A stretch of DNA of 64,000 nucleotides from Acidobacteriota bacterium (GTDB lineage Bacteria; Acidobacteriota; UBA890; WLXD01), in contig WLXD01000003.1 in NCBI GenBank assembly GCA_012103255.1, forward strand, positions 329,984-393,983, written 5' to 3'. The number at the start of each line of letters is the position of its first letter. The first letter of the stretch is position 1. A model generated the notes under the pieces. The model was not told the origin of the DNA, did no database searches, and was given only the letters and a program-made list of their open reading frames with translations. Of the stretch, positions 1 through 64,000 are shown piece after piece. The position numbers and the translations under genes are program-made.

Positions 1-1
1 G

Positions 2-466
2 AGCTGGGTTCCGGATCGCGTTCCGGCTGTCTGGCGTCACCGTAGCCGGATGCTCCTCGTGCTCCTACTGCTCGTCCGATTCGCGCTCCCGGCATACGCG
101 TTGGCATCCGGGTTGATATTCGAACAGTTCCTCGAGCCCGAACGAGCCGAGGCAGTCCGCGTGATCGAAGAGACCACGGGCGATGTGGAGCAAATCGAAC
201 GACTCGACGAGGCGCTGCCCGAAACACAAACACCAGGCTGGCGCGAGCGCGTCTCAGGTTGGTTCGCGGAGACTTTCGAGACTCTCGACGTCGAAGCGCG
301 CATCGAGGCGTTCCGGGATCGCCTGGGCCAGGTGGTGGAGCAGGTTATCCACTTGATCGTCGTCTTCGCCCTGCAGACCGTCCTGCTGCCGCTCGCGTTC
401 CTCTGGGGCATGCCCAGGCTGGCCGGACTGGCGCTTGATCGCCTGCGTGCAATCGACCGCGCCTAG
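2..466 (+). CDS. Hypothetical two-helix membrane protein, 5' end outside the window
   Basis: I do not recognise the family. The frame is open from base 2 through the ATG at 50, so the gene probably begins upstream; if it starts at 50 it is 138 residues. From that ATG there is a hydrophobic segment at about residues 2-25, a charged acidic central part rich in Glu and Arg (about 28-98, probably helical), and a second hydrophobic segment at about 99-120. This looks like a small membrane protein with a soluble loop between two helices. It converges on the flavoprotein gene, with stops 10 bp apart. No function can be assigned. Confidence 0.55.
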   Translation, partial: SWVPDRVPAVWRHRSRMLLVLLLLVRFALPAYALASGLIFEQFLEPERAEAVRVIEETTGDVEQIERLDEALPETQTPGWRERVSGWFAETFETLDVEARIEAFRDRLGQVVEQVIHLIVVFALQTVLLPLAFLWGMPRLAGLALDRLRAIDRA

Positions 467-475
467 CAGCAGCTC

Positions 476-2350
476 CTACCCAGGCAATTCGCCAACGGCT
501 CTCCAGGCCTCGTCGATCGCTACCTGCGTGGCGGCGTAGGCACCGGCGTCCGAATTCGCGAACGCGATCCGACCGAGCGGACGGCGCGCGATCTCGTGTG
601 GCGCCTCCCCCGGCGGCCACTCAGGATCCCAGAGATCCAGATAGTCGTACGCGTAGCCGTGCGGCCACCGGTTGACCGTGATCGCCAGGATGTCCTCGGC
701 TGCGTTGAAGCCTGCGGGCCCGAGCATTCCGTCCAGGACGGTGCGCACCTCGCGCTCGAAATCTTCGAACGTCATCTCGAGGAGCCGGGCGCGCGACGCT
801 CGATGCTGAGTTCGAACATCGATACCCCTGGCGCCGGAATCCACCGCACCCCAGAACTGCATCACCGTTGCGCCTGAATCGCCCCACTCATGATGGTAGG
901 TCTCGGTCTCAATGCCCTTCACAAGCCAGGCCGCCCCGTGGAGTCGACCGGGGCAGTACGCCCCGGTCACGCCCAGAGTGTCGGCAGCCTCGCTGTTTCG
1001 CAGCAGCACATTCGTGAGTAGAAGCGGCCGTTTGACCTGCGCGCGAAACGCCTGCGACTGTGCCTCCGAGAGATCCGGCACCAGGAACGGAACGATCGAG
1101 TGGTAGCAGGCGAGCACCGCGTGGCGGGCCCGTACCGCCATCACTTCGTCGGCCTGGACGTATGTGACGCGGACGGCACCTCCCTCCTCTGCAACCTCAA
1201 CCGCGGTCGAGTTCAGGCGCAAACGAACCGCAGATCGAGCTTCGTCCAGGCGCGCGTAGTTGAAGACGGCGCTCACGATGTCTTCGTTGTCAGCGCCCGC
1301 GGTGACATCCGGAATCAAACTGCGTACGAGCAACCGGGCGACAGAAGCATTGCCATCCGGAAATGCCGTCGTCTCCCCCGAGACGCTTCCATCCCCCGCC
1401 GTCAACTCACCTCCGAGCAGATGCGCCATCGGGAGCCCGGCCCCCTCGCATTCGGCCACCGACAGGCTGTCGGCACCAACGCCCCAGTAGCCGTGCGTGG
1501 TCTTGACGAAGAGTTCCGCGGCCTCGTCAGTCAGTTCGCCGTGCTCGCGCAGAAACTCGGTGTAGCTCGTACCTCGCAGGTAGCGCGTACGTCCTGCTTC
1601 GTCCTGTCCAGCCAGCACATCCTTGCGAGCCATGTAGAACCGCCGCAACGACGCCCGCGACTCGTCGCTCAGAGGCAACTCGTCAACTTGTTCGAGAACT
1701 CTGGCCGGATCGCCGTGCCGCAGCACGAACCCTGGCGCGAGGGCATCGCGGCCGTACGTCTCGGCGTCAAAGAACGTGGCCGCACCCAGTTCGCCGTCGG
1801 CTCCGTAGTTGAAGTCGTCCCGCGACCGGAGCCGCTCAATATCCACGCCGAGCTCATCCAACAGACGGTGAACAACGGGGCTGAACTCGGTGTATTCGAG
1901 GTTGAACACTCCTCCCCAGGCCAGCCTCATCGCGTCGCCCTGGTGGAACTCGTTGCGCTTCGCATGGCCGCCGAAGTCGTCGTGATTCTCGAGAATCAGA
2001 ATCCGTGACGACTCCCCATGAGCCTGGCGATAGAAGTAGGCGGCGGCAAGGCCGCTGATACCCCCTCCCACCACCACGAGGTCGTACTCCTCATTCAAGT
2101 CGCGGCCGCGGCCGAATTCGCGCCCCTCGCGGGCCAGGGCATGTCCGGTTTCGAACGAGCCGGGGTGTGAGCCGCGCATCCCGGTGAGCGTGGGCGGATA
2201 GAACCGTTCTCCGGGCTCCTGGCGGCACGCACTCAGGGCCAGCGGCAACCCTGCCGCGGCCACGCCGGCTCCGTGAATCAGGTCGCGCCGCGTGATCCGC
2301 CGGTGCATTCCCAGAAGCTGATCTGCTCGGGAATCGCGCTCATCAGTCAT
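476..2350 (-). CDS. Tat-exported FAD-dependent oxidoreductase (amine-oxidase / spermidine-dehydrogenase-like)
   Basis: The N-terminus has a twin-arginine signal (RITRRDLIHG followed by a hydrophobic stretch ending in a Cys, LSACRQ), so the protein is probably exported folded with bound FAD and may be lipidated. A dinucleotide-binding motif, VVGGGISGLAAAY, lies about 90 residues in, followed by the ILENHDDFGGHAKR segment typical of FAD amine oxidases and of spermidine-dehydrogenase-like NAD(P)-binding proteins. Near the C-terminus RIAFANSDAGAYAATQVA is the usual second FAD contact. I chose the ATG at 2350 because it is preceded by GGAAGG and starts the signal peptide cleanly; a longer frame to 2431 adds 27 low-complexity residues. 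The substrate is unknown; an amine is an inference from family only. Confidence 0.82.
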   Translation of the reverse strand: MTDERDSRADQLLGMHRRITRRDLIHGAGVAAAGLPLALSACRQEPGERFYPPTLTGMRGSHPGSFETGHALAREGREFGRGRDLNEEYDLVVVGGGISGLAAAYFYRQAHGESSRILILENHDDFGGHAKRNEFHQGDAMRLAWGGVFNLEYTEFSPVVHRLLDELGVDIERLRSRDDFNYGADGELGAATFFDAETYGRDALAPGFVLRHGDPARVLEQVDELPLSDESRASLRRFYMARKDVLAGQDEAGRTRYLRGTSYTEFLREHGELTDEAAELFVKTTHGYWGVGADSLSVAECEGAGLPMAHLLGGELTAGDGSVSGETTAFPDGNASVARLLVRSLIPDVTAGADNEDIVSAVFNYARLDEARSAVRLRLNSTAVEVAEEGGAVRVTYVQADEVMAVRARHAVLACYHSIVPFLVPDLSEAQSQAFRAQVKRPLLLTNVLLRNSEAADTLGVTGAYCPGRLHGAAWLVKGIETETYHHEWGDSGATVMQFWGAVDSGARGIDVRTQHRASRARLLEMTFEDFEREVRTVLDGMLGPAGFNAAEDILAITVNRWPHGYAYDYLDLWDPEWPPGEAPHEIARRPLGRIAFANSDAGAYAATQVAIDEAWRAVGELPG

Positions 2351-2467
2351 TGGGCCTTCCGGTGCAGGGGAACCCTCGCGGCTCGAGGTTAGCGACGGCA
2401 ACGCCGGGAGCGTACGCTGCCGGGAGAACAACTACCAAGCGTCGCTCCCCACGCGAGACGTTGAGCA

Positions 2468-3019
2468 ATGAATCTTCAGGTCCGGCCGTTCGAGACGAAA
2501 CGTGAACTCGAGGCCATGATCGACTACTTCCTCGAAACAAGCGATGCCGACCTCGTGCGTATGGGCATCGATCTCGACCTGGTTCCGACGCGCGAGGAAT
2601 GGCTGAGCGCGGTGGTGGGCGACGCCGATCTGCCGGATACCGAGGCGAATCGGTTCTACGTGGGCTGGCATCTGGACGGGCGCCTCGTGGGCCATTCGAG
2701 TATCAGCCACATCGTTCACGGTGAAACAGCGCACTGCCATCTGCATTTGTGGGAAGCGGATCTGCGCGGGGCGGGCATCGGGCCACGGTTTCTCGCCCGG
2801 TCAGTCGACACGTACTTCGATCGATTCGACTTGAAGCTCCTCGCCAGCGAGCCACACGCGCACAATCCCGCCCCGAATGCCGCGCTGCCGAAGCTCGGGT
2901 TCCGACTGGTGCGCCGGTACCGGACGCGCGCCACATCAATGTCCGGTGAGATCGAGGTGAGTCGCTACGAGATCACCCGCGACGAATGGGCAGCTCTCAG
3001 GAAGGCTCGGTCCGCGTAG
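2468..3019 (+). CDS. GNAT family N-acetyltransferase
   Basis: This 183-residue protein transfers an acetyl group from acetyl-CoA to an unknown amine. The acetyl-CoA loop is visible as LRGAGIGPRFL (about residues 98-108, the R/QxxGxG/A signature). It is followed by a helix and the NPAPNAALPKLGFRLVRRY segment, where GNAT proteins carry their conserved Asn and the 'LGF' strand. The length is typical of a single-domain GNAT. The gene is divergent from the Tat flavoprotein and converges on the sulfatase with a 19-bp gap. The region upstream has only a weak ribosome binding site. Confidence 0.85.
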   Translation: MNLQVRPFETKRELEAMIDYFLETSDADLVRMGIDLDLVPTREEWLSAVVGDADLPDTEANRFYVGWHLDGRLVGHSSISHIVHGETAHCHLHLWEADLRGAGIGPRFLARSVDTYFDRFDLKLLASEPHAHNPAPNAALPKLGFRLVRRYRTRATSMSGEIEVSRYEITRDEWAALRKARSA

Positions 3020-3038
3020 TCGACTCCGAAGGTCCGAG

Positions 3039-4583
3039 CTAACGCAGGCCGCTGCCCGGCACCTGCACCCAGCCGGCACTCTTCAGAGGAAATTGTGAAC
3101 CCGAGAGCGCCGGGAATCGTTCCCTCAGTTCGTCGTACTCGGGATTCACGGCGTGGTCGCCCCAGATACCGAGCATCAGCTTGAGCCCTTCATCGGGCTC
3201 GGGGTACTGGCCCTGGTCATCCGTCCGCGCGATCCACTCCTGAAGGACGGATTCGAGCTCGTCGCGTACAGCGCTGAACTCCGGGTCGTCGGCCAGGTTG
3301 ATCAGCTCGTGCGGATCCGCTTGAAGGTCATACAGCTCGACGCTCGGGCGGGTGTCAGAGAAGAAACGCTGTTGCGCCTCGTCGAGCTCACCGTCCGCCG
3401 ACAACTGGCGCATCACCCGGACGAAGGGGACGCCGTCCACGTCCATGTACGTGGGCTGGGTGTAGGGCCGGTCGGCAAGGAAATTGCGGATGTACTTGAA
3501 CCGTGTCGACCGCACCGAGCGAATCCGGTCGATCGTGAAGTCGCACCGATCGCGAGTTGAGAACACGTAGTCCCTGCCCGTGAAGTCGGCCGCGAAAATA
3601 TCTTGCCCCTCCATGTAGCCAGGGATCGTGAGCCCCGCGAGGGCAAGCGAGCTTGTGCCGAGATCGAGACCGCCGACGAGCCGGTCGTCGGTTGTGCCGG
3701 GATCGAGCTGAGGGTCTGCGCGGAAGTCAGCGATCACGAGCGGCACGCGAAGCCCGCCGTCGTAGAGGAACTGCTTGTTACGAGTCAGGCGCATCCCGTG
3801 GTCCGAAAAGAAGAACACCACGGTGTTGTCGAGCACCCCGGACTCTCGCAGCGTGTCGACGATGTCCCCGACCTTCCGATCGGTGATCCGGATCGCGTCC
3901 AGATGGTCCGCCCACTCTTCGACGATCGTCGGATGGTCGGGCAGATAGGGAGGCAGGTTCACGAGCGCGCGATTCATCCCAGGGCTAGCGGCCTCCTCGA
4001 ACGCACCCGAGAAGATCTCCTTCCCGCCCGCCAGCTGGACCTGCCCGAAGAACGGCTGGCGCTCCTCGAGAGTCGCAAGATCGATGCGGTCGCCACGCTT
4101 CCCATAGAGCGGGTGTTGCGAGTAGGGCTGCTCGTACAGGTCGTGGCGGTCGTATCGGAAGTTGTAGTCGTCCTTGCCGTTGTTGAACGTGAAGTACCCG
4201 GCTTCGCGGAAAACCTCGGGGACCGTCAGATAGCTGCCCGGAAGTTCGATCGCCGACTCGGGCGTGCGCGAACTGTGGTGGTTGTGCAGCCCGAGCGTGG
4301 TCGACATCGAGCCCGTGATGATGCTGGATCGGCTTGCCGAACATACCGGAGCCGGCATGATCGCCTGCGTGAATGCCACTCCGGCAGCCGCGAGGTCATC
4401 GATCCTCGGGGTCTCGATCACGGTGGTGCCGTAGACGCCCATCAGCGGCGCGGTGTCTTCGAGGAATATCCACAAGATATTCGGTTGTGTCTCCGGAACC
4501 GGCGCACGCGCAGGCGCGCATGACGCTGCGCAGGCGAACGCAAACCCCACGGTGGCGCCGACGCGCCACCTAGTTCTCATCAT
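3039..4583 (-). CDS. Secreted sulfatase (heparan N-sulfatase / S1_8-like)
   Basis: The predicted 514-residue protein begins with a lipoprotein-like signal (MMRTRWRVGA to about residue 22, with a Cys in CAASCAP). The sulfatase core starts at NILWIFLEDTAPLMG, whose acidic residues bind Ca. The nucleophile segment is VCSASRSSIITG, with the formylglycine Cys near residue 81. The motif is C-x-A-x-R rather than the commoner C-x-P-x-R. FFFSDHGMRLTRNKQ provides the second metal site (DHG) and a downstream Lys. The 'EDT.P..G.YG' start resembles N-sulfoglucosamine sulfohydrolases. The start at 4583 overlaps the end of the M20-like gene by 14 bp, so it is the last gene of an operon with that gene and the antiporter. 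A longer frame to 4691 has no signal-like start. Confidence 0.85.
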   Translation of the reverse strand: MMRTRWRVGATVGFAFACAASCAPARAPVPETQPNILWIFLEDTAPLMGVYGTTVIETPRIDDLAAAGVAFTQAIMPAPVCSASRSSIITGSMSTTLGLHNHHSSRTPESAIELPGSYLTVPEVFREAGYFTFNNGKDDYNFRYDRHDLYEQPYSQHPLYGKRGDRIDLATLEERQPFFGQVQLAGGKEIFSGAFEEAASPGMNRALVNLPPYLPDHPTIVEEWADHLDAIRITDRKVGDIVDTLRESGVLDNTVVFFFSDHGMRLTRNKQFLYDGGLRVPLVIADFRADPQLDPGTTDDRLVGGLDLGTSSLALAGLTIPGYMEGQDIFAADFTGRDYVFSTRDRCDFTIDRIRSVRSTRFKYIRNFLADRPYTQPTYMDVDGVPFVRVMRQLSADGELDEAQQRFFSDTRPSVELYDLQADPHELINLADDPEFSAVRDELESVLQEWIARTDDQGQYPEPDEGLKLMLGIWGDHAVNPEYDELRERFPALSGSQFPLKSAGWVQVPGSGLR

Positions 4584-5832
4584 GCCCGCCAAGCAATACC
4601 GACAGCAGCACCACTTGCCGAGCCGTACGCATGAGTCCGTCGATGTCGGCCCACTCATCGGGTGTGCCGCGGTCGCCGCCGCGCGAACCACCCAACCCGA
4701 TCGCGGGCACTCCGGCTGCCACGGCGATATTCATGTTCGATGAACCCGAGTCCGACATCCGCGGTTCGTAGCCGAGCCAGCGTGAGATCGCCGCCGCGGA
4801 TGTGACCAGCCTGGACTCGGCGGCACCGGGTATCTGCCCACCAGGTGTGAGCTGGACGGGCTCCATCTCGAGGTCGATGGCGGTCTCCGCCGCTACCTGC
4901 GTGATGATCTGACGGATGTCTTCCTCCATCTCGTCGAGTATGTGCGCCTCCATCGATCGCAGATCGAGCGAGAACCAGCCCGATTCCGGTTTGTGATTGA
5001 ACACCGATCCGCTATCGAGCATCGAGATGTTGATCCGCGTTCGCGTGTCGTCGCCACGCTGCGCGTTCGGCAACGAGAGAATCCGGTCTACGGAGCGACC
5101 GATCGCCTGGTTCACGTTCGGCAGCCCGCCGCCGAGCGTGTGCCCCGGAGGGCCCGTGGCGACTATGCGCCACCAGTGAATTCCCAACGCGCCATAGCTG
5201 ATGCTGTGTCCGTCTCCGAGGATCTCGATAAACGCTTCCGCCGAATCTCCGTACCGATCGAAAAGCTCACGCATCCCGATCAGCCCGGTCTCCTCCTGTG
5301 CGACGGCGGCGAACACAAGTGTGTGCTCTGGTCGCTGGCCGGAGGATAGGTACGCATCCGCCGCAGCGAGCATGGCGGCGGTTGTGACCGAGGTGTTGGT
5401 CCCGGGCCCAAGCACTCGGTCTCCCGAGATGGACGGCGGTGCGCCCGCCGAGCGCTGGTGCTCGGCCACGGTGGCGAGATCATCGAGGGTCGAAACGAAG
5501 ACGAGGTGCCCCTCGCTGCGTCCCGGAATAACACCGACGGCGTTCGGACTCGCCGTCACCTGCACGTCTTGAAGGCCGATCGCGCGCATCTGCTCCGCGA
5601 CGAAGTCCGCTCGATCGTGCTCGGCGCCGGAAGGAGAAACGATCGTGCCCATCGCTACGAGCAACTCCGCTGTGGCGCGGCGCTCTTCGCGCAGGTGTTC
5701 GAGTGACGCCGCGACCGCTGGATCTTGGAGGGCGGCCTCCAGCCGGCCCTCGGCTTGCTGTGCTCGGGCATCGAAGGCAGGCAACAGGAGCGTCATCGCC
5801 AGAACGCCCGCGCACCGCGCTCGGTTGCTCAC
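4570..5832 (-). CDS. M20-family metallopeptidase homologue lacking three metal ligands
   Basis: Exported 420-residue protein with a signal peptide (cut near DARAQ, residue 25) and an M20 fold. Against the intact paralogue at 21170-22432 the fold matches throughout (GPPGHTLGG dimerisation loop, SDSGSSNMNIA, PAIGLGGSRGGDR), but the catalytic metal ligands are degraded. The HLD motif is TLD (Thr115), the bridging Asp of GPGIAD is Thr147 in GPGTNT, and the C-terminal His falls on Gly389 in GGDRGTPDEW. Glu180-Glu181 and Asp207 remain. It probably cannot bind the usual di-zinc centre and may be a binding protein or pseudoenzyme. I chose the GTG at 5832 because it overlaps the antiporter stop as GTGA; an ATG at 5883 would overlap by 55 bp. 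Confidence 0.8.
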   Translation of the reverse strand: MSNRARCAGVLAMTLLLPAFDARAQQAEGRLEAALQDPAVAASLEHLREERRATAELLVAMGTIVSPSGAEHDRADFVAEQMRAIGLQDVQVTASPNAVGVIPGRSEGHLVFVSTLDDLATVAEHQRSAGAPPSISGDRVLGPGTNTSVTTAAMLAAADAYLSSGQRPEHTLVFAAVAQEETGLIGMRELFDRYGDSAEAFIEILGDGHSISYGALGIHWWRIVATGPPGHTLGGGLPNVNQAIGRSVDRILSLPNAQRGDDTRTRINISMLDSGSVFNHKPESGWFSLDLRSMEAHILDEMEEDIRQIITQVAAETAIDLEMEPVQLTPGGQIPGAAESRLVTSAAAISRWLGYEPRMSDSGSSNMNIAVAAGVPAIGLGGSRGGDRGTPDEWADIDGLMRTARQVVLLSVLLGGHDEN

Positions 5833-7514
5833 GCTCCGCGCCCAGCAGGCGGCTTGCCGAGGTACCGGATCACCGCCCAGCACGCGGCCAGTCCCAACCC
5901 GAGAAACACAAACGGATTGAGACCCGCTCCGGCCGGGAGATAGCCCACCGCCACCGCCAGGCCCGCGGCGATCAGAGCGTAGGGAAGCTGTGTGCGGACG
6001 TGCTCAACCGTGTCGCATCCGCTCGCGAAGGCGGCGACGATGGTCGTGTCGCTGATTGGAGAGCAGTGATCACCGAAGACGGCTCCCGCCAGGATGGAAC
6101 CAATCGTGGCGATCACCACCGCGCCGGGCGCCGCTCCGCTTTCGAGTCCGGTTAGGGCGGCGGCGATCGGGATGCACAGCGGCATGAGCACCCCCAGGGT
6201 TCCCCATGCTGAACCAACGCTGAACGAAACGAGCGCCGCGAGCAGGAACACCATCGCCGGGAGCGCCACAACGGGGAACTGGCCATCGAGCACGCCGACG
6301 AGCCACCCGGCAGTATCGAGCGCGCTGATCACGCTGCTGAGTGTGAATGCGAAGACGAGGATCAGAACCGGAAGGAACATCTGGCGCATGCCGTCGAAGA
6401 GCGCCACCACCGAGCCTTCGCGGCGCTCGGGCACAGCCAGACCCAGTACGGCGAGGGCCACCGCAATGGAGAACGCGGTGGCCGTCACGAACACGAGGTC
6501 CGCATCAGCCTGCCCGAAGGCCTGAATCGTTCGATCTAGCCAACTGCCCTGCGCGGACGGCCCCAACTTCGCCATCCCATCAACGTAGAGGCCGCCAAAG
6601 ACCGCCCCGATCAACGCCAGCACCGGAAGCGCGGTCAATGCGATCCGACCTGATCCACCACTCACACCGGGTTCGCCAGTTTCGGCCAGCGGCTCCGTCG
6701 GCGCCGCCTCGAGGTCGGCGGCGGCTTCCTCTTCCGCCTTGCGCATCGGCCCTATGTCCCGTCCCAGCCAGACGGTGAGCAGCACGATCGCGAGCGCGAA
6801 ATAGTTGTAGAACCTGTAGGGCAGCGTCTCGATGAGAATCTGGTATGACGACAGCCCGGCAAAAGCAGCCGCATCGCCGAACGTGGTTTCGCCGTAGAGC
6901 GCGAGTCCGTTCTGGATCAGCGTCAACTCGAACGCGATCCAGGTGGAGATGAGCGCGAAGGCCGCGATCGGCGACGCTGTCGAATCGACAATGAACGCCA
7001 GTTTCGGCCGCGACAGGCCCGCGCGATCGGTGATCGGACGCATCGTCTTGCCCACGAGCATTGTGCTGGCGAGACCATCGAAGAAGACGACCCACCCCAT
7101 GGCGAACACCCCGAGCCCCACGCGTCGCCGCGAATCCCCCCTACCTAGAGCCCGCGAAGCCAAAACCTGAAGGCCGCCGATCCGGTTCAGCAGTTCGACG
7201 AACCCGCCCATCATCAGAGAAAAGACCAGCGCCGAGATATTCCACCGGTTGGTCAAGGGCGGAATCAGATGCTGACTAAACAGATCGACGAAGGCCGTCG
7301 CGACGTTGCCGTTCGCGAGAAGGACCGCGCCGCTGAATGCCCCCAGGAAGAGCGCCGAGTAGATGTCTCGTGTGAGAAACGCCAGGCCGATCGCCACCAC
7401 GCTGGGCCATATCGACGCCGGGCCTCCCTGTGGAGGACCACTCAACACGAACCCAAACGTCAACAGGACGAGTGCCCAGGAAGCGATCGTTCGTTTTTCG
7501 AAGTTTCTGGCCAT
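5829..7514 (-). CDS. NhaC-family Na+/H+ antiporter or ion-coupled organic-acid transporter
   Basis: A 561-residue, very hydrophobic inner-membrane protein with about 12-14 predicted helices. Family signatures are the FLTRDIYSALFLGAFSGA segment, the FFDGLASTMLVGKTMRP stretch (conserved acidic/polar residues in a helix) and SVGSAWGTLGVLMP near the C-terminus, followed by GDHCSPISDTTIVA, a hallmark of the NhaC and malate/lactate antiporter group. A central charged loop (about residues 260-290) is not conserved. It is the first gene of a three-gene minus-strand operon: its TGA overlaps the GTG of the M20-like gene by four bases. Pairing with two exported hydrolase-type proteins suggests a role in taking up a product rather than only pH homeostasis. 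This is inference. Confidence 0.85.
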   Translation of the reverse strand: MARNFEKRTIASWALVLLTFGFVLSGPPQGGPASIWPSVVAIGLAFLTRDIYSALFLGAFSGAVLLANGNVATAFVDLFSQHLIPPLTNRWNISALVFSLMMGGFVELLNRIGGLQVLASRALGRGDSRRRVGLGVFAMGWVVFFDGLASTMLVGKTMRPITDRAGLSRPKLAFIVDSTASPIAAFALISTWIAFELTLIQNGLALYGETTFGDAAAFAGLSSYQILIETLPYRFYNYFALAIVLLTVWLGRDIGPMRKAEEEAAADLEAAPTEPLAETGEPGVSGGSGRIALTALPVLALIGAVFGGLYVDGMAKLGPSAQGSWLDRTIQAFGQADADLVFVTATAFSIAVALAVLGLAVPERREGSVVALFDGMRQMFLPVLILVFAFTLSSVISALDTAGWLVGVLDGQFPVVALPAMVFLLAALVSFSVGSAWGTLGVLMPLCIPIAAALTGLESGAAPGAVVIATIGSILAGAVFGDHCSPISDTTIVAAFASGCDTVEHVRTQLPYALIAAGLAVAVGYLPAGAGLNPFVFLGLGLAACWAVIRYLGKPPAGRGA

Positions 7515-7619
7515 TGGGATCCGTCGGCGAGGCGAATTCGTCGCCTACCTTGCCACGCTTCAGGCTCGCCAGAAACAGGGCCGCCCTACAACGCGCAGCG
7601 GGAGCGCTACGATGGCGCC

Positions 7620-8438
7620 ATGAAACGCGAAGTCCTGATCGACCAGGCCGTCGCTCAACTCGCACGACTGGGCGTTGGGCCGGGGGACGTCCTGCTGGTG
7701 CACACGGCGTTCACTCGGGTCAATCCTCTCGAACGGGGGCCGCTGGGGCTCGTCGAGGCGCTGACGCGCGCCGTCGGCCCAAACGGCACGATCGTGATGC
7801 CGGCGTGGCCCGACGCGATCGATGGACTGTACGACCCGGAACGCACCCCGTCGGATCTCGACCTCGGCGTCGTGGCCAGCGTGTTCTGGCAGCTGCCCGA
7901 CGTCAGGCGATCAACTCACGTACAGGCGTTCGCCGCCCGAGGCCCCGACGCCGATCGGATTCTCATGGACGCTCTACCGCTCCCTCCGCACCGCGCCGAG
8001 AGCCCGGTAGGACGAGTGCACGAACTCGACGGCAAGATCCTCTTGCTCGGGGTCAACCACGACGCCAACACCACGATCCACCTCGCCGAGGTGCTCGCCG
8101 AAGTCCCCTACGGGCGCGAACTCACCTGCCAGGGCTTTGTCGACGGCGTGCCCCATCGCATTACCTATCGCGAAAACGACCACTGTTGCCGCCGATTCCG
8201 CCTCGTCGACAGCTGGCTCGACGAAGCGGGCGCCCAAGTCGCCGGCACGGTCGGCCACGCAGAGGCCCGCCTCGTCCGCTCGGCAGCTGTCGTCAACCAC
8301 GCCGGCTCGGCGCTGCACGACGATCCGCTCGTTTTCCTGCACGACAGAAACGTCGGGTGCAGCGATTGCAACGCTGCGCGCGACAGCCTCAGCGACGACC
8401 TCCCTCTCGGGCTAATCAGCAGCGAGCCCCTCGTGTAG
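7620..8438 (+). CDS. AAC(3)-type N-acetyltransferase
   Basis: This 272-residue protein belongs to the aminoglycoside 3-N-acetyltransferase (antibiotic_NAT) fold. Visible signatures are VLLVHTAFTRVNPLERGPLG near the N-terminus, GTIVMPAWPD, the VQAFAARGPDAD segment corresponding to the acetyl-CoA/catalytic region, and ILLLGVNHDANTTIHLAE, which matches the family's 'GvG...NTslHlaE' block. Many environmental members do not confer aminoglycoside resistance, so drug inactivation should not be assumed. The ATG at 7620 is the first that starts at the conserved N-terminal helix; the longer open frame upstream runs through the divergent antiporter gene. The tail is Cys-rich for its length (NVGCSDCNA). 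Confidence 0.85.
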   Translation: MKREVLIDQAVAQLARLGVGPGDVLLVHTAFTRVNPLERGPLGLVEALTRAVGPNGTIVMPAWPDAIDGLYDPERTPSDLDLGVVASVFWQLPDVRRSTHVQAFAARGPDADRILMDALPLPPHRAESPVGRVHELDGKILLLGVNHDANTTIHLAEVLAEVPYGRELTCQGFVDGVPHRITYRENDHCCRRFRLVDSWLDEAGAQVAGTVGHAEARLVRSAAVVNHAGSALHDDPLVFLHDRNVGCSDCNAARDSLSDDLPLGLISSEPLV

Positions 8439-8511
8439 TGTCGAGGCCGCCGCGGCTGCTGCTCGCCCGCGTCGCCTCCGATTCCGCCTCCAGCATCCAC
8501 GGGAGTCTCTG

Positions 8512-10023
8512 ATGCGTTCAAGATCTGCCGCCCTGCTCGCCGTCGCCGTATTGCTGACCGCTGCCTGGGGCTGGAGCCAGAGTCCTCCTCGCATGGCAAT
8601 GACCACGGACATCCCCGAGGGCATCGCGACCCCAGACGTCCTCTGGACTCATCTCGGGGCTCTCACGTCCTTCGACGGCGTCCCTGACGCGGCGACCACG
8701 GCCAAGGTCTACGACAACCTGGATTTGCAGCGGGCAACGCAGGCGTTTCTGTCCACCCTACAGGTGGCATCGCTGACCGCGATGGAGCGTGGAATCACCG
8801 ACTTCGGGCCGCCCAACGAAACCGTCCTCATCTTCGAAGAACTCATGGACTCGAAGGCTCTATGGCTCACCCCGAACACAGTGTCGGTCTACATGGCCTC
8901 TTGGATGGAACTTGGCGACGAACCCATGGTGATGGAGACGCCGCCAAGCGTGCTCGGCTTCGTTGATGACGCCTGGTTCCAGTACGTCGTCGATTTCGGG
9001 AACGCCGGCCCTGATCGTGGTGCGGGCGGCAAATTCCTCATCCTGCCGCCAGGATGGGAGGGTGAGGTGCCCGACGGCTATAACGTCGCGCGTTCCAACA
9101 CCTACGGCAATTGGGTGATCTGGCGCGGCTTCCAGGTAGACGGGTCAACCGCCGCCGCGGTGCAAGCGACCAAAGACAAGTTCCGGTTGTACCCGCTCTC
9201 GGAGGCAGAGGCTCCGCCGGCTATGAACTTCGTCAACGTTTCGGGCGTGCCGCACAATACGATCCATCGCATGGACTATGAGTACTGGGAGGAGGTCAAC
9301 GCGGCAATCCAGGCCGAGCCCAGCCATGGACTGAGCCCCGAAATCCGCGGCCTGCTCGCTTCGATCGGCATCGAGAAGGGGCATGAGTTCGCTCCCGACG
9401 AACGCATGCGCGCAATCCTCACCGAAGCAGCGAAGGTGGGATCGGTAACGGCTCGCGCGCTGACCGCAAGGCCACGCGACGAACGACACTACCTCTATCC
9501 GGGCGAACGAGTCTGGACAAATCCATTCATCGAGGGGCACTACGACTTTCTCACGGAAGGCGCACGGCTCCTCGATTCGCGAACCTACATGCACTTCTAC
9601 GCCACCGGCATCACGCCGGCCATGGCGATCCGCAACGTCGGCGTGGGTTCCCAATACGCCATTGCCTACCTCGATCGCGACGGCAACGCCCTCGACGGCA
9701 GTCGCACGTACCGGATTCACCTTCCGCCCGACATCCCGGCGAAAGACTTCTGGTCGTTCACTCTCTACGACAACCAGACTCGCGCGATGCTGCAAACCGA
9801 CCAGCAGTTCCCCGGAATCGATAGCCTCGGCGACGGTCTGCGCAGGAACGACGACGGGTCCTACGAGATCTACTTCGCTCCCGAGGCACCGGATGGGTGG
9901 GAGAACAACTGGATCCAAACGGTTCCAGCCAAGGGGTGGAACACTATCCTTCGACTCTACGGTCCCCTGGAGTCGTTCTACGACCAAACCTGGAAGCCCG
10001 GCGACCCTGAGCTCGTCGAATAG
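8512..10023 (+). CDS. Secreted DUF1254/DUF1214 protein
   Basis: A 503-residue exported protein with a clear signal peptide (residues 1 to about 22, LLAVAVLLTAAWGWSQ). The N-terminal half matches DUF1254 in layout (AFLSTLQVASLTAMERGI, NTVSVYMASWMELGDEPMV). The C-terminal part matches DUF1214, with DRDGNALDGSRTYRIHLP, FWSFTLYDNQTRAML and WIQTVPAKGWNTILRLYGPL. The biochemical function of the family is not established. It follows the acetyltransferase gene by 73 bp and precedes the large propeller gene by 80 bp on the same strand, so the three could share a transcript. A 5-bp hairpin (10031-10045, CTCGG/CCGAG) lies just after the stop but lacks a T-run. Confidence 0.85.
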   Translation: MRSRSAALLAVAVLLTAAWGWSQSPPRMAMTTDIPEGIATPDVLWTHLGALTSFDGVPDAATTAKVYDNLDLQRATQAFLSTLQVASLTAMERGITDFGPPNETVLIFEELMDSKALWLTPNTVSVYMASWMELGDEPMVMETPPSVLGFVDDAWFQYVVDFGNAGPDRGAGGKFLILPPGWEGEVPDGYNVARSNTYGNWVIWRGFQVDGSTAAAVQATKDKFRLYPLSEAEAPPAMNFVNVSGVPHNTIHRMDYEYWEEVNAAIQAEPSHGLSPEIRGLLASIGIEKGHEFAPDERMRAILTEAAKVGSVTARALTARPRDERHYLYPGERVWTNPFIEGHYDFLTEGARLLDSRTYMHFYATGITPAMAIRNVGVGSQYAIAYLDRDGNALDGSRTYRIHLPPDIPAKDFWSFTLYDNQTRAMLQTDQQFPGIDSLGDGLRRNDDGSYEIYFAPEAPDGWENNWIQTVPAKGWNTILRLYGPLESFYDQTWKPGDPELVE

Positions 10024-10103
10024 GCTGACTCTCGGCGCGGCCGAGGCAGAGCACCGGAGCGTGTAGATTCCCGGCACCGACACCTCTGCTTCGGAGTTCC
10101 GTG

Positions 10104-13100
10104 ATGACTCGTCTGCTGCTGCGCTCGCTCCCGGCACTTGCACTCTTGATCACCGCGGGGCTCGGTGCCCAGGAGATCGACCCGGACAAGCTCGGGGCGC
10201 TGCGCTACCGATTCATCGGGCCGGACGGCAACCGAGCGATCGCCGTTGCCGGCGTGCCCGGCAACGACAAGATTGTCTATGCGGGCGCGGCCTCGGGGGG
10301 CATCTGGAAGACGACCAACGGCGGCCGCAACTGGCAGCCGATATTCGATGCCACCGACGTCGCTTCCGTGGGATCGCTGGCGATCGCGCCGAGCGACCCG
10401 AACATCGTGTGGGCAGGCACCGGAGAGACCTTTGTCATTCGCCCTGCGTTGGCACACGGTGACGGGATCTATCGCTCGACCGACGCCGGCTCCACGTGGC
10501 AGCACATGGGACTCGATGCTACCGGCCGGATCGGCCGCGTGGTGATCGATCCCGTCGACCCGAACATCGTCTTCGCCTGCGCTCTGGGCCACGGCTACGC
10601 GGACCAGCCGGAGCGCGGCATCTACCGAACCGTCGACGGTGGCCGTTCCTGGGAGCTGGTGCTCCACGTTGACGAGGCCACAGGCTGTGCGGACCTGGTG
10701 ATGGATCCGAGCAACCGCCGTGTTCTCGTAGCCGGCATGTGGCAACTCCGCATGGACCTTTCCGGCCTACAGAGCGGCGGGCCCAGCAGCGGCGTGTACC
10801 GCTCGAGAGACGGTGGAGAGACCTGGCAGATGCTCTCCGGCACAGGGCGCGGGCTGCCGGGCGGCGAGTCGCACCCCGTTGGCAAGCTCGCCGTGGGTAT
10901 CGCGCAGAGCGACTCGGACCGCTGGTACGTCCTCACCGAGGACACCAGCCCCGCGTTCTATCGGTCGGACAACGCCGGTGACTCGTGGAGGTTGGTCAAC
11001 ACCAACCACACGCTCAACGAGCGGGCGCCGTATTACACCCGTTTCGGAATCGACACGGCCGATGCCGACCGCATCTACATCACCGCAGTTCGATTCTCGA
11101 TGTCCGTTGACGGAGGCCACACGCTGGTCCCGAATCCGCCGCGGGGCGGTGGCGACACACATGACGTGTGGATCGATCCGCTCGATGCAAACCGCGTGAT
11201 GGTGGCGGACGACGGCGGCATCAATATCAGTCTCAACCGCGGCCGCAGTTTCGAGCGCATCGTGCTGCCGATCGCGCAGATGTACCACGTCGAGGTGGAC
11301 AACGAGGTTCCTTACCGGGTGTACGGGAACCGCCAGGATGGGTACTCCTACCGCGGGCCGAGCAACAGCAGGACCGGCTCGATCCCCCTGAGGATGTGGC
11401 AGGGCGTCGGCGGATGCGAGAGTGGCTGGGCAACTCCCGACCCGAGCAACAGCAACGTCGTCTGGTCGGGCTGCTACGACGGGGGCCTCGAAGTCTACGA
11501 CGCGGCCACCGGGCACTGGCGGGACGTGCGTGTCTGGCCTGAGGCAGCCTACGGCTGGGCACCTGCCAACGTCCGCTACCGCTGGCACTGGAACTTCCCG
11601 CTCGAGATCTCCCCGCACGACACCGACACGGTCTACGTGGGCAGTCAATTCGTGCACCGCACGACCAACGGCGGGCAGAGTTGGGAAGAGATCAGCCCCG
11701 ACCTCACCACCAACGACAAAGCGCGTCAGCAGGACTCCGGCGGCGGTCTGACGATCGACAACCTCTACACCTGGACCGGGGCGGTGCTCTTCTCGATCGC
11801 CGAATCACCCGTTGAAGAGGGCCTTCTCTGGGTCGGAAGCAACGACGGCCGTGTGCACGTGTCGCGGAACGGCGGCGACAGCTGGGACGACGTTTCCGCC
11901 AACGTGCCGGGGCTCTACGTCGAGTCCTGGATCAAGGGCATCGAGCCTTCGCGATACGACGCCGGCACCGCCTATATGGCCGTCAGCAACCACGTCGACG
12001 GAGACTTCGACCCGCATATCTTCCGCACAACCGACTACGGCGCATCGTGGCAACGAATCAGCGCCGGCATCGAGGCGAGTGCGCAGAGCTTCGTGCACGT
12101 CGTCCGCGAAGATCCGCGGCGGCCGGGGATGCTCTACGCCGGCACCGACAATCAGATCTGGGTCACGCTCGACGACGGAGACAACTGGTTTCCGCTGCGC
12201 ACCAACATGCCGCCCGCGCCGATCTACTGGCTGACTCTCCAGGAGCAATTCGACGACCTGATCGTGGCTACCTACGGACGAGGCTTTTACATTCTTGACG
12301 ACCTGGGCGCGCTTCGGGCGCTCGACGCGGGGGCCATCGGGTCGGACTTCACCGCGTTCGAGTCGCGACCGGCCTACCGCTTTCAATCGGTGCAAGGAAT
12401 CAAGACCGAGTCGGGTAGCAACGTGACGGGTCGGAATCCCGCCTACGGAACCGGGATCAGCTACTGGCTCGGCGACGGGATGGCGGGACAGCCCGTGGCG
12501 ATCGAAATCCAGGACAGCGCCGGCGCTCCGGTGCGAACTCTTCGCGGCACCAGCACTGCGGGCCTCAACCGGGTGATGTGGAACCTGCGGTACGAAGGCA
12601 CCCGCGAACCGAAGTTGCGCACTCCTCCCCCGGACCATGACTGGGTCCCGATGGGCGAGGAGGGCTGGCGCCGGCTCCGCACATGGGATCTCGACCTGTT
12701 CCCGGGCTATCGCGGCGCCCTCGCCGTGCCCGGGTCGTACACCGCGGTCATCCGGGCAGGCGATGTCGAACAGTCGATCGCCATCGAAGTCATCAAAGAC
12801 CCCAACTCGGCAGGGACTCCTGCGAGCATCGACGAACAGTTCGAGATGACCCGGCAACTCCACAGCGAGATCAACGAGATCGCTGACATGATCGATCAGC
12901 TGGAATGGACCCGGAAGGAGCTCCTCGACCTGGCAGTGCGCCACGGTGATGACGAGGCTTACCGCGCTGTTCTCCAGTCGGCGGACGAGTTGGAAAGCTA
13001 CGCGTTGTCGATCGAGGCACGACTGTTCGACGTGAACCTCACCGGCGCTCGTGAAGATGCGTTCCGGGCGCCGATGAAGCTATACGGGCGCTACGGTGCA

Positions 13101-13268
13101 CTCACCAACGACGTCGCCCATGACTCAGCCGATTTCCGGCCTACCGATCAGCAGCGCGAGGTGCACGCAGTTCTCCAGGCACGCCTGGTCGAAACACGCC
13201 AGATGTACCGCAAACTCATGGATGAGGACGCCCCGGCGTTCCGCGCCATGCTGCAGCGGGCGCAGTAG
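10104..13268 (+). CDS. Giant secreted BNR/sortilin-type (VPS10-like) beta-propeller protein
   Basis: A protein of about 1,054 residues with a signal peptide (residues 1 to about 22, ending GLGAQ). At least nine BNR/Asp-box-like repeats run through the first 700 residues, for example WKTTNGGRNW, YRSTDAGSTW, YRTVDGGRSW, YRSDNAGDSW, RTTNGGQSW and SRNGGDSW. They predict one or two large propellers of the sortilin/VPS10 type. A small beta domain follows (VRTLRGTSTAGLNRVMWNLR), then a helical tail from about residue 900. Such proteins are often labelled 'glycosyl hydrolase', but I see no catalytic residues and do not assign an enzyme activity. The gene at 36022-39288 is a paralogue. The start is the ATG at 10104, directly after an in-frame GTG at 10101. 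Confidence 0.85.
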   Translation: MTRLLLRSLPALALLITAGLGAQEIDPDKLGALRYRFIGPDGNRAIAVAGVPGNDKIVYAGAASGGIWKTTNGGRNWQPIFDATDVASVGSLAIAPSDPNIVWAGTGETFVIRPALAHGDGIYRSTDAGSTWQHMGLDATGRIGRVVIDPVDPNIVFACALGHGYADQPERGIYRTVDGGRSWELVLHVDEATGCADLVMDPSNRRVLVAGMWQLRMDLSGLQSGGPSSGVYRSRDGGETWQMLSGTGRGLPGGESHPVGKLAVGIAQSDSDRWYVLTEDTSPAFYRSDNAGDSWRLVNTNHTLNERAPYYTRFGIDTADADRIYITAVRFSMSVDGGHTLVPNPPRGGGDTHDVWIDPLDANRVMVADDGGINISLNRGRSFERIVLPIAQMYHVEVDNEVPYRVYGNRQDGYSYRGPSNSRTGSIPLRMWQGVGGCESGWATPDPSNSNVVWSGCYDGGLEVYDAATGHWRDVRVWPEAAYGWAPANVRYRWHWNFPLEISPHDTDTVYVGSQFVHRTTNGGQSWEEISPDLTTNDKARQQDSGGGLTIDNLYTWTGAVLFSIAESPVEEGLLWVGSNDGRVHVSRNGGDSWDDVSANVPGLYVESWIKGIEPSRYDAGTAYMAVSNHVDGDFDPHIFRTTDYGASWQRISAGIEASAQSFVHVVREDPRRPGMLYAGTDNQIWVTLDDGDNWFPLRTNMPPAPIYWLTLQEQFDDLIVATYGRGFYILDDLGALRALDAGAIGSDFTAFESRPAYRFQSVQGIKTESGSNVTGRNPAYGTGISYWLGDGMAGQPVAIEIQDSAGAPVRTLRGTSTAGLNRVMWNLRYEGTREPKLRTPPPDHDWVPMGEEGWRRLRTWDLDLFPGYRGALAVPGSYTAVIRAGDVEQSIAIEVIKDPNSAGTPASIDEQFEMTRQLHSEINEIADMIDQLEWTRKELLDLAVRHGDDEAYRAVLQSADELESYALSIEARLFDVNLTGAREDAFRAPMKLYGRYGALTNDVAHDSADFRPTDQQREVHAVLQARLVETRQMYRKLMDEDAPAFRAMLQRAQ

Positions 13269-13328
13269 GAACGCTATCGCGGCAGCGCACCCGAATCATG
13301 GGGCTTGGATCTCACTAGCCTTCAATGT

Positions 13329-13360
13329 AAGGTACCTTTCATCACTGACCTCCCTACAAT
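13329..13360 (+). promoter_or_regulatory. Palindrome and -10-like element before the small secreted gene
   Basis: A perfect 10-bp palindrome, AAGGTACCTT, lies at 13329-13338. A TACAAT hexamer (5 of 6 to the sigma-70 -10 consensus) lies at 13355-13360, only 15 bp before the ATG at 13376. No good -35 is visible and there is no Shine-Dalgarno sequence before that ATG, so transcription from here would give a very short or leaderless-like message. Both elements could be chance. Confidence 0.3.
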
Positions 13361-13375
13361 CGTGAGTTCCGCGTC

Positions 13376-13837
13376 ATGCCATCAGCTGCCCGTGCACACG
13401 CTGGACTCAGATCCGCGCTCCTCACTCCCCTGTTGCTTCTACTGGCAGCCTCGCCGATCGAGGCGGCCCTGCAGGAAGAGGATCTAGCCGGTGACTGGGA
13501 TGTCACCTGGCCACAGTCCATCCGACGCAATCAGGATGGAACTGTCGACGTGCTGAAAGTCAGAACGAGTCGACTGGTGCTTCAGATCGACGGCGAGGGC
13601 ATCAAAGGGACGTGGGAAGGCATCGGGACTGAAGTCGACATCGAAGGCGACGTCCTCGACCCGACGTCGGTCAGATTCCGCACGATCCCGCTCCCGGATG
13701 ACGACGCTGCGATCCAGATCACCTTCCATGGCCAGCTCGCCAATGGCGAGCTGAGCGGCACCATGGAGTTCGACTGGCCGGGCGGTCGTGTAGACATCCC
13801 GCGCGCCTGGACCGCGGTGCGAGCTCGGAGCGACTAG
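13376..13837 (+). CDS. Small secreted beta-rich protein of unknown function
   Basis: A 153-residue protein with a signal peptide (about residues 1-31, LLTPLLLLLAASPIEAA). The mature part opens with LAGDWDVTWP and continues as short beta strands with charged turns (LVLQIDGEGIKGTWEGIG, IQITFHGQLANGELSGTMEF). This is the pattern of small lipocalin-like extracytoplasmic domains found in many Acidobacteria, but I cannot place it in a named family. It converges on msrB and the two stop codons overlap within a CTAG. The ATG at 13376 has no visible ribosome binding site. Confidence 0.65.
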   Translation: MPSAARAHAGLRSALLTPLLLLLAASPIEAALQEEDLAGDWDVTWPQSIRRNQDGTVDVLKVRTSRLVLQIDGEGIKGTWEGIGTEVDIEGDVLDPTSVRFRTIPLPDDDAAIQITFHGQLANGELSGTMEFDWPGGRVDIPRAWTAVRARSD

Positions 13838-14385
13838 CTGCGCAACTCCGGCAGTTCCTCGTCCTCGGGAACGAAGTCCAAAGCCACGCCGTTGTTGCAG
13901 TAGCGCTTTCCGGTAGGCTGCGGTCCGTCACCAAAGACGTGTCCCTGGTGTCCGCCGCACCGAGCGCAGTGGTACTCCGTGCGTGGCAGGAAGAGCTTGA
14001 AGTCGCGCTTGGTCTCCACATTGCCTTCGATCGGAGTCCAGAAGCTCGGCCATCCAGTCCCAGACTCGTACTTCGTCTCGGACTTGAACAGCGGTAGGCC
14101 GCAGGCCGCGCAGACGAACGTGCCCTCGCGCTTCTCTGCGTTGAGGTCACTCGACCCCGGCCGCTCCGTACCGTCGCCGCGGAGCACGTCGTACTCGGCC
14201 GCCGTCAGTAGCTCTCGCCACTCGTCGTCAGTCTTCACCAGCTTTTCGATATCCATCGCCGTTTGTCCTGCGGAATCCACGGTACCCATGCCGTCATCAG
14301 TATGCCCGGCGAGGGCGCGGACGCTCAGCATGGACGTGCCACCGCCGAGCAGAAATACACCCTGAAGAAACTGTCGTCGGCGCAT
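13834..14385 (-). CDS. msrB: Tat-exported peptide-methionine (R)-S-oxide reductase
   Basis: Reduces methionine-R-sulfoxide in proteins; here probably in the periplasm, because the N-terminus (MRRRQFLQG plus a hydrophobic run) is a twin-arginine-type signal. The MsrB domain is complete. The structural zinc site has two CxxC pairs, CAAC and CARC. GTGWPSFW is the substrate-pocket signature, HQGHVFGDGPQPTGKRYC the active-site region, and the catalytic Cys lies in RYCNNGVAL. The start at 14385 is set by a strong site (AAAAGGAG, 7 bases upstream) rather than the longer frame to 14409. The stop is nested with that of the convergent secreted gene. Confidence 0.93.
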   Translation of the reverse strand: MRRRQFLQGVFLLGGGTSMLSVRALAGHTDDGMGTVDSAGQTAMDIEKLVKTDDEWRELLTAAEYDVLRGDGTERPGSSDLNAEKREGTFVCAACGLPLFKSETKYESGTGWPSFWTPIEGNVETKRDFKLFLPRTEYHCARCGGHQGHVFGDGPQPTGKRYCNNGVALDFVPEDEELPELRS

Positions 14386-14436
14386 CTGACTGACTCCTTT
14401 TCTACCCATTACTTGGGAGTCAGACAGCGATTGGTT

Positions 14437-16131
14437 TCAGTTCGGCCGGCGGGTTTGCCTGGCGATGCGGAACACGATGTCTCGATGCACGTTGCCCTGC
14501 GGGCGGCCCAGACTGAACCGTGCCCGTCCATCGGGGCCGACGGTCAGTTCAACCTCTGCCCACTCGCCCATCTCACCACGCACCATGAGGCCTCGACCCC
14601 GGAGACGTTCTCCGTCGGCGTCGAGCCGGTCCGCCATGAACATCGTCGTGTCGCCCATGTAGGTAACCGTGCCGTCGCGTAGGCGCCCGATCGCGAGAGC
14701 GGACACCATACCGGAGAGCACGAGTCGGTCTCCCGCCTGTCCCTCGACCTCGAAGAACCGGACTTCCTTCCAAAGGTGCTCTTGCAGGCTATAGGTGCCG
14801 GGAACAAGGAGTTCGCCCTCCGCGACCCCGATCCCTCCGCTAACGCGCGTGATCGCGCGCGGGAAACGACTGCCGGAATCGTGTTCGGCCAGGATGAACT
14901 CGGTGCTGCGCCGCACGGCCACGTCTACCCCACGCATCAGATCGTCAGCGGTCGGAGCGTCGAAGTAGGTACCTCCTCCGGCCGCAGCCAGCGCTTCCAG
15001 CTGCGCGGAAGTCTCCTGATCGACGCCTAGCCCAACCGTGTGAATCACGAGCGGTGAGCCCTCGGAGCGCAGCTCGGCCGCCACGGCGACGGGGTCGCCA
15101 CCACACGACTCGATGCCGTCACTAATAAGCAGGAGCACCGCGTTCCCCTCGTGTTCGGCCACGTCAGCAGCTGCCGCGCGTAGGCTGAGTGCGATTGGGG
15201 TCTGGCCGGTGGGCCGCAAGCTGGAGGCGCGTCGCACGACGGCCTCTCGGCTGCCCGGCGTCGGCGGCACAACGAGTTCGGTGTCTTCGCACCCGCGCAC
15301 CTTGTCCTCGAACGCGACTCGGTGGCCGTATGCACGGAGTCCGACAGAGACCTCCGCTGGCAGCCCGCCGAGAGCGCCCGCCAGCGCTTCTCGGGCCAAG
15401 TCCATCTTTACCCGGCCGTCCACCTGACCCCACATGCTGTTGCTCACATCGAGCACAACTTCGAGGAGCGCTTCTCCCGCGGCAGCGTCGGATGTCGGCT
15501 GCGTATCGGGAGCGGGCAGCGCGTCCTTTACCGACGCGTCGAACGACGTCTCGTCGAAGGCGGTTGAGTACGTGCCATCCGTGACCAGCGCGATTCCGGC
15601 GAGTTGAGGCGACACGCCCCGACCAAGGCTGATCGTGTGGACCCTGATTCCATCGGCTTCGGCTCGGGCAACAGCGACCGGATCCTCGCCACAGGTCTCC
15701 TCGCCGTCGCCGATGATCAGCATCTCCTTGCGCGCCACATCCAGATCGCGCAGATCCGCAAAGGCCTCGCGCATGCTGTGCACCAGCGGTGTTGCCCCAT
15801 CCCAGCGGACTTCATCAAGCGCAGTGGACCAGCTGCCGTTGTCGAACGGGGCGAAGGGCACGGCTACGCGCGACGCGCCGCACTCCTCAGCGCCACTCCC
15901 CTCGCCGAGCAGTCGCAACGAGGTTGACGTGGTGGTCGGCAGCGAGGCCAGGGTCTCGAGGAGCCCGCGACGTGCCAGTTCGCGCTTCACCCCGCCCGGC
16001 ACGCTTTCCTTCATGCTGCCCGAGACATCCAGAAGGACGAGTAGTGCCCCTCGATCTTGCTGCGCCAGCGCTGGCAGCGTCGCACCAATCATCACGGCCG
16101 CAGCCACGCCGATTCGAATCAGTTTTCTCAT
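14437..16131 (-). CDS. Secreted protein with two von Willebrand factor A domains
   Basis: A 564-residue exported protein (signal peptide about 1-24, ending LPALAQ). It has two VWA domains in tandem, each with a metal-ion-dependent adhesion site: LVLLDVSGSMKES at about residue 31 and VVLDVSNSMWGQ at about residue 225. The matching downstream elements are seen in IIGDGEETCGEDPVAVA and LLISDGIESCGGDPVAVA, whose near-identity shows the domains arose by duplication. The last 150 residues form a separate beta-rich domain. It probably binds a protein partner or surface ligand through Mg. It lies 66 bp downstream of the small membrane gene on the same strand and may be cotranscribed with it. Confidence 0.85.
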   Translation of the reverse strand: MRKLIRIGVAAAVMIGATLPALAQQDRGALLVLLDVSGSMKESVPGGVKRELARRGLLETLASLPTTTSTSLRLLGEGSGAEECGASRVAVPFAPFDNGSWSTALDEVRWDGATPLVHSMREAFADLRDLDVARKEMLIIGDGEETCGEDPVAVARAEADGIRVHTISLGRGVSPQLAGIALVTDGTYSTAFDETSFDASVKDALPAPDTQPTSDAAAGEALLEVVLDVSNSMWGQVDGRVKMDLAREALAGALGGLPAEVSVGLRAYGHRVAFEDKVRGCEDTELVVPPTPGSREAVVRRASSLRPTGQTPIALSLRAAAADVAEHEGNAVLLLISDGIESCGGDPVAVAAELRSEGSPLVIHTVGLGVDQETSAQLEALAAAGGGTYFDAPTADDLMRGVDVAVRRSTEFILAEHDSGSRFPRAITRVSGGIGVAEGELLVPGTYSLQEHLWKEVRFFEVEGQAGDRLVLSGMVSALAIGRLRDGTVTYMGDTTMFMADRLDADGERLRGRGLMVRGEMGEWAEVELTVGPDGRARFSLGRPQGNVHRDIVFRIARQTRRPN

Positions 16132-16197
16132 GCCGACAGCGTATGCGGCCGAGTCTCGCTCACCAAGACCCCGCGACGCCTGTGATCTCGAGAGCGC

Positions 16198-16602
16198 TCA
16201 GACCGACGCCGAGCGCTGCGCGCGCAGTAGTTCCATTCCGCGCACGACCACAAAGGCCACCAGTGCAACGCCGAAAAAGATCAGCAGCAACCATGCGGCG
16301 TTCTGCAGTGTGCCAATCAGAGTGCGGTAGACCTCAAGCACCCAGCGCTCCATGTTGAGAACCAGGGCCGCTGTGTCGGCCTCACGCGGCGTGATGTATT
16401 TCTCTAGCTCCCAGATCCGTACGCCACCGGAGACGCCCACGACGATCACGGCGAATTCCATGTAGCGATGCCAGGCGGAAGCCATGGCCGGCTCCACGAG
16501 CCGGCTCAGGATGCTCGAGATCGGTCCGCGGAAGAGGCGTGTCACGCCCAGGCTCACCGCGAGTGCGATCGTGAACGTGACGGCAAGCAACGTGATGAAC
16601 AT
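16198..16602 (-). CDS. Small membrane protein, likely target of the divergent TetR regulator
   Basis: A 134-residue protein with three predicted helices: about 1-22 (MFITLLAVTFTIALAVSLGV), 48-62 (FAVIVVGVSGGVRIW) and 97-120 (NAAWLLLIFFGVALVAFVVV). A charged amphipathic loop lies between helices 2 and 3. I do not recognise the family. The start codon is preceded by GGAGAG. It is transcribed divergently from a TetR-family gene across a 183-bp region with inverted repeats that overlap a plausible promoter for this gene, so repression by that regulator is likely. Confidence 0.65.
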   Translation of the reverse strand: MFITLLAVTFTIALAVSLGVTRLFRGPISSILSRLVEPAMASAWHRYMEFAVIVVGVSGGVRIWELEKYITPREADTAALVLNMERWVLEVYRTLIGTLQNAAWLLLIFFGVALVAFVVVRGMELLRAQRSASV

Positions 16603-16665
16603 TCGACTCTCCAGCCATGCCGGGCTGCCCCGGGTGTTGGGCGATCGGTCCGTTTTTGAACGATC

Positions 16666-16763
16666 TTGACGATGTCAACATATTTCTCAGATGTTAATTC
16701 TGTCAACATGGATTGGAAATCCCCTCGCATTTCTCTTGACGGCGGCCATGTTGCTGCCGTCAA
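16666..16763. promoter_or_regulatory. Divergent promoter/operator between the membrane gene and the TetR gene
   Basis: Several dyads share the half-site GTCAACAT / ATGTTGAC. TTGAC-GAT-GTCAA is a perfect inverted repeat at 16666-16678. GTCAACAT occurs at 16674-16681 and again at 16702-16709, the latter opposed by ATGTT at 16691-16695. A longer perfect repeat (TTGACGGC / GCCGTCAA, 12-bp spacer) spans 16736-16763. On the minus strand TTGACA (16705-16700) and TATGTT (16682-16677), 18 bp apart, make a credible promoter for the small membrane gene, embedded in the repeats. This is the layout of TetR-type repression and autoregulation. Confidence 0.6.
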
Positions 16764-16785
16764 CACAGCGAGGCATAGTCCACCC

Positions 16786-17397
16786 ATGGGACGTTCGACC
16801 GGCAGCTACCACCACGGGAACCTTCGCGCCGCGCTGCTCGAGGAGGCGGCGCGCATGATCGGCGAAGGCGGCGTGAGCAGTGTGACGATGAGAGCGATCG
16901 GCGAGCGCGTCGGCGTTTCGCGAGCAGCTCCCTACCGGCACTTCCCCGACAAGGAGGCACTGCTCGCAGCGGTCGCCGCATCCGGGTTCGATGAACTGAA
17001 CCGGCGACTCGAAGCCATCGATGATCCGACCGACGGTGCCGCGCTGGACCAGTTCTGCGAGATGGGACGGATGTACGTGCGCTTCGCGCTGGATCACCCG
17101 GCCCAATACCGGCTCATGTATGGCGAGCAATCGGTGGCTCGCGATCAGGTTCCGGAACTAGGACAGGCCGCCAACGACCTGTTCGCGCACCTCGTGGCGC
17201 TGATCGAGTCGCAACAGGCGGCCGGTAGAATCGTGACGGCGAACCCGCAGCAGCAGGCCTACGTGGCCTGGAGCGCGGTGCACGGACTGGCGTCGCTGCT
17301 CATCGATGGACAGATCCGCGCCGAGACCGACGTCGACGCGCTCATCGAGGGGGTCATCGCGACGGTGCTGAACGGGTTCCGTCACTCCGACGGGTAG
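16786..17397 (+). CDS. TetR/AcrR-family transcriptional regulator
   Basis: A 203-residue one-component repressor. The N-terminal helix-turn-helix is clear (LLEEAARMIGEGGVSSVTMR followed by VGVSRAAPYRHFPDKEALLAAV, about residues 15-60, the canonical TetR recognition helix). The C-terminal ligand domain contains DHPAQYRLMYGE and YVAWSAVHGLASLLIDGQI, typical of the WHG-type TetR C-terminal domain. I start at the ATG at 16786 because MGRSTGSYHHGNLRAAL is the usual N-terminus of this group; an upstream in-frame start at 16666 would run through the operator repeats. The inducer is unknown. The likely target is the divergent membrane gene and itself. Confidence 0.88.
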   Translation: MGRSTGSYHHGNLRAALLEEAARMIGEGGVSSVTMRAIGERVGVSRAAPYRHFPDKEALLAAVAASGFDELNRRLEAIDDPTDGAALDQFCEMGRMYVRFALDHPAQYRLMYGEQSVARDQVPELGQAANDLFAHLVALIESQQAAGRIVTANPQQQAYVAWSAVHGLASLLIDGQIRAETDVDALIEGVIATVLNGFRHSDG

Positions 17398-17448
17398 CGG
17401 AGCGTCAGGCCTTCCAGAGCCCGTGCTTCACGCCTCCCTCGAGGTTGA

Positions 17449-18000
17449 CTACTCGTCGATCATCGCGAGCAACTTACGCGCCGTGCGAAGGTTCCGCCCT
17501 GTCGCGGGCACTCCGAGTAGCTTGTCGAGCCGGCCGGCCAGCTTGGAACGGCCAATTCCGTCGGGGGCATGCAAGTAGAACACTTTCTCGTGCAGCGCCC
17601 ACCGCTCGCTCGCGGAGCACACCGCATCGATAGCCCGTGGGTCAGGCGCTGCGGGTCCGGTCAAGAAGGACATGTGCAGGGCCTTCGGATCGGATTCGGC
17701 GTCCGGAAATGGGTTATCTGCGACCGCCAGCTGAAGATCGTTGCTTTCAAGAACGAGCACCTGAGGCCGGAATCCATGGCGCGCGTCGATCGCATCTGCA
17801 ATGCGCCTCGCCACAACCGATGGCTCTTCCGGCGACGCGTCCATGACGACGTTGCCGCTCTGGATGTACGTTCGCACGCCTTCGAGTCCGCTCGCCTCCA
17901 AGTCAGCCCTCAACTCGGCCATCGGCACGATGTTGCGGCCGCCCACGTTGATACCGCGCAGTAGCGCGACGCGCCGCACGCTCCTGTCTAGCGTCGCCAC
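17449..18000 (-). CDS. DUF1697 family protein
   Basis: A 183-residue protein matching DUF1697, whose hallmark start is (R)VALLRGINVGGRNIVPM, followed by TYIQSGNVV and later KVFYLHAPDGIGRSKLAGRL and GRNLRTARKLLAM. The function of the family is not established. No signal peptide is present, so it is cytoplasmic. I chose the GTG at 18000, about 11 residues before the conserved VALLRG, with a GAGG five bases upstream. It overlaps the end of the DUF5916 gene by 13 bp, making translational coupling likely even though the two products act in different compartments. Confidence 0.83.
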   Translation of the reverse strand: MATLDRSVRRVALLRGINVGGRNIVPMAELRADLEASGLEGVRTYIQSGNVVMDASPEEPSVVARRIADAIDARHGFRPQVLVLESNDLQLAVADNPFPDAESDPKALHMSFLTGPAAPDPRAIDAVCSASERWALHEKVFYLHAPDGIGRSKLAGRLDKLLGVPATGRNLRTARKLLAMIDE

Positions 18001-20168
18001 GCGTACCTCGCCTTCACACTGATGAGATTGGTGTCTGTGCGCCATCTGTCGAACGGATCCACGACATTGGTGTTCCAGATCACGAAGAGTTCTCCGACTG
18101 GACTGAAGGTCCAGCGCACCCGCGTGTTGGTACCGAATGACTCGGAATCGTTGTCGTACTGCAGGAAACTCGAAACCACGAGGTCGGGCGACACGTTGAG
18201 TCCGAGGCGCAGGCTCGCAAGGTCCTGCGTGAAATCGCCGTTTCCAAGACGCGCGATATTGCGTTCTGCGCCCAGTTCGAAATTGAACGTCGCGCTGGGA
18301 TTCCAGTTCACCCGCAGCTGCAACTGGTCCAACGAACCGTCGTAGAAGGAGCCGAACCACCAGCTCGCGCGACCGCTCACCGCGCGCTTGGGCGCGGCAT
18401 CCACTTCAATCCGATAGCGCGTCCAGTCGTAGTTCCCCGCCGGAATGACCACACCACCGATGTCGAACGGCATCAGCGGTCGATCGCCGGTCGGCACGAC
18501 GTTAAATTCCACGCGATCGCCACTCTCTAGGCGAAGGTTCAACGGCGCGGTAAAGATGCGATAGCTCTCGAGCTCGCCGTCGAGCGTGAACACGAAATCA
18601 GTGAACAGCTGGAAGCTCTGGTTGCGCAGCCAGCCCCAGTCGGGGCGCGCCAGGAAGGAGCCGCGTGGCGAGATCTTGTGGATGCCCTTGCGCGGTACGA
18701 ATCCGAGAGAAGGGTCGAAACCGTCCCCGATCCGCATGTAGGTGATCGCGGCATCGAGCGGATCGTTCGGATAATCGACCTTGAACCCCCAGGCGGTCTG
18801 GCTACCCGTGAGGTCCTCGCGATCGTTGGTGAGCCCCCAGAGACCGACCAGGAAATTTCGCCGCCCCAGAAACCGCGACGTCTGATACGTGAAGTCGGCG
18901 CCCGCAGTCCACGCACCGGCGCGCCCCAGGGGATCTCCCGCGGTGCCAATGAAGCCAATCGAGGACTCCGCGAGCACGTTCTGCTGCAGACGAATCACGC
19001 CCATGTTGGCGTCGCGCACCACGTCACCGCTCGCCAGTTCGGTTTCCGCCGTATGCGTCGCGAGGCCACCGAAATTGGTATTCCCGAGCCGACCGTTGAC
19101 CTTCGCGCCGGCCACAAGCGGCACGGTCTCGCCCGAAACCAGTCCGATGCGGCGCGAAAAGAACGGCAGGAGGTCGCGGCCGGCGCCAAGACCAAAATCA
19201 AAGATGTCCGAACCTTCGAGGAAAAAGGCTCGCTTCTCAGGGAAGAACAGCGGGAAGCGGGTGAGGTTCGTCCGCCGCGTATCAACCTCGGTTTCAGCGA
19301 AGTCTGTATTGATGGTGAGCGAGGCGATCGTAGCGGCGCCGAGAAGCTGGGTGACGTCCAGGCTCGGTTCGCCGTCAATCGAGCTCTCCTCGCCTTCATC
19401 CGCCTTTCCGAGACGTCCAACGAACGCTGGCGTGACGCTCAAACCAATGCCGGAATCGAACTCCGGCAGGCCCGTCACCAGGCCACTTCGCGACGTCTGG
19501 GTGAGTGAATAGTCGCGCCGAGGACTCGACCAGCGGCTCGTCTCCTGCAGGCGTTCGACGCGGCGCTCGACGTTCAATCCCCATTCGGTGAGCGCGGGGT
19601 TGAAGCGCAGACTACGGATCGGCACCCGGAGTTCGGCCGACCAGCCCTCGTCGTGAACGATCGTCGCGGCTTCCCAGATCTCGTCCCAGTTGGAGTTCTC
19701 GCGCTCGCCCCGATCGGAGACCAAAGCGTCGTAGCGCGCGCCGGTCGGGTTCACGGCGAAAACGTAGCCCGACCGTCCGTCTAGGAACGTGTCGAGCACG
19801 AGTTTCACGTGGTCCTCTCGCTGCATCGAGGAGTCGCGTGCCTTCGAGTAGCTGACGATCGCGCCCGGCGTCGGGTCCTCGCATTCGATGCCGATCACGA
19901 GATAGCGTGATCCAGCCAGGATCCGTACGCGCGTTCCAAGAGTGGGCGCAATGCCCTCCGTCGGCTCGAGCATCGTGAACTCGGTCACCGACTCGGCGCT
20001 GTTCCACGCCTCCTCTGTAACAAGCCCATCCAGCTGCACGGCGTCTGCGGCGTTGCCAGCTCGGACGCTTGGGCGCGGCACGTCCTGCGCGACAGCAGGA
20101 CCGGCTGGAAGAACCGGTGCGATCAGGCCTGCAGCGAGCACGTGCGCGCCGAAATGAACGAATCGCAT
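17988..20168 (-). CDS. DUF5916 outer-membrane protein with N-terminal CBM9-like domain
   Basis: A 726-residue exported protein (signal peptide about 1-28, ending AVAQ). Residues about 30-230 form a carbohydrate-binding-module-9-like domain (LDGLVTEEAWNSAESVTEF, VKLVLDTFLDGRSGYVFAVN). From about 240 onward the DUF5916 part follows, including SSPRRDYSLTQTSRSG and FPLFFPEKRAFFLEGSDIF, which is very characteristic. Many alternating aromatic strands follow, and the chain ends RYAWRR, consistent with an outer-membrane beta-barrel. The start at 20168 is preceded by GGAGGTG, better than the upstream frame to 20213. It sits in a minus-strand run behind a PD40 propeller gene and an M20 peptidase. A role in handling an extracellular peptide or glycan is inferred. 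Confidence 0.86.
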   Translation of the reverse strand: MRFVHFGAHVLAAGLIAPVLPAGPAVAQDVPRPSVRAGNAADAVQLDGLVTEEAWNSAESVTEFTMLEPTEGIAPTLGTRVRILAGSRYLVIGIECEDPTPGAIVSYSKARDSSMQREDHVKLVLDTFLDGRSGYVFAVNPTGARYDALVSDRGERENSNWDEIWEAATIVHDEGWSAELRVPIRSLRFNPALTEWGLNVERRVERLQETSRWSSPRRDYSLTQTSRSGLVTGLPEFDSGIGLSVTPAFVGRLGKADEGEESSIDGEPSLDVTQLLGAATIASLTINTDFAETEVDTRRTNLTRFPLFFPEKRAFFLEGSDIFDFGLGAGRDLLPFFSRRIGLVSGETVPLVAGAKVNGRLGNTNFGGLATHTAETELASGDVVRDANMGVIRLQQNVLAESSIGFIGTAGDPLGRAGAWTAGADFTYQTSRFLGRRNFLVGLWGLTNDREDLTGSQTAWGFKVDYPNDPLDAAITYMRIGDGFDPSLGFVPRKGIHKISPRGSFLARPDWGWLRNQSFQLFTDFVFTLDGELESYRIFTAPLNLRLESGDRVEFNVVPTGDRPLMPFDIGGVVIPAGNYDWTRYRIEVDAAPKRAVSGRASWWFGSFYDGSLDQLQLRVNWNPSATFNFELGAERNIARLGNGDFTQDLASLRLGLNVSPDLVVSSFLQYDNDSESFGTNTRVRWTFSPVGELFVIWNTNVVDPFDRWRTDTNLISVKARYAWRR

Positions 20169-20226
20169 GACACCTCCGGTGGCGGGATCGGGGGAGTATA
20201 GCGATGCGCCCACCGAAGGTCGGCCG

Positions 20227-21159
20227 CTACGGCGTTCCAGTGCTCCGCGCCCGGTACTCGTCGAGGATCGGCTCGAGCGCCACCCGCTGGAACCGCGAGT
20301 TCGCCCGGTAGTAGAGCCACTGACCGTCAGGAGAAACGGCGGCTCCGTAGTCGGCGCCGTCAGTATTCAGAGTGGTCATGGCTAACGGCTCGGTCCACCG
20401 ACCGTCTTCCTGGAACGCAATGTAGAGATCAACGCTCTCGCCCCAGCCGATCGCGTCGTCCCAGCGCGTGAAGATGAGGTACGAGCCGTCCTGCGACACC
20501 AACGTGTCCCCTTCGCCATAGCGATCGGTCGACACGGGCAAACGCGTGGCCGGCTGGTAGCCATCGACGTATTCGCTGACGTAGATGTCGAAGTCGATTT
20601 CTCCATTGGGCAACGGCCGCCCCGCACTGAACACCAGCGTGCGATCAGCCATGAGGCTCGAGTACGACTCCTCGTGTTCAAACGTGGAGATCGCATCGAT
20701 GCGCCGCGGCTCGCCCCAGCCGTCGCGGCCGTTCTCGGACATCCACAGATCGTTGCGCTCCGAGATACGGCCATCAGGGTAGGGACGCTGCGAGTTGAAC
20801 ACCATCAATGTGCCGTCCGCAGTGACGGTCGGCTCGTAGTCCATGTAACGCCCGGCGAACGGGAGCAGTTGAGGCTCACTCCACCCCCTACCCTCGCGAT
20901 GTGCCGTGTAGAGCGCCACTTCCGGCGCCTCCTGCTGCGCGAGCCCGCGATGCTCCAACACCTCGCGATGCAGAAGGGCGAAGTACATCGTCTCATCCGC
21001 CGGATCGAACGCCACACTGTTCACGAGGCGATATGCGCGCTCCTCAAAAGGCATGAAACTCGTCTGACTGGCGGCCGCCGTGACGGTGAGCCAGAGCGCA
21101 GCGACAACAACGACTTTGGGCAGCCCGCCGGACCGGTCCGAGTGATTCTTGATTGCCAT
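20227..21159 (-). CDS. Secreted PD40/TolB-like beta-propeller protein
   Basis: A 310-residue exported protein (hydrophobic signal about residues 14-31). It has repeated PD40-type strands such as YEPTVTADGTLMVFNSQRP, EESYSSLMADRTLVFSAGRP, GDTLVSQDGSYLIFTRWDD and YGAAVSPDGQWLYYRANSRF, which predict a TolB-like propeller of 5-6 blades. No catalytic residues are apparent; such proteins usually bind peptides or protein partners. It is 10 bp upstream of nothing essential on its 3' side but lies only 10 bp downstream of the M20 peptidase stop and 58 bp upstream of the DUF5916 gene, so it is probably in the same operon. Confidence 0.78.
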   Translation of the reverse strand: MAIKNHSDRSGGLPKVVVVAALWLTVTAAASQTSFMPFEERAYRLVNSVAFDPADETMYFALLHREVLEHRGLAQQEAPEVALYTAHREGRGWSEPQLLPFAGRYMDYEPTVTADGTLMVFNSQRPYPDGRISERNDLWMSENGRDGWGEPRRIDAISTFEHEESYSSLMADRTLVFSAGRPLPNGEIDFDIYVSEYVDGYQPATRLPVSTDRYGEGDTLVSQDGSYLIFTRWDDAIGWGESVDLYIAFQEDGRWTEPLAMTTLNTDGADYGAAVSPDGQWLYYRANSRFQRVALEPILDEYRARSTGTP

Positions 21160-21169
21160 GCCTTCGAGG

Positions 21170-22432
21170 CTACTCGGCGCTCAGTGCCAGAGCCAGGAGA
21201 AATGCGCGCTGGGTGCCCAGCCAGGACTCGGTGGTGTCGAAGGACTCGCGCAGAGAATGCGCATCGCGCCCGATCCCGCCGCCACCGATCGTGAGCGCCG
21301 GGATTCCAATGCTCATCGCGATATTCGAGTCGGTTGATCCTTCGCCAAGACTGAAGTCGATGCCGAGCACATCGGCGACGGCCGCCGCCCGGATAACGAT
21401 CGGAGACTCCTCTGGGGTGTTCCCTGCAGGACGATCGCCTACGAGATCGACATCCACGGTGAGCTCAGCATCACCGGTGCCACGGTTGTTTTCCGCGCGC
21501 AGGGCAGCTTCCACCGCTTCGTGGAACATCGCATCGAGCCGAGCGAGCGAAGCCGTATCCGCCGAGCGCATATCGACTTCCATCCACGACTCGAACGCGA
21601 TCGAGTTGATGGACGTGCCACCCCCGACCCGGCCGACGTTGAAGGTCGTCTTGGGGTTCTCCGGAACCTCGAAACGCGCGATCCGCTGAATGGCGCGACC
21701 CAGGGCGTGCACCGGACTCACCAGACCGAAGGCGCCAAAGCTGTGCCCTCCGGGCCCTTTGTAGGTCACGCGATAGCGCTTGCTGCCAACGGCCACGTGC
21801 GTTGCGCCGAGCCGAGTCCCGTCGACCGAAATGAATCGATCGATCTGGCCGGCGAGTTCTTCCGCAAAGAGATGCTTCACGCCTCGCAGATCACCGAGGC
21901 CTTCTTCGCCCACGGTGCCAACAAAAGTGATCGGGCCGTCGGTCGCATGATTCCCATCCTGCAGAGCCCGGATCACGCCAAGAATCACCGCCAACCCGCG
22001 ACAGTCGTCCGCGATCCCAGGACCGTGGAGCACGGCACCCTCTCGACGCACGCTGACATCAGTCTCGGCCGGAAACACCGTGTCGAGATGGGCAGTAAAA
22101 ACAAGATGCGGACCCGACCCTGCTCCTGGCCGCGTGCCTAGCACGTTCCCCACGGCATCGGTGCGGACATCGCCGAGCCCGAGTTCTTCGAAGGCACGAT
22201 GCAGTGCCCGTCCGCGAGCTTCCTCCGCGAACGGTGGCGCCGGGATCTCGCACAGTCTGACCTGCTCCTCGATGAGCCGCGGCTCATCGACACGCAACCG
22301 TTCGATGGTAGCCATGATGGCTTGATCGTCGGCAAGCTGAGCGACTACGTCCTGCGGTCGCGATTGTGCCGTCGTAACGCCAGTCGACCCCGCGGCCACG
22401 GCAAGGATCGCTAGCGATGTCCGCCAACGCAT
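21170..22432 (-). CDS. M20-family exported metallopeptidase, metal site intact
   Basis: A 420-residue exported di-zinc peptidase (signal peptide about 1-23). All five metal ligand positions are present: His115 and the following Asp117 in AHLDTVF, bridging Asp142 in GPGIADD, Glu176-Glu177 in GEEG, Asp204 in SVDGT and His392 in GRDAHS. The lid domain carries GPGGHSFGAFG. The group is the tripeptidase-T/carboxypeptidase-G2-like branch of M20; the substrate is unknown. The ATG at 22432 overlaps the stop of the AlkD-like gene as TGATG, and the longer frame to 22516 is rejected. Its paralogue at 4570-5832 is the same length but lacks three of these ligands. Confidence 0.9.
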   Translation of the reverse strand: MRWRTSLAILAVAAGSTGVTTAQSRPQDVVAQLADDQAIMATIERLRVDEPRLIEEQVRLCEIPAPPFAEEARGRALHRAFEELGLGDVRTDAVGNVLGTRPGAGSGPHLVFTAHLDTVFPAETDVSVRREGAVLHGPGIADDCRGLAVILGVIRALQDGNHATDGPITFVGTVGEEGLGDLRGVKHLFAEELAGQIDRFISVDGTRLGATHVAVGSKRYRVTYKGPGGHSFGAFGLVSPVHALGRAIQRIARFEVPENPKTTFNVGRVGGGTSINSIAFESWMEVDMRSADTASLARLDAMFHEAVEAALRAENNRGTGDAELTVDVDLVGDRPAGNTPEESPIVIRAAAVADVLGIDFSLGEGSTDSNIAMSIGIPALTIGGGGIGRDAHSLRESFDTTESWLGTQRAFLLALALSAE

Positions 22433-23127
22433 CAACGGCTGCCGGCGCGCTGCGCCTTCGCTTCGCGATGCGCGAGTGTCTTCTTGATGTACGCGGCCGC
22501 TGCCGGTGTCTTGCAACTGGTTACGCCGTGGTCGACCTCAACCTTCCCAATCCGATTGGCCGCGGCAACCGCACGACGCTCGAGCGTCTTGTTGCGCACT
22601 CCGATGTTGATCAGCGCGTTGTTCATGGCATACCGCACCCAGTTCGGACTCACGTGGATCCGCGCTTCGATCTGTTGCAGGTGTTCGAGGAAATACTGTG
22701 TCGGTCCGCCATCGTCGGCACGCGCCAGCGTGGCCAGCGTGTGCCAGCCGCACGTGGCGATCATCTCGTTGCGTGAGCGAATCCACTTCGCCGCGAGAGA
22801 TTTCGCCGCGGCCGCCTCTCCGGCCACGTTGGACAACGCGCCAGCTAGATGACGATCGCTGAGGTCCCTTGCCCAGGAGTGCAACTTCGTGGCGGACATC
22901 GCTGAGGGATCCGCGATCAATGTGGCCAGCGTTTTCGCGTCGTAGTTGCCGGTGGCCCAGAGTGCGGTGGCCAGCTTTTGATCGGTCTTGATACGCCGTG
23001 CGAGTTTGCGCAGGACCGCGTAGCTCACGCCAAACGTCGGGTCCTGAACGCCGTGATTGCGCAGAGTCTTCTTGGTCTGCGCCGTACCGGCCGCCCGAAG
23101 CTCCTTCATCACTGCTGTCTTGGTCAT
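22432..23127 (-). CDS. AlkD-like DNA alkylation repair (HEAT-repeat) protein
   Basis: A 231-residue cytoplasmic protein with the all-helical HEAT-like fold of AlkC/AlkD DNA alkylation repair enzymes. The family pattern is visible in TFGVSYAVLRKLARRI near residue 30, LATALWATGNYDAKTLATLI, LHSWARDLSDRHLAGAL (W plus Asp at the position of the AlkD catalytic helix) and VSPNWVRYAMNNALINIG. AlkD-type glycosylases remove bulky alkylated bases without base flipping; whether this member is active cannot be told. The start at 23127 has GAGGAGA upstream. It is the first gene of a run ending in the DUF1697 gene and is divergent from the rhodanese. Confidence 0.82.
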   Translation of the reverse strand: MTKTAVMKELRAAGTAQTKKTLRNHGVQDPTFGVSYAVLRKLARRIKTDQKLATALWATGNYDAKTLATLIADPSAMSATKLHSWARDLSDRHLAGALSNVAGEAAAAKSLAAKWIRSRNEMIATCGWHTLATLARADDGGPTQYFLEHLQQIEARIHVSPNWVRYAMNNALINIGVRNKTLERRAVAAANRIGKVEVDHGVTSCKTPAAAAYIKKTLAHREAKAQRAGSR

Positions 23128-23183
23128 GGTTGATTCTCCTCGAGAGAGCGGGCCGCGGAGGCCACACCCTACTCCATTGACCC

Positions 23184-23262
23184 GGCCCGGTTGCCGGGCC
23201 ACGCTCCCCTTGACATTCGACAAGAAGAATCAGTAGCCTCCCCTAGACACTCGACAAAGAGA
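23184..23262. promoter_or_regulatory. Hairpin and imperfect direct repeats before the rhodanese gene
   Basis: In the 159-bp divergent spacer there is a perfect 7-bp stem (GGCCCGG / CCGGGCC, 3-nt loop) at 23184-23200. It is followed by two copies of a 17-bp direct repeat, GACATTCGACAAGAAGA at 23212-23228 and GACACTCGACAAAGAGA at 23246-23262, identical at 14 of 17 positions and 34 bp apart start to start. The first copy overlaps a TTGACA at 23210-23215. The spacing, about three helical turns, suggests a regulator binding the same face twice. Confidence 0.4.
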
Positions 23263-23286
23263 TTCCCTGAACGAGCACCCATCGCC

Positions 23287-24186
23287 ATGCGCAACAACCC
23301 GAAGGCTCTCATCCTTACCGTAGCGGTCTTTCTATCGCCGACCGCCCTGGCGGCGGAGCCGATACCCCAGGACGTTCCCGTGATGGTCTCGACGGAATGG
23401 ATGTCGGAACATCTGGGCGACGCGAATATCGTGCCGATCTACGTGATGATGGCGCACGCCGGGGCGCCCGGCGAGATGATCCCGGGCACGGTGCTTCTGG
23501 ACTATCACTCGCTGGAAGACTCGTCCGGTCTCCCGATCGAGCTCCCGCCAATCGACGAGCTTGAACGGCTGTTCTCGCGCGCCGGCGTCGGCCCGAACAC
23601 TCATGTTGTTGTCTACGGCCCTGCTCCGGCCCACCAGGCGGCCCGCGCGTTCGTCACCTTGGAGATCCTTGGTCACGAGCGAGTGTCGCTGCTCGACGGT
23701 GGTATCGGCGCCTGGATCGAGGAGGGTCGCGCTACATCGAGCCGTCCGGTACGGCCCGCGCCGACGACCTTCGAAGCCCAGATCAACGAATCGATCCTGG
23801 TCGACGCCGAGTGGATCCATCACAGGTTGGACGACGCCGGTCTAGCACTCGTCGACGCGCGCCCGCGGGGTCAATTCGAGGGCGCCACCAACGCCGCACT
23901 GCGCGACGGCCACATTCCCGGAGCCGGCAACATCTTCTACGGAGAGTTTCTCGAGGAGGAGGCCGTACACCGCCTCAAGCCCGAGACTGAGGTCCAGGCT
24001 TTACTCGCCGCAGCGGGAGTCGATCCGGGCGACACCTTCGTGAGCTACTGCCAAATCGCCATGCGCGCGAGCTACAACTACGTCGTGGCTCGTCATCTCG
24101 GCTACGACGTGAAGTTCTACGATGGCTCATGGGCCGACTGGGGCCGCCGCCCTGACCTGCCCACGGAAACCGGACCCGCCAGGTAG
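23287..24186 (+). CDS. Exported tandem-rhodanese sulfurtransferase
   Basis: A 299-residue exported protein (signal peptide about 1-22) with two rhodanese domains, as in thiosulfate or 3-mercaptopyruvate sulfurtransferases. The C-terminal domain has the catalytic Cys255 in VSYCQIAMRAS and the DGSWADWG signature near the end. The N-terminal domain has no Cys at the equivalent place (VVVYGPAPAHQAARA), as expected for the structural domain. The active-site loop departs from the usual CQxGxRA by having Ala where Gly is normal. Its natural role may be thiosulfate or cyanide handling in the periplasm. It is divergent from the AlkD-like gene across a spacer with direct repeats. Confidence 0.85.
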   Translation: MRNNPKALILTVAVFLSPTALAAEPIPQDVPVMVSTEWMSEHLGDANIVPIYVMMAHAGAPGEMIPGTVLLDYHSLEDSSGLPIELPPIDELERLFSRAGVGPNTHVVVYGPAPAHQAARAFVTLEILGHERVSLLDGGIGAWIEEGRATSSRPVRPAPTTFEAQINESILVDAEWIHHRLDDAGLALVDARPRGQFEGATNAALRDGHIPGAGNIFYGEFLEEEAVHRLKPETEVQALLAAAGVDPGDTFVSYCQIAMRASYNYVVARHLGYDVKFYDGSWADWGRRPDLPTETGPAR

Positions 24187-24363
24187 GTCGCCGAAGCTGC
24201 GCAGCGACACCTGACAACCCGGCATTTCCGCGCCCCAACGGGTCAGAACGCCGAGCAAGATCCTGGTAGCCGAGCGTCACGAGGGCAGGTAGCGTTCCCA
24301 TCTGTACGGCCCACGTATCGGTGGGCTCGAACATCGTGCGCACTCCCCCGGGATCAGAACACC

Positions 24364-26012
24364 ATGGTTTCCTTCGCTGGCGTCGCGGCCCTGATACTTG
24401 CGCTTCTACAGACCCAGCAAGCACCGCTCGGGCCTGCTCAAGCCCAGCTCGCTCAAGGCAACGCGGCGGGCGCGGCGGAGCTCCTGACAGAGATCGTCGA
24501 ATCCGACCCCGAACACGGCCGCGCTTGGCTAATGCTGGGCGTGGCGAAGCAGCGGGAGGGTGACCTCGATACGGCCCTGTCCGCCACCCAGCGGGCGCTC
24601 CATATCGTGGGATCTAATCCGCAAGCGAGTTACCGGCTCGGGCTCGTCCTCGGCGCCCGCGGCGATCTCGATGCAGCCTTCAAGGAGCTCTTCGCCGTCC
24701 GCGACCTGGGCACCTACAACCTGACCAACATTGGTGTGGATCCCGACGCCTCAGCGTTGCGCGAGGATCCACGATGGGCTGAGCTATTTCCCAACAAAGC
24801 GGCCTACGATGCGCCCTTCGTCGAGGAAGCACGCATCCTCGGCGACTGGCACGGCGATGAGGAAGGCGGCCAGTTTGGCTGGATCGCCCGCGAGATCGGT
24901 GACGTCGATAGCGATGGGATCCGTGACTTCACCACATCGGCCCCGACCGAGGGGGACGGCGGCGCGGTTTACGGCTATTCGAGTCGGACGGGTGCCGAAC
25001 TCTGGCGCGTCGCGGGCGATGCGGGCGCATCCCTCGGCAGCGGCCTGGAAGCCGCCGGCGACGTTGATGCTGACGGCGTGCCGGACGTCATTGCTGGCGC
25101 CCCCACCGGCAACTACGCGTTAGTGATCAGTGGTCTCAGCGGCGAAGTGATCTGGCGCTTGGAAGCGGCCGCAGACAACGAGGGATTGGGCGCTCAGGTT
25201 GGCGACCCGGGCGACGTCAACGGCGACGGCCACGCGGATGTCGTTGTTGGCGCCCCGGGCGCAGATCACGCGGCCGAGAATGCGGGCCGTGTGTACGTGT
25301 TCTCCGGGAAGGACGGCACCGTGCTCTGGACCGCTGATGGGTCCGCGGAGGGAGAACGTCTGGGTTCGACCGTGGCCGGTGGAGCGCTCAACGGCGAAAA
25401 CTGGATCGTCGGTGGCGCCGACCAGGGCCCTGGCGGCGGCGGAATCGCCTACCTGTGGTCCGGAGCAGTCGACACACCGCGACACCTGTACGAGCCTCTC
25501 GAATCCGCCACCTCCTTCGGCGCCATGTTCGCCTCGGTACCAGGTGACGTTGACGCCGATGGCGTCGCGGATTCGTATGTGTCGGACTGGGGAGACAACA
25601 CGCTGGGTGGATTCACAGGACGTATCTACGTGATCTCGGGCGCGACCGGCGACACGATCCACACCATCGCCGGCGAGGCCGCGGGCGATGGGTTCGGGAT
25701 CGGGCCAGCTGATGCCGGCGACGTCGACGGCGACGGGCACGCGGACCTGATCGTGGGCGCGTGGCAGCACAGTAGTGCGGCTCCCGCCGGAGGGAAGGCA
25801 TCCTCTATTCCGGACGGACGGGCGAGCTCCTTTGGCAACTCACTTCGAACGTCATGGGCGAAACGTTCGCCTTCGATGCAACCGGCATTGGAGACGTCGA
25901 CGGCGACGGTGCGATCGATTTTCTGTTCACGTCCGCCTGGAGTTCAATCAACGGCCCTCGCACCGGACGCGTACTGATCGTCGCCGGCCCGAAACTGGAG
26001 TCCCAGCCCTGA
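24364..26012 (+). CDS. TPR + FG-GAP (integrin-alpha-like) propeller protein, frameshifted near its 3' end
   Basis: The N-terminus has a short hydrophobic segment, then about two TPR units (LGPAQAQLAQGNAAGAAELL, GRAWLMLGVAKQREGDLDTA). These are followed by at least five FG-GAP repeats with Ca-binding loops such as GDVDSDGIRDF, GDVDADGVPDV, GDVNGDGHADV and GDVDGDGHADL, which build an integrin-alpha-like propeller. The annotated frame runs to 25977, but after Ala478 (codon 25798-25800) the sequence stops making sense. One base earlier the reading frame resumes as LYSGRTGELLWQL, with a further GDVDGDGAIDF repeat and stop at 26010-26012. A missing T (GCA TTC CTC read as GCA TCC TC) explains it. 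The TPR/FG-GAP fusion is unusual. Confidence 0.78.
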
Positions 26013-26091
26013 CATCGCGCTAGGATGGGCCAGATCAAGCGTGACGATGTCGTCCGCGCCGCCAGTTTCGAACGCGAGGGTATAGAACGAC

Positions 26092-26889
26092 ATGGCCGGG
26101 ACCCCTCTGCGAATCGCTCTGGCCTCGCCGCCGCACGCGGGGTCGATCGAAGGGGCGATGGCCTCGGTCGAGCACTACGTCGCAGAGGCCGCGCAGGCAG
26201 ATGCCCGCATCGTCTGCTTCCCGGAGAGCTTCGTTCCCGGCTACCGCGGCGAGGGTTTCGAGGTGAAGCCGCACAACCCGGCTGGGCTCGCGGCAGCGCG
26301 CGACGAAGCGTGTCAACTGGCGGCGCGCCACGCCCTCTCGATCATCCTGACCATGGACTGGGACAGCCCTGCGGGAATTCTCAACGCGGCCTTCGTGATC
26401 TCGCCGGATGATGGGATCAGCGGCGTGCAGTTCAAGAATCTGCTGGCTCCGTCCGAGGACGCCACGTTCGCCCCCGCAGACGGTCGCATGATGTTCGAGG
26501 TGGACGGCGTTCCGTTCGGCATCTCGATCTGTATCGAAGGCTGGCGCTATCCCGAGACGGTCCGCTGGGCGGCAAGGCGCGGTGCCCGCATCGTCTTCCA
26601 CCCGACACTCACGGGCAACAACGACGCGCCCGTCGCGAACGCGTCCCATCCGGCCTGGTGTGCGCCCGACGGCCCGTACTACGAGAAGGCTCTTGTTTGC
26701 CGTGCAGTCGAGAACGGCATCTACTTCGCGAGCGTGAACTACGCGCTCGAGGCGCCGGAGGCCGCCACCGCCGTGGTGGACCCTGAAGGCCGCTGCGTCG
26801 ATCGGCTCCAACACGGCGAGGACGGACTCCTCGTTACCACGATCGACCCGGAGGCCGCCCACCGCCTCTACGCTAAACGTCTCCGCTAG
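26092..26889 (+). CDS. Carbon-nitrogen hydrolase (nitrilase superfamily)
   Basis: A 265-residue cytoplasmic amidase with the nitrilase catalytic triad: Glu45 in CFPESFVPGY, Lys115 in VQFKNLLAP and Cys147 in ISICIEGWRYPE. The length and the 'CxEGWRYPE' form suit the small omega-amidase or carbamoylase-like branches, but the substrate cannot be deduced. It follows the FG-GAP gene by 79 bp on the same strand. It converges on the ADOP permease, whose stop codon shares the CTAG at 26886-26889 with this one, leaving no room for a terminator between them. Confidence 0.9.
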   Translation: MAGTPLRIALASPPHAGSIEGAMASVEHYVAEAAQADARIVCFPESFVPGYRGEGFEVKPHNPAGLAAARDEACQLAARHALSIILTMDWDSPAGILNAAFVISPDDGISGVQFKNLLAPSEDATFAPADGRMMFEVDGVPFGISICIEGWRYPETVRWAARRGARIVFHPTLTGNNDAPVANASHPAWCAPDGPYYEKALVCRAVENGIYFASVNYALEAPEAATAVVDPEGRCVDRLQHGEDGLLVTTIDPEAAHRLYAKRLR

Positions 26890-29546
26890 GACTGACGTTC
26901 GGCGTCCACCGCCAGGCTCTCCAATGGATTGGCGCGCGACGCTCTGCGTGCAGGGAAGTAGCCCGCCGCAGCCGCAACCATCGCCAGCATCGCCGCCGCG
27001 GCCGCATACGTACCAGCGTCGATCGGCTGTATCCCGTAGAGCAGACTCTCGAGCAACCGCGCACTGGCGACCGCACCGAGGAGGCCAACGACGAGTCCCG
27101 CCAGGGCCAAGCCCAGCGTTTGCCGCACGACCGTCCACTCCACGTCGCCGCGTGTGGCACCGAGAGCGATGTGGATACCGATCTCTCGACGTCGTTGGAC
27201 CACCGAATAGGCGATGACTCCGTAGATGCCAAGCGACGCCAACGTGACCGCGAACACCGCAAACGCGGTGAGGAGACCCACGAGGAAGCGCTGTGGCGCG
27301 ATCGATGCGGCGACCACGTCATCTAGCGTGGTCACCTGATCGAGCGCGAGCGTTGGATTCACCTGGCGGATCTGCTGCTGGGCAGCAGTGATGAGATCCT
27401 CAAGCGCTCGATCGCCGCGCACCACGAGGTGAACCGCCCGATGGTCGCTAACCTGACGCAAGGGCAGGAAGATCTCGAGACCAGCGCCCTGATCGACCGA
27501 GCGCTGCCGTGTGCCCCGCACAATGCCAATGATCTCGTACTCGGTCCCACTGCTCCGGAAGCGTTCGCCAATCGCGTCGCCATCTGGCCAGAGTTCATCA
27601 GCGAGCTCGAGGTTGATCATTGCCACCGGTGCCGCGCGAAAGTCGTCGTCCACTCCGAAATCGCGGCCGGCGACGAGCGCCGAGCCCATGGCGTCGAGAT
27701 AGCCGTCGCTGACGACGCGAACAAACGGGAACCGTCGGCTTTCGCGATCTTCGAGCCTCTTCACGTCGCGGAAGTCCCAGCGCCGGTTGAATCCCATCGG
27801 AAGTCGGTCGGTCAGTCCCGCCGATTCGACTCCTCCTACGCCTCGCACGCGCTCCAAGATCTCGCCGTAGAAGGCCACCCGCGCCTCGTTCTCGCTGAAT
27901 CTCTCCGCCGGATCAATACGCAGCGCCACGGCGCTCTCGGATTCGTAGCCCAGATCGACCTGGAGCAGGTGCACGAAGCTTCGGACCAGCAGCGTGCAGG
28001 CGATCAACAACATGCAGGCCAACGCCACCTCGGAGACGACTAGCGCACTCCGCAGCGCACCTTGACGTTTTCCGCCTGAGCTTCCTCGACCGCTCTCCTT
28101 GAGCGCTTCGCTGAGCCCGAACTCCGTGCCGCGGAACGCTGGGATGATCCCGAAAACCACGCCGACGAGAAGCGCGGCACCGGCCGTCACCGCGACAGCC
28201 GGTATGCCGGTATGAGCCGTGCTGAGCAACGGGATCCGCAGGTCCATGACCGTCAAAACTCGCGTCGTCAGGTCGGCCAGAAGGAGCCCCGCGGCGGCAC
28301 CGAGACCCGAAAGGAGCAGGCTTTCCGTCAGCAACTGCCTGATCAGGCGTCTGCGGGGTGCGCCGATGGCAGCGCGCACAGCCATTTCGCGGCCCCGGGT
28401 CGCGCCGCGGGCAAGCAGCAAGTTCGAGAGGTTGGCACACACGATCAACATCACCAGACCAACCGCCGCGACAAGCAGTCCGACACTCGGCGTGAACCCG
28501 CCAGCGATGTGCGTATGTAGCGGGCGCACCACGGGCTCGAAGTCGTTGAGATCTTCGTTCCTCGTCGCCGCGGTGATGGCCTCCGTCTCGGCGGCGGCAG
28601 ATCCAACCGTGGCATCGGCGGCGAGCCTGCCGATCACGCCGAGCGTGTTGCCCGAGCGGTTTGTCCGATCGGACAGCGGAAAGGGCACGATGTAGTCGAT
28701 GCTCCGTCCAGGCGCGAACACCGCCTCGAAGTCGAACGTCGGAGGCATCACTCCAACCACGGCAACGGGTTCGTCGTCCACAAATACGGCCTGACCCACA
28801 ATGCTCGGATCAGCATCGAATCGCCGCACGAACGCACGGTGGGTGAGCACCAGGGCGGCGGGGCCGTCGTCTACTGACTCGTCTACTGTGAACAGGCGGC
28901 CGTGTTCCGGCCGGATTCCCAGAACATCCAGGAAGTTCGTCGTCACCCGCAACCGCGTTGCGCGAGTCGAGTCCTGTCCCACGGTGATCACGCGATCGCC
29001 ATCTCCGTCGAACAGGTGATAGCCAGCAACGTCCTCTAGTTGACGCGATGCCTCGCGCAAAGCCTGGACGTAGGCAACTTGCACGCTGATCGACGAGAGC
29101 GCCTGTCCCCGCCCCCACTCTCCGTTGGACACCCAGACCAGTCGATCGGGCTCCGAGAACGGCAGTGGCTTGAGCAACATCGCGTGCGCAACGTTGAAAA
29201 CTGTGAGGCTCGCCCCGATCCCCAACCCGACGACGAGCGTGACGAAGGCAACAAAGCGAGCATCGGCGCGGAGTGAGCGCACTGCGTGCCGGAGGTCCTG
29301 CGCAGCAGGGTCCCAGAACGTCCCGCGGCCACTGCCTACGGATCGACCCGGCGCACGCAGCCGTGTCGCAAGACCGGTCCAGGCCACGTCGAGGGCAGCG
29401 CGGGCCCAGACGTAGGTTCTGCCCATGAGTCCACGTTGCGACGCGTAGTGCTCGGCGGTCGCGGCGATCTCCGCACCGTGCGTGCGGCGAAACGAGCGCG
29501 GCAGCGCCAGGAGAATCCAGCGAAACCAGAACGGCGGTCGCCTCAT
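26886..29546 (-). CDS. ADOP-type FtsX/MacB-like permease (module 1)
   Basis: An 886-residue inner-membrane protein of the MacB/FtsX permease superfamily, in the duplicated form (two MacB periplasmic-core plus FtsX halves) named acidobacterial duplicated orphan permease. A 75-residue cytoplasmic prefix precedes the first core, which starts QDLRHAVRSLRADARFVAFV. The first FtsX block includes VCANLSNLLLARGATRGREM and AVRAAIGAPRRRLIRQLLTE; the second includes YGVIAYSVVQRRREIGIHIA and ARRASRANPLESLAVD at the end. No ABC ATPase gene is adjacent, hence 'orphan'. Its ATG overlaps the PadR stop as ATGA. The transported or released substrate is unknown. Confidence 0.9.
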   Translation of the reverse strand: MRRPPFWFRWILLALPRSFRRTHGAEIAATAEHYASQRGLMGRTYVWARAALDVAWTGLATRLRAPGRSVGSGRGTFWDPAAQDLRHAVRSLRADARFVAFVTLVVGLGIGASLTVFNVAHAMLLKPLPFSEPDRLVWVSNGEWGRGQALSSISVQVAYVQALREASRQLEDVAGYHLFDGDGDRVITVGQDSTRATRLRVTTNFLDVLGIRPEHGRLFTVDESVDDGPAALVLTHRAFVRRFDADPSIVGQAVFVDDEPVAVVGVMPPTFDFEAVFAPGRSIDYIVPFPLSDRTNRSGNTLGVIGRLAADATVGSAAAETEAITAATRNEDLNDFEPVVRPLHTHIAGGFTPSVGLLVAAVGLVMLIVCANLSNLLLARGATRGREMAVRAAIGAPRRRLIRQLLTESLLLSGLGAAAGLLLADLTTRVLTVMDLRIPLLSTAHTGIPAVAVTAGAALLVGVVFGIIPAFRGTEFGLSEALKESGRGSSGGKRQGALRSALVVSEVALACMLLIACTLLVRSFVHLLQVDLGYESESAVALRIDPAERFSENEARVAFYGEILERVRGVGGVESAGLTDRLPMGFNRRWDFRDVKRLEDRESRRFPFVRVVSDGYLDAMGSALVAGRDFGVDDDFRAAPVAMINLELADELWPDGDAIGERFRSSGTEYEIIGIVRGTRQRSVDQGAGLEIFLPLRQVSDHRAVHLVVRGDRALEDLITAAQQQIRQVNPTLALDQVTTLDDVVAASIAPQRFLVGLLTAFAVFAVTLASLGIYGVIAYSVVQRRREIGIHIALGATRGDVEWTVVRQTLGLALAGLVVGLLGAVASARLLESLLYGIQPIDAGTYAAAAAMLAMVAAAAGYFPARRASRANPLESLAVDAERQS

Positions 29547-29863
29547 CGGCCGCGGTCCTCTAGACGATCGCGCGCCGTCGCGGCGAAGCTCGAGAGTCGC
29601 TCCGCCGCTTCGGCCAACTCACGACGTCCTTGCGCGGTAGCCGTGTAGTAGCGCCGCTTCTGACTCTCACCACTCGGGTGCTGGGTCCCTTTGAGTTCCT
29701 CGATCAGGCCTTCCTCCACCATCTGATCGAGAGTCCGATACAGCGTCGCCGGCCACAACCGAAGCGCGCCACCGGTCTGTTGCAGAACGTCGTCGGCAAT
29801 CGCCGAGCCGTGGAGATTGTCGCTGGCCAGAGCGGCGAGCACGTGGAACCAATTGGATCGCAT
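29543..29863 (-). CDS. PadR-family regulator of ADOP module 1
   Basis: A 106-residue winged-helix repressor. The PadR core is visible: LAALASDNLHGSAIADDVLQ (helix 1 and the HG turn), LRLWPATLYRTLDQMVEEGL (recognition helix), and the wing KRRYYTATAQGRRELAEAAE. It has only a short C-terminal helix, as in PadR subfamily-2 proteins. It is translationally coupled (ATGA) to the permease. Palindromes just upstream of its start (29886-29920) overlap a likely promoter, so it probably represses its own operon until a ligand binds. Confidence 0.92.
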   Translation of the reverse strand: MRSNWFHVLAALASDNLHGSAIADDVLQQTGGALRLWPATLYRTLDQMVEEGLIEELKGTQHPSGESQKRRYYTATAQGRRELAEAAERLSSFAATARDRLEDRGR

Positions 29864-29885
29864 AGAGAACCGTCCGTCGTTATTC

Positions 29886-29927
29886 GTTATATCGATAGAT
29901 ATAATATCAACTGATATAACGCGTCAA
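29886..29927 (-). promoter_or_regulatory. Operator/promoter of PadR-ADOP module 1
   Basis: The AT-rich block stands out in GC-rich surroundings. Outer arms GTTATATC (29886-29893) and GATATAAC (29913-29920) are a perfect inverted repeat. Between them GATATAATATC (29898-29908) is itself palindromic around one base. On the minus strand TTGACG (29927-29922) can serve as -35 with a TATTAT at 29906-29901 (15 bp) or TATATC slightly further as -10. The start codon is about 23 bp downstream of the repeat. The arrangement predicts autorepression. Confidence 0.6.
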
Positions 29928-29961
29928 GACGTCAGGGCGCGATGCTTCAGCGTAGCGGGGC

Positions 29962-31122
29962 CTATTGGTTCCCGGGCGCCTCGACCAACACACTGATCAG
30001 CGGATGGGCGTTCGGCGCAGTGATGGCGTTGAGGACCTCGAACTCGAGGTCGAACGACGCGCGCCCTTCCCCGGCAAGGGCAATCGTGACGCTGCCGTGC
30101 GGGGGCACATGGATCAGCCCGGGCCGGTCGTAGACGTTGTGCACGGCTGCGGGCCGTAGATCGAACCGCGCGCTGGAGCTGTTAGACAGCGTGACCTCGA
30201 GCAATCGACTACTGGCCCGCCACGCCACGGCGCTCACTTGCAACGACGCCGCGAGTAGCGGCGCCAGGTGCTCCGCCCGCCCGATCAACGTGTTCTCCAT
30301 CCACGCAACCGTGCGGCCCGCGCGCAGCGCTTCATGAATCGAGTCGGCTGTGCGCGCCTCGGCGAAGACCAATGTCGAAGTGCGCTGCGCTCCTCCGGCC
30401 AGGTCGTAGTCCCAGTCGATCAGGCCGTGGATGTCTGAGACGCCTAGAACCGTAAGGTTGAAGTCGAGTGCGAACTGCAGCGCTTCGGCCGAGTAGATCT
30501 GGCCGTTCGCAACCTCGATCCCGTGCAGTAGGCCGTCCTGAATGAGCCGCCGGTGTATCGGCGCGAGCACTGCAACGCCGTTTTCACGATGACCGGTCCA
30601 GGACGGGTGATTCCAGAAGATGAACGCTCCCTGGTCGTTGGCGGCGACGAACGCTTCCTGCACGTCGTCGTTCGTCAGCCGCTCGGATCGTCCCGCGAGG
30701 TAGTCGCGTGCAGCGTCCGTGAGCAGCGCATTAGCGTCGTTGATGAAGATCGCGTTGCTGTGCCCGGGCGGCATGGACCGAGTGATCTCAGCACCGTTCA
30801 CGACGATGAGGTCGCTCTGGCCAACCGCGCGCTCTGAGATCTCGAACGATCGATTGCGGTCCGGGTGCGGGATATCGGCGAGGTGTGGCTGGTACTCCAG
30901 GTGCTCGGTCACGGCGAGCAAATCCAGACCGTCGCGAACTGCCTCCTGCACGCGGATGTCGGGCCAGACGGAGCCGTCCGAGAACACGGAGTGAATATGC
31001 AGATCCACAACGTAGGTGCCGTAGCCGGGCACGTCTGGAAACTCGATCACGCGGCCCTGTCCGTGGGCTGGTACCGCAGTCAGAGCAAGCAGTGCGATGA
31101 GTGCGACCTGGCGACTCCTCAT
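29962..31122 (-). CDS. Exported PHP-domain phosphoesterase (Sb-PDE-like)
   Basis: A 386-residue exported protein (signal peptide about 1-22). The PHP metal-binding core opens with VVDLHIHSVFSDG (His42, His44, Asp49) and continues with LLAVTEHLEYQPH, VNGAEITRS, FIFWNHPSW and LGVSDIHG, supplying the His and Asp ligands of a tri-metal site. The organisation, with a C-terminal beta domain from about residue 290, resembles the Sb-PDE phosphodiesterases of haloalkyl-phosphorus degraders, but the substrate here is unknown. A strong GGAG precedes the start. The gene is followed by the PadR operator and preceded by the HNH nuclease on the same strand. Confidence 0.84.
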   Translation of the reverse strand: MRSRQVALIALLALTAVPAHGQGRVIEFPDVPGYGTYVVDLHIHSVFSDGSVWPDIRVQEAVRDGLDLLAVTEHLEYQPHLADIPHPDRNRSFEISERAVGQSDLIVVNGAEITRSMPPGHSNAIFINDANALLTDAARDYLAGRSERLTNDDVQEAFVAANDQGAFIFWNHPSWTGHRENGVAVLAPIHRRLIQDGLLHGIEVANGQIYSAEALQFALDFNLTVLGVSDIHGLIDWDYDLAGGAQRTSTLVFAEARTADSIHEALRAGRTVAWMENTLIGRAEHLAPLLAASLQVSAVAWRASSRLLEVTLSNSSSARFDLRPAAVHNVYDRPGLIHVPPHGSVTIALAGEGRASFDLEFEVLNAITAPNAHPLISVLVEAPGNQ

Positions 31123-31186
31123 TAGGATCTCCGACGAGTACAGGTGGGATGCAGAGCCGGCACGCTACGGCCCGGTCGGTTCCCCG

Positions 31187-31573
31187 TCAAGAATCAGAGT
31201 CGTCCGTGTCGGTCGCGAGAAGACGGTCCAAGCCGGCGAACGGGCTCTGTAGATCGTCGCGGCGGGCGCGACGGGGGCCAGCTGGGGCGGACGCATCGGC
31301 GACGGCGTCTCTGGAATGCTCGTTGTCGTGGCACCAGTGGCACAACAGTTCCCAGTTGCTGCCGTCGGGCGGGTTGTTGGTGTGATCGTGATCCTTGTGG
31401 TGCACCGTCAATTCCGCAAGGTTGCTTCCCTCGAAGTCGCGCCCGCAGCTGCCGCACACCCACGGAAGCAGTCGCAGCGCTTGCTCGCGGTAGCCGCCCC
31501 GACGGCCTGCACGCGCACTGACCTCCTGATCGAGGATCCGTCGGGCTCGCTCTTTGCGCGTCTTCTCGTCCAC
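31187..31573 (-). CDS. HNH endonuclease, YajD-like
   Basis: A 128-residue protein with a single HNH domain: the first CxxC in VCGSCGRDF, LTVHHKDHDHTNNPPDGSNW carrying the HH catalytic pair and Asn, and LLCHWCHDNEH with the second CxxC. The zinc ribbon plus HNH matches the YajD group, small stand-alone nucleases of unclear role. It starts with GTG at 31573. It lies 64 bp upstream of the PHP gene and 14 bp downstream of the class V aminotransferase, all on the minus strand. The C-terminal 35 residues are acidic and not conserved. There is no sign of an associated toxin, phage or restriction gene. Confidence 0.85.
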   Translation of the reverse strand: MDEKTRKERARRILDQEVSARAGRRGGYREQALRLLPWVCGSCGRDFEGSNLAELTVHHKDHDHTNNPPDGSNWELLCHWCHDNEHSRDAVADASAPAGPRRARRDDLQSPFAGLDRLLATDTDDSDS

Positions 31574-31587
31574 CTGAGTCCCCGGAT

Positions 31588-32829
31588 CTAGAGAGCCTCG
31601 ACCTGTCGGATGAACGTGTCGATCTGATCGGTCGAGGTGATGACGTTGGGCGACAGTCGGAGCGTGTTCAGATCGCCGCCGAACGGGCGCAGCACGACGC
31701 CATGATCTTCATACAAGGAGCGCGACGCGTCGCCGGCCACGAGACGCGGCGCGCGAATTGCGTACAGCGATGCGCCGTCAGCCCAACTCTGTGGCGAGCA
31801 CCACTCGAGAGAGGCACTCGCCCCGACTGCGGCCTGGGTGTACTCACGCAACAACCGGAGTCGTCGCTCAGCGCGCGAGGTCAGGGCTACTTGAAAATCG
31901 ACGGCGGCGCCGAGAACAACTGCTTCCGCTAGGTTGCGGGTTCCGTAGTCTTCGTAGCGTCGCGCCAAGTCGGCCCAACGCCCCTGGCCCCAGGTCGTCC
32001 ACATCGGCTCGAGATCCTCGCGACTCGTGGCCCTCAGATACATCAGGCCAGTGCCCTTCGGGGCCTGGATCCACTTGTGGCCGGACGTCGAGTAGAAATC
32101 GACTCCGCTCGCCTCAATATCGATCGGAATCATGCCGGCCGTCTGGGCGCCGTCTACGGCAACGAACTCAACACCACTCGCATGAGCTCGCTCGGCGATC
32201 TCGCGCAGCGGATATCGGAGGCCGACGATGTTGTCGACGTGCGGACACACCAGGACGCGTGTCGCATCTCGAACCTGACTCAAGTAGATATCGGCGACAT
32301 CCGCCGCGGTGAGCTTCGCAGCGTCGAGGACCGGGAACTCGAAGCGGCGAACGGTGAAGCCGCGGCGCGGGGCCTGCTGTTCCCAGCAGACACTTGCGCC
32401 GGCGTGGTTCATCGATGAAAACAGCACCTCATCCCCTGCTCCCAGCGGCAACCCTTGTGCGAGCAGATTGAAGCCTTCGGTGGTGTTGTGGGTAATGGCC
32501 ACGTCATCCGGCTTCGCGCCAAGCAGGCCCGCCGCCGCTCTGCGGGCATCTTCCCTCGGCTCCTCCCAGGCGCCTCCCCACATGTACAACCACGGGTTCG
32601 ATTCGCACACGCGCAGGAGTTCATCGCGCAGCCCCGCAAGCTGTCGTGGCATGGTCCCGATCGAAGCGTGGTTCAAGTAGTTGACGCTGTCGCCAAGCCT
32701 GTAGTCGGCCGCCAGCGTCGACCAGTCGTGCGTCGCGGCCTGCTGCAGCAGTTCGGCCGATGCCGTCCGCGCGGTCAATAGCGCAGCGAGCGCTGTCGTC
32801 CCCTGCCGAATTGCGTCCCGTCGGTTCAT
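31588..32829 (-). CDS. Tat-exported class V aminotransferase (isopenicillin-N-epimerase-like)
   Basis: A 413-residue PLP enzyme of the class V aminotransferase/cysteine-desulfurase fold, with an exported N-terminus (MNRRDAIRQG followed by a hydrophobic run). The PLP-binding Lys is in STSGHKWIQAPKGTG; the Asp-Gln preceding it in VEFVAVDGAQTAGMIPID contacts the cofactor ring and HNTTEGFNL binds its phosphate. The layout matches isopenicillin N epimerase-like proteins, a broad family seldom involved in beta-lactams. The true start is the ATG at 32829, because the longer frame to 33144 runs antisense through the DUF4212 gene. The Tat signal implies a folded PLP enzyme in the periplasm. Confidence 0.85.
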   Translation of the reverse strand: MNRRDAIRQGTTALAALLTARTASAELLQQAATHDWSTLAADYRLGDSVNYLNHASIGTMPRQLAGLRDELLRVCESNPWLYMWGGAWEEPREDARRAAAGLLGAKPDDVAITHNTTEGFNLLAQGLPLGAGDEVLFSSMNHAGASVCWEQQAPRRGFTVRRFEFPVLDAAKLTAADVADIYLSQVRDATRVLVCPHVDNIVGLRYPLREIAERAHASGVEFVAVDGAQTAGMIPIDIEASGVDFYSTSGHKWIQAPKGTGLMYLRATSREDLEPMWTTWGQGRWADLARRYEDYGTRNLAEAVVLGAAVDFQVALTSRAERRLRLLREYTQAAVGASASLEWCSPQSWADGASLYAIRAPRLVAGDASRSLYEDHGVVLRPFGGDLNTLRLSPNVITSTDQIDTFIRQVEAL

Positions 32830-32907
32830 TCTGCCTCGCCGGTCGACGTGATAGGTTGCGACGCCGTGGCGCCAAGTGTAGCGGCCCCGGGCCCGCCGAG
32901 GGGAAAC

Positions 32908-33471
32908 ATGGACAAGTCGGACAGAACCTACTGGCAAGACAACCTGCGCCTTGTCGCGGCGTGCCTGGCGGTCTGGTTCGCGGTTTCGTTCGGTGCCGGG
33001 ATCCTCCTCGTCGACTGGCTCAACCAGTTTCGCTTCGCTGGCTTTCAGCTCGGCTTCTGGTTCGCCCAACAGGGCAGTATCTACGCCTTCGTGGCGTTGA
33101 TCTTCTTCTACGCGTGGCGTGCCAACATTATCGATCGGCGGCACGGCGTGGACGAGGACGGAGCTCCAGACTCTTACCTACCTCGTTGTGGGCGCGACCT
33201 TCGCGCTGTACATCGGCATTGCCGTCGCATCGAAGGCGCGGTCCACGGGCGACTTCTACGTGGCCGGCAAGCACGTTCATCCGGTAGCCAACGGAATGGC
33301 CACCGCCGCCGACTGGATGTCCGCCGCGTCGTTCATTTCCATGGCTGGGATCATCGCCTTCGCGGGCTACGACGGCTCCGTATACCTAATGGGGTGGACC
33401 GGCGGCTACGTGCTCCTCGCGCTCTTGTTGGCGCCGTATCTGCGCAAGCACGGCAAGTTCACCGTTCCTGA
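32908..33471 (+). CDS. DUF4212 small subunit of a sodium:solute symporter, with an abnormal run-on
   Basis: The first about 84 residues are a complete DUF4212 protein: TYWQDNLRLVAACLAVWFAV, LLVDWLNQFRFAGFQLGFWF, AQQGSIYAFVALIFFYAW and a cytoplasmic tail RRHGVDED. That is the whole length of the usual family member, which pairs with the large symporter subunit next door. Here no stop follows. The frame runs on for about 100 Arg-rich residues inside the symporter gene, ending at 33471, and this tail is plainly the shadow of the other frame. A lost stop codon or local sequence error near 33160 is likely. The start at 32908 has GAGGGG upstream. Confidence 0.7.
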   Translation: MDKSDRTYWQDNLRLVAACLAVWFAVSFGAGILLVDWLNQFRFAGFQLGFWFAQQGSIYAFVALIFFYAWRANIIDRRHGVDEDGAPDSYLPRCGRDLRAVHRHCRRIEGAVHGRLLRGRQARSSGSQRNGHRRRLDVRRVVHFHGWDHRLRGLRRLRIPNGVDRRLRAPRALVGAVSAQARQVHRS

Positions 33472-34909
33472 GTTCATCGGCGACCGATACCTGTCGCAGA
33501 CGGCCCGCATCGTCGCGGTCGTTTGCCTGATCGTCATCTCGTTCACCTATATCGCGGGTCAAATGCGTGGCGTGGGCATCGTCTTCTCGCGTTTCCTCGA
33601 TGTCGACATCGCCACTGGGCTCGTCATTGGGATGGCGATCGTCTTTGTATACGCCGTACTCGGCGGCATGAAAGGGATTACCTACACCCAGGTGGCGCAG
33701 TACTGCGTACTGATCTTTGCCTACACCGTGCCGGGAGCGTTCATTGCTCTGCAGGTCACGGGCACGCCGTTCCCGCAACTAGCATTCGGCGGCACTCTCA
33801 TCGACGGTGGCGGGCACCTTCTCGCGAGCCTCGACCGGGTGGTAACCGATCTCGGCTTTGCGGCGTACACCTCGGGAACGAAGAGCCGAATCGACGTGTT
33901 CTTCATCACTCTGGCTCTGATGGCGGGGACCGCGGGACTTCCGCACGTGATCGTCAGGTTCTTCACCGTGCCGCGCGTCCGTGATGCGCGGAAGTCGGCC
34001 GGCTGGGCCCTGCTATTCATCGCGGTGCTATACACGGGAGCGCCCGCCGTCGCCGCGCTGGCACGCTGGAATCTGATTGAGACGATCCAGCCCGGACCGG
34101 TTGGGAGTCCTACAGGGAACCTCGCCTACGCCGAGCGCCCGCAATGGTTCGAACGATGGGAGCGCACCGGACTCCTTGAATTCGAGGACCGCAACGGCGA
34201 CGGGAGGATCCAGTACTACAACGACGCGAACCCCGACTTCGCGGCGAGAGCGGCCGAGTTCGGGTGGGGCGGCAATGAACTCACGGTGGATCGCGACATC
34301 ATCGTGCTAGCCAACCCGGAAATCGCAGAACTCCCGGACTGGGTGATCGCGCTCGTGGCGGCCGGCGCCATCGCCGCAGCACTGTCGACGGCAGCCGGGC
34401 TGCTTCTGGTGATCTCGGCGGCGGTCTCGCACGACCTACTCAAGGGCATTTTCGCCCGGAACCTCGACGAACGCCGCGAACTCCTCGCCGGTCGCGTGAG
34501 CGCGGGCATCGCGGTGCTGCTCGCGGGCTATCTGGGCTACCGGCCTCCCGGATTCGTGGCCGAGGTCGTTGCCCTCGCCTTCGGGCTTGCTGCCGCATCG
34601 CTATTTCCGGCGATCTTCCTGGGCATCTTCAGCTTCCGGATCAACAAGTACGGCGCCGTGGCTGGGATGCTGACGGGCCTGGGCTTCACCGTGGGATACA
34701 TCGTCTACTTCAAGGGTGTGGTCATAGCGCCGATGGCCGCCAACGTACAGGCGAACTGGCTGTTCGGCATCTCGCCTGAAGGCATCGGAGCCGTGGGTGC
34801 CGGACTCAATTTCCTGGTCGCCATCGGAGTCAGCCTAGCAACGCCGCCGCCACCACCCGAGGTCCAGCAGTTGGTGCGCGAGATCCGCGTACCGCGCGCG
34901 GCATCGTGA
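33119..34909 (+). CDS. Sodium:solute symporter large subunit (VC_2705-type SSS)
   Basis: An inner-membrane Na+-coupled transporter of the SSS family, the type paired with DUF4212. Signatures: LTYLVVGATFALYIGIAVAS, STGDFYVAGKHVHPVANGMA, the Na-site helix ADWMSAASFISMAGIIAFAG, and GGMKGITYTQVAQYCVLIFA. A soluble insert of about 70 residues (roughly 325-400) is usual for this subgroup. The substrate may be acetate or another short carboxylate, by family only. The start is doubtful. The only standard in-frame start is GTG at 33119, which lies inside the conserved end of DUF4212. An ACG at 33158-33160 sits exactly where relatives have the ATG before ELQTLTY. Confidence 0.85.
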   Translation: MPTLSIGGTAWTRTELQTLTYLVVGATFALYIGIAVASKARSTGDFYVAGKHVHPVANGMATAADWMSAASFISMAGIIAFAGYDGSVYLMGWTGGYVLLALLLAPYLRKHGKFTVPEFIGDRYLSQTARIVAVVCLIVISFTYIAGQMRGVGIVFSRFLDVDIATGLVIGMAIVFVYAVLGGMKGITYTQVAQYCVLIFAYTVPGAFIALQVTGTPFPQLAFGGTLIDGGGHLLASLDRVVTDLGFAAYTSGTKSRIDVFFITLALMAGTAGLPHVIVRFFTVPRVRDARKSAGWALLFIAVLYTGAPAVAALARWNLIETIQPGPVGSPTGNLAYAERPQWFERWERTGLLEFEDRNGDGRIQYYNDANPDFAARAAEFGWGGNELTVDRDIIVLANPEIAELPDWVIALVAAGAIAAALSTAAGLLLVISAAVSHDLLKGIFARNLDERRELLAGRVSAGIAVLLAGYLGYRPPGFVAEVVALAFGLAAASLFPAIFLGIFSFRINKYGAVAGMLTGLGFTVGYIVYFKGVVIAPMAANVQANWLFGISPEGIGAVGAGLNFLVAIGVSLATPPPPPEVQQLVREIRVPRAAS

Positions 34910-34952
34910 CCAGGTCAGCCCCGCGGCACTGGCCGCGAAGAGAGGTGCAGCG

Positions 34953-35597
34953 ATGGAGTTCATAGTTCAGGGCTTCCAGCAGGCGGGCGTTGGTCTGGTA
35001 TTCGCTGTGCTGATGTACGTGGGACACGTCATCCTGGTGTCGCTGCGCGGCCGCAAGCGTGAGAGCTGGACGGAGTGGCTCGGGCTCTTCGCGCCCAGAG
35101 ATCTGGCGCTCGCGCTCCGCTATCTTGGGGCCTTCCTGGTGATCGGCGCGGTCTTCGGTTTCGCGATGCGATGGCTCGTCCCCGGAGGCGAGGCGATGGC
35201 AGCGCAGAGTCCCCAACACCGCATCGCGAGCCTGCCGTGGCTGTGGCTCTTCCCAGCCGCCATTGCCTACGGGTTCCTCACCACGGGGTTCACCGAGGAG
35301 CTGCTCTTCCGCGGCCTCATCGGCAAACGGTTCATCGCATGGTTTGGCTATCGAAGCGGCAACATCGCGCAGGCGGTGGTCTTCGCCGCGCTGCACGTAC
35401 TGATCGTCTGGGTTGGCGTCCCCGATGCCGGCCCGATTCTCTACATCCTCGGCGCCGGGGCGCCCGGCCTTCTCGGCTACTACGCCGGGTATGCGATGCA
35501 CGAGCGCGGCGAGGGTTCGATCCTCTACCCGTGGATGATGCACGCGGGAGCCAACTTCGCGACCGTGATGGTTTACGTCGTCGCGCCCGTAGCCTGA
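34953..35597 (+). CDS. CPBP-family intramembrane metalloprotease
   Basis: A 214-residue membrane protein of the CPBP (CAAX-protease/bacteriocin-processing, Abi) family. The three motifs of the intramembrane active site are present: EExxxR as Glu115-Glu116 and Arg120 in FTEELLFRG, the His148 motif in FAALHVLIVW, and HxxxN as His197-Asn201 in MMHAGAN. About six hydrophobic segments are predicted. The start has GAGAGG upstream. Substrates of bacterial CPBP proteases are mostly unknown; no bacteriocin or prenyl-peptide gene is adjacent. It follows the symporter by 43 bp and may be cotranscribed. Confidence 0.88.
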   Translation: MEFIVQGFQQAGVGLVFAVLMYVGHVILVSLRGRKRESWTEWLGLFAPRDLALALRYLGAFLVIGAVFGFAMRWLVPGGEAMAAQSPQHRIASLPWLWLFPAAIAYGFLTTGFTEELLFRGLIGKRFIAWFGYRSGNIAQAVVFAALHVLIVWVGVPDAGPILYILGAGAPGLLGYYAGYAMHERGEGSILYPWMMHAGANFATVMVYVVAPVA

Positions 35598-35670
35598 TGC
35601 GGTTCGACGCCGCCCGTGCGCGGCGGTAGGCTTCCGGCGCTTTCGAGATCTCCAGCGACGAGGACCCGCG

Positions 35671-36012
35671 ATGCAAGACGCCTGGCTATACGCCCGCCTG
35701 AACCCCGAAGACGTTTTCGCCAAACTGCACCACTACTCGCTCACCGTGCCCCAAGGGGAACGCGAAATCGAGTACGTGATCACCGTGCATGAATATGGTC
35801 CGGCCGAGCAGGAGTCACGACGATTCGTGGCGCGTGCGGACAAGCAGACCAACCAGCGAACCGCCGCCTACACGCCGTGTGGCTGGGGCTCAACGTTGCT
35901 CGACGCGCTTTCGCGCTGTGTGCGCGAGATCCATCGATTCCCGTACGAAGGCGACGAAGATCGACCGCTCGGGGCTCTCGAAGTCAACGAGAACTCGATC
36001 CCGGCCGAGTAG
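35671..36012 (+). CDS. Hypothetical protein, 113 residues
   Basis: I do not recognise this protein. It is soluble and charged, with no signal peptide or membrane segment. It opens with a beta-rich part (LHHYSLTVPQGEREIEYVIT, EQESRRFVARADKQTN) that reads like a small antiparallel sheet, followed by a helix (GSTLLDALSRCVREIHRFPY) and an acidic tail. The start has GAGGA upstream and the frame has ordinary codon use for the window, so it is probably real. It converges on the second giant BNR gene with a 9-bp gap. Confidence 0.55.
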   Translation: MQDAWLYARLNPEDVFAKLHHYSLTVPQGEREIEYVITVHEYGPAEQESRRFVARADKQTNQRTAAYTPCGWGSTLLDALSRCVREIHRFPYEGDEDRPLGALEVNENSIPAE

Positions 36013-36021
36013 CCGCTACGG

Positions 36022-39000
36022 CTACTCCATCTCGTCGTCACCCACCGGTTCCATTGCCGGAAACAGTTCGAGTTCTGCGTCGAGAACGAGCTGCCTGAAC
36101 GCGGCTACATCCTCGGTGATGACCGCGTTCAGCTCGACGATCGCAGCGTCCAGAGCCTCACGGGCCTGTCGAGAATAGGCGGCATCCGCCGAACTCGGCG
36201 GCCCCCACGAACTCTGCAGTCGACCCATCGCGCCCTGCACCTTGCTCATCGCCGAGTCGTCCTTGACGATCCCCGCGGTGCCGGGCGGCACTCGGAACAG
36301 GTTTTCGATCTCCACCAGGCGTTCGATGATCGCGTTGCCAGCCTCCACGACATCAGTCTTGGGATCTGACTCCTCAGCGGCGCCCTCTTCGGGCTCCGTG
36401 TCAGGGGCTGAACCAGGGCCTCCGCCGCGACCGGCCGGGCCGGCTTTGGCCAGGACCGCATTCACTCCGGTACGCACGTCGAGCAAACGCTGAACGGCAT
36501 CTGCTCCCGACTCCTGAACGGCACCCATCTCCAGAATCGCGTCCCACTTTGTGGAGCGATCAGCTGCCGTGTACGACGTCCTGGGATCGGACAGCACGGT
36601 TATCTGCCCCTCGGCCGAGAACTCTCCGTACGAAACCGTCACGGCGTAGTCGCCGGGTGGGACCTCGGGCCCTCCCCCACCGCCGAAGAATCCACCACCG
36701 CTCCCGGGGGCTCGGCGGAAGGGGTCGCGCCGGAGGTTCCAGACGGCTCGGTTGAGGCCGGCATGCACCGGAACCTGCATGGTACGGACGACCGTGCCTT
36801 CCGAGTCTGCGAACTCGAACTTGGCCTGCGGCCCGCGCGGAGCACCCGGCGGGCCTGCAAAGGGATTGAAGCCGCCAGTAGCCGGCGGCGCGTTCGGGTC
36901 CGCGTCGGCAAGGTCGGCATCGTTCACCGAGAAGGTGATCAGCGCGCCGTAGGGTCGGTTCTGGCCAACGAACTCTGCCGAGCCCGGGATGAGCTCGCCC
37001 TGCGCCGCAAACGAACCGTACTGCTGGGCGTCCGGAATGGAGTAGAGATGAAGGTCGCTATCGAGCGACCCTTCGGCCACCTCCCGCAGCGGTCGGATGT
37101 CATCGAGAATGTAGACGGCGCGGCCATGCGTGCCCAGCACCAGGTCGTGGTCGCGAGGGTGGATCACCATGTCCATCACCGAAACGGTGGGCACCCCGTG
37201 CGTCCACTTGTTCCAGGAGCTTCCCTTGTCGAAGCTCACCCAGAGACCGAATTCGGTGCCCAGGAAGAGCAGATTGGGGTTCTCGTAGTCCTGCACGATC
37301 GTGAGCGCATAGCCCCAGAGATCGTCCGTCCCCAGATTGGTCCACGTCGCTCCGTAGTCGTCGGTATGGAAGACATACGGCGTCCAGTTCGAACGCCGGT
37401 GGTCGTCGAACACGACGAAGGCCGCTGCCGGGTCGTGGCGCGACGGCTCGATATGCGGGATCCACGTGTTGGCCGGCACGTCGGGAATGTTGCCTTCAAG
37501 GCTCGTCCAGTTCGCGCCGCCGTCCTGGGTCACGTGCAGCCGCCCATCGTCGGTACCAACCCACAGCAGGTCACGCTGCAACGCGCTCGGCGCCACGGCG
37601 ATGATGGTCGTGTAGTTCTCGGCAGCGGTGACGTCGAGCGTAAGGCCGCCACTCTCCGCCTGCTGCTGCCACTCGACCTCATCAGTCGTGAGGTCGGGGC
37701 TGATCATCGACCAGGTCTCGCCCTCGTCGGACGACTTATGGAGATACTGCGAACCGTAGTAGATGGTCTGAGGGTCGAACGGGTCCTGTGCGAGACCTGC
37801 GCTCCAGTTGAACCGAAGCTCATCGTCATCGGGTCCGTCGGGGCGAACATTCCGCTGTTCGCCCTTGGCCAGATCCCAGCGCACGAGAAACCCGCCCTGC
37901 GACATCGCGTAGCCGCGCGTCCCGCCGGAATCCAGACTCGCGCGAGTGTCGAACCCGTCGCCAAACGCCACCATCGTCCAGTGGAAGTTGCGGATACCTC
38001 CGCCGAAGAATCCGCCTGACCAGATCGCACTCGGACCGCGCCAGGAGCCATTGTCTTGAAGGCCGCCGTAGACGTTGTAGGGCACGTCCATGTCGACGGC
38101 GATGTGGTAGTACTGCGCCAACGGCAGGTTGCGGATGAAATTCCAGGTCGCGCCGCGGTTCCGGCTGATCGCGACGCCGCCGTCGTTCCCGTTGATGATG
38201 AACGAACCGTCGTCCGGGTGGATCCAGAATGCATGATGATCGGGGTGCACCACGAAGCCCCGGTTGAGCGGCCCGAATGAACGCCCGCCATCAACCGACA
38301 GGCTCACCGAACTCGCAACTCGGTAGACGCGTTCGGGGCGCTCGGGATCGACCCGGAGATCAGAGTAGTAGAACGGGCGCGGCGAAACCCCGGGAGTGTC
38401 GTTCACGGTCCGCCAGGTATGGCCTCCATCGTCGGAACGCACCAACGCGCTCTTGGTGGCCTCCACCAGTGCGTAAATCGTCTGCGGCTGCGAAGGCGCG
38501 ATCGCGATTCCGATCCGACCCAGCTCACCTTCCGGAAGGCCGTCATCCGCCGTGAGGTGCGTCCACGTGGCGCCGCCGTCGTAGCTCATGTACACGCCGG
38601 ACCCTTCACCACCGGACTTGAACGAGAACGGCCAGCGCCGGTACTCCCACATAGCCGCGAACAGCTTGTTCGGGTTCGTCGGATCCATCGCCAGGTCCGC
38701 AGCACCAGTGCGCTCGTTCACGTACAGGATCTGCTCCCACGTGATGCCGCCATCGGTTGTCTTGTAAACGCCTCGCTCCTCGTTCTCGCCCCAGGTCTGA
38801 CCCAGTGTGGCCACGTAGGCGGTATCGGTGTCACGAGGGTCAAGAATGATCCGGTGGATACGCTCTGTCTTCTCGAGACCGAGGTGAGACCAGGTGCGCC
38901 CGCCGTCGATGCTCTTGTAGATGCCGTTGCCCACCGAGATGCTATTGCGTGGGTTGCCCTCGCCCGTCCCGACCCACACGACGGCAGGATTCGTCTGGTC

Positions 39001-39288
39001 GATGGTCACGGCGCCGATGGCGGCCACAGGCTGGTCGTCGAAGATCGGCGTCCAGGTGGTGCCGCCGTCTTCCGACTTCCACACGCCGCCGGTCGCTGCA
39101 CCGACGTAGATGATGTCCGGGTTGTCGATCACCACGTCGACGGCCGCCACGCGACCGCTCATGCCCGCCGGGCCGATGGACCTCGCCCGTAGGCCGCCTA
39201 GCTTTGCGGAATCGATCTGGGCCCACGCAGGAAGTGCGCAGACGAGCGACAGGACAAGGGTCGTTACGACAGTGAAGCGGCGCATCAT
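36022..39288 (-). CDS. Giant secreted BNR/sortilin-type (VPS10-like) beta-propeller protein, paralogue
   Basis: An exported protein of about 1,088 residues (signal peptide about 1-24, ending PAWAQ). It has the same architecture as the product of 10104-13268: opening segments align (GAATGGVWKSEDGGTTW against GAASGGIWKTTNGGRNW), with BNR repeats YKSIDGGRTW, YKTTDGGITW, YMSYDGGATW, RSDDGGHTW and KSSDEGETW. The propeller part is followed by a small beta domain (VRTMQVPVHAGLNRAVWNLR), a Gly-rich linker and a helical C-terminus. No catalytic residues are evident. I start at the ATG at 39288, preceded by GGAGAG; the longer frame to 39396 adds 36 unrelated residues. It is divergent from the thiolase. 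Confidence 0.85.
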   Translation of the reverse strand: MMRRFTVVTTLVLSLVCALPAWAQIDSAKLGGLRARSIGPAGMSGRVAAVDVVIDNPDIIYVGAATGGVWKSEDGGTTWTPIFDDQPVAAIGAVTIDQTNPAVVWVGTGEGNPRNSISVGNGIYKSIDGGRTWSHLGLEKTERIHRIILDPRDTDTAYVATLGQTWGENEERGVYKTTDGGITWEQILYVNERTGAADLAMDPTNPNKLFAAMWEYRRWPFSFKSGGEGSGVYMSYDGGATWTHLTADDGLPEGELGRIGIAIAPSQPQTIYALVEATKSALVRSDDGGHTWRTVNDTPGVSPRPFYYSDLRVDPERPERVYRVASSVSLSVDGGRSFGPLNRGFVVHPDHHAFWIHPDDGSFIINGNDGGVAISRNRGATWNFIRNLPLAQYYHIAVDMDVPYNVYGGLQDNGSWRGPSAIWSGGFFGGGIRNFHWTMVAFGDGFDTRASLDSGGTRGYAMSQGGFLVRWDLAKGEQRNVRPDGPDDDELRFNWSAGLAQDPFDPQTIYYGSQYLHKSSDEGETWSMISPDLTTDEVEWQQQAESGGLTLDVTAAENYTTIIAVAPSALQRDLLWVGTDDGRLHVTQDGGANWTSLEGNIPDVPANTWIPHIEPSRHDPAAAFVVFDDHRRSNWTPYVFHTDDYGATWTNLGTDDLWGYALTIVQDYENPNLLFLGTEFGLWVSFDKGSSWNKWTHGVPTVSVMDMVIHPRDHDLVLGTHGRAVYILDDIRPLREVAEGSLDSDLHLYSIPDAQQYGSFAAQGELIPGSAEFVGQNRPYGALITFSVNDADLADADPNAPPATGGFNPFAGPPGAPRGPQAKFEFADSEGTVVRTMQVPVHAGLNRAVWNLRRDPFRRAPGSGGGFFGGGGGPEVPPGDYAVTVSYGEFSAEGQITVLSDPRTSYTAADRSTKWDAILEMGAVQESGADAVQRLLDVRTGVNAVLAKAGPAGRGGGPGSAPDTEPEEGAAEESDPKTDVVEAGNAIIERLVEIENLFRVPPGTAGIVKDDSAMSKVQGAMGRLQSSWGPPSSADAAYSRQAREALDAAIVELNAVITEDVAAFRQLVLDAELELFPAMEPVGDDEME

Positions 39289-39385
39289 GGCTCTCCGAGG
39301 TTTCATTCGCAGGATTGGCGTCAGCTTCTCACCGCGTCCGTGCCCGTTCCACCCAGGCCGCCAGCGAGAAGTCTCATTGAGCGTT

Positions 39386-39413
39386 GGCGACCGCACAGCT
39401 ATCGTTGGTCGCC
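39386..39413. repeat. Inverted repeat between the giant BNR gene and the thiolase
   Basis: GGCGACC (39386-39392) and GGTCGCC (39407-39413) are a perfect 7-bp inverted repeat with a 14-bp spacer, midway in the 164-bp divergent spacer. It could be an operator for the thiolase-flavoprotein pair or the BNR gene. In GC-rich DNA a 7-bp dyad may also be chance. Confidence 0.35.
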
Positions 39414-39452
39414 GACATTCGAGTTCCGACTCCGCCCGCGACAGGAGATAGC

Positions 39453-40643
39453 GTGACGCACACAGTCATCCTCAGTGCAGCGCGCACGCCCACCGGAAGG
39501 ATGGGGGGATCGCTAGCTTCCGTTGAACCGGCAGCCCTCGGCGGCCTGGCGATTCGCGAAGCGTGTCGACGCGCAGGGCTCAACGACCTCGCGCAGATCG
39601 ACGAGATCATCATGGGAAACGTTGTTTCTGCGGGTCTTGGACAGAACATTGGTCGCCAGTGCGGCCTTGCCGCCGAGATCCCGGCGAGCGTGGGCGCCCT
39701 CACGATCAACAAGGTCTGCGGCGCGAGCCTCAAGGCGGTGGCTCTTGCAGATCAGGCGGTCCGGGCCGGCGACGGGCATCTGTATGTGACCGGCGGTGTG
39801 GAGAGCGCCAGCCACGCCCCGCATCTTCTGCGCGGCCGGCAGGCCTCGTTTCGCTACGGCCAGGTCCCGATCGACGACGCGCTCCATGTGGACGGATTGC
39901 AGTGTGCGATCGAGGGCTGGCCGATGGGCGACGCAGCGGAGTTCATCGCCGATGAATTCGACATCGATCGTGACGCGATGGATCGCTATGCGCTCGCCAG
40001 CCACCTGAAGGCGATCGCGGCGATCGATGACGGTCGGTTCGACGCCGAGATCGTGCCGATTCCCGTCCACACCCGCGGCGGCAACGTGGTCGTCGACCAG
40101 GACGAGAGCGTCCGCCGAGACACGTCGATCGAGGCACTCGGCAGGCTCCGACCAGCCTTCGCGGGCACGCGGGTGACCGCCGGCAATGCGCCCGGGCTCA
40201 ATGACGCGGCCGCGGCGGTGGTTGTGGCGAGCAACGAGTTCGCCAGCCACAACGGACTCCAACCCCTCGGCGTCATTCGTGGTGCAGCGCAGAGCGCTGC
40301 CGAGCCTCGCTGGCTGTTCGACGCTCCTGCGCACGCAATACGGCGGCTGGTCGCTAAACTCGGCTGGACCCTGGCCGACGTCGACCTACTCGAGATCAAC
40401 GAGGCCTTCGCCGCCCAGGCGCTCGCCAACGGCAAGGCATTGGCCGACGAGGGCTGGGACTGGGATCGGGTCAACGTCAACGGCGGCGCCATCGCCCTTG
40501 GTCATCCACTGGGCGCGACGGGCGCGCGCCTACTCACGACGCTGCTCTATGCCCTCCGCGACCGAGGACTCCGTCGCGGAATCGCCGCGCTGTGCCTTGG
40601 CGGCGGCGAGGCCATCGCGCTCGCCATCGAGGTTGCCGAGTGA
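39453..40643 (+). CDS. Thiolase (acetyl-CoA C-acetyltransferase family)
   Basis: A 396-residue cytoplasmic thiolase that condenses or cleaves acyl-CoAs. The acylated Cys89 is in INKVCGASLKA, the catalytic His in GGAIALGHPLGATGAR, and the second Cys in ALCLGGGEAIAL, where most thiolases have CIGGGQG. NEAFAAQ is also present. I start at the GTG at 39453, with AGGAGA upstream and the conserved ILSAARTPTGR start directly after; the longer frame to 39384 is rejected. Its stop overlaps the GTG of the flavoprotein gene (GTGA), so the two are coupled and may act in one pathway, direction unknown. Confidence 0.93.
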   Translation: MTHTVILSAARTPTGRMGGSLASVEPAALGGLAIREACRRAGLNDLAQIDEIIMGNVVSAGLGQNIGRQCGLAAEIPASVGALTINKVCGASLKAVALADQAVRAGDGHLYVTGGVESASHAPHLLRGRQASFRYGQVPIDDALHVDGLQCAIEGWPMGDAAEFIADEFDIDRDAMDRYALASHLKAIAAIDDGRFDAEIVPIPVHTRGGNVVVDQDESVRRDTSIEALGRLRPAFAGTRVTAGNAPGLNDAAAAVVVASNEFASHNGLQPLGVIRGAAQSAAEPRWLFDAPAHAIRRLVAKLGWTLADVDLLEINEAFAAQALANGKALADEGWDWDRVNVNGGAIALGHPLGATGARLLTTLLYALRDRGLRRGIAALCLGGGEAIALAIEVAE

Positions 40644-41686
40644 GCGCCCGTCGACACACGGACCTCCTCATCATCGGGGCGGGTCCGTTCGGCCTCGGCC
40701 TCGCGCGACATGCCAGCAAACTCGGGATTGACCATGCGATCGTCGGTCGGCCGATGGAGTTCTGGCGCAACAATATGCCGCGCGGGATGTTGCTCCGATC
40801 TGGTGTGCGCTGGCACCTGGACCCCGCCAACGAACTGACGTTCCGGCAGTACATGCATGAAACATCGGTGGATCGCGCGGACCTTCGGCCGCTCGGGCTC
40901 GAGCCCTACCTGGAGTACGCGAAGTGGTTCCAGGACCGGGCCGGTATCGCGCCAATCAATTCGCTGGTGAGCAGCCTGACTCAGGCTGACGATGGTTTCG
41001 AGGCGCTACTCGACGACGGTTCCATCGTCCGTGCAGGGCAAGTCGCCCTGGCCATTGGATTCCACCCGTTCGCGCACGTGCCCGGTGAGCTCGGCGACAT
41101 GCTCCCCGCGGGCCGCTGGTCGCACACACGCGATTTCGTGAGCATGGAACACGTCGCCGGCCGCCGCTACGCCATAGTGGGCGGACGCCAGAGTGCGTTC
41201 GAGTGGGCTGCGCTCCTGGCCGACGAGGGCGCCGACGCCATCCATGTGATCCATCGCCATCCGACCCCGAACTTTGAACGCTCCGACTGGAGCTGGGTAG
41301 AAGAACTGCTCGGCGCGTCAGAATACGAACCGGGATGGTGGCAGTCGCTGCCCGACGCGGAGCGCGAGCGTATCGGAGGCGCCTTCTGGAGCGAGGGTCG
41401 CCTCAAGCTCGAACCCTGGTTGGCGCCTCGCCTCGACCCAGCACGTGTCCACTTGTGGCCCGAGTGCACAATCACCGATGCGCGGGCAGGAGAGGACGCT
41501 CTGGCCCTGGAGCTGAGTTGCCCGGCGGCTGAAGTCGAGGTCGATCACGTGATCCTGGCAACCGGATTCCGACCGGACCTTGCCCGCGTTGACTTCCTGG
41601 CTCCGGCCTTGCGCGAACAGATCCGGACAGATGGTGGATTCCCGGTGCTGGATGCGCACTTCCAGACCACGGTGCCGCGCCTCTAA
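40640..41686 (+). CDS. FAD/NAD(P)-binding oxidoreductase cut short by a TAA codon
   Basis: Resembles flavin-dependent N-hydroxylating monooxygenase-like proteins. The FAD motif is LLIIGAGPFGLGLARHA at the N-terminus, a second dinucleotide motif is YAIVGGRQSAFEWAALL at about residue 175, and LATGFRPDL is the usual late ATG motif. The frame ends at TAA 41684-41686 after FQTTVPRL. The next 34 codons of the same frame, ATSMLATQAFGPFMAFTVSV and onward to TAG at 41789-41791, read as the normal C-terminus of this family (a GLYxTS...DFGP-type tail), so Tyr (TAC) has become stop. The GTG start at 40640 overlaps the thiolase stop as GTGA. Confidence 0.82.
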   Translation: MSARRHTDLLIIGAGPFGLGLARHASKLGIDHAIVGRPMEFWRNNMPRGMLLRSGVRWHLDPANELTFRQYMHETSVDRADLRPLGLEPYLEYAKWFQDRAGIAPINSLVSSLTQADDGFEALLDDGSIVRAGQVALAIGFHPFAHVPGELGDMLPAGRWSHTRDFVSMEHVAGRRYAIVGGRQSAFEWAALLADEGADAIHVIHRHPTPNFERSDWSWVEELLGASEYEPGWWQSLPDAERERIGGAFWSEGRLKLEPWLAPRLDPARVHLWPECTITDARAGEDALALELSCPAAEVEVDHVILATGFRPDLARVDFLAPALREQIRTDGGFPVLDAHFQTTVPRL

Positions 41687-41791
41687 GCCACCAGCATGCT
41701 GGCCACGCAAGCATTCGGCCCGTTCATGGCATTCACCGTGAGCGTCCGGGCCGGATCGCGAATTCTCGGCGACGCCATCGCAAAGGCGTAG
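41684..41791 (+). other. Orphaned C-terminal coding remnant of the flavoprotein
   Basis: Same reading frame as the upstream oxidoreductase, beginning with its TAA and ending at TAG 41789-41791. It encodes 34 residues, starting ATSMLATQAFGPFMAF, that fit the family's FAD-contacting C-terminus. It is not a separate gene; it has no start or ribosome binding site of its own. Confidence 0.65.
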
Positions 41792-41879
41792 GTCAGAGCC
41801 GCAAGGGCCACCAGTTTTGTGGTCACGCGGTCCAGGTGTAAAGTGCCGACGACCCCCACCGAGTGCCAAGGAGCTGACC

Positions 41880-42739
41880 GTGACCACCTCCCCCCTGCAC
41901 CACCGACTGGCGCGCGGCACTGCAGCTCTCGCTGCCGCCGTGCTGCTAACGGCAGCGATCCAATCGCCTTCCAGCTCCTGGCGTGACGCCGACGGAAATC
42001 CTCTGCCGTTCGCATCGGACGCGGAACTGCAACATTCCTTGTCGAAGCTCGCGTCATCGCCAACGAGAAAGTCGGTGTCGGCACGACAGCTCCGCGACGA
42101 CTCACGCTGGAAGCCAACGGTGTCACTCTCGCGGCGATCTTCCGTGACGTCGATGAGACCCACTCCCGGGTACGGCTCGCAGACGGCTCCTACTTCCAGA
42201 AGCTGCGCGACTACTCGGGCTTCGAGGTCGCCGCATATGAGCTTGCCGGTCTACTCGATCTGCACAACATTCCGCCCGCGGCGCACCGAACGCTGGACCG
42301 CCAGGACGGCACGGTGCAGTTCTGGATCGAGGGCACGATGATGGAAGGGGATCGTGTTGAACAGGGGCTCCGGCCGCCGAACGGCCTCGTGTGGTCACGC
42401 CAGGTTCAAGAAATGGTCGTGTTCGACGAATTGATCGGCAACGTTGATCGCAATCCCGGCAACATGCTCATCGATGCCGACTGGAACGTCTGGCTTATCG
42501 ACCACACGCGTGCGTTTCAGCAGGGCGATGAGTTGCGCAACCCGAGCGGCGTGCGGATGGTGCGCCGTGGATTCTGGGATGCGATCCGTGCCCTCGATCG
42601 CGGTTCCGCTGAACAGGCGGTAGGCGATGCCGTGGACGCGAACGCGCTCGACAACCTGTTCAAGCGGCGCGACCAGCTCGTGGCGCACTTGCAGGGATTG
42701 ATCGAGCAGCGTGGCGAAGGGGCCGTGGTCTGGGAGTAG
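41880..42739 (+). pseudogene. Exported kinase-like protein (HipA / PI-kinase-like core), frameshifted
   Basis: The gene starts at GTG 41880 (AAGGAG upstream) with a signal-like N-terminus (GTAALAAAVLLTAAIQS). After His52 (CAT 42033-42035) the frame derails. One base earlier it resumes as FLVEARVIANEKVGVGTTAP, continues through DGSYFQKLRDYSGFEVAAYE and on into the 3' part ending at 42739. That part holds the kinase-like catalytic loop DELIGNVDRNPGNMLID and the metal-binding Asp in VWLIDHTRAF. CAT TTC CTT read as CAT TCC TT, a missing T, explains the break. The restored protein would be about 286 residues. Function is unknown; secreted kinase-like proteins of this type are common in Acidobacteria. 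Confidence 0.72.
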
Positions 42740-42758
42740 CCGCTAGACGCGCTCTGGC

Positions 42759-43013
42759 TCAGTGATTGTGGCCAGTATCGTGGAAGTGGCCGTGCTCGGG
42801 AGACCAGACTCGACCAGCTGCTCCGTTGTCGTCATCATCGCCGTTGCGAATATCAATCACGACACCTACTACGACGATCGCGATAACGATGAGCAGTAAG
42901 GCCGCCAACCCGCGGTTGCGCAGGGTGCTCGCGGTGTCCGGCTTTCCTTCGCAGCACTTCTTGTATTTCTGACCGCTGCCACATGGGCACGAATCATTAC
43001 GTCCAGTCTTCAC
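42759..43013 (-). CDS. SEC-C zinc-motif protein with one membrane helix and a His-rich tail
   Basis: An 84-residue protein. Residues 5-21 are a SEC-C motif ([16 protein letters not shown]), the zinc site known from the SecA C-terminus. A single strong membrane helix follows ([20 protein letters not shown], about 36-55), then an Asp-rich stretch ([11 protein letters not shown]) and a tail with five His ([11 protein letters not shown]). A putative metal site thus sits on each side of the membrane, with SEC-C inside if the orientation is N-in. It starts at GTG 43013 and converges on the kinase-like gene. The role is unknown. Confidence 0.75.
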
Positions 43014-43096
43014 GCTCGGTCCTGTTGTCTCGGTGGGCCATTCTCGGAGCAGTATACCGGGTGGAAATCGTCAGGTAACGGTGCCACCTTAGCCGA

Positions 43097-44308
43097 ATGA
43101 ATGGTCGTCGAGGGCTTCTCCTGAGCGTGCTCGTGGGCACGGTTGCATGCGCTCCTGAGCCGGAACCCTCCCCTTGGCTCCTACCAGTGCCGCCCTCGGT
43201 GCCAACCTTCATCTATGCCGACGTGGCGCCCGAGGAACGCGCGAGAAACACGATCCAGCTCAGCGAAGACCTGATCTTCCGGGGTGATGAGCCCGGACAT
43301 CTTCTGGGACGGGCACCGGCGCGGCTGGCGCCGTTGCCGAACAACGGCGTCGCGGTGCTCGACCCCGCGAACCATCGAGTCCTCCTATTCGGCGAAGACG
43401 GTACTCCGAGCGGACGTTTCGGCCGCCAGGGCCAAGGCCCGGGCGAGTTCGAACAACCCGCCGAGATCTTCCTGGCGTCTGGCGGCGATCTCCGGGTCTG
43501 GGATGTGGTCGGTCGCCAACTCAGCGCGTGGACGACAAGCGGCGACTTCCTGGCAACTGTCACGCTGCCACGGTGGGGCGCAATGATGTCTCCCGTGGGC
43601 GCCGACGACCTGGTCTGGCGCGAGTCTCGGCGAACCCCGACGGGCATCGACACGCTCTTCATGCGCGTCAACATGCTTGGCGAACTCGTCGAGTCCTATG
43701 CGGTGCTGCCGTGGCCCGAGCGCACCATCGACCCTCCGCCCGGGGAAATCACGAGCACAGAGTCCAACGCCTGGTGGGTAGGCACCGTTCCCCCTTCATT
43801 CGCCACGGACACGCTCGGCAACGTGTACGTGAGTCCGTTCGAGGAGTACCAGATCTTCGCGTACTCACCCGACGGCAGCATGCGGTGGGCGCTACAGGTT
43901 GCGCACACTCGTCCACCGATTGCGCGCGTTGAGATCGAGTTTCACATGGCTGTCCACGCGCGCCGATTCCCGCAGCGCACAGAGGGCATGATCGACTGGC
44001 CGGAGCGACAGTTCGCACTCGCCGACGTACGCGTTGATGGGCACGGTCATATCTATGTGTTCCCATTCGTGCCGAAGGGCACGCCGTCCGACAGCCCGCG
44101 GCCGGTCGACGTGTACTCGTCGGACGGCACACGACTTTTCTCGGGGCATATCACCGGCCGCAACTTCACGACATCGTCAGCCACCTACAATGGCCCGATG
44201 TACGAGATCGCGTGGCAACGCGCGGTGGGCGATTTCGTCTACGGCGTTGCTGAGAACGTCGCGGGAGACCACGAGCCAGTCCGGTTCCGGCTCAATGAGC
44301 CCTTCTGA
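43097..44308 (+). CDS. 6-bladed beta-propeller lipoprotein
   Basis: A 403-residue exported protein with a lipobox (LVGTVAC, Cys at about residue 18). The propeller repeats are of the NHL/6-bladed type: GVAVLDPANHRVLLFGEDG, GRFGRQGQGPGEFEQPAEI (the hallmark 'GxGPGEF' turn), LRVWDVVGRQLSAWTTSG, GNVYVSPFEEYQIFAYSPDG and GHIYVFPFVPKG. Such '6-bladed beta-propeller' lipoproteins are abundant in Acidobacteriota and Gemmatimonadota and are assumed to bind ligands. It ends 26 bp before an ADOP permease on the same strand, so the two are likely cotranscribed. The permease may work with this lipoprotein rather than with a PadR gene. Confidence 0.8.
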   Translation: MNGRRGLLLSVLVGTVACAPEPEPSPWLLPVPPSVPTFIYADVAPEERARNTIQLSEDLIFRGDEPGHLLGRAPARLAPLPNNGVAVLDPANHRVLLFGEDGTPSGRFGRQGQGPGEFEQPAEIFLASGGDLRVWDVVGRQLSAWTTSGDFLATVTLPRWGAMMSPVGADDLVWRESRRTPTGIDTLFMRVNMLGELVESYAVLPWPERTIDPPPGEITSTESNAWWVGTVPPSFATDTLGNVYVSPFEEYQIFAYSPDGSMRWALQVAHTRPPIARVEIEFHMAVHARRFPQRTEGMIDWPERQFALADVRVDGHGHIYVFPFVPKGTPSDSPRPVDVYSSDGTRLFSGHITGRNFTTSSATYNGPMYEIAWQRAVGDFVYGVAENVAGDHEPVRFRLNEPF

Positions 44309-44334
44309 GGCGAGCACACGGAGAGACTCAAACT

Positions 44335-46806
44335 GTGTCCGACATCGTCTATCAACTCGGCCTCGCGCTACGTCGCCTGCGGCGAACTCCCGGCTACAGC
44401 GTGACGATGATCGTGAACCTCACGCTGGGCTTCGGAGCATTCGCTGCACTCCTCGCCGTCGTCGACAGCGTCTTGCTCGCACCTCTCCCGTATGCGGAGC
44501 CCGAGCAGCTGATGGTGGTACACCACGAACTCCCCGGGATTCCGGCACAGGGGAATCCGGCGTTGTTCGGTGGCTTCCAGGGGCAGGCAACGCACTACGC
44601 GGACCGGAGCCAACTGGCCTCCGAAGTTGGTCTCTATACCTCGTTCGATGCGGCTCTCGAATCCTCGGGCGCGGTGGAGCACCTGAGCGCGGCGACCGTG
44701 AGTGCGGGCTTCCTCCGCGCTCTGGGCGTGCCCGCAATCCACGGGCGACTCTTCGTCGATGATGAGCCAGCGGCGCAGGGTATCGAGGGCGACGCGATGC
44801 TGATGGACACTCGACTCTGGGCGCGCGCCGAGCAGTCGGACGCACGGGTCGTGGGAAGCTCTCGCAAGCTGGACGGCGCCGATGCCGAGATCGTCGGCAT
44901 CCTCGGCGATCCCGGTCCCTTCCCGCTGCGCCGGCCCGCTCTGTGGACGGCACGGACGGACGCAGAGATCAATACGACCCCACAGCTCCTCGTCGACATG
45001 CTCCTTGTACGGGCCCGACCTGGTGTCAGCGCGGACGATCTGGCGACAGAGTTCGATCGCCTGCTGCTCGAGTTGCCCAACCTCATCGATGACGCTTTCG
45101 TCCAGCGCGCGGTAACGGAGGGTCGCATGCGCGCCCGGGTGACGCCGCTGGCTGAACACCTCACCGGACCCGTCGCGACCTCGCTTTGGCTCATGCTCGG
45201 TGCCGCCGCCCTGGTGCTTGTCGCTGCCGTCGCGAACGCAACCGGTCTGCAGCTCTTGCGCCGCGAGGCGGAGCGCCGCGAAGTGGCTCTCCGTCATGCA
45301 CTCGGCGCCAAGCAAATGGCGCTACTGCGCCACCACGGTGCGGAACTCATGGTGATCGTCGCCCTGAGCTGGGCGGGCGGAATGTGGCTGGCGCAATACG
45401 GCCTGACCTGGCTCCGTAACAGCAACGTGATCGATCTACCGCGCCTTGCCGAGACCGGGATGACAGCGACCACCCTCGTGGCAAGCCTGACCGCCGCAGT
45501 CGCCGCGCTGACTTGGCTCACGCTCGTCCGGGTTTCTCGCGCACGCAATCTACTAGCGTCGCTGCGCGGGAGCGGCGGCGCTGTTGGCGCGGAGGGCCGC
45601 GTTCGTTTCCGCAACCTGACGGCCTCCGCGCAGATCGCCGTCGCCACGTGCCTTCTCCTCGGCACTGGTCTCACCGTGCGCACCGTCATCGCGCTGCACG
45701 CGGTCGACCCCGGGTTCGAGCCAGCCGGGATCCTGGCCTTTCGAGTGCCGTTCCCCGCCAAGGAGATTCAAGCGGCTGGCGGCCTGGGCGTCGCGACTCC
45801 AGCGTACGACGCTTTCCGCGAGCGCCTCGAGGCGTTCCCGGGCATCGAGCGCGCAGGCTATGCGCAGTGCGCGCCGTTCATGAGCGGGTGTGGACCGGCG
45901 GGACTGACGCTGCGCGCTGCCGACGCTTCCGGTCAGGAAGCCGACGAGAATCTGGTCCTGATCATGCAAGCCTCGCCAGGCTATCTCGAGGCGCTCGGCA
46001 TTCCGCTCCTTGCCGGTCGCGGCTTTGTTGCAGACGATCACGAGAGCCCGCGCAACGCCGCGATCATCAGTCGTGCGGTCGCCGAAGCCATGTGGCCGAA
46101 CGATCCCTCGCCCTTGGGGAGGGAGATCCTCACACCTGACCTCCCGCATTTCACCCCTCTCACGGTGATCGGTGTGGTTGGTGAGGCCCGTCATACGAGC
46201 CTGCGAGCTGAAGGCGAACCGACTGTCTACCTCCCGGTAGTGCTGGCCGAACAGACCTACGAGCTCGACTCTGTGAGCTTCGTGACCCGGACCACGGCGC
46301 CAACAATGAGCCTGGTCGACGACATACGCGCGATTCTCACCGATCTACGGCCCGACGTGCCCATGACCGGAGCCACCTCTCTCGAAGGGCTGATCGACAC
46401 GGCGACCGCCCCCCTGCGGCTGGTCATCGGGCTTCTCGGGGCCGCGGCGATCGCGGTGGCGGTGCTCGCGGCCACCGGGGTGTACTCGGTGATCGCCTAC
46501 TCGGTCTCGCTGCGCCGACGTGAGTTCGGCGTGCGTCTCGCGCTCGGTGCCGACCCACCCCGTCTGCGACGCCTCGTGGCGCACCAGGCCTGGCTGCTCA
46601 CGTTGGTCGGCATGTCGGCCGGACTGCTGATCACGCTGGCTGCCGGTCGCTTCCTCGAGTCGATCGTCTTCGGCGTGCAGCCGTCCGATCCGGTCACCTA
46701 TGCGCTCGTTGCCGCGGGGTTGGGCGGCATCACCTGGTTCGCCGGATCGATCCCCGCCCGACGGGCGGCCCGAACGGATCCCGCGGTGGTCCTCCGCGGC
46801 GAGTAG
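44335..46806 (+). CDS. ADOP-type FtsX/MacB-like permease (module 2, no PadR upstream)
   Basis: An 823-residue duplicated permease of the ADOP type. It lacks the long cytoplasmic prefix of the other copies and begins almost directly with the first MacB core (GLALRRLRRTPGYSVTMIVN). The first FtsX block has LQLLRREAERREVALRHALG; the second YSVIAYSVSLRRREFGVRLA and ends ARRAARTDPAVVLRGE. It starts with GTG at 44335, with GGAGAG upstream. It is preceded by the 6-bladed propeller lipoprotein rather than a PadR gene, which sets it apart from the other four permeases here. No ABC ATPase is adjacent. Confidence 0.9.
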   Translation: MSDIVYQLGLALRRLRRTPGYSVTMIVNLTLGFGAFAALLAVVDSVLLAPLPYAEPEQLMVVHHELPGIPAQGNPALFGGFQGQATHYADRSQLASEVGLYTSFDAALESSGAVEHLSAATVSAGFLRALGVPAIHGRLFVDDEPAAQGIEGDAMLMDTRLWARAEQSDARVVGSSRKLDGADAEIVGILGDPGPFPLRRPALWTARTDAEINTTPQLLVDMLLVRARPGVSADDLATEFDRLLLELPNLIDDAFVQRAVTEGRMRARVTPLAEHLTGPVATSLWLMLGAAALVLVAAVANATGLQLLRREAERREVALRHALGAKQMALLRHHGAELMVIVALSWAGGMWLAQYGLTWLRNSNVIDLPRLAETGMTATTLVASLTAAVAALTWLTLVRVSRARNLLASLRGSGGAVGAEGRVRFRNLTASAQIAVATCLLLGTGLTVRTVIALHAVDPGFEPAGILAFRVPFPAKEIQAAGGLGVATPAYDAFRERLEAFPGIERAGYAQCAPFMSGCGPAGLTLRAADASGQEADENLVLIMQASPGYLEALGIPLLAGRGFVADDHESPRNAAIISRAVAEAMWPNDPSPLGREILTPDLPHFTPLTVIGVVGEARHTSLRAEGEPTVYLPVVLAEQTYELDSVSFVTRTTAPTMSLVDDIRAILTDLRPDVPMTGATSLEGLIDTATAPLRLVIGLLGAAAIAVAVLAATGVYSVIAYSVSLRRREFGVRLALGADPPRLRRLVAHQAWLLTLVGMSAGLLITLAAGRFLESIVFGVQPSDPVTYALVAAGLGGITWFAGSIPARRAARTDPAVVLRGE

Positions 46807-46862
46807 CCCGCGCTGCCCGCACTCTTTTTGAGCGCCGACGAAACCTCGTTGCGTCTTCTCGC

Positions 46863-46880
46863 GTCTATGTCCATAGACAT
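46863..46880. promoter_or_regulatory. Operator before PadR-ADOP module 3
   Basis: GTCTATG-TC-CATAGAC is a perfect 7-bp inverted repeat at 46863-46878. Overlapping it, ATGTC-CATA-GACAT (46867-46880) fits the ATGT...ACAT dyad described for PadR proteins. It lies 32 bp before the PadR start in a 105-bp spacer and is followed by an AT-rich ATATATG that may be part of the promoter. Confidence 0.6.
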
Positions 46881-46911
46881 ATATGCAAGTTGACCACTAC
46901 CTCGACGAACG

Positions 46912-47292
46912 GTGACCCGAATCTTGAAGCCAACGAAGCGCGACCCGGGAGATCACCTGCCCCTGCTGGCACGGGATTTCTACATTCTCTTCTTTCTTGC
47001 GCAGCGCGAACGCCATGGCTACGGGCTGGTGAAAGACATCACCTCTCACAGCAACGGGGCAGTGAGACTCGATCCCGCGAATCTCTACCGCGGAATCAAC
47101 AAACTCTCCGCCTCAGGCCTCGTCGAGGACGGGCCCCGCCGGAGCGATAGCGCCGGCGGCCGTGAGCGACGCTACTACCGGATCACCCAGCTCGGGCGCG
47201 ACGTCGTATCTGCCGAAGCCGCTCGACTGCGGAACCTGGCGAAGGCCGCCGAAGCTGCCAACCTGATCGCCGAGCGCGACAACCTGTCGTGA
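46912..47292 (+). CDS. PadR-family regulator of ADOP module 3
   Basis: A 126-residue winged-helix regulator: FYILFFLAQRERHGYGLVKD (helix 1 with the HGYG turn), VRLDPANLYRGINKLSASGL (recognition region) and the wing RERRYYRITQLGRDVVSAEA, then a C-terminal helix. It starts with GTG at 46912 with no obvious Shine-Dalgarno sequence. Its stop overlaps the next permease's GTG as GTGA. An upstream palindrome with an ATGT/ACAT dyad suggests autoregulation. Confidence 0.9.
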   Translation: MTRILKPTKRDPGDHLPLLARDFYILFFLAQRERHGYGLVKDITSHSNGAVRLDPANLYRGINKLSASGLVEDGPRRSDSAGGRERRYYRITQLGRDVVSAEAARLRNLAKAAEAANLIAERDNLS

Positions 47293-49989
47293 GAGATATC
47301 CCGCTGCGCCGCCTCCTCGGCTCCACCTACCGCGGAATGCTCCGGCTCCTGCCGCGAGCACTGCGGCGCAGCCGCGAACACGAAATGGTCGAACTGTTCG
47401 ACGAACTGTATGCGGATGCGCATCGCCGAGCCGGACTGCCAGCCGCACTCGCCGCGTTCGGCCACGCAGCCACCGGCCTCGTCCGCGCAGCAGCCGCGGA
47501 GCACTGGCACGGCGCTCACAGCATTCCCCCACGATTCGAGGCAGCAAGCATGTTTGGTTCTTTGCTCAATGATTTTCGCCAGGCGGCCCGCGGTCTGCGT
47601 CGGACCCCGGCCTTCAGCGCGATCTCGGTTCTTACCCTCGCGCTCGGCATCGGATCCACGACGGCGATCTTCAGCCTGGTCTACGGAGTCGTCATCCAAG
47701 GGCTGCCCTACGACGAGGCCGATCGCCTCGTGTATCTCGATCACAAGGCACCGCCGCTCGGCTTCGAAGCGGGCCTGGGATCAGCGCCCGGGTTATTTCT
47801 CCACTACACGAATCACGCCCAGCTCATCGAAAGCGTCAGCTACTGGGAGAATTTCTCGGTGACAGTGACCGGCGCTGACATGGATCCGGAGCGGGTCCCT
47901 GCCGTGGCGACCACATCAACGCTCTTCGAAGCGCTGCGGCTCCGCCCGTTGCATGGCCGGCTGTTCACAGCCGCCGATGATCTTCCCGACGAACCTCGAG
48001 GCGTCATTCTCAGCCACCGTTACTGGATTAGGCGCTTCGCAGCGGACGCGACGGTGATCGGCAGTGATCTCATCATCGGCGGCAATCCCTACCCCGTGGT
48101 CGGGGTGCTTCCGGCCGATTTTCGTTTCGGCACGGCAGAGCTCTTTCTCGACAGCAATCGCACCTACGCCGACAACTTCAGCGGGTTCAACGGCGGGTCG
48201 ATCGCCCGGCTGCGCCCAGGGGTCACCCTCGACGCGCTGCGCGAGGACCTGGACGCGCGCCTCCACGAGATCGATCGCACCTATCCGGATCCGGCGATCA
48301 AGGGGTTCGTCACGGACGGCGGCGTGAGGTCGAATCCGATGGCCATGAAGGACTGGCTGATCGGGCCGGTGGGCCAGGTTCTGTGGATCTTGCTGGGCAC
48401 CGTTGGCCTCGTGCTCCTGATCGCTTGCGCCAACGTCGCAAACCTCTTCCTCGTCCGCTCGGACTCTCGACAACGCGAGGTCGCGGTACGGCATGCGCTC
48501 GGAGCAAGTCGGCTTCAGGTCTTGAGGGGGTTCCTCGCGGAAAGCTCTCTGCTGGGCCTCTCCGGCTGCATCCTCGGCCTCGCGATCGCGCAGGGAGGCG
48601 TGGTGATGCTGCTCGAGCGCATCCCGTTCGAGCTTCCCCGAGCTTCCGAAGTTGGTCTGAGTCTCCCGGTGCTCGGGTTTGCGGCATCGGTCTCTCTTCT
48701 GGCCAGCCTTGTCTTCGGCTGTTTGCCCGCGCTCCGCGGTCGCGGGGCTCTCGTCGATTCGCTGCGAGACGGAAGCCGGACCAGCACCATCAGCAAGGCC
48801 CGTGTGCGCACACGCCAGAGCCTGGTGGTGGCGCAGATCGGACTGTCGCTGGTGCTGCTGTCCGGCGCGGGTTTGATGACCCGGAGCGCCGAACTGGCGG
48901 CAGTAGACCCGGGCTTCGACAAGACCGACGTCCTCACATTCCAGATCGCGCTGCCCAGCTCGCAGTACCCGGAGAGCGCCGACGTCACCTCTTTCCATGA
49001 CGTGGCTCTCGCTCGCCTGGCGACTCTCCCCGGCGTGATCTCCGCGGGTGCAACACGAGACCTGCCTCTACGCGGGCGCGGCGGCGGCGATGCGCTATTC
49101 AGAGAAGACGATCCGCCTGCTGAGGGAGAAATCCCCCCCGGTAGTGTGGGTTACCCGCGTGACGCCAGAGTTCTTCTCGACGATGCGCATCCCGCTAATT
49201 CGAGGGCGCACGATCTCACAGGACGACCAGGACGAAGAGCGAACCGTCGTCGTACTCGACCAAACCGCGGTCGATGTCTTTTTCGACGGCGAAGACCCGG
49301 TTGGCGAACGCGTGAAGATCGGGCTCGACCCGTCCAGAGAGTGGACCGAGGTCGTCGGGGTGGTCGGAAGGACCGTCCGCGAAACGCTCTCAGAGGCTCC
49401 GACCCCGATGGCCTATGTGTCCACAACGGGAGACAGCTTCAACAGCGCGCGATTGATGTCGTATGCCATCCGCGTCGATGGACCGCCCCTCGCCATAGCC
49501 GACGCGGTGCGGTCCACCCTGAGGTCCATGGACGCAAACCTGCCGGTCGTCCAGATGCGCCCGCTGGAGGCCATCGTTGCGGAGGCCGAGGCGCCGATGG
49601 CGTTCACCATGATGATGCTCGGGATCGCCGCCGGCGTTGCCGTGCTGCTCGGCGGCATCGGTGTCTATGGCGTGATCAGCTACATCGTGGGCCATCGGAC
49701 AACCGAGATCGGTATCCGTATGGCGCTAGGCGCTGGCGGTGGCGACGTGCGTCGCATGCTGCTCGGGCAGGGGGCATTCGTCGCCTGCCTCGGTCTCGGA
49801 GCCGGACTCGGGGCAACGCTCTTGTTGGCACGGCTGGTCGAATCGCAACTGTACGGCGTCGACCCACTCGATCCGCTCACACACGCACTCACGAGTGTGT
49901 TGCTCTTCAGCACCGTCCTGTTCGCTACATGGGTACCCGCCTGGCGTGCATCGCGCATCGATCCGAACGTAGCGTTGCGCGGCGACTGA
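47289..49989 (+). pseudogene. ADOP-type permease (module 3), frameshifted in a C7 run
   Basis: When restored, a full-length ADOP permease of about 900 residues. The N-terminal prefix (residues 1 to about 85) contains RSREHEMVELFDELYADAHR, then FRQAARGLRRTPAFSAISVL opens the first core. The frame from GTG 47289 is good up to EGEIPP and then turns to nonsense, ending at 50147. In the next frame the protein resumes as VVWVTRVTPEFFSTMRIPLI and ends normally at 49989 (WRASRIDPNVALRGD). The junction is the seven-C run at 49133-49139; six C's would keep the frame. It may be slippage, phase variation or a sequencing error. GTGA overlap with the PadR gene. Confidence 0.82.
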
Positions 49990-50029
49990 GAGTCCGACGC
50001 GCACGGCAGGTCCCTGCTACGGTGCCGAC

Positions 50030-52469
<2,440 letters not shown>

Positions 52470-52547
52470 CTAGTCGCTTCCGGGTCCGGATCTCCAGAAC
52501 GGTCCGATCATTCTAGTGACCCGCGAGCTCCCGCGAGTGCGAGGGTT

Positions 52548-55250
52548 TCATTCGCGCCAGATCGCCATCCGAGGGCTCATCTGAACGGCGCGACGGGTTG
52601 GTACGTAGGTAGCCAGCAGCACGAAGCTGCTGATCAGGGTAGGCACACCGAGCCCTGCTGTGAGGAGCACCGCCAGATCCAACGCCATGAACCTCGATAC
52701 GGCGAACGTGCCGACCCCGGCCACCGCTGACGCCATCCCGAGGCCAACAGCGAGCTGGCGACCGCCGCCGCGCAGAAAGAGTTGAACGATGCGGGCGTTG
52801 CTTGCGCCAAGCGCTCGCCGGATCCCGATTTCCTGGGTGCGCTGGGTAACGGATCGAGCAGTCAGTCCGTAGATGCCGCCGATCGCCAGAAGCAGCGCGA
52901 ACCCGAAGCACCCCACGAGAGCCTTGCTCGCCGCGCTCGACATGCCCTGCATCTGTCCGAGCATCTCGTCGAAGTCCATGATGCGCTGAGCCTCGACGGT
53001 TGGCCCAACTTCAGCCAACGCGTCGTAGAACGCCGCGATCGCCGGACGCGAATCACCGCGGTGACGGAACGTGATTCCCGCGAAGCTGGGACCCAACTGT
53101 CGCATGGGCACGTAGAGCGTATCGGTGCGCCGATTGCGACTCAGAGGATTCCCCTCCATCACGTCGCTCACAACACCGACCACGGTTCGCCACGGTTCGC
53201 CGTTGGAACCTGCGTCCTCAACCGAGCCTACCCGTACACGTTTGCCCAGTGGGCTCGCGTCAGGCCAGAGATCCCGCGCCAACGTCTCACTGACGATGGC
53301 CGTGGGCGCGCCGCCAAGTCCGTCCCGTGCATCGAACCGCCGGCCGGAGAGCACCTGCAGACCGATGACGTCGAGATCTCCCATGTGGGTGCGCACGTAG
53401 GCGTCGGGCTGTGCCCCTGCGTCTTCGTACTGGACGCCGTCGATACTGAGGCGCTGGTCCCCTCCGCCGATCTGAGCACGCACCATCACGTTGTCCACGG
53501 CACCGTCGCCCGCCATCGAGGCAACGAGACGATCCAGCACCGCCAGTCGCATCTCCGGCGTCGAGTGTGTGTCGCGATCGATACTCACCGAGCCGATGAG
53601 CACGTTCTCGGTCGATACGCCCAGATCGATGTTCCCAGCGCGCTGGGCGATGTAGCCGGTCAGACCGCCGAGGAAGAGCAATACCGAGATCGCAGCGATC
53701 TGCACCACAACAAGCGTCCGCGAAAGGCGATCGGTGGCCAGGTTGCCGCCTTGCGGACCTTCGCGGAGCGCTGCGTTGGTATCGGCGCGAACAACCCGCC
53801 ATGCCGGGAGTCCGCCGACGATCAGCATGGTCAGGCCGGCCAGAGCGCAACCGGCGAGCACCGTGCGCGCATCCATTCCCCAGCGCCACCAGTACGCGAG
53901 TCCCTCCGGCACCGCCGCGCGAGCACGCGCATCGAAGATCGCCAACGCCTGCGAAGCGATCAGGGTCGCCGACGTGGCCGCCACCAGTGTCAGAACAACT
54001 CCCTCACCCATCATTTGCCTCACGAGGCGACTCCGGGGCGCGCCGATGGCCACGCGGATGCTGATCTCTCGGCTCCGTTCGAGAGCACGCGCGAGCAGCA
54101 TGTTGCCGGCATTCACGCAGGCGAGCAGGAGAATGAAGCCGGACGCGAGGTGCATCAGCACATAGACGAGCGGCGCTTCGTCGCCCATCTGCGTCATCTG
54201 GAAAGTGCGCGTCGTCGCCGACTGGGGGGCGTCGGCCAGCACGTCCGCGCCGATGAGCGTGGAACGATAGCGCTGAATGAGTTCGTGCATCTCGATGTTC
54301 GCGCGCTCCGCGGTGACCTCTGGTCGCAGCAGGGCGTACGCGTTGACAAACGTCTGTGGTCCCGCGACCGGACTCAGTGTTTCGTCACTCGCGGCAAACC
54401 ACAGATGCCCGAACACCGGGAAGCCAAAGGCTTCAGGCATTACCCCTACGACCTGCGTCCGTGTCCCGTTCACCTCGATAAACGTGTCCACCACATCCGG
54501 ATCGGCACCGAACGCGGTGTTCCAGACTCGGTGGCTCAGCACGACGACCGGCGCTGCCCCGGGCTCCGCGTCGGCCGGAACGAGGCGCCTGCCGAGCAGC
54601 GGCGAGGCCTTGGCAACATCGAACATGTTCGGGTCGGCGTACGTTCCGAAGCTGGATCGCGGCTCGTCTCCGCCGCGCAGGAGCACCGGAAGCGTGATGT
54701 AGCCGCCCACATATTCGAAACTCTGCGCATTGCGCTTGATGAAATCGTAGACGTCGCCGTCCGGGATGCCGGACCTGCCGTCCTGCACCACCATGATGCG
54801 CGTCGCCGCGTCACCATCGGGCAGCGGCAAGGGCTTGTGCAGCACCGTGTACATGAACGAATAGGTAAAGATCGACACGCTCAGCCCACCGGTGAGGATG
54901 ATCGCCGTCATCAGGGCGAACGCAGGGCGGCGGCGCAGCAGTCTCAGCGAGTAACGCAGATCAAGCGCCCCCTGGCCGACAGCGCGGAGCACAGCGGTAC
55001 CGTGACCGATATCCGACGCACCCCCGAGCTCACACGCACTGACCTTGCGGAGTTCGCGGACGCGCGCGGGCCGCATCGTCATGAAGAGCTGTCGCCGAAG
55101 CCACTTGCCGGCCCGCTTCGAATCGTCGACGCACCGCGACTGATATCCCTCATCAAGGTCGCGACACAGAGCCGAGTGGACCGGCCCGGGAAGGCAGCTG
55201 GCCAAGACCCGGTTGAGCCATCGGGCGACAATCGGCCATTGCACGCTCAT
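52548..55250 (-). CDS. ADOP-type FtsX/MacB-like permease (module 4)
   Basis: A 900-residue duplicated permease. A prefix of about 90 residues precedes the first core (DLRYSLRLLRRRPAFALMTA). The first FtsX part includes ACVNAGNMLLARALERSREI and IRVAIGAPRSRLVRQMMGEG; the second includes IGGIYGLTARSVTQRTQEIG and ends VQMSPRMAIWRE, more divergent than the usual 'DPxxxLR'. No ATPase partner is adjacent. Its ATG overlaps the PadR stop (ATGA). The plus strand of this gene has an 839-codon open frame, which I regard as a shadow caused by codon bias. Confidence 0.88.
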   Translation of the reverse strand: MSVQWPIVARWLNRVLASCLPGPVHSALCRDLDEGYQSRCVDDSKRAGKWLRRQLFMTMRPARVRELRKVSACELGGASDIGHGTAVLRAVGQGALDLRYSLRLLRRRPAFALMTAIILTGGLSVSIFTYSFMYTVLHKPLPLPDGDAATRIMVVQDGRSGIPDGDVYDFIKRNAQSFEYVGGYITLPVLLRGGDEPRSSFGTYADPNMFDVAKASPLLGRRLVPADAEPGAAPVVVLSHRVWNTAFGADPDVVDTFIEVNGTRTQVVGVMPEAFGFPVFGHLWFAASDETLSPVAGPQTFVNAYALLRPEVTAERANIEMHELIQRYRSTLIGADVLADAPQSATTRTFQMTQMGDEAPLVYVLMHLASGFILLLACVNAGNMLLARALERSREISIRVAIGAPRSRLVRQMMGEGVVLTLVAATSATLIASQALAIFDARARAAVPEGLAYWWRWGMDARTVLAGCALAGLTMLIVGGLPAWRVVRADTNAALREGPQGGNLATDRLSRTLVVVQIAAISVLLFLGGLTGYIAQRAGNIDLGVSTENVLIGSVSIDRDTHSTPEMRLAVLDRLVASMAGDGAVDNVMVRAQIGGGDQRLSIDGVQYEDAGAQPDAYVRTHMGDLDVIGLQVLSGRRFDARDGLGGAPTAIVSETLARDLWPDASPLGKRVRVGSVEDAGSNGEPWRTVVGVVSDVMEGNPLSRNRRTDTLYVPMRQLGPSFAGITFRHRGDSRPAIAAFYDALAEVGPTVEAQRIMDFDEMLGQMQGMSSAASKALVGCFGFALLLAIGGIYGLTARSVTQRTQEIGIRRALGASNARIVQLFLRGGGRQLAVGLGMASAVAGVGTFAVSRFMALDLAVLLTAGLGVPTLISSFVLLATYVPTRRAVQMSPRMAIWRE

Positions 55251-55576
55251 CGTCGACCGCCGGGCGCGCTAACGCCTTCCCACATGGAATCGATCATCTG
55301 ACGGGCGCGCTCGAGCGCGCTCCAGCCTGCGTCGGTAAGAGCGTAGAACCGGCGCGGACGACCGGTGGCCTCGGCACGCGACTCCGGCGTGGAACTCACC
55401 AGGCCTTTGTTCTCGAGACGCGACAACGTCACGTACACGGACGCAATCGCGACGTCGCGCCCCGTCGTCTGCAGGATCTCCTCGTGCACGGGCACGCTGT
55501 ATGCGTCATCACCCACGCGGGCCAGCGCAAGCATCACCACCTGCTCGAACTCACCGGGATAGTTCGACTTACCCAT
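55247..55576 (-). CDS. PadR-family regulator of ADOP module 4
   Basis: A 109-residue winged-helix regulator: FEQVVMLALARVGDDAYSVP (helix 1), VAIASVYVTLSRLENKGLVS (recognition helix with the SVYxTLxRLExKG signature) and the wing GRPRRFYALTDAGWSALERA. It ends in a short helix. It is coupled to the permease by an ATGA overlap and preceded by nested palindromes at 55612-55656, which overlap a TTGACA -35. The HTH sequence is quite different from the other three PadR proteins here, matching their different operators. Confidence 0.92.
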   Translation of the reverse strand: MGKSNYPGEFEQVVMLALARVGDDAYSVPVHEEILQTTGRDVAIASVYVTLSRLENKGLVSSTPESRAEATGRPRRFYALTDAGWSALERARQMIDSMWEGVSAPGGRR

Positions 55577-55611
55577 GGTCTTCTCGCTACGTTCAGGGAA
55601 TCAATCTAAAC

Positions 55612-55659
55612 AATGTCAGGATTGACCAATCCTCTGGGTTAATCCCGACATTGTCAAGA
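55612..55659 (-). promoter_or_regulatory. Nested palindromic operator of PadR-ADOP module 4
   Basis: Outer arms ACAATGTC (55612-55619) and GACATTGT (55649-55656) form a perfect 8-bp inverted repeat. Inside it AGGATTG-AC-CAATCCT (55620-55635) is a second perfect repeat. On the minus strand TTGACA (55659-55654), a consensus -35, overlaps the outer arm. The outer arms contain ATGT/ACAT, the PadR half-sites. The PadR start codon is 36 bp downstream. Confidence 0.65.
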
Positions 55660-55691
55660 ACGTTCTGAACACGAGAAGAGTTGCACTGCCC

Positions 55692-56483
55692 TCAGGTTTT
55701 GCGTGCCCGCCAGTTGATGCCGACCGTGCCGAAACTCGCGGCACTCGACTCCTGCGGCGCTCCGTCGAACACCTCTTTGCGCCAGGTGATCTCGAAACCC
55801 GCGAAACCAGCAGCGGTGACCACCGCTTCGAGCTCTGCATCCAGCAGAGCTCCGGCGATTCAACCAGTCCACAAATCGATGCGTTGTTTCGCCGAATCGG
55901 AGACGGGTTTCTGCACGAGAATGTCGGCAATCTGCAGCCGGCCTCCCGGACGGAGAACGCGGTCGAACTCGCGCAGCACGGCAGGCTTGTCTGGCGCCAG
56001 GTTCAGCACTCCATTCGAAATCACCACGTCGGCCCAGCCGTCATCCACGGGCAGCGATTCCATGTAGCCCTCGCGAAACTCGACGTTGTCGAAGTCGGCC
56101 TCGGCCGCGGCGCGACGTGCTCGGTCGAGCATCGCCGGGGTCATGTCCACGCCGATCGCCTTCCCCGCCGGGCCTGCCATCTTCGCCGCCACCAGCGTGT
56201 CGATCCCGCCGCCCGACCCGACGTCCACAACGTTCTCGCCGGACGCGATCTCGCCAAGACTGAATGGATTGCCGGTGCCCGCAAACGACTCGATCGCCGT
56301 TTCCGGAATGCCAGCGAGCCATTCATCGCGGTACTCGACGATCTGCGTGAGCGTACGACCCGTATGGAAGTGGAACCCGTGATCGGGCTCACTCGCGACC
56401 AGGTCGTACTCATCGCGCACGGCAGCGCGAAGCGTGTCCAGGTCGACGCCAATGACGCCGAGTTCATCCTGATGATCCGTCAT
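55692..56483 (-). CDS. SAM methyltransferase (ArsM-related), candidate selenoprotein with in-frame TGA
   Basis: A class I SAM-dependent methyltransferase, 263 residues if the TGA at codon 208 (55862-55860) is read through. The SAM loop is VVDVGSGGGIDTLVAA (about 86-101), acidic strand end IGVDMTPAMLD, and ISNGVLNLAPDK lies beyond it. An N-terminal FHFHTGRTL block is typical of this branch. The frame to TGA ends RIDLWTG; relatives continue C-IAGAL with the Cys conserved, as in ArsM, where it binds arsenic. Here TGA is followed in frame by IAGALLDAELEAVVTAAGF and on to TGA at 55694-55692. No other Cys occurs in the protein. A SECIS-like hairpin follows the TGA at once. The ATG at 56483 has GGAG five bases upstream. 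Alternatives are a TGC-to-TGA nonsense change or a sequencing error. Confidence 0.75.
55830..55852 (-). promoter_or_regulatory. Candidate bacterial SECIS element
   Basis: On the minus strand, 7 nt after the in-frame TGA, GAGCTCTGC pairs perfectly with GCAGAGCTC (9 bp) around the 5-nt loop TGGAT. The distance from TGA to the loop is 16 nt and G is the second loop base. Both fit the published bacterial SECIS rules as I know them: loop 16-37 nt from the UGA, loop of 3-14 nt, G in the first two loop bases. The hairpin lies entirely inside the coding frame. Confidence 0.6.
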
Positions 56484-56613
56484 GGTCGCTCCGATGCTGT
56501 TCTCGAGATGGCTTGGGCAGGCAGCCGCGCGTCGCGGCTCGAACCTCGTCGTCAAGAGAAAGTACCGGAAACTCCGCGCGGAAGGCTCATCCGCGGGCGA
56601 GTTGCTCTTTTGA

Positions 56614-56640
56614 GTTGACGCACATGTTGACAGACTACAT
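56614..56640 (+). promoter_or_regulatory. Promoter/operator of PadR-ADOP module 5
   Basis: ATGT (56624-56627) and ACAT (56637-56640) with a 9-bp spacer form the classical PadR dyad. It sits between two TTGAC-type hexamers, TTGACG at 56614-56619 and consensus TTGACA at 56627-56632, either of which could be the -35. No strong -10 is visible. The PadR start is 44 bp downstream. The spacer back to the divergent methyltransferase gene also holds a 10-bp palindrome (TCCGCGCGGA, 56573-56582). Confidence 0.5.
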
Positions 56641-56683
56641 GGGCTTCATCTACCGTGAGGCGAACTTCCTGTAGAGAGGCCAC

Positions 56684-57022
56684 ATGAACGACGTCAAGTC
56701 AGATGTGCCCTACGGCACGCTCGATCTGCTCGTCCTGAAAACGCTCCATACGGCAGGGCCGATGCACGGCTTCGGGATCGCCCGGCGCATCGAAGGCATG
56801 TCTGAGGCAAACCTCGAACTGAACCAGGGATCGATCTATCCGGCCCTCCTCCGCCTCCAACAACGCGGTTGGATCGAATCTGACTGGGGAACGTCAGAAA
56901 ACAACCGCCGCGCGAAGTTCTATCGACTCACGCGGAACGGCACGAAGCAGCTTCGCGTCGAAGTCGAGAACTGGGAGCGAACGATGAGCCTCGTCCAGCG
57001 AGTCCTGGGAGCGACAAAGTGA
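56684..57022 (+). CDS. PadR-family regulator of ADOP module 5
   Basis: A 112-residue PadR protein: YGTLDLLVLKTLHTAGPMHG (helix 1 with the HG turn), LELNQGSIYPALLRLQQRGW (recognition helix with the GSIYPALxRLxxRG signature) and the wing NNRRAKFYRLTRNGTKQL. The final helix ENWERTMSLVQRVL is the dimerisation tail of the common Acidobacterial PadR. The start has GAGAGG upstream. The stop overlaps the GTG of the permease (GTGA). Confidence 0.94.
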   Translation: MNDVKSDVPYGTLDLLVLKTLHTAGPMHGFGIARRIEGMSEANLELNQGSIYPALLRLQQRGWIESDWGTSENNRRAKFYRLTRNGTKQLRVEVENWERTMSLVQRVLGATK

Positions 57023-59652
57023 TCCGCATGATCTGGGCCCGCGTATCGTCGTACGCCAGCCGACGACGGGCGGAGCACGAACTGCGCGAGGAGATCCAGA
57101 ACCATCTCGCCATGGCGACCGAGCACCACATGCGACGCGGTCTGTCGCGACGTGAGGCGGAACTCGCCGCGCGGCGCGACTTCGGGTCAGTGGATGCCAC
57201 GCGCGAGCGCTACAACGATCAACTGGGTCTTCCCAGCCTGGACGCGGTCCTCGCCGATTTCCGCATCGCCAGGCGCCAGCTGGCAAAGACACCGGGCTTC
57301 ACGGCGACCGTATGCGTCCTGCTGGCGCTGGGTATCGGCGCTTCCACGACGGTCTATTCAATCGTGGACGCGGTACTTCTCGCCCCACTACCCGGCGCCG
57401 AGCCCGAGGCCCGGGTGTGGATCGACGAGACGGTGGACGGTCGACAGATGGGAGGCGACCCGGCGCGGCTGCGCGACATGCAGGGACGCCTCGAGGCACT
57501 CTCAGCCATTGCCGGGTTCTATGGGGAGGACGCCATCCTCGTGGACGAAGACACCCCGCGCCGGGTGCCGGTGCTGCGCACCTTCGGCGACTACTTCAGC
57601 GTGGTCGGGCTGTTCCCGTCGCGTGGACGCGTATTCACGCCGGATGAGATTCGCGGCACGGGAGACCCGGTCGTCATCATCAGTGAGGGCTTCGCGGCCC
57701 GCCGATTTGACGCCGCCGATGACCCGATTGGTCAATCGGTTCGCCTTGCCGGCCAGGACCTGACGGTAGTCGGCATCATGCCGCGCGAGCTCTTTCCGCG
57801 AGACGTCGAGCTCTTCATCCCCGCCGACCCGGGATTCCAGGAAATGCAGCGCGGCGGCCGGTTCCTCGCTATCGCCGGGCGGCTGGCTTCGGGCCGCACG
57901 ATCGATCAGGCGCAAGAAGAAATGGACGCCCTGATGGGAGCGCTCCAGCAGGAGTACCCGGACACCGATGCCGGCGTCGGAGCGAACCTACGGCCCCTGC
58001 ACGACGCCGTGGTCGGGGAAGCGCGCACGCCGGTGCTAGCGCTGTTCGGTACGACGGTTGCGGTGCTCCTCCTCACAACGCTGAACCTCGCGGGGCTCAT
58101 GCTGGCGCGCGGGCTGGCCCGACGCAGCGAGATCGCCGTGCGGGTTGCGCTCGGAGCCTCGGCGGGTCGCGTGGTGCGGTTGTTCCTGATCGAATCGGCA
58201 CTCGTTGCGCTGACTGGAGCCACCGCTGGGATCGCCGTGGCGGGGCTCGCCGTCGACGCGCTGGGTCGCTTCGTCGAGACCACGACCAATCTTGCGGGGC
58301 CCATCGCCATCCAGTGGCATGTGGCGCTCGTCGGCGTGGCGCTCGCAGCGCTGGCCGGTTTGGTGCTCGGTGGGGTGCCCGCGTGGCAGGCCACGCGCAG
58401 GGACGCGGCCCCGGCCCTCCGCGAAGGGCGCGTCGCCGGGGGAATGGGCAATCCGCGGCTACGCCGCTTCCTCGTGGGCGGCCAGGTAGCCCTCTCGGTT
58501 GTGCCGCTCATCGCGGCAGCACTGCTCACGCGCGAAATGACGACTCACCTCAGCAAGCCGCTCGGCTTCGAGCCCGCCGGCGTGCTGACCGTGAAGACTC
58601 AGTTTTCCTGGAGTTCGCCCGGCGGCGAGGTGAAGCAGTTCATAGACGATGCGCTCGAGCGGATCGCCGCCGTCCCAGGGGTTCGGGCTGTCGGGATGGC
58701 AGACCGCCTGCCCCTCGAGGGAGCCTCGCAGTCGACCACTATCCTGATCCGCGGCCGCGAGATGACGTCACAACTCGGCGAGACGCGGGTCGCGAGGCGT
58801 TCGGTAAGCGCCGACTATCTGCAGGCAATCGGCGTGCCTCTGATCTCCGGAGAGGGCCTCGACCCCGCCGGCGTTTCCGACGCCGCGGACTATGGGGGCG
58901 GTGTGGTCGTGAACCAGGCATTCGCCGCGACGTTCTTCGGTGCTACGAGCCCGATCGGCGCAGAGATGAGCTTCTTCGGCGGGGCTGGTGGCCGAGACCG
59001 GGCGCCACACTGGCGGCGTATTGTAGGCGTGGTTGGCGACGTGCGCCGCGAGGTGACCGAGGACCGGGCTCCCCCCGAAGCATTCAGCCTGTACGCGGAG
59101 AGCGGCTGGCCGTTGCTGAGCTTCGCCGTCGCCGCGGAGGGCGCCGATCCGGGTTCCCTCGCAAGCGCCGTGCGCGAGGCCATCGCGGAGATCGCCCCGA
59201 GCCAGGTGATCGACAGTATCGAGCCAATGACGGCCCGCATCGGTGGCGCCGGGTTCAGCCACCGACGCAACGCCGGTGTCATGTACGGCTTCGCGGCGCT
59301 CGCATTGGTCCTCGTGATGGTGGGGCTATACGGCCTGATCGCCACGGAGGTCGCGGCGCGGATTCCGGAGATGGGTGTGCGTGCAGCCCTTGGCGCGGGC
59401 ACTCGGCACATCGTCTCCGAGTGCGCGCGCCACACGCTCGTCACAACCGCGATCGGCGCAGTGATCGGAGCCGTAACGGGCATCGCGCTGGCGTCGGCCC
59501 TCGGTGGCTTCCTCACGGCAGTCGAACCGGCCGATCCACTGGCGATCGTTGCCGCGCTTGCGGGCATGGCGCTCGCGGCCGGGGCGGCCGCCTTGCCTGG
59601 TATGGTTCGGGCGGCGCGAGTTGATCCGGCTCGGGCGCTACGACACGACTAG
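57019..59652 (+). CDS. ADOP-type FtsX/MacB-like permease (module 5)
   Basis: An 877-residue duplicated permease. The first about 75 residues hold the cytoplasmic 'permease prefix' found on many ADOPs (AEHELREEIQNHLAMATEHH, then LSRREAELAARRDFGSVDAT). The first core then starts FRIARRQLAKTPGFTATVCV. The FtsX blocks include LARRSEIAVRVALGASAGRV in the first half and LYGLIATEVAARIPEMGVRA in the second, ending ARVDPARALRHD. GTG start coupled to PadR. It ends two bases before the stop of the convergent ABC-F gene. Confidence 0.92.
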   Translation: MIRMIWARVSSYASRRRAEHELREEIQNHLAMATEHHMRRGLSRREAELAARRDFGSVDATRERYNDQLGLPSLDAVLADFRIARRQLAKTPGFTATVCVLLALGIGASTTVYSIVDAVLLAPLPGAEPEARVWIDETVDGRQMGGDPARLRDMQGRLEALSAIAGFYGEDAILVDEDTPRRVPVLRTFGDYFSVVGLFPSRGRVFTPDEIRGTGDPVVIISEGFAARRFDAADDPIGQSVRLAGQDLTVVGIMPRELFPRDVELFIPADPGFQEMQRGGRFLAIAGRLASGRTIDQAQEEMDALMGALQQEYPDTDAGVGANLRPLHDAVVGEARTPVLALFGTTVAVLLLTTLNLAGLMLARGLARRSEIAVRVALGASAGRVVRLFLIESALVALTGATAGIAVAGLAVDALGRFVETTTNLAGPIAIQWHVALVGVALAALAGLVLGGVPAWQATRRDAAPALREGRVAGGMGNPRLRRFLVGGQVALSVVPLIAAALLTREMTTHLSKPLGFEPAGVLTVKTQFSWSSPGGEVKQFIDDALERIAAVPGVRAVGMADRLPLEGASQSTTILIRGREMTSQLGETRVARRSVSADYLQAIGVPLISGEGLDPAGVSDAADYGGGVVVNQAFAATFFGATSPIGAEMSFFGGAGGRDRAPHWRRIVGVVGDVRREVTEDRAPPEAFSLYAESGWPLLSFAVAAEGADPGSLASAVREAIAEIAPSQVIDSIEPMTARIGGAGFSHRRNAGVMYGFAALALVLVMVGLYGLIATEVAARIPEMGVRAALGAGTRHIVSECARHTLVTTAIGAVIGAVTGIALASALGGFLTAVEPADPLAIVAALAGMALAAGAAALPGMVRAARVDPARALRHD

Positions 59653-59654
59653 CT

Positions 59655-61604
<1,950 letters not shown>

Positions 61605-61766
61605 CGGTCGATGGAGTCGTGCGGTGGTCGGAGGTGTCCCGATTGTGGCACCCGACGGCGATCCGCACATTCCAGCGTGGCGACCTCCGAACCCGAGCGC
61701 CGGGATCTTTGCGCCAGCCGCGTCTCCGGACTAGGGTTGCGGCGTTCTCATGGAGGAGCAAATCGA

Positions 61767-63281
61767 ATGAACCGCCACACGTTCCGCAACTGCTGCGCCA
61801 CTTCGCCCAACGCTGCCGGCCTTCTGGTCTTGCTGGCCGTGACGTCCGCCTGCGCGGTCAGTGAACCTGCCGAGGAGAGCGCACTGCCGACAAGGCCCAA
61901 CATCGTTTATCTGTACGCCGACGACCTCGGCTATGCCGAAGTGGGCGCGTACGGGCAGGAGATCATTCGGACGCCGAATATCGATCGGCTCGCGGCCGAG
62001 GGGATGCGGTTCACCGCGCACTATTCGGGCAGCGCCGTTTGCGCGCCGTCTCGCGCCACCTTGCTCACGGGCAAGCATTCCGGCCACGCCTACATCCGCG
62101 ACAACAAGGAGTTGGGTGGCTGGGGCCCTGACGAGCCCGAGGGCCAATGGCCACTGGCCGCCGAAGAGGTAACGCTGGCGGAACTGCTGAAGGCGGAGGG
62201 CTACGCGACGGCCGCGATCGGCAAGTGGGGACTTGGCGGGCCCGACGACCACGGTCACCCCAATGCACAGGGATTCGACCTGTTCTACGGCTATCTGTGC
62301 CAGCGCGTGGCCCACAACTACTACCCGACTCATCTCTGGCGCAATCGCGACAAGGACATGCTGCCCGGCAACGAGTGGTTCTCTGCGCACCAACGGGTCG
62401 ACGCGCCACCTGCGAACGCCGAGGGTTGGGGCGAATACGCGAGTGAGACATACGCCCCCGATCGGATGGTCGACGAGGCGCTCAAGTTCATACGCGACAG
62501 CGCGGATAGCCCGTTCTTCCTCTACTTCCCAACGGTCGTGCCCCACGTGGCCATCCAGGTGCCGGAGGACTCGCTCGCCGACTACGCCGGCACTCTCGAC
62601 GATGCGCCCTACCTGGGTGAGCGTGGCTGCCTTCCCCACCCCGAACCACGCGCCGGCTACGCGGCGATGGTCACCCGGATGGACCGCGACATCGGCGAGA
62701 TCCTCGACCTGCTCGATGAACTCGGCCTCGCCGAGAACACCGTGGTGATGTTCAGCAGCGACAACGGGCCGACGTTCAACGGCGGTACCGACTCGACCTT
62801 CTTCGGCAGCGCGGCCGGCATGCGCGGTCTGAAGACCGAGCTCTACGAAGGCGGCATCAAGGCTCCGATGATTGCCAGATGGCCCGGCCGCATCCCTGCG
62901 AATGCGACCAGCGATCATCTCTCGGCCCAGTGGGACGTCTTGCCGACTGTTCTTGACCTCGTTGACGCACCCGGAGTGGCGAGCGACGGGCTCAGCTTCG
63001 CACCGACGCTACTCGCGTCCGGACGGCAGGAACTGCACGAGGCGATGTACTGGGAGCTGGGTCGACAACAAGCGGTTCGCGCGAACGGCTGGAAGCTTTA
63101 CCGCCGCGCCGATCGCGACGGTGCGATCATCACGACCGAGCTGTTTCATCTGGATGAGGACCCCAACGAAAGAACGGACCTCGCCAGTGACCTCCCGGAG
63201 CGCGTTGAAGCGCTGATCGCGCTGGCCGACGCCACGCGGACGCCGTCAGAGCTGTTCCCGTCGCCGTTCGACCCACGCTAG
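61767..63281 (+). CDS. Secreted sulfatase (arylsulfatase A-like)
   Basis: A 504-residue lipoprotein-type exported sulfatase (lipobox LLAVTSAC, Cys at about residue 29). The metal-binding start is NIVYLYADDLGYAEVGAYG, and the formylglycine Cys92 lies in SAVCAPSRATLLTGKHSG, a perfect C-x-P-S-R motif. AIGKWGLG and MFSSDNGPTFNGG supply further catalytic and calcium ligands. The length and layout fit the arylsulfatase A-like S1 family. A strong GGAGGAG precedes the ATG. It is divergent from the ABC-F gene; its stop is nested in a CTAG with the convergent metallohydrolase. The FGE activating enzyme is not in the window. Confidence 0.93.
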   Translation: MNRHTFRNCCATSPNAAGLLVLLAVTSACAVSEPAEESALPTRPNIVYLYADDLGYAEVGAYGQEIIRTPNIDRLAAEGMRFTAHYSGSAVCAPSRATLLTGKHSGHAYIRDNKELGGWGPDEPEGQWPLAAEEVTLAELLKAEGYATAAIGKWGLGGPDDHGHPNAQGFDLFYGYLCQRVAHNYYPTHLWRNRDKDMLPGNEWFSAHQRVDAPPANAEGWGEYASETYAPDRMVDEALKFIRDSADSPFFLYFPTVVPHVAIQVPEDSLADYAGTLDDAPYLGERGCLPHPEPRAGYAAMVTRMDRDIGEILDLLDELGLAENTVVMFSSDNGPTFNGGTDSTFFGSAAGMRGLKTELYEGGIKAPMIARWPGRIPANATSDHLSAQWDVLPTVLDLVDAPGVASDGLSFAPTLLASGRQELHEAMYWELGRQQAVRANGWKLYRRADRDGAIITTELFHLDEDPNERTDLASDLPERVEALIALADATRTPSELFPSPFDPR

Positions 63282-64000
63282 CGCATCTGCTCTAGTCGCC
63301 GGCGTGCTGCGGCAAAGTGCGCCTCCAGGCGCGGGATCTCGGCGCCCTGGTAACCGAGGCGGAGCCGTTCCGTCGAGACGTCCAGGGCTCGTAGCAGGTC
63401 CGCCGCGGCGGCCGCCCGCGAAGTGGGTTCGGTACTGCCCACACTTCCGATCCAGATCGGTGCGGTATGTGCCCATGGGTACGAGTCCATCGCCGGCCAG
63501 GCCACCTCGCCACCACGAGCGCGGGCCGCAACCCAGCCGCCTGATGGCAGGTCGACGGTACCGGTGATCAACCGCGAGCCGGGTTCCACCAGCCCGTCCC
63601 AGGTCTCAACGACCTCACCGTTCACGATCAACTCCACGACTTCCACTTCGCTGGCGGTCGCGACGTCGAGCTCGAACGTGACCGACTCACCCGAGACAAC
63701 GTCACCCGGTCGCGCAACTACGTTGCCTCCCGTGACACGAAGGTCGAGCAACGGCCCATTGGTCACGAAGCTCCGGCCGGCCCGCAGGCCGTCGAGATAG
63801 CCGTTCCAAGTGAGACCATCGGGCTGCTGCACGTACACGCGTGTCGTGCCGAATGCCATGGTCCGCACCAGGTTCAGCATCACATCAGTGCCCGCGCTCG
63901 GCGCCACAGGGATTCCCGCATTCAGGAATCGGTACCAGAGTTCTGCGGTCCCGATCTCGTCGCTCCACAGGCACACGACCTCGAGGGCATCGAGTTGTCC
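63278..64000 (-). CDS. CehA/McbA-type metallohydrolase, 3' part only
   Basis: The frame is open to the window edge, so this is the C-terminal about 240 residues of a longer protein. LWSDEIGTAELWYRFLNAGI and VAPSAGTDVM, with a late metal-ligand Asp, followed by TTRVYVQQPDGLTWNGYLDG and AGRSFVTNGPLLDLRV, are typical of CehA/McbA-type PHP-superfamily hydrolases (carbaryl-hydrolase relatives). A beta domain follows and the chain ends in a helical tail. The substrate is unknown. Its stop overlaps that of the convergent sulfatase. Confidence 0.8.
   Translation of the reverse strand, partial: GQLDALEVVCLWSDEIGTAELWYRFLNAGIPVAPSAGTDVMLNLVRTMAFGTTRVYVQQPDGLTWNGYLDGLRAGRSFVTNGPLLDLRVTGGNVVARPGDVVSGESVTFELDVATASEVEVVELIVNGEVVETWDGLVEPGSRLITGTVDLPSGGWVAARARGGEVAWPAMDSYPWAHTAPIWIGSVGSTEPTSRAAAAADLLRALDVSTERLRLGYQGAEIPRLEAHFAAARRRLEQMR

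Follow-up and report, generated by a model that had tools for sequence, protein, structure and literature searches.

The window, the whole 64,000-nt stretch of DNA analysed here, carries on its minus strand an open reading frame for a SAM methyltransferase with one in-frame TGA. After RIDLWTG and the TGA at 55862-55860, the frame goes on as IAGALLDAELEAVVTAAGF... and ends at the TGA at 55694-55692. The translated protein contains no cysteine. The features assigned to this gene are as follows.

55692..56483, minus strand: open reading frame of the predicted Sec-containing ArsM-like SAM methyltransferase, 263 residues with U208 (translation with TGA as U; Pfam/NCBIfam matches; full-length conservation)
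56489..56492, minus strand: GGAG, likely Shine-Dalgarno sequence, 5 nt 5' of the ATG (sequence reading)
56483-56481, minus strand: start codon ATG (sequence reading)
56355..56375, minus strand: FHFHTGR motif, residues 37-43, with His38 and His40 (A1 alignment)
56271..56273, minus strand: Thr71, opposite CmArsM Cys72, which binds As in true ArsM (profile alignment to PDB 4kw7/4fr0)
56010..56012, minus strand: Gly158 of SNG, opposite CmArsM Cys174 of SNC, which binds As in true ArsM (profile alignment to PDB 4kw7/4fr0; invariant in the A1 alignment)
55860..55862, minus strand: in-frame TGA, predicted Sec208 (69 of 79 related loci, and 13 full-length phylum homologues, have TGA at this column)
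55830..55852, minus strand: predicted bacterial SECIS element, 9-bp stem, loop TGGAT, UGA-to-loop distance 16 nt (fold; conservation and compensation; rules of PMC13188914)
55852-55844, minus strand: 5' arm of the hairpin, GAGCTCTGC
55843-55839, minus strand: hairpin loop TGGAT
55838-55830, minus strand: 3' arm of the hairpin, GCAGAGCTC

Every coordinate of the frame (56483-55692) and of its TGA (55862-55860) in the original prediction was verified. The neighbouring genes, as named from sequence, encode a PadR-like regulator on each side, FtsX/MacB-like permeases and an ABC-F-like ATPase; they look unrelated and seem to give no hint of function. At this locus of the source genome, no arsenic genes were seen adjoining the methyltransferase gene.

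A bacterial SECIS element is described by a loop of 3-9 nt, a stem of 4-16 bp, a UGA-to-loop distance of 16-37 nt, a G among the first two loop bases and an MFE <= -7.5 (PMC13188914). In the window, a perfect 9-bp stem starts 7 nt 3' of the TGA, and the hairpin falls within these limits, with a loop of 5 nt, G as the second loop base, a distance of 16 nt and a folding energy of -24.9 kcal/mol for the 45 nt after the UGA. The geometry first proposed for it (9-bp stem, 5-nt loop, 16 nt and G in the loop) agrees with the published model. An Rfam search gave no SECIS-type match, the sole hit being P4 below threshold (14.5 vs 37 bits). Folded alone, the region was only moderately unusual against shuffled sequences (z = -2.4), and comparison with relatives was therefore required.

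Within the phylum sample of 396 genomes, the window gene has exactly one TGA, as does each of the 12 full-length homologues closest to it, always at the same column, and a more distant homologue in genome G054 has TGA there too. Scanning the genome collection yielded 422 relatives. At the best 79 of these 422 loci, the codon at the Sec column is TGA in 69 and TGC or TGT in 10; because the scan pattern had Cys at this column, any bias would favour Cys forms. The best 79 loci span about a dozen phyla, and related loci were found in Acidobacteriota, Chloroflexota, Gemmatimonadota, Thermodesulfobacteriota, Myxococcota, Nitrospirota, Nitrospinota, Actinomycetota, KSB1, Latescibacterota, Poribacteria, SAR324, Marinimicrobia and others. 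Among relatives that carry a name, an Acidobacteriota MAG (L063) is nearest, and the congener represented by L034/L063, 77% identical, has TGA at the Sec column. The original prediction had related methyltransferases carrying Cys at the TGA, which holds for distant homologues but not for the nearest relatives, where TGA is found; its expectation that homologues would show either Cys, or TGA with a hairpin, at this column was borne out.

The hairpin follows the TGA among these relatives. The 10 Cys forms lack it, except for one chance-like stem, and standard pairs at seven stem positions occupy 95% of the cells in distinct TGA sequences against 48% in Cys forms. Among TGA forms, the stem pair +15:+23 occurs as GC, AT, TA and CG, and in two loci (L042 and L173) the stem is kept despite a very different sequence and peptide. 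For the hairpin codons, numbered from Sec, the normalised synonymous entropy in TGA loci was 0.06 at Ala4, 0.08 at Leu5, 0.12 at Leu6, 0.06 at Ala8 and 0.38 at Glu9, against a mean of 0.84 at 125 other conserved codons. The Ala4 codon is always GCT and the Ala8 codon always GCA in TGA loci, indicating that selection at the protein level is no sufficient explanation. Taken together, the sequences compared show a conserved TGA and hairpin, synonymous sites that are frozen and pairs that are compensated, a combination far beyond chance.

Genes for SelA (534 bits), SelB (346 bits across its frame) and SelD (330 bits) are present in the source genome (Acidobacteriota; 95% complete, 4.8 Mb in 9 contigs), together with one tRNA-Sec above the Rfam threshold, for which ARAGORN gave the anticodon TCA, that is, tRNA-Sec(UCA). 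All four components for which the original prediction proposed a search, selA, selB, selD and tRNA-Sec, are thus present. The selD gene has an in-frame TGA of its own (L145, G000:C2:892635-893561), indicating that SelD itself is probably a selenoprotein. The selA gene was found in 14 of 14 full-length TGA carriers, compared with 251 of 396 phylum genomes overall (p = 0.0015); in a fifteenth carrier, with a partial gene in a genome 75% complete (G069), selA was not found.

Since the hairpin tracks the TGA, synonymous sites are frozen and selA is present in the full-length carriers, Sec recoding is computationally secure, and the reading of UGA 208 as Sec, a prediction by computation, is close to certain. 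The UGA would be decoded by SelB and tRNA-Sec at the SECIS hairpin directly 3' of it. A true stop, leaving a truncated or decaying methyltransferase with a downstream remnant, is very improbable: the 207-residue product alone does retain the entire SAM-binding domain and matches methyltransferase families, but the frame beyond the TGA, and the TGA itself, are conserved across phyla, the hairpin and synonymous sites are conserved and compensated, and the genome has Sec machinery, so that comparison with relatives ruled this reading out. Still less credit is due to a sequencing or assembly error at a real TGC or TGT, which was ruled out by the same comparison: Cys forms do occur in the family, but the hairpin lost from them is intact in the window gene, and TGA is present in the 77% identical congener and 68 other loci, 69 in all from unrelated projects, which makes an isolated error very unlikely.

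The protein has an ArsM-fold, SAM-binding Rossmann domain and matches Pfam Methyltransf_31 (SAM methyltransferase). The AlphaFold model has a pLDDT of 92, and the nearest solved structures are those of CmArsM with SAM (4fr0) and with As(III) (6cx6). By profile alignment to PDB 4kw7/4fr0, U208 falls on CmArsM Cys224. Cys 72, 174 and 224 are conserved in all ArsM retrieved in an earlier survey (PMC5552862). The window protein thus has Sec where ArsM has Cys or Sec at position 224, and Thr71 and Gly158 where ArsM has Cys at 72 and 174. Both Gly158 and the H38-F-H40-x-G42 motif are invariant in the A1 alignment; H[FY]HxG is found in every one of the 76 distinct Sec sequences used for the tree, 20 of which have no Cys besides Sec. 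A canonical ArsM-like protein, with the three Cys motifs YGCGNP, SNCVLNL and WSGCISGA, is encoded elsewhere in the source genome.

The original prediction suspected that the family might not be new, and rightly so. A Sec 'arsenite methyltransferase' with the motif UxxG has been catalogued (PMC13188914), 41 Sec-containing arsenite methyltransferases were reported in 39 organisms (PMC5029168), and such an enzyme is also listed in PMC9312934. Like the catalogued type (NF008823, UxxG; WP_011987699.1), the window protein has an ArsM fold and one Sec in UxxG; its NF008823 score is 227.3 bits against the cut-off of 263. It shares the Sec column and SNG with NF041537 (ArsM_AhpD_UU) and NF041536 (ArsM_DUF2284_UU), but has neither an AhpD nor a DUF2284 domain nor a second Sec, and has HFHTGR for YPTGRAG and FAGTGNP for FCGVGNP. 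It scored 243.6 bits against NF041537, over the methyltransferase part only, where the cut-off is 510, and did not reach the cut-off of NF041536. True NF041537 members (L158 and L159) agree with it in the Sec column and SNG but differ in their YPTGRAG and FCGVGNP or YCGVGNP motifs and in the extra domain; among 18 further carrier genomes, the NF041537 cut-off was reached in none. The methyltransferase part of the methyltransferase/UXPK-star double selenoprotein (NF047649) also aligns, with 204 bits below a cut-off of 460, but the window protein has a single Sec and no UXPK-star part. The canonical ArsM/AS3MT enzymes (CmArsM, PDB 4fr0, 4fsd, 6cx6) resemble the window branch in fold and in the position of Cys224; unlike CmArsM, the branch has no counterparts of Cys72 and Cys174, has Sec for Cys224 and a shorter C-terminal part, and carries the new HFHxG motif. 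As its scores lie below the cut-offs of NF041537, NF041536, NF047649 and NF008823, the protein belongs to an unnamed stand-alone subfamily of a kind already known: the branch is widespread and stand-alone, and the Sec-ArsM kind itself is already on record. Sec methyltransferases of the YPTG/FCGVGNP type (L162-L170) were also observed in the phylum of L080 (Desulfuromonadales); they score below the NF041537 cut-off and seem to stand alone, with no AhpD or DUF2284 domain.

The gene product is very probably a stand-alone, single-Sec SAM methyltransferase of the ArsM fold, its UGA decoded at the SECIS element and its Sec208 presumably holding a soft substrate. Placed as Cys224 is in ArsM, Sec208 would bind a soft metalloid, metal or chalcogen as ligand or nucleophile, and the substrate so held would attack the SAM methyl group. 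The invariant His38 and His40 possibly stand in for the ligands Cys72 and Cys174 of true ArsM.

In relatives, recurrent neighbours are OsmC, DsrE, ArsR-rhodanese and MFS proteins, in a minority of loci, and rhodanese-metallo-beta-lactamase is also among the neighbours. OsmC lies upstream in about ten loci and DsrE downstream in about nine (for example, L067:4386-4970 and 6008-6463). On one contig, a Cys-form ArsM-like methyltransferase (SNG, FHFPTGRAG) shares one frame with MerT-like and HMA heavy-metal domains (L127:2453-4081, minus strand); this fusion lies near a Sec methyltransferase, a possible link to mercury. Such neighbours, the MerT/HMA fusion included, suggest chemistry with soft metals, metalloids or sulfur, though only a minority of loci have them and the source genome does not.

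The substrate is the least certain part of this assignment, arsenite being the default guess by homology; a different soft substrate (methylated arsenical, mercury, persulfide or selenide) has about the same likelihood. That the enzyme acts on mercury, a persulfide or selenide, or an arsenical that is methylated beforehand, through a new site made of Sec and HFH, comes close to an even chance: the ligand set differs from that of ArsM, relatives' neighbours handle sulfur or persulfide (OsmC, DsrE, rhodanese, rhodanese-metallo-beta-lactamase) and a methyltransferase near one relative carries fused MerT and HMA domains, though such neighbourhoods occur in a minority of loci and are absent from the source genome. 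An ordinary arsenite methyltransferase with Sec replacing Cys224 is plausible but somewhat short of even: ArsM gives the top structural and profile matches, the literature classes Sec homologues as arsenite methyltransferase (PMC13188914, PMC5029168) and ArsR-type regulators adjoin some relatives, whereas the NF008823 score is too low (227 vs 263 bits) and two of the three arsenic-binding Cys, conserved with the third in ArsM (PMC5552862), are Thr and Gly in this branch, which argues against plain arsenite methylation. The source genome, moreover, already has a canonical three-Cys ArsM, by which the arsenic role may already be filled. Arsenite as the substrate of this Sec-ArsM-like enzyme may therefore be wrong. 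We tentatively propose, at somewhat less than even odds, a distinct selenoenzyme family acting on a soft substrate other than arsenite, in which a lone Sec and the HFHxG His pair would replace the three-Cys site, and whose dependence on Sec would be ancestral, in many phyla.

A tree built from 104 sequences places the Cys forms within the Sec forms, which requires three changes; many inner forks are weakly supported. This nesting suggests that Sec is the original state of the branch and was replaced by Cys about three times, in Chloroflexota. A more distant Sec methyltransferase (L143; FHFFHGRE, SNGVVNL, LWASUIGGALLEGEM) was observed in another genome of the phylum, and suggests further Sec branches.

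With TGA read as a stop, genes of this branch would be annotated short and the catalytic residue would be lost, and no NCBIfam model tested attains its cut-off on the window protein. If the family is indeed distinct, such annotation would truncate or misname its members. With this branch, natural Sec/Cys pairs become available for a methyltransferase instead of the usual redox enzyme, Sec being seemingly ancestral and Cys derived, and the question arises of what role one selenol plays where such a site otherwise requires three thiols.
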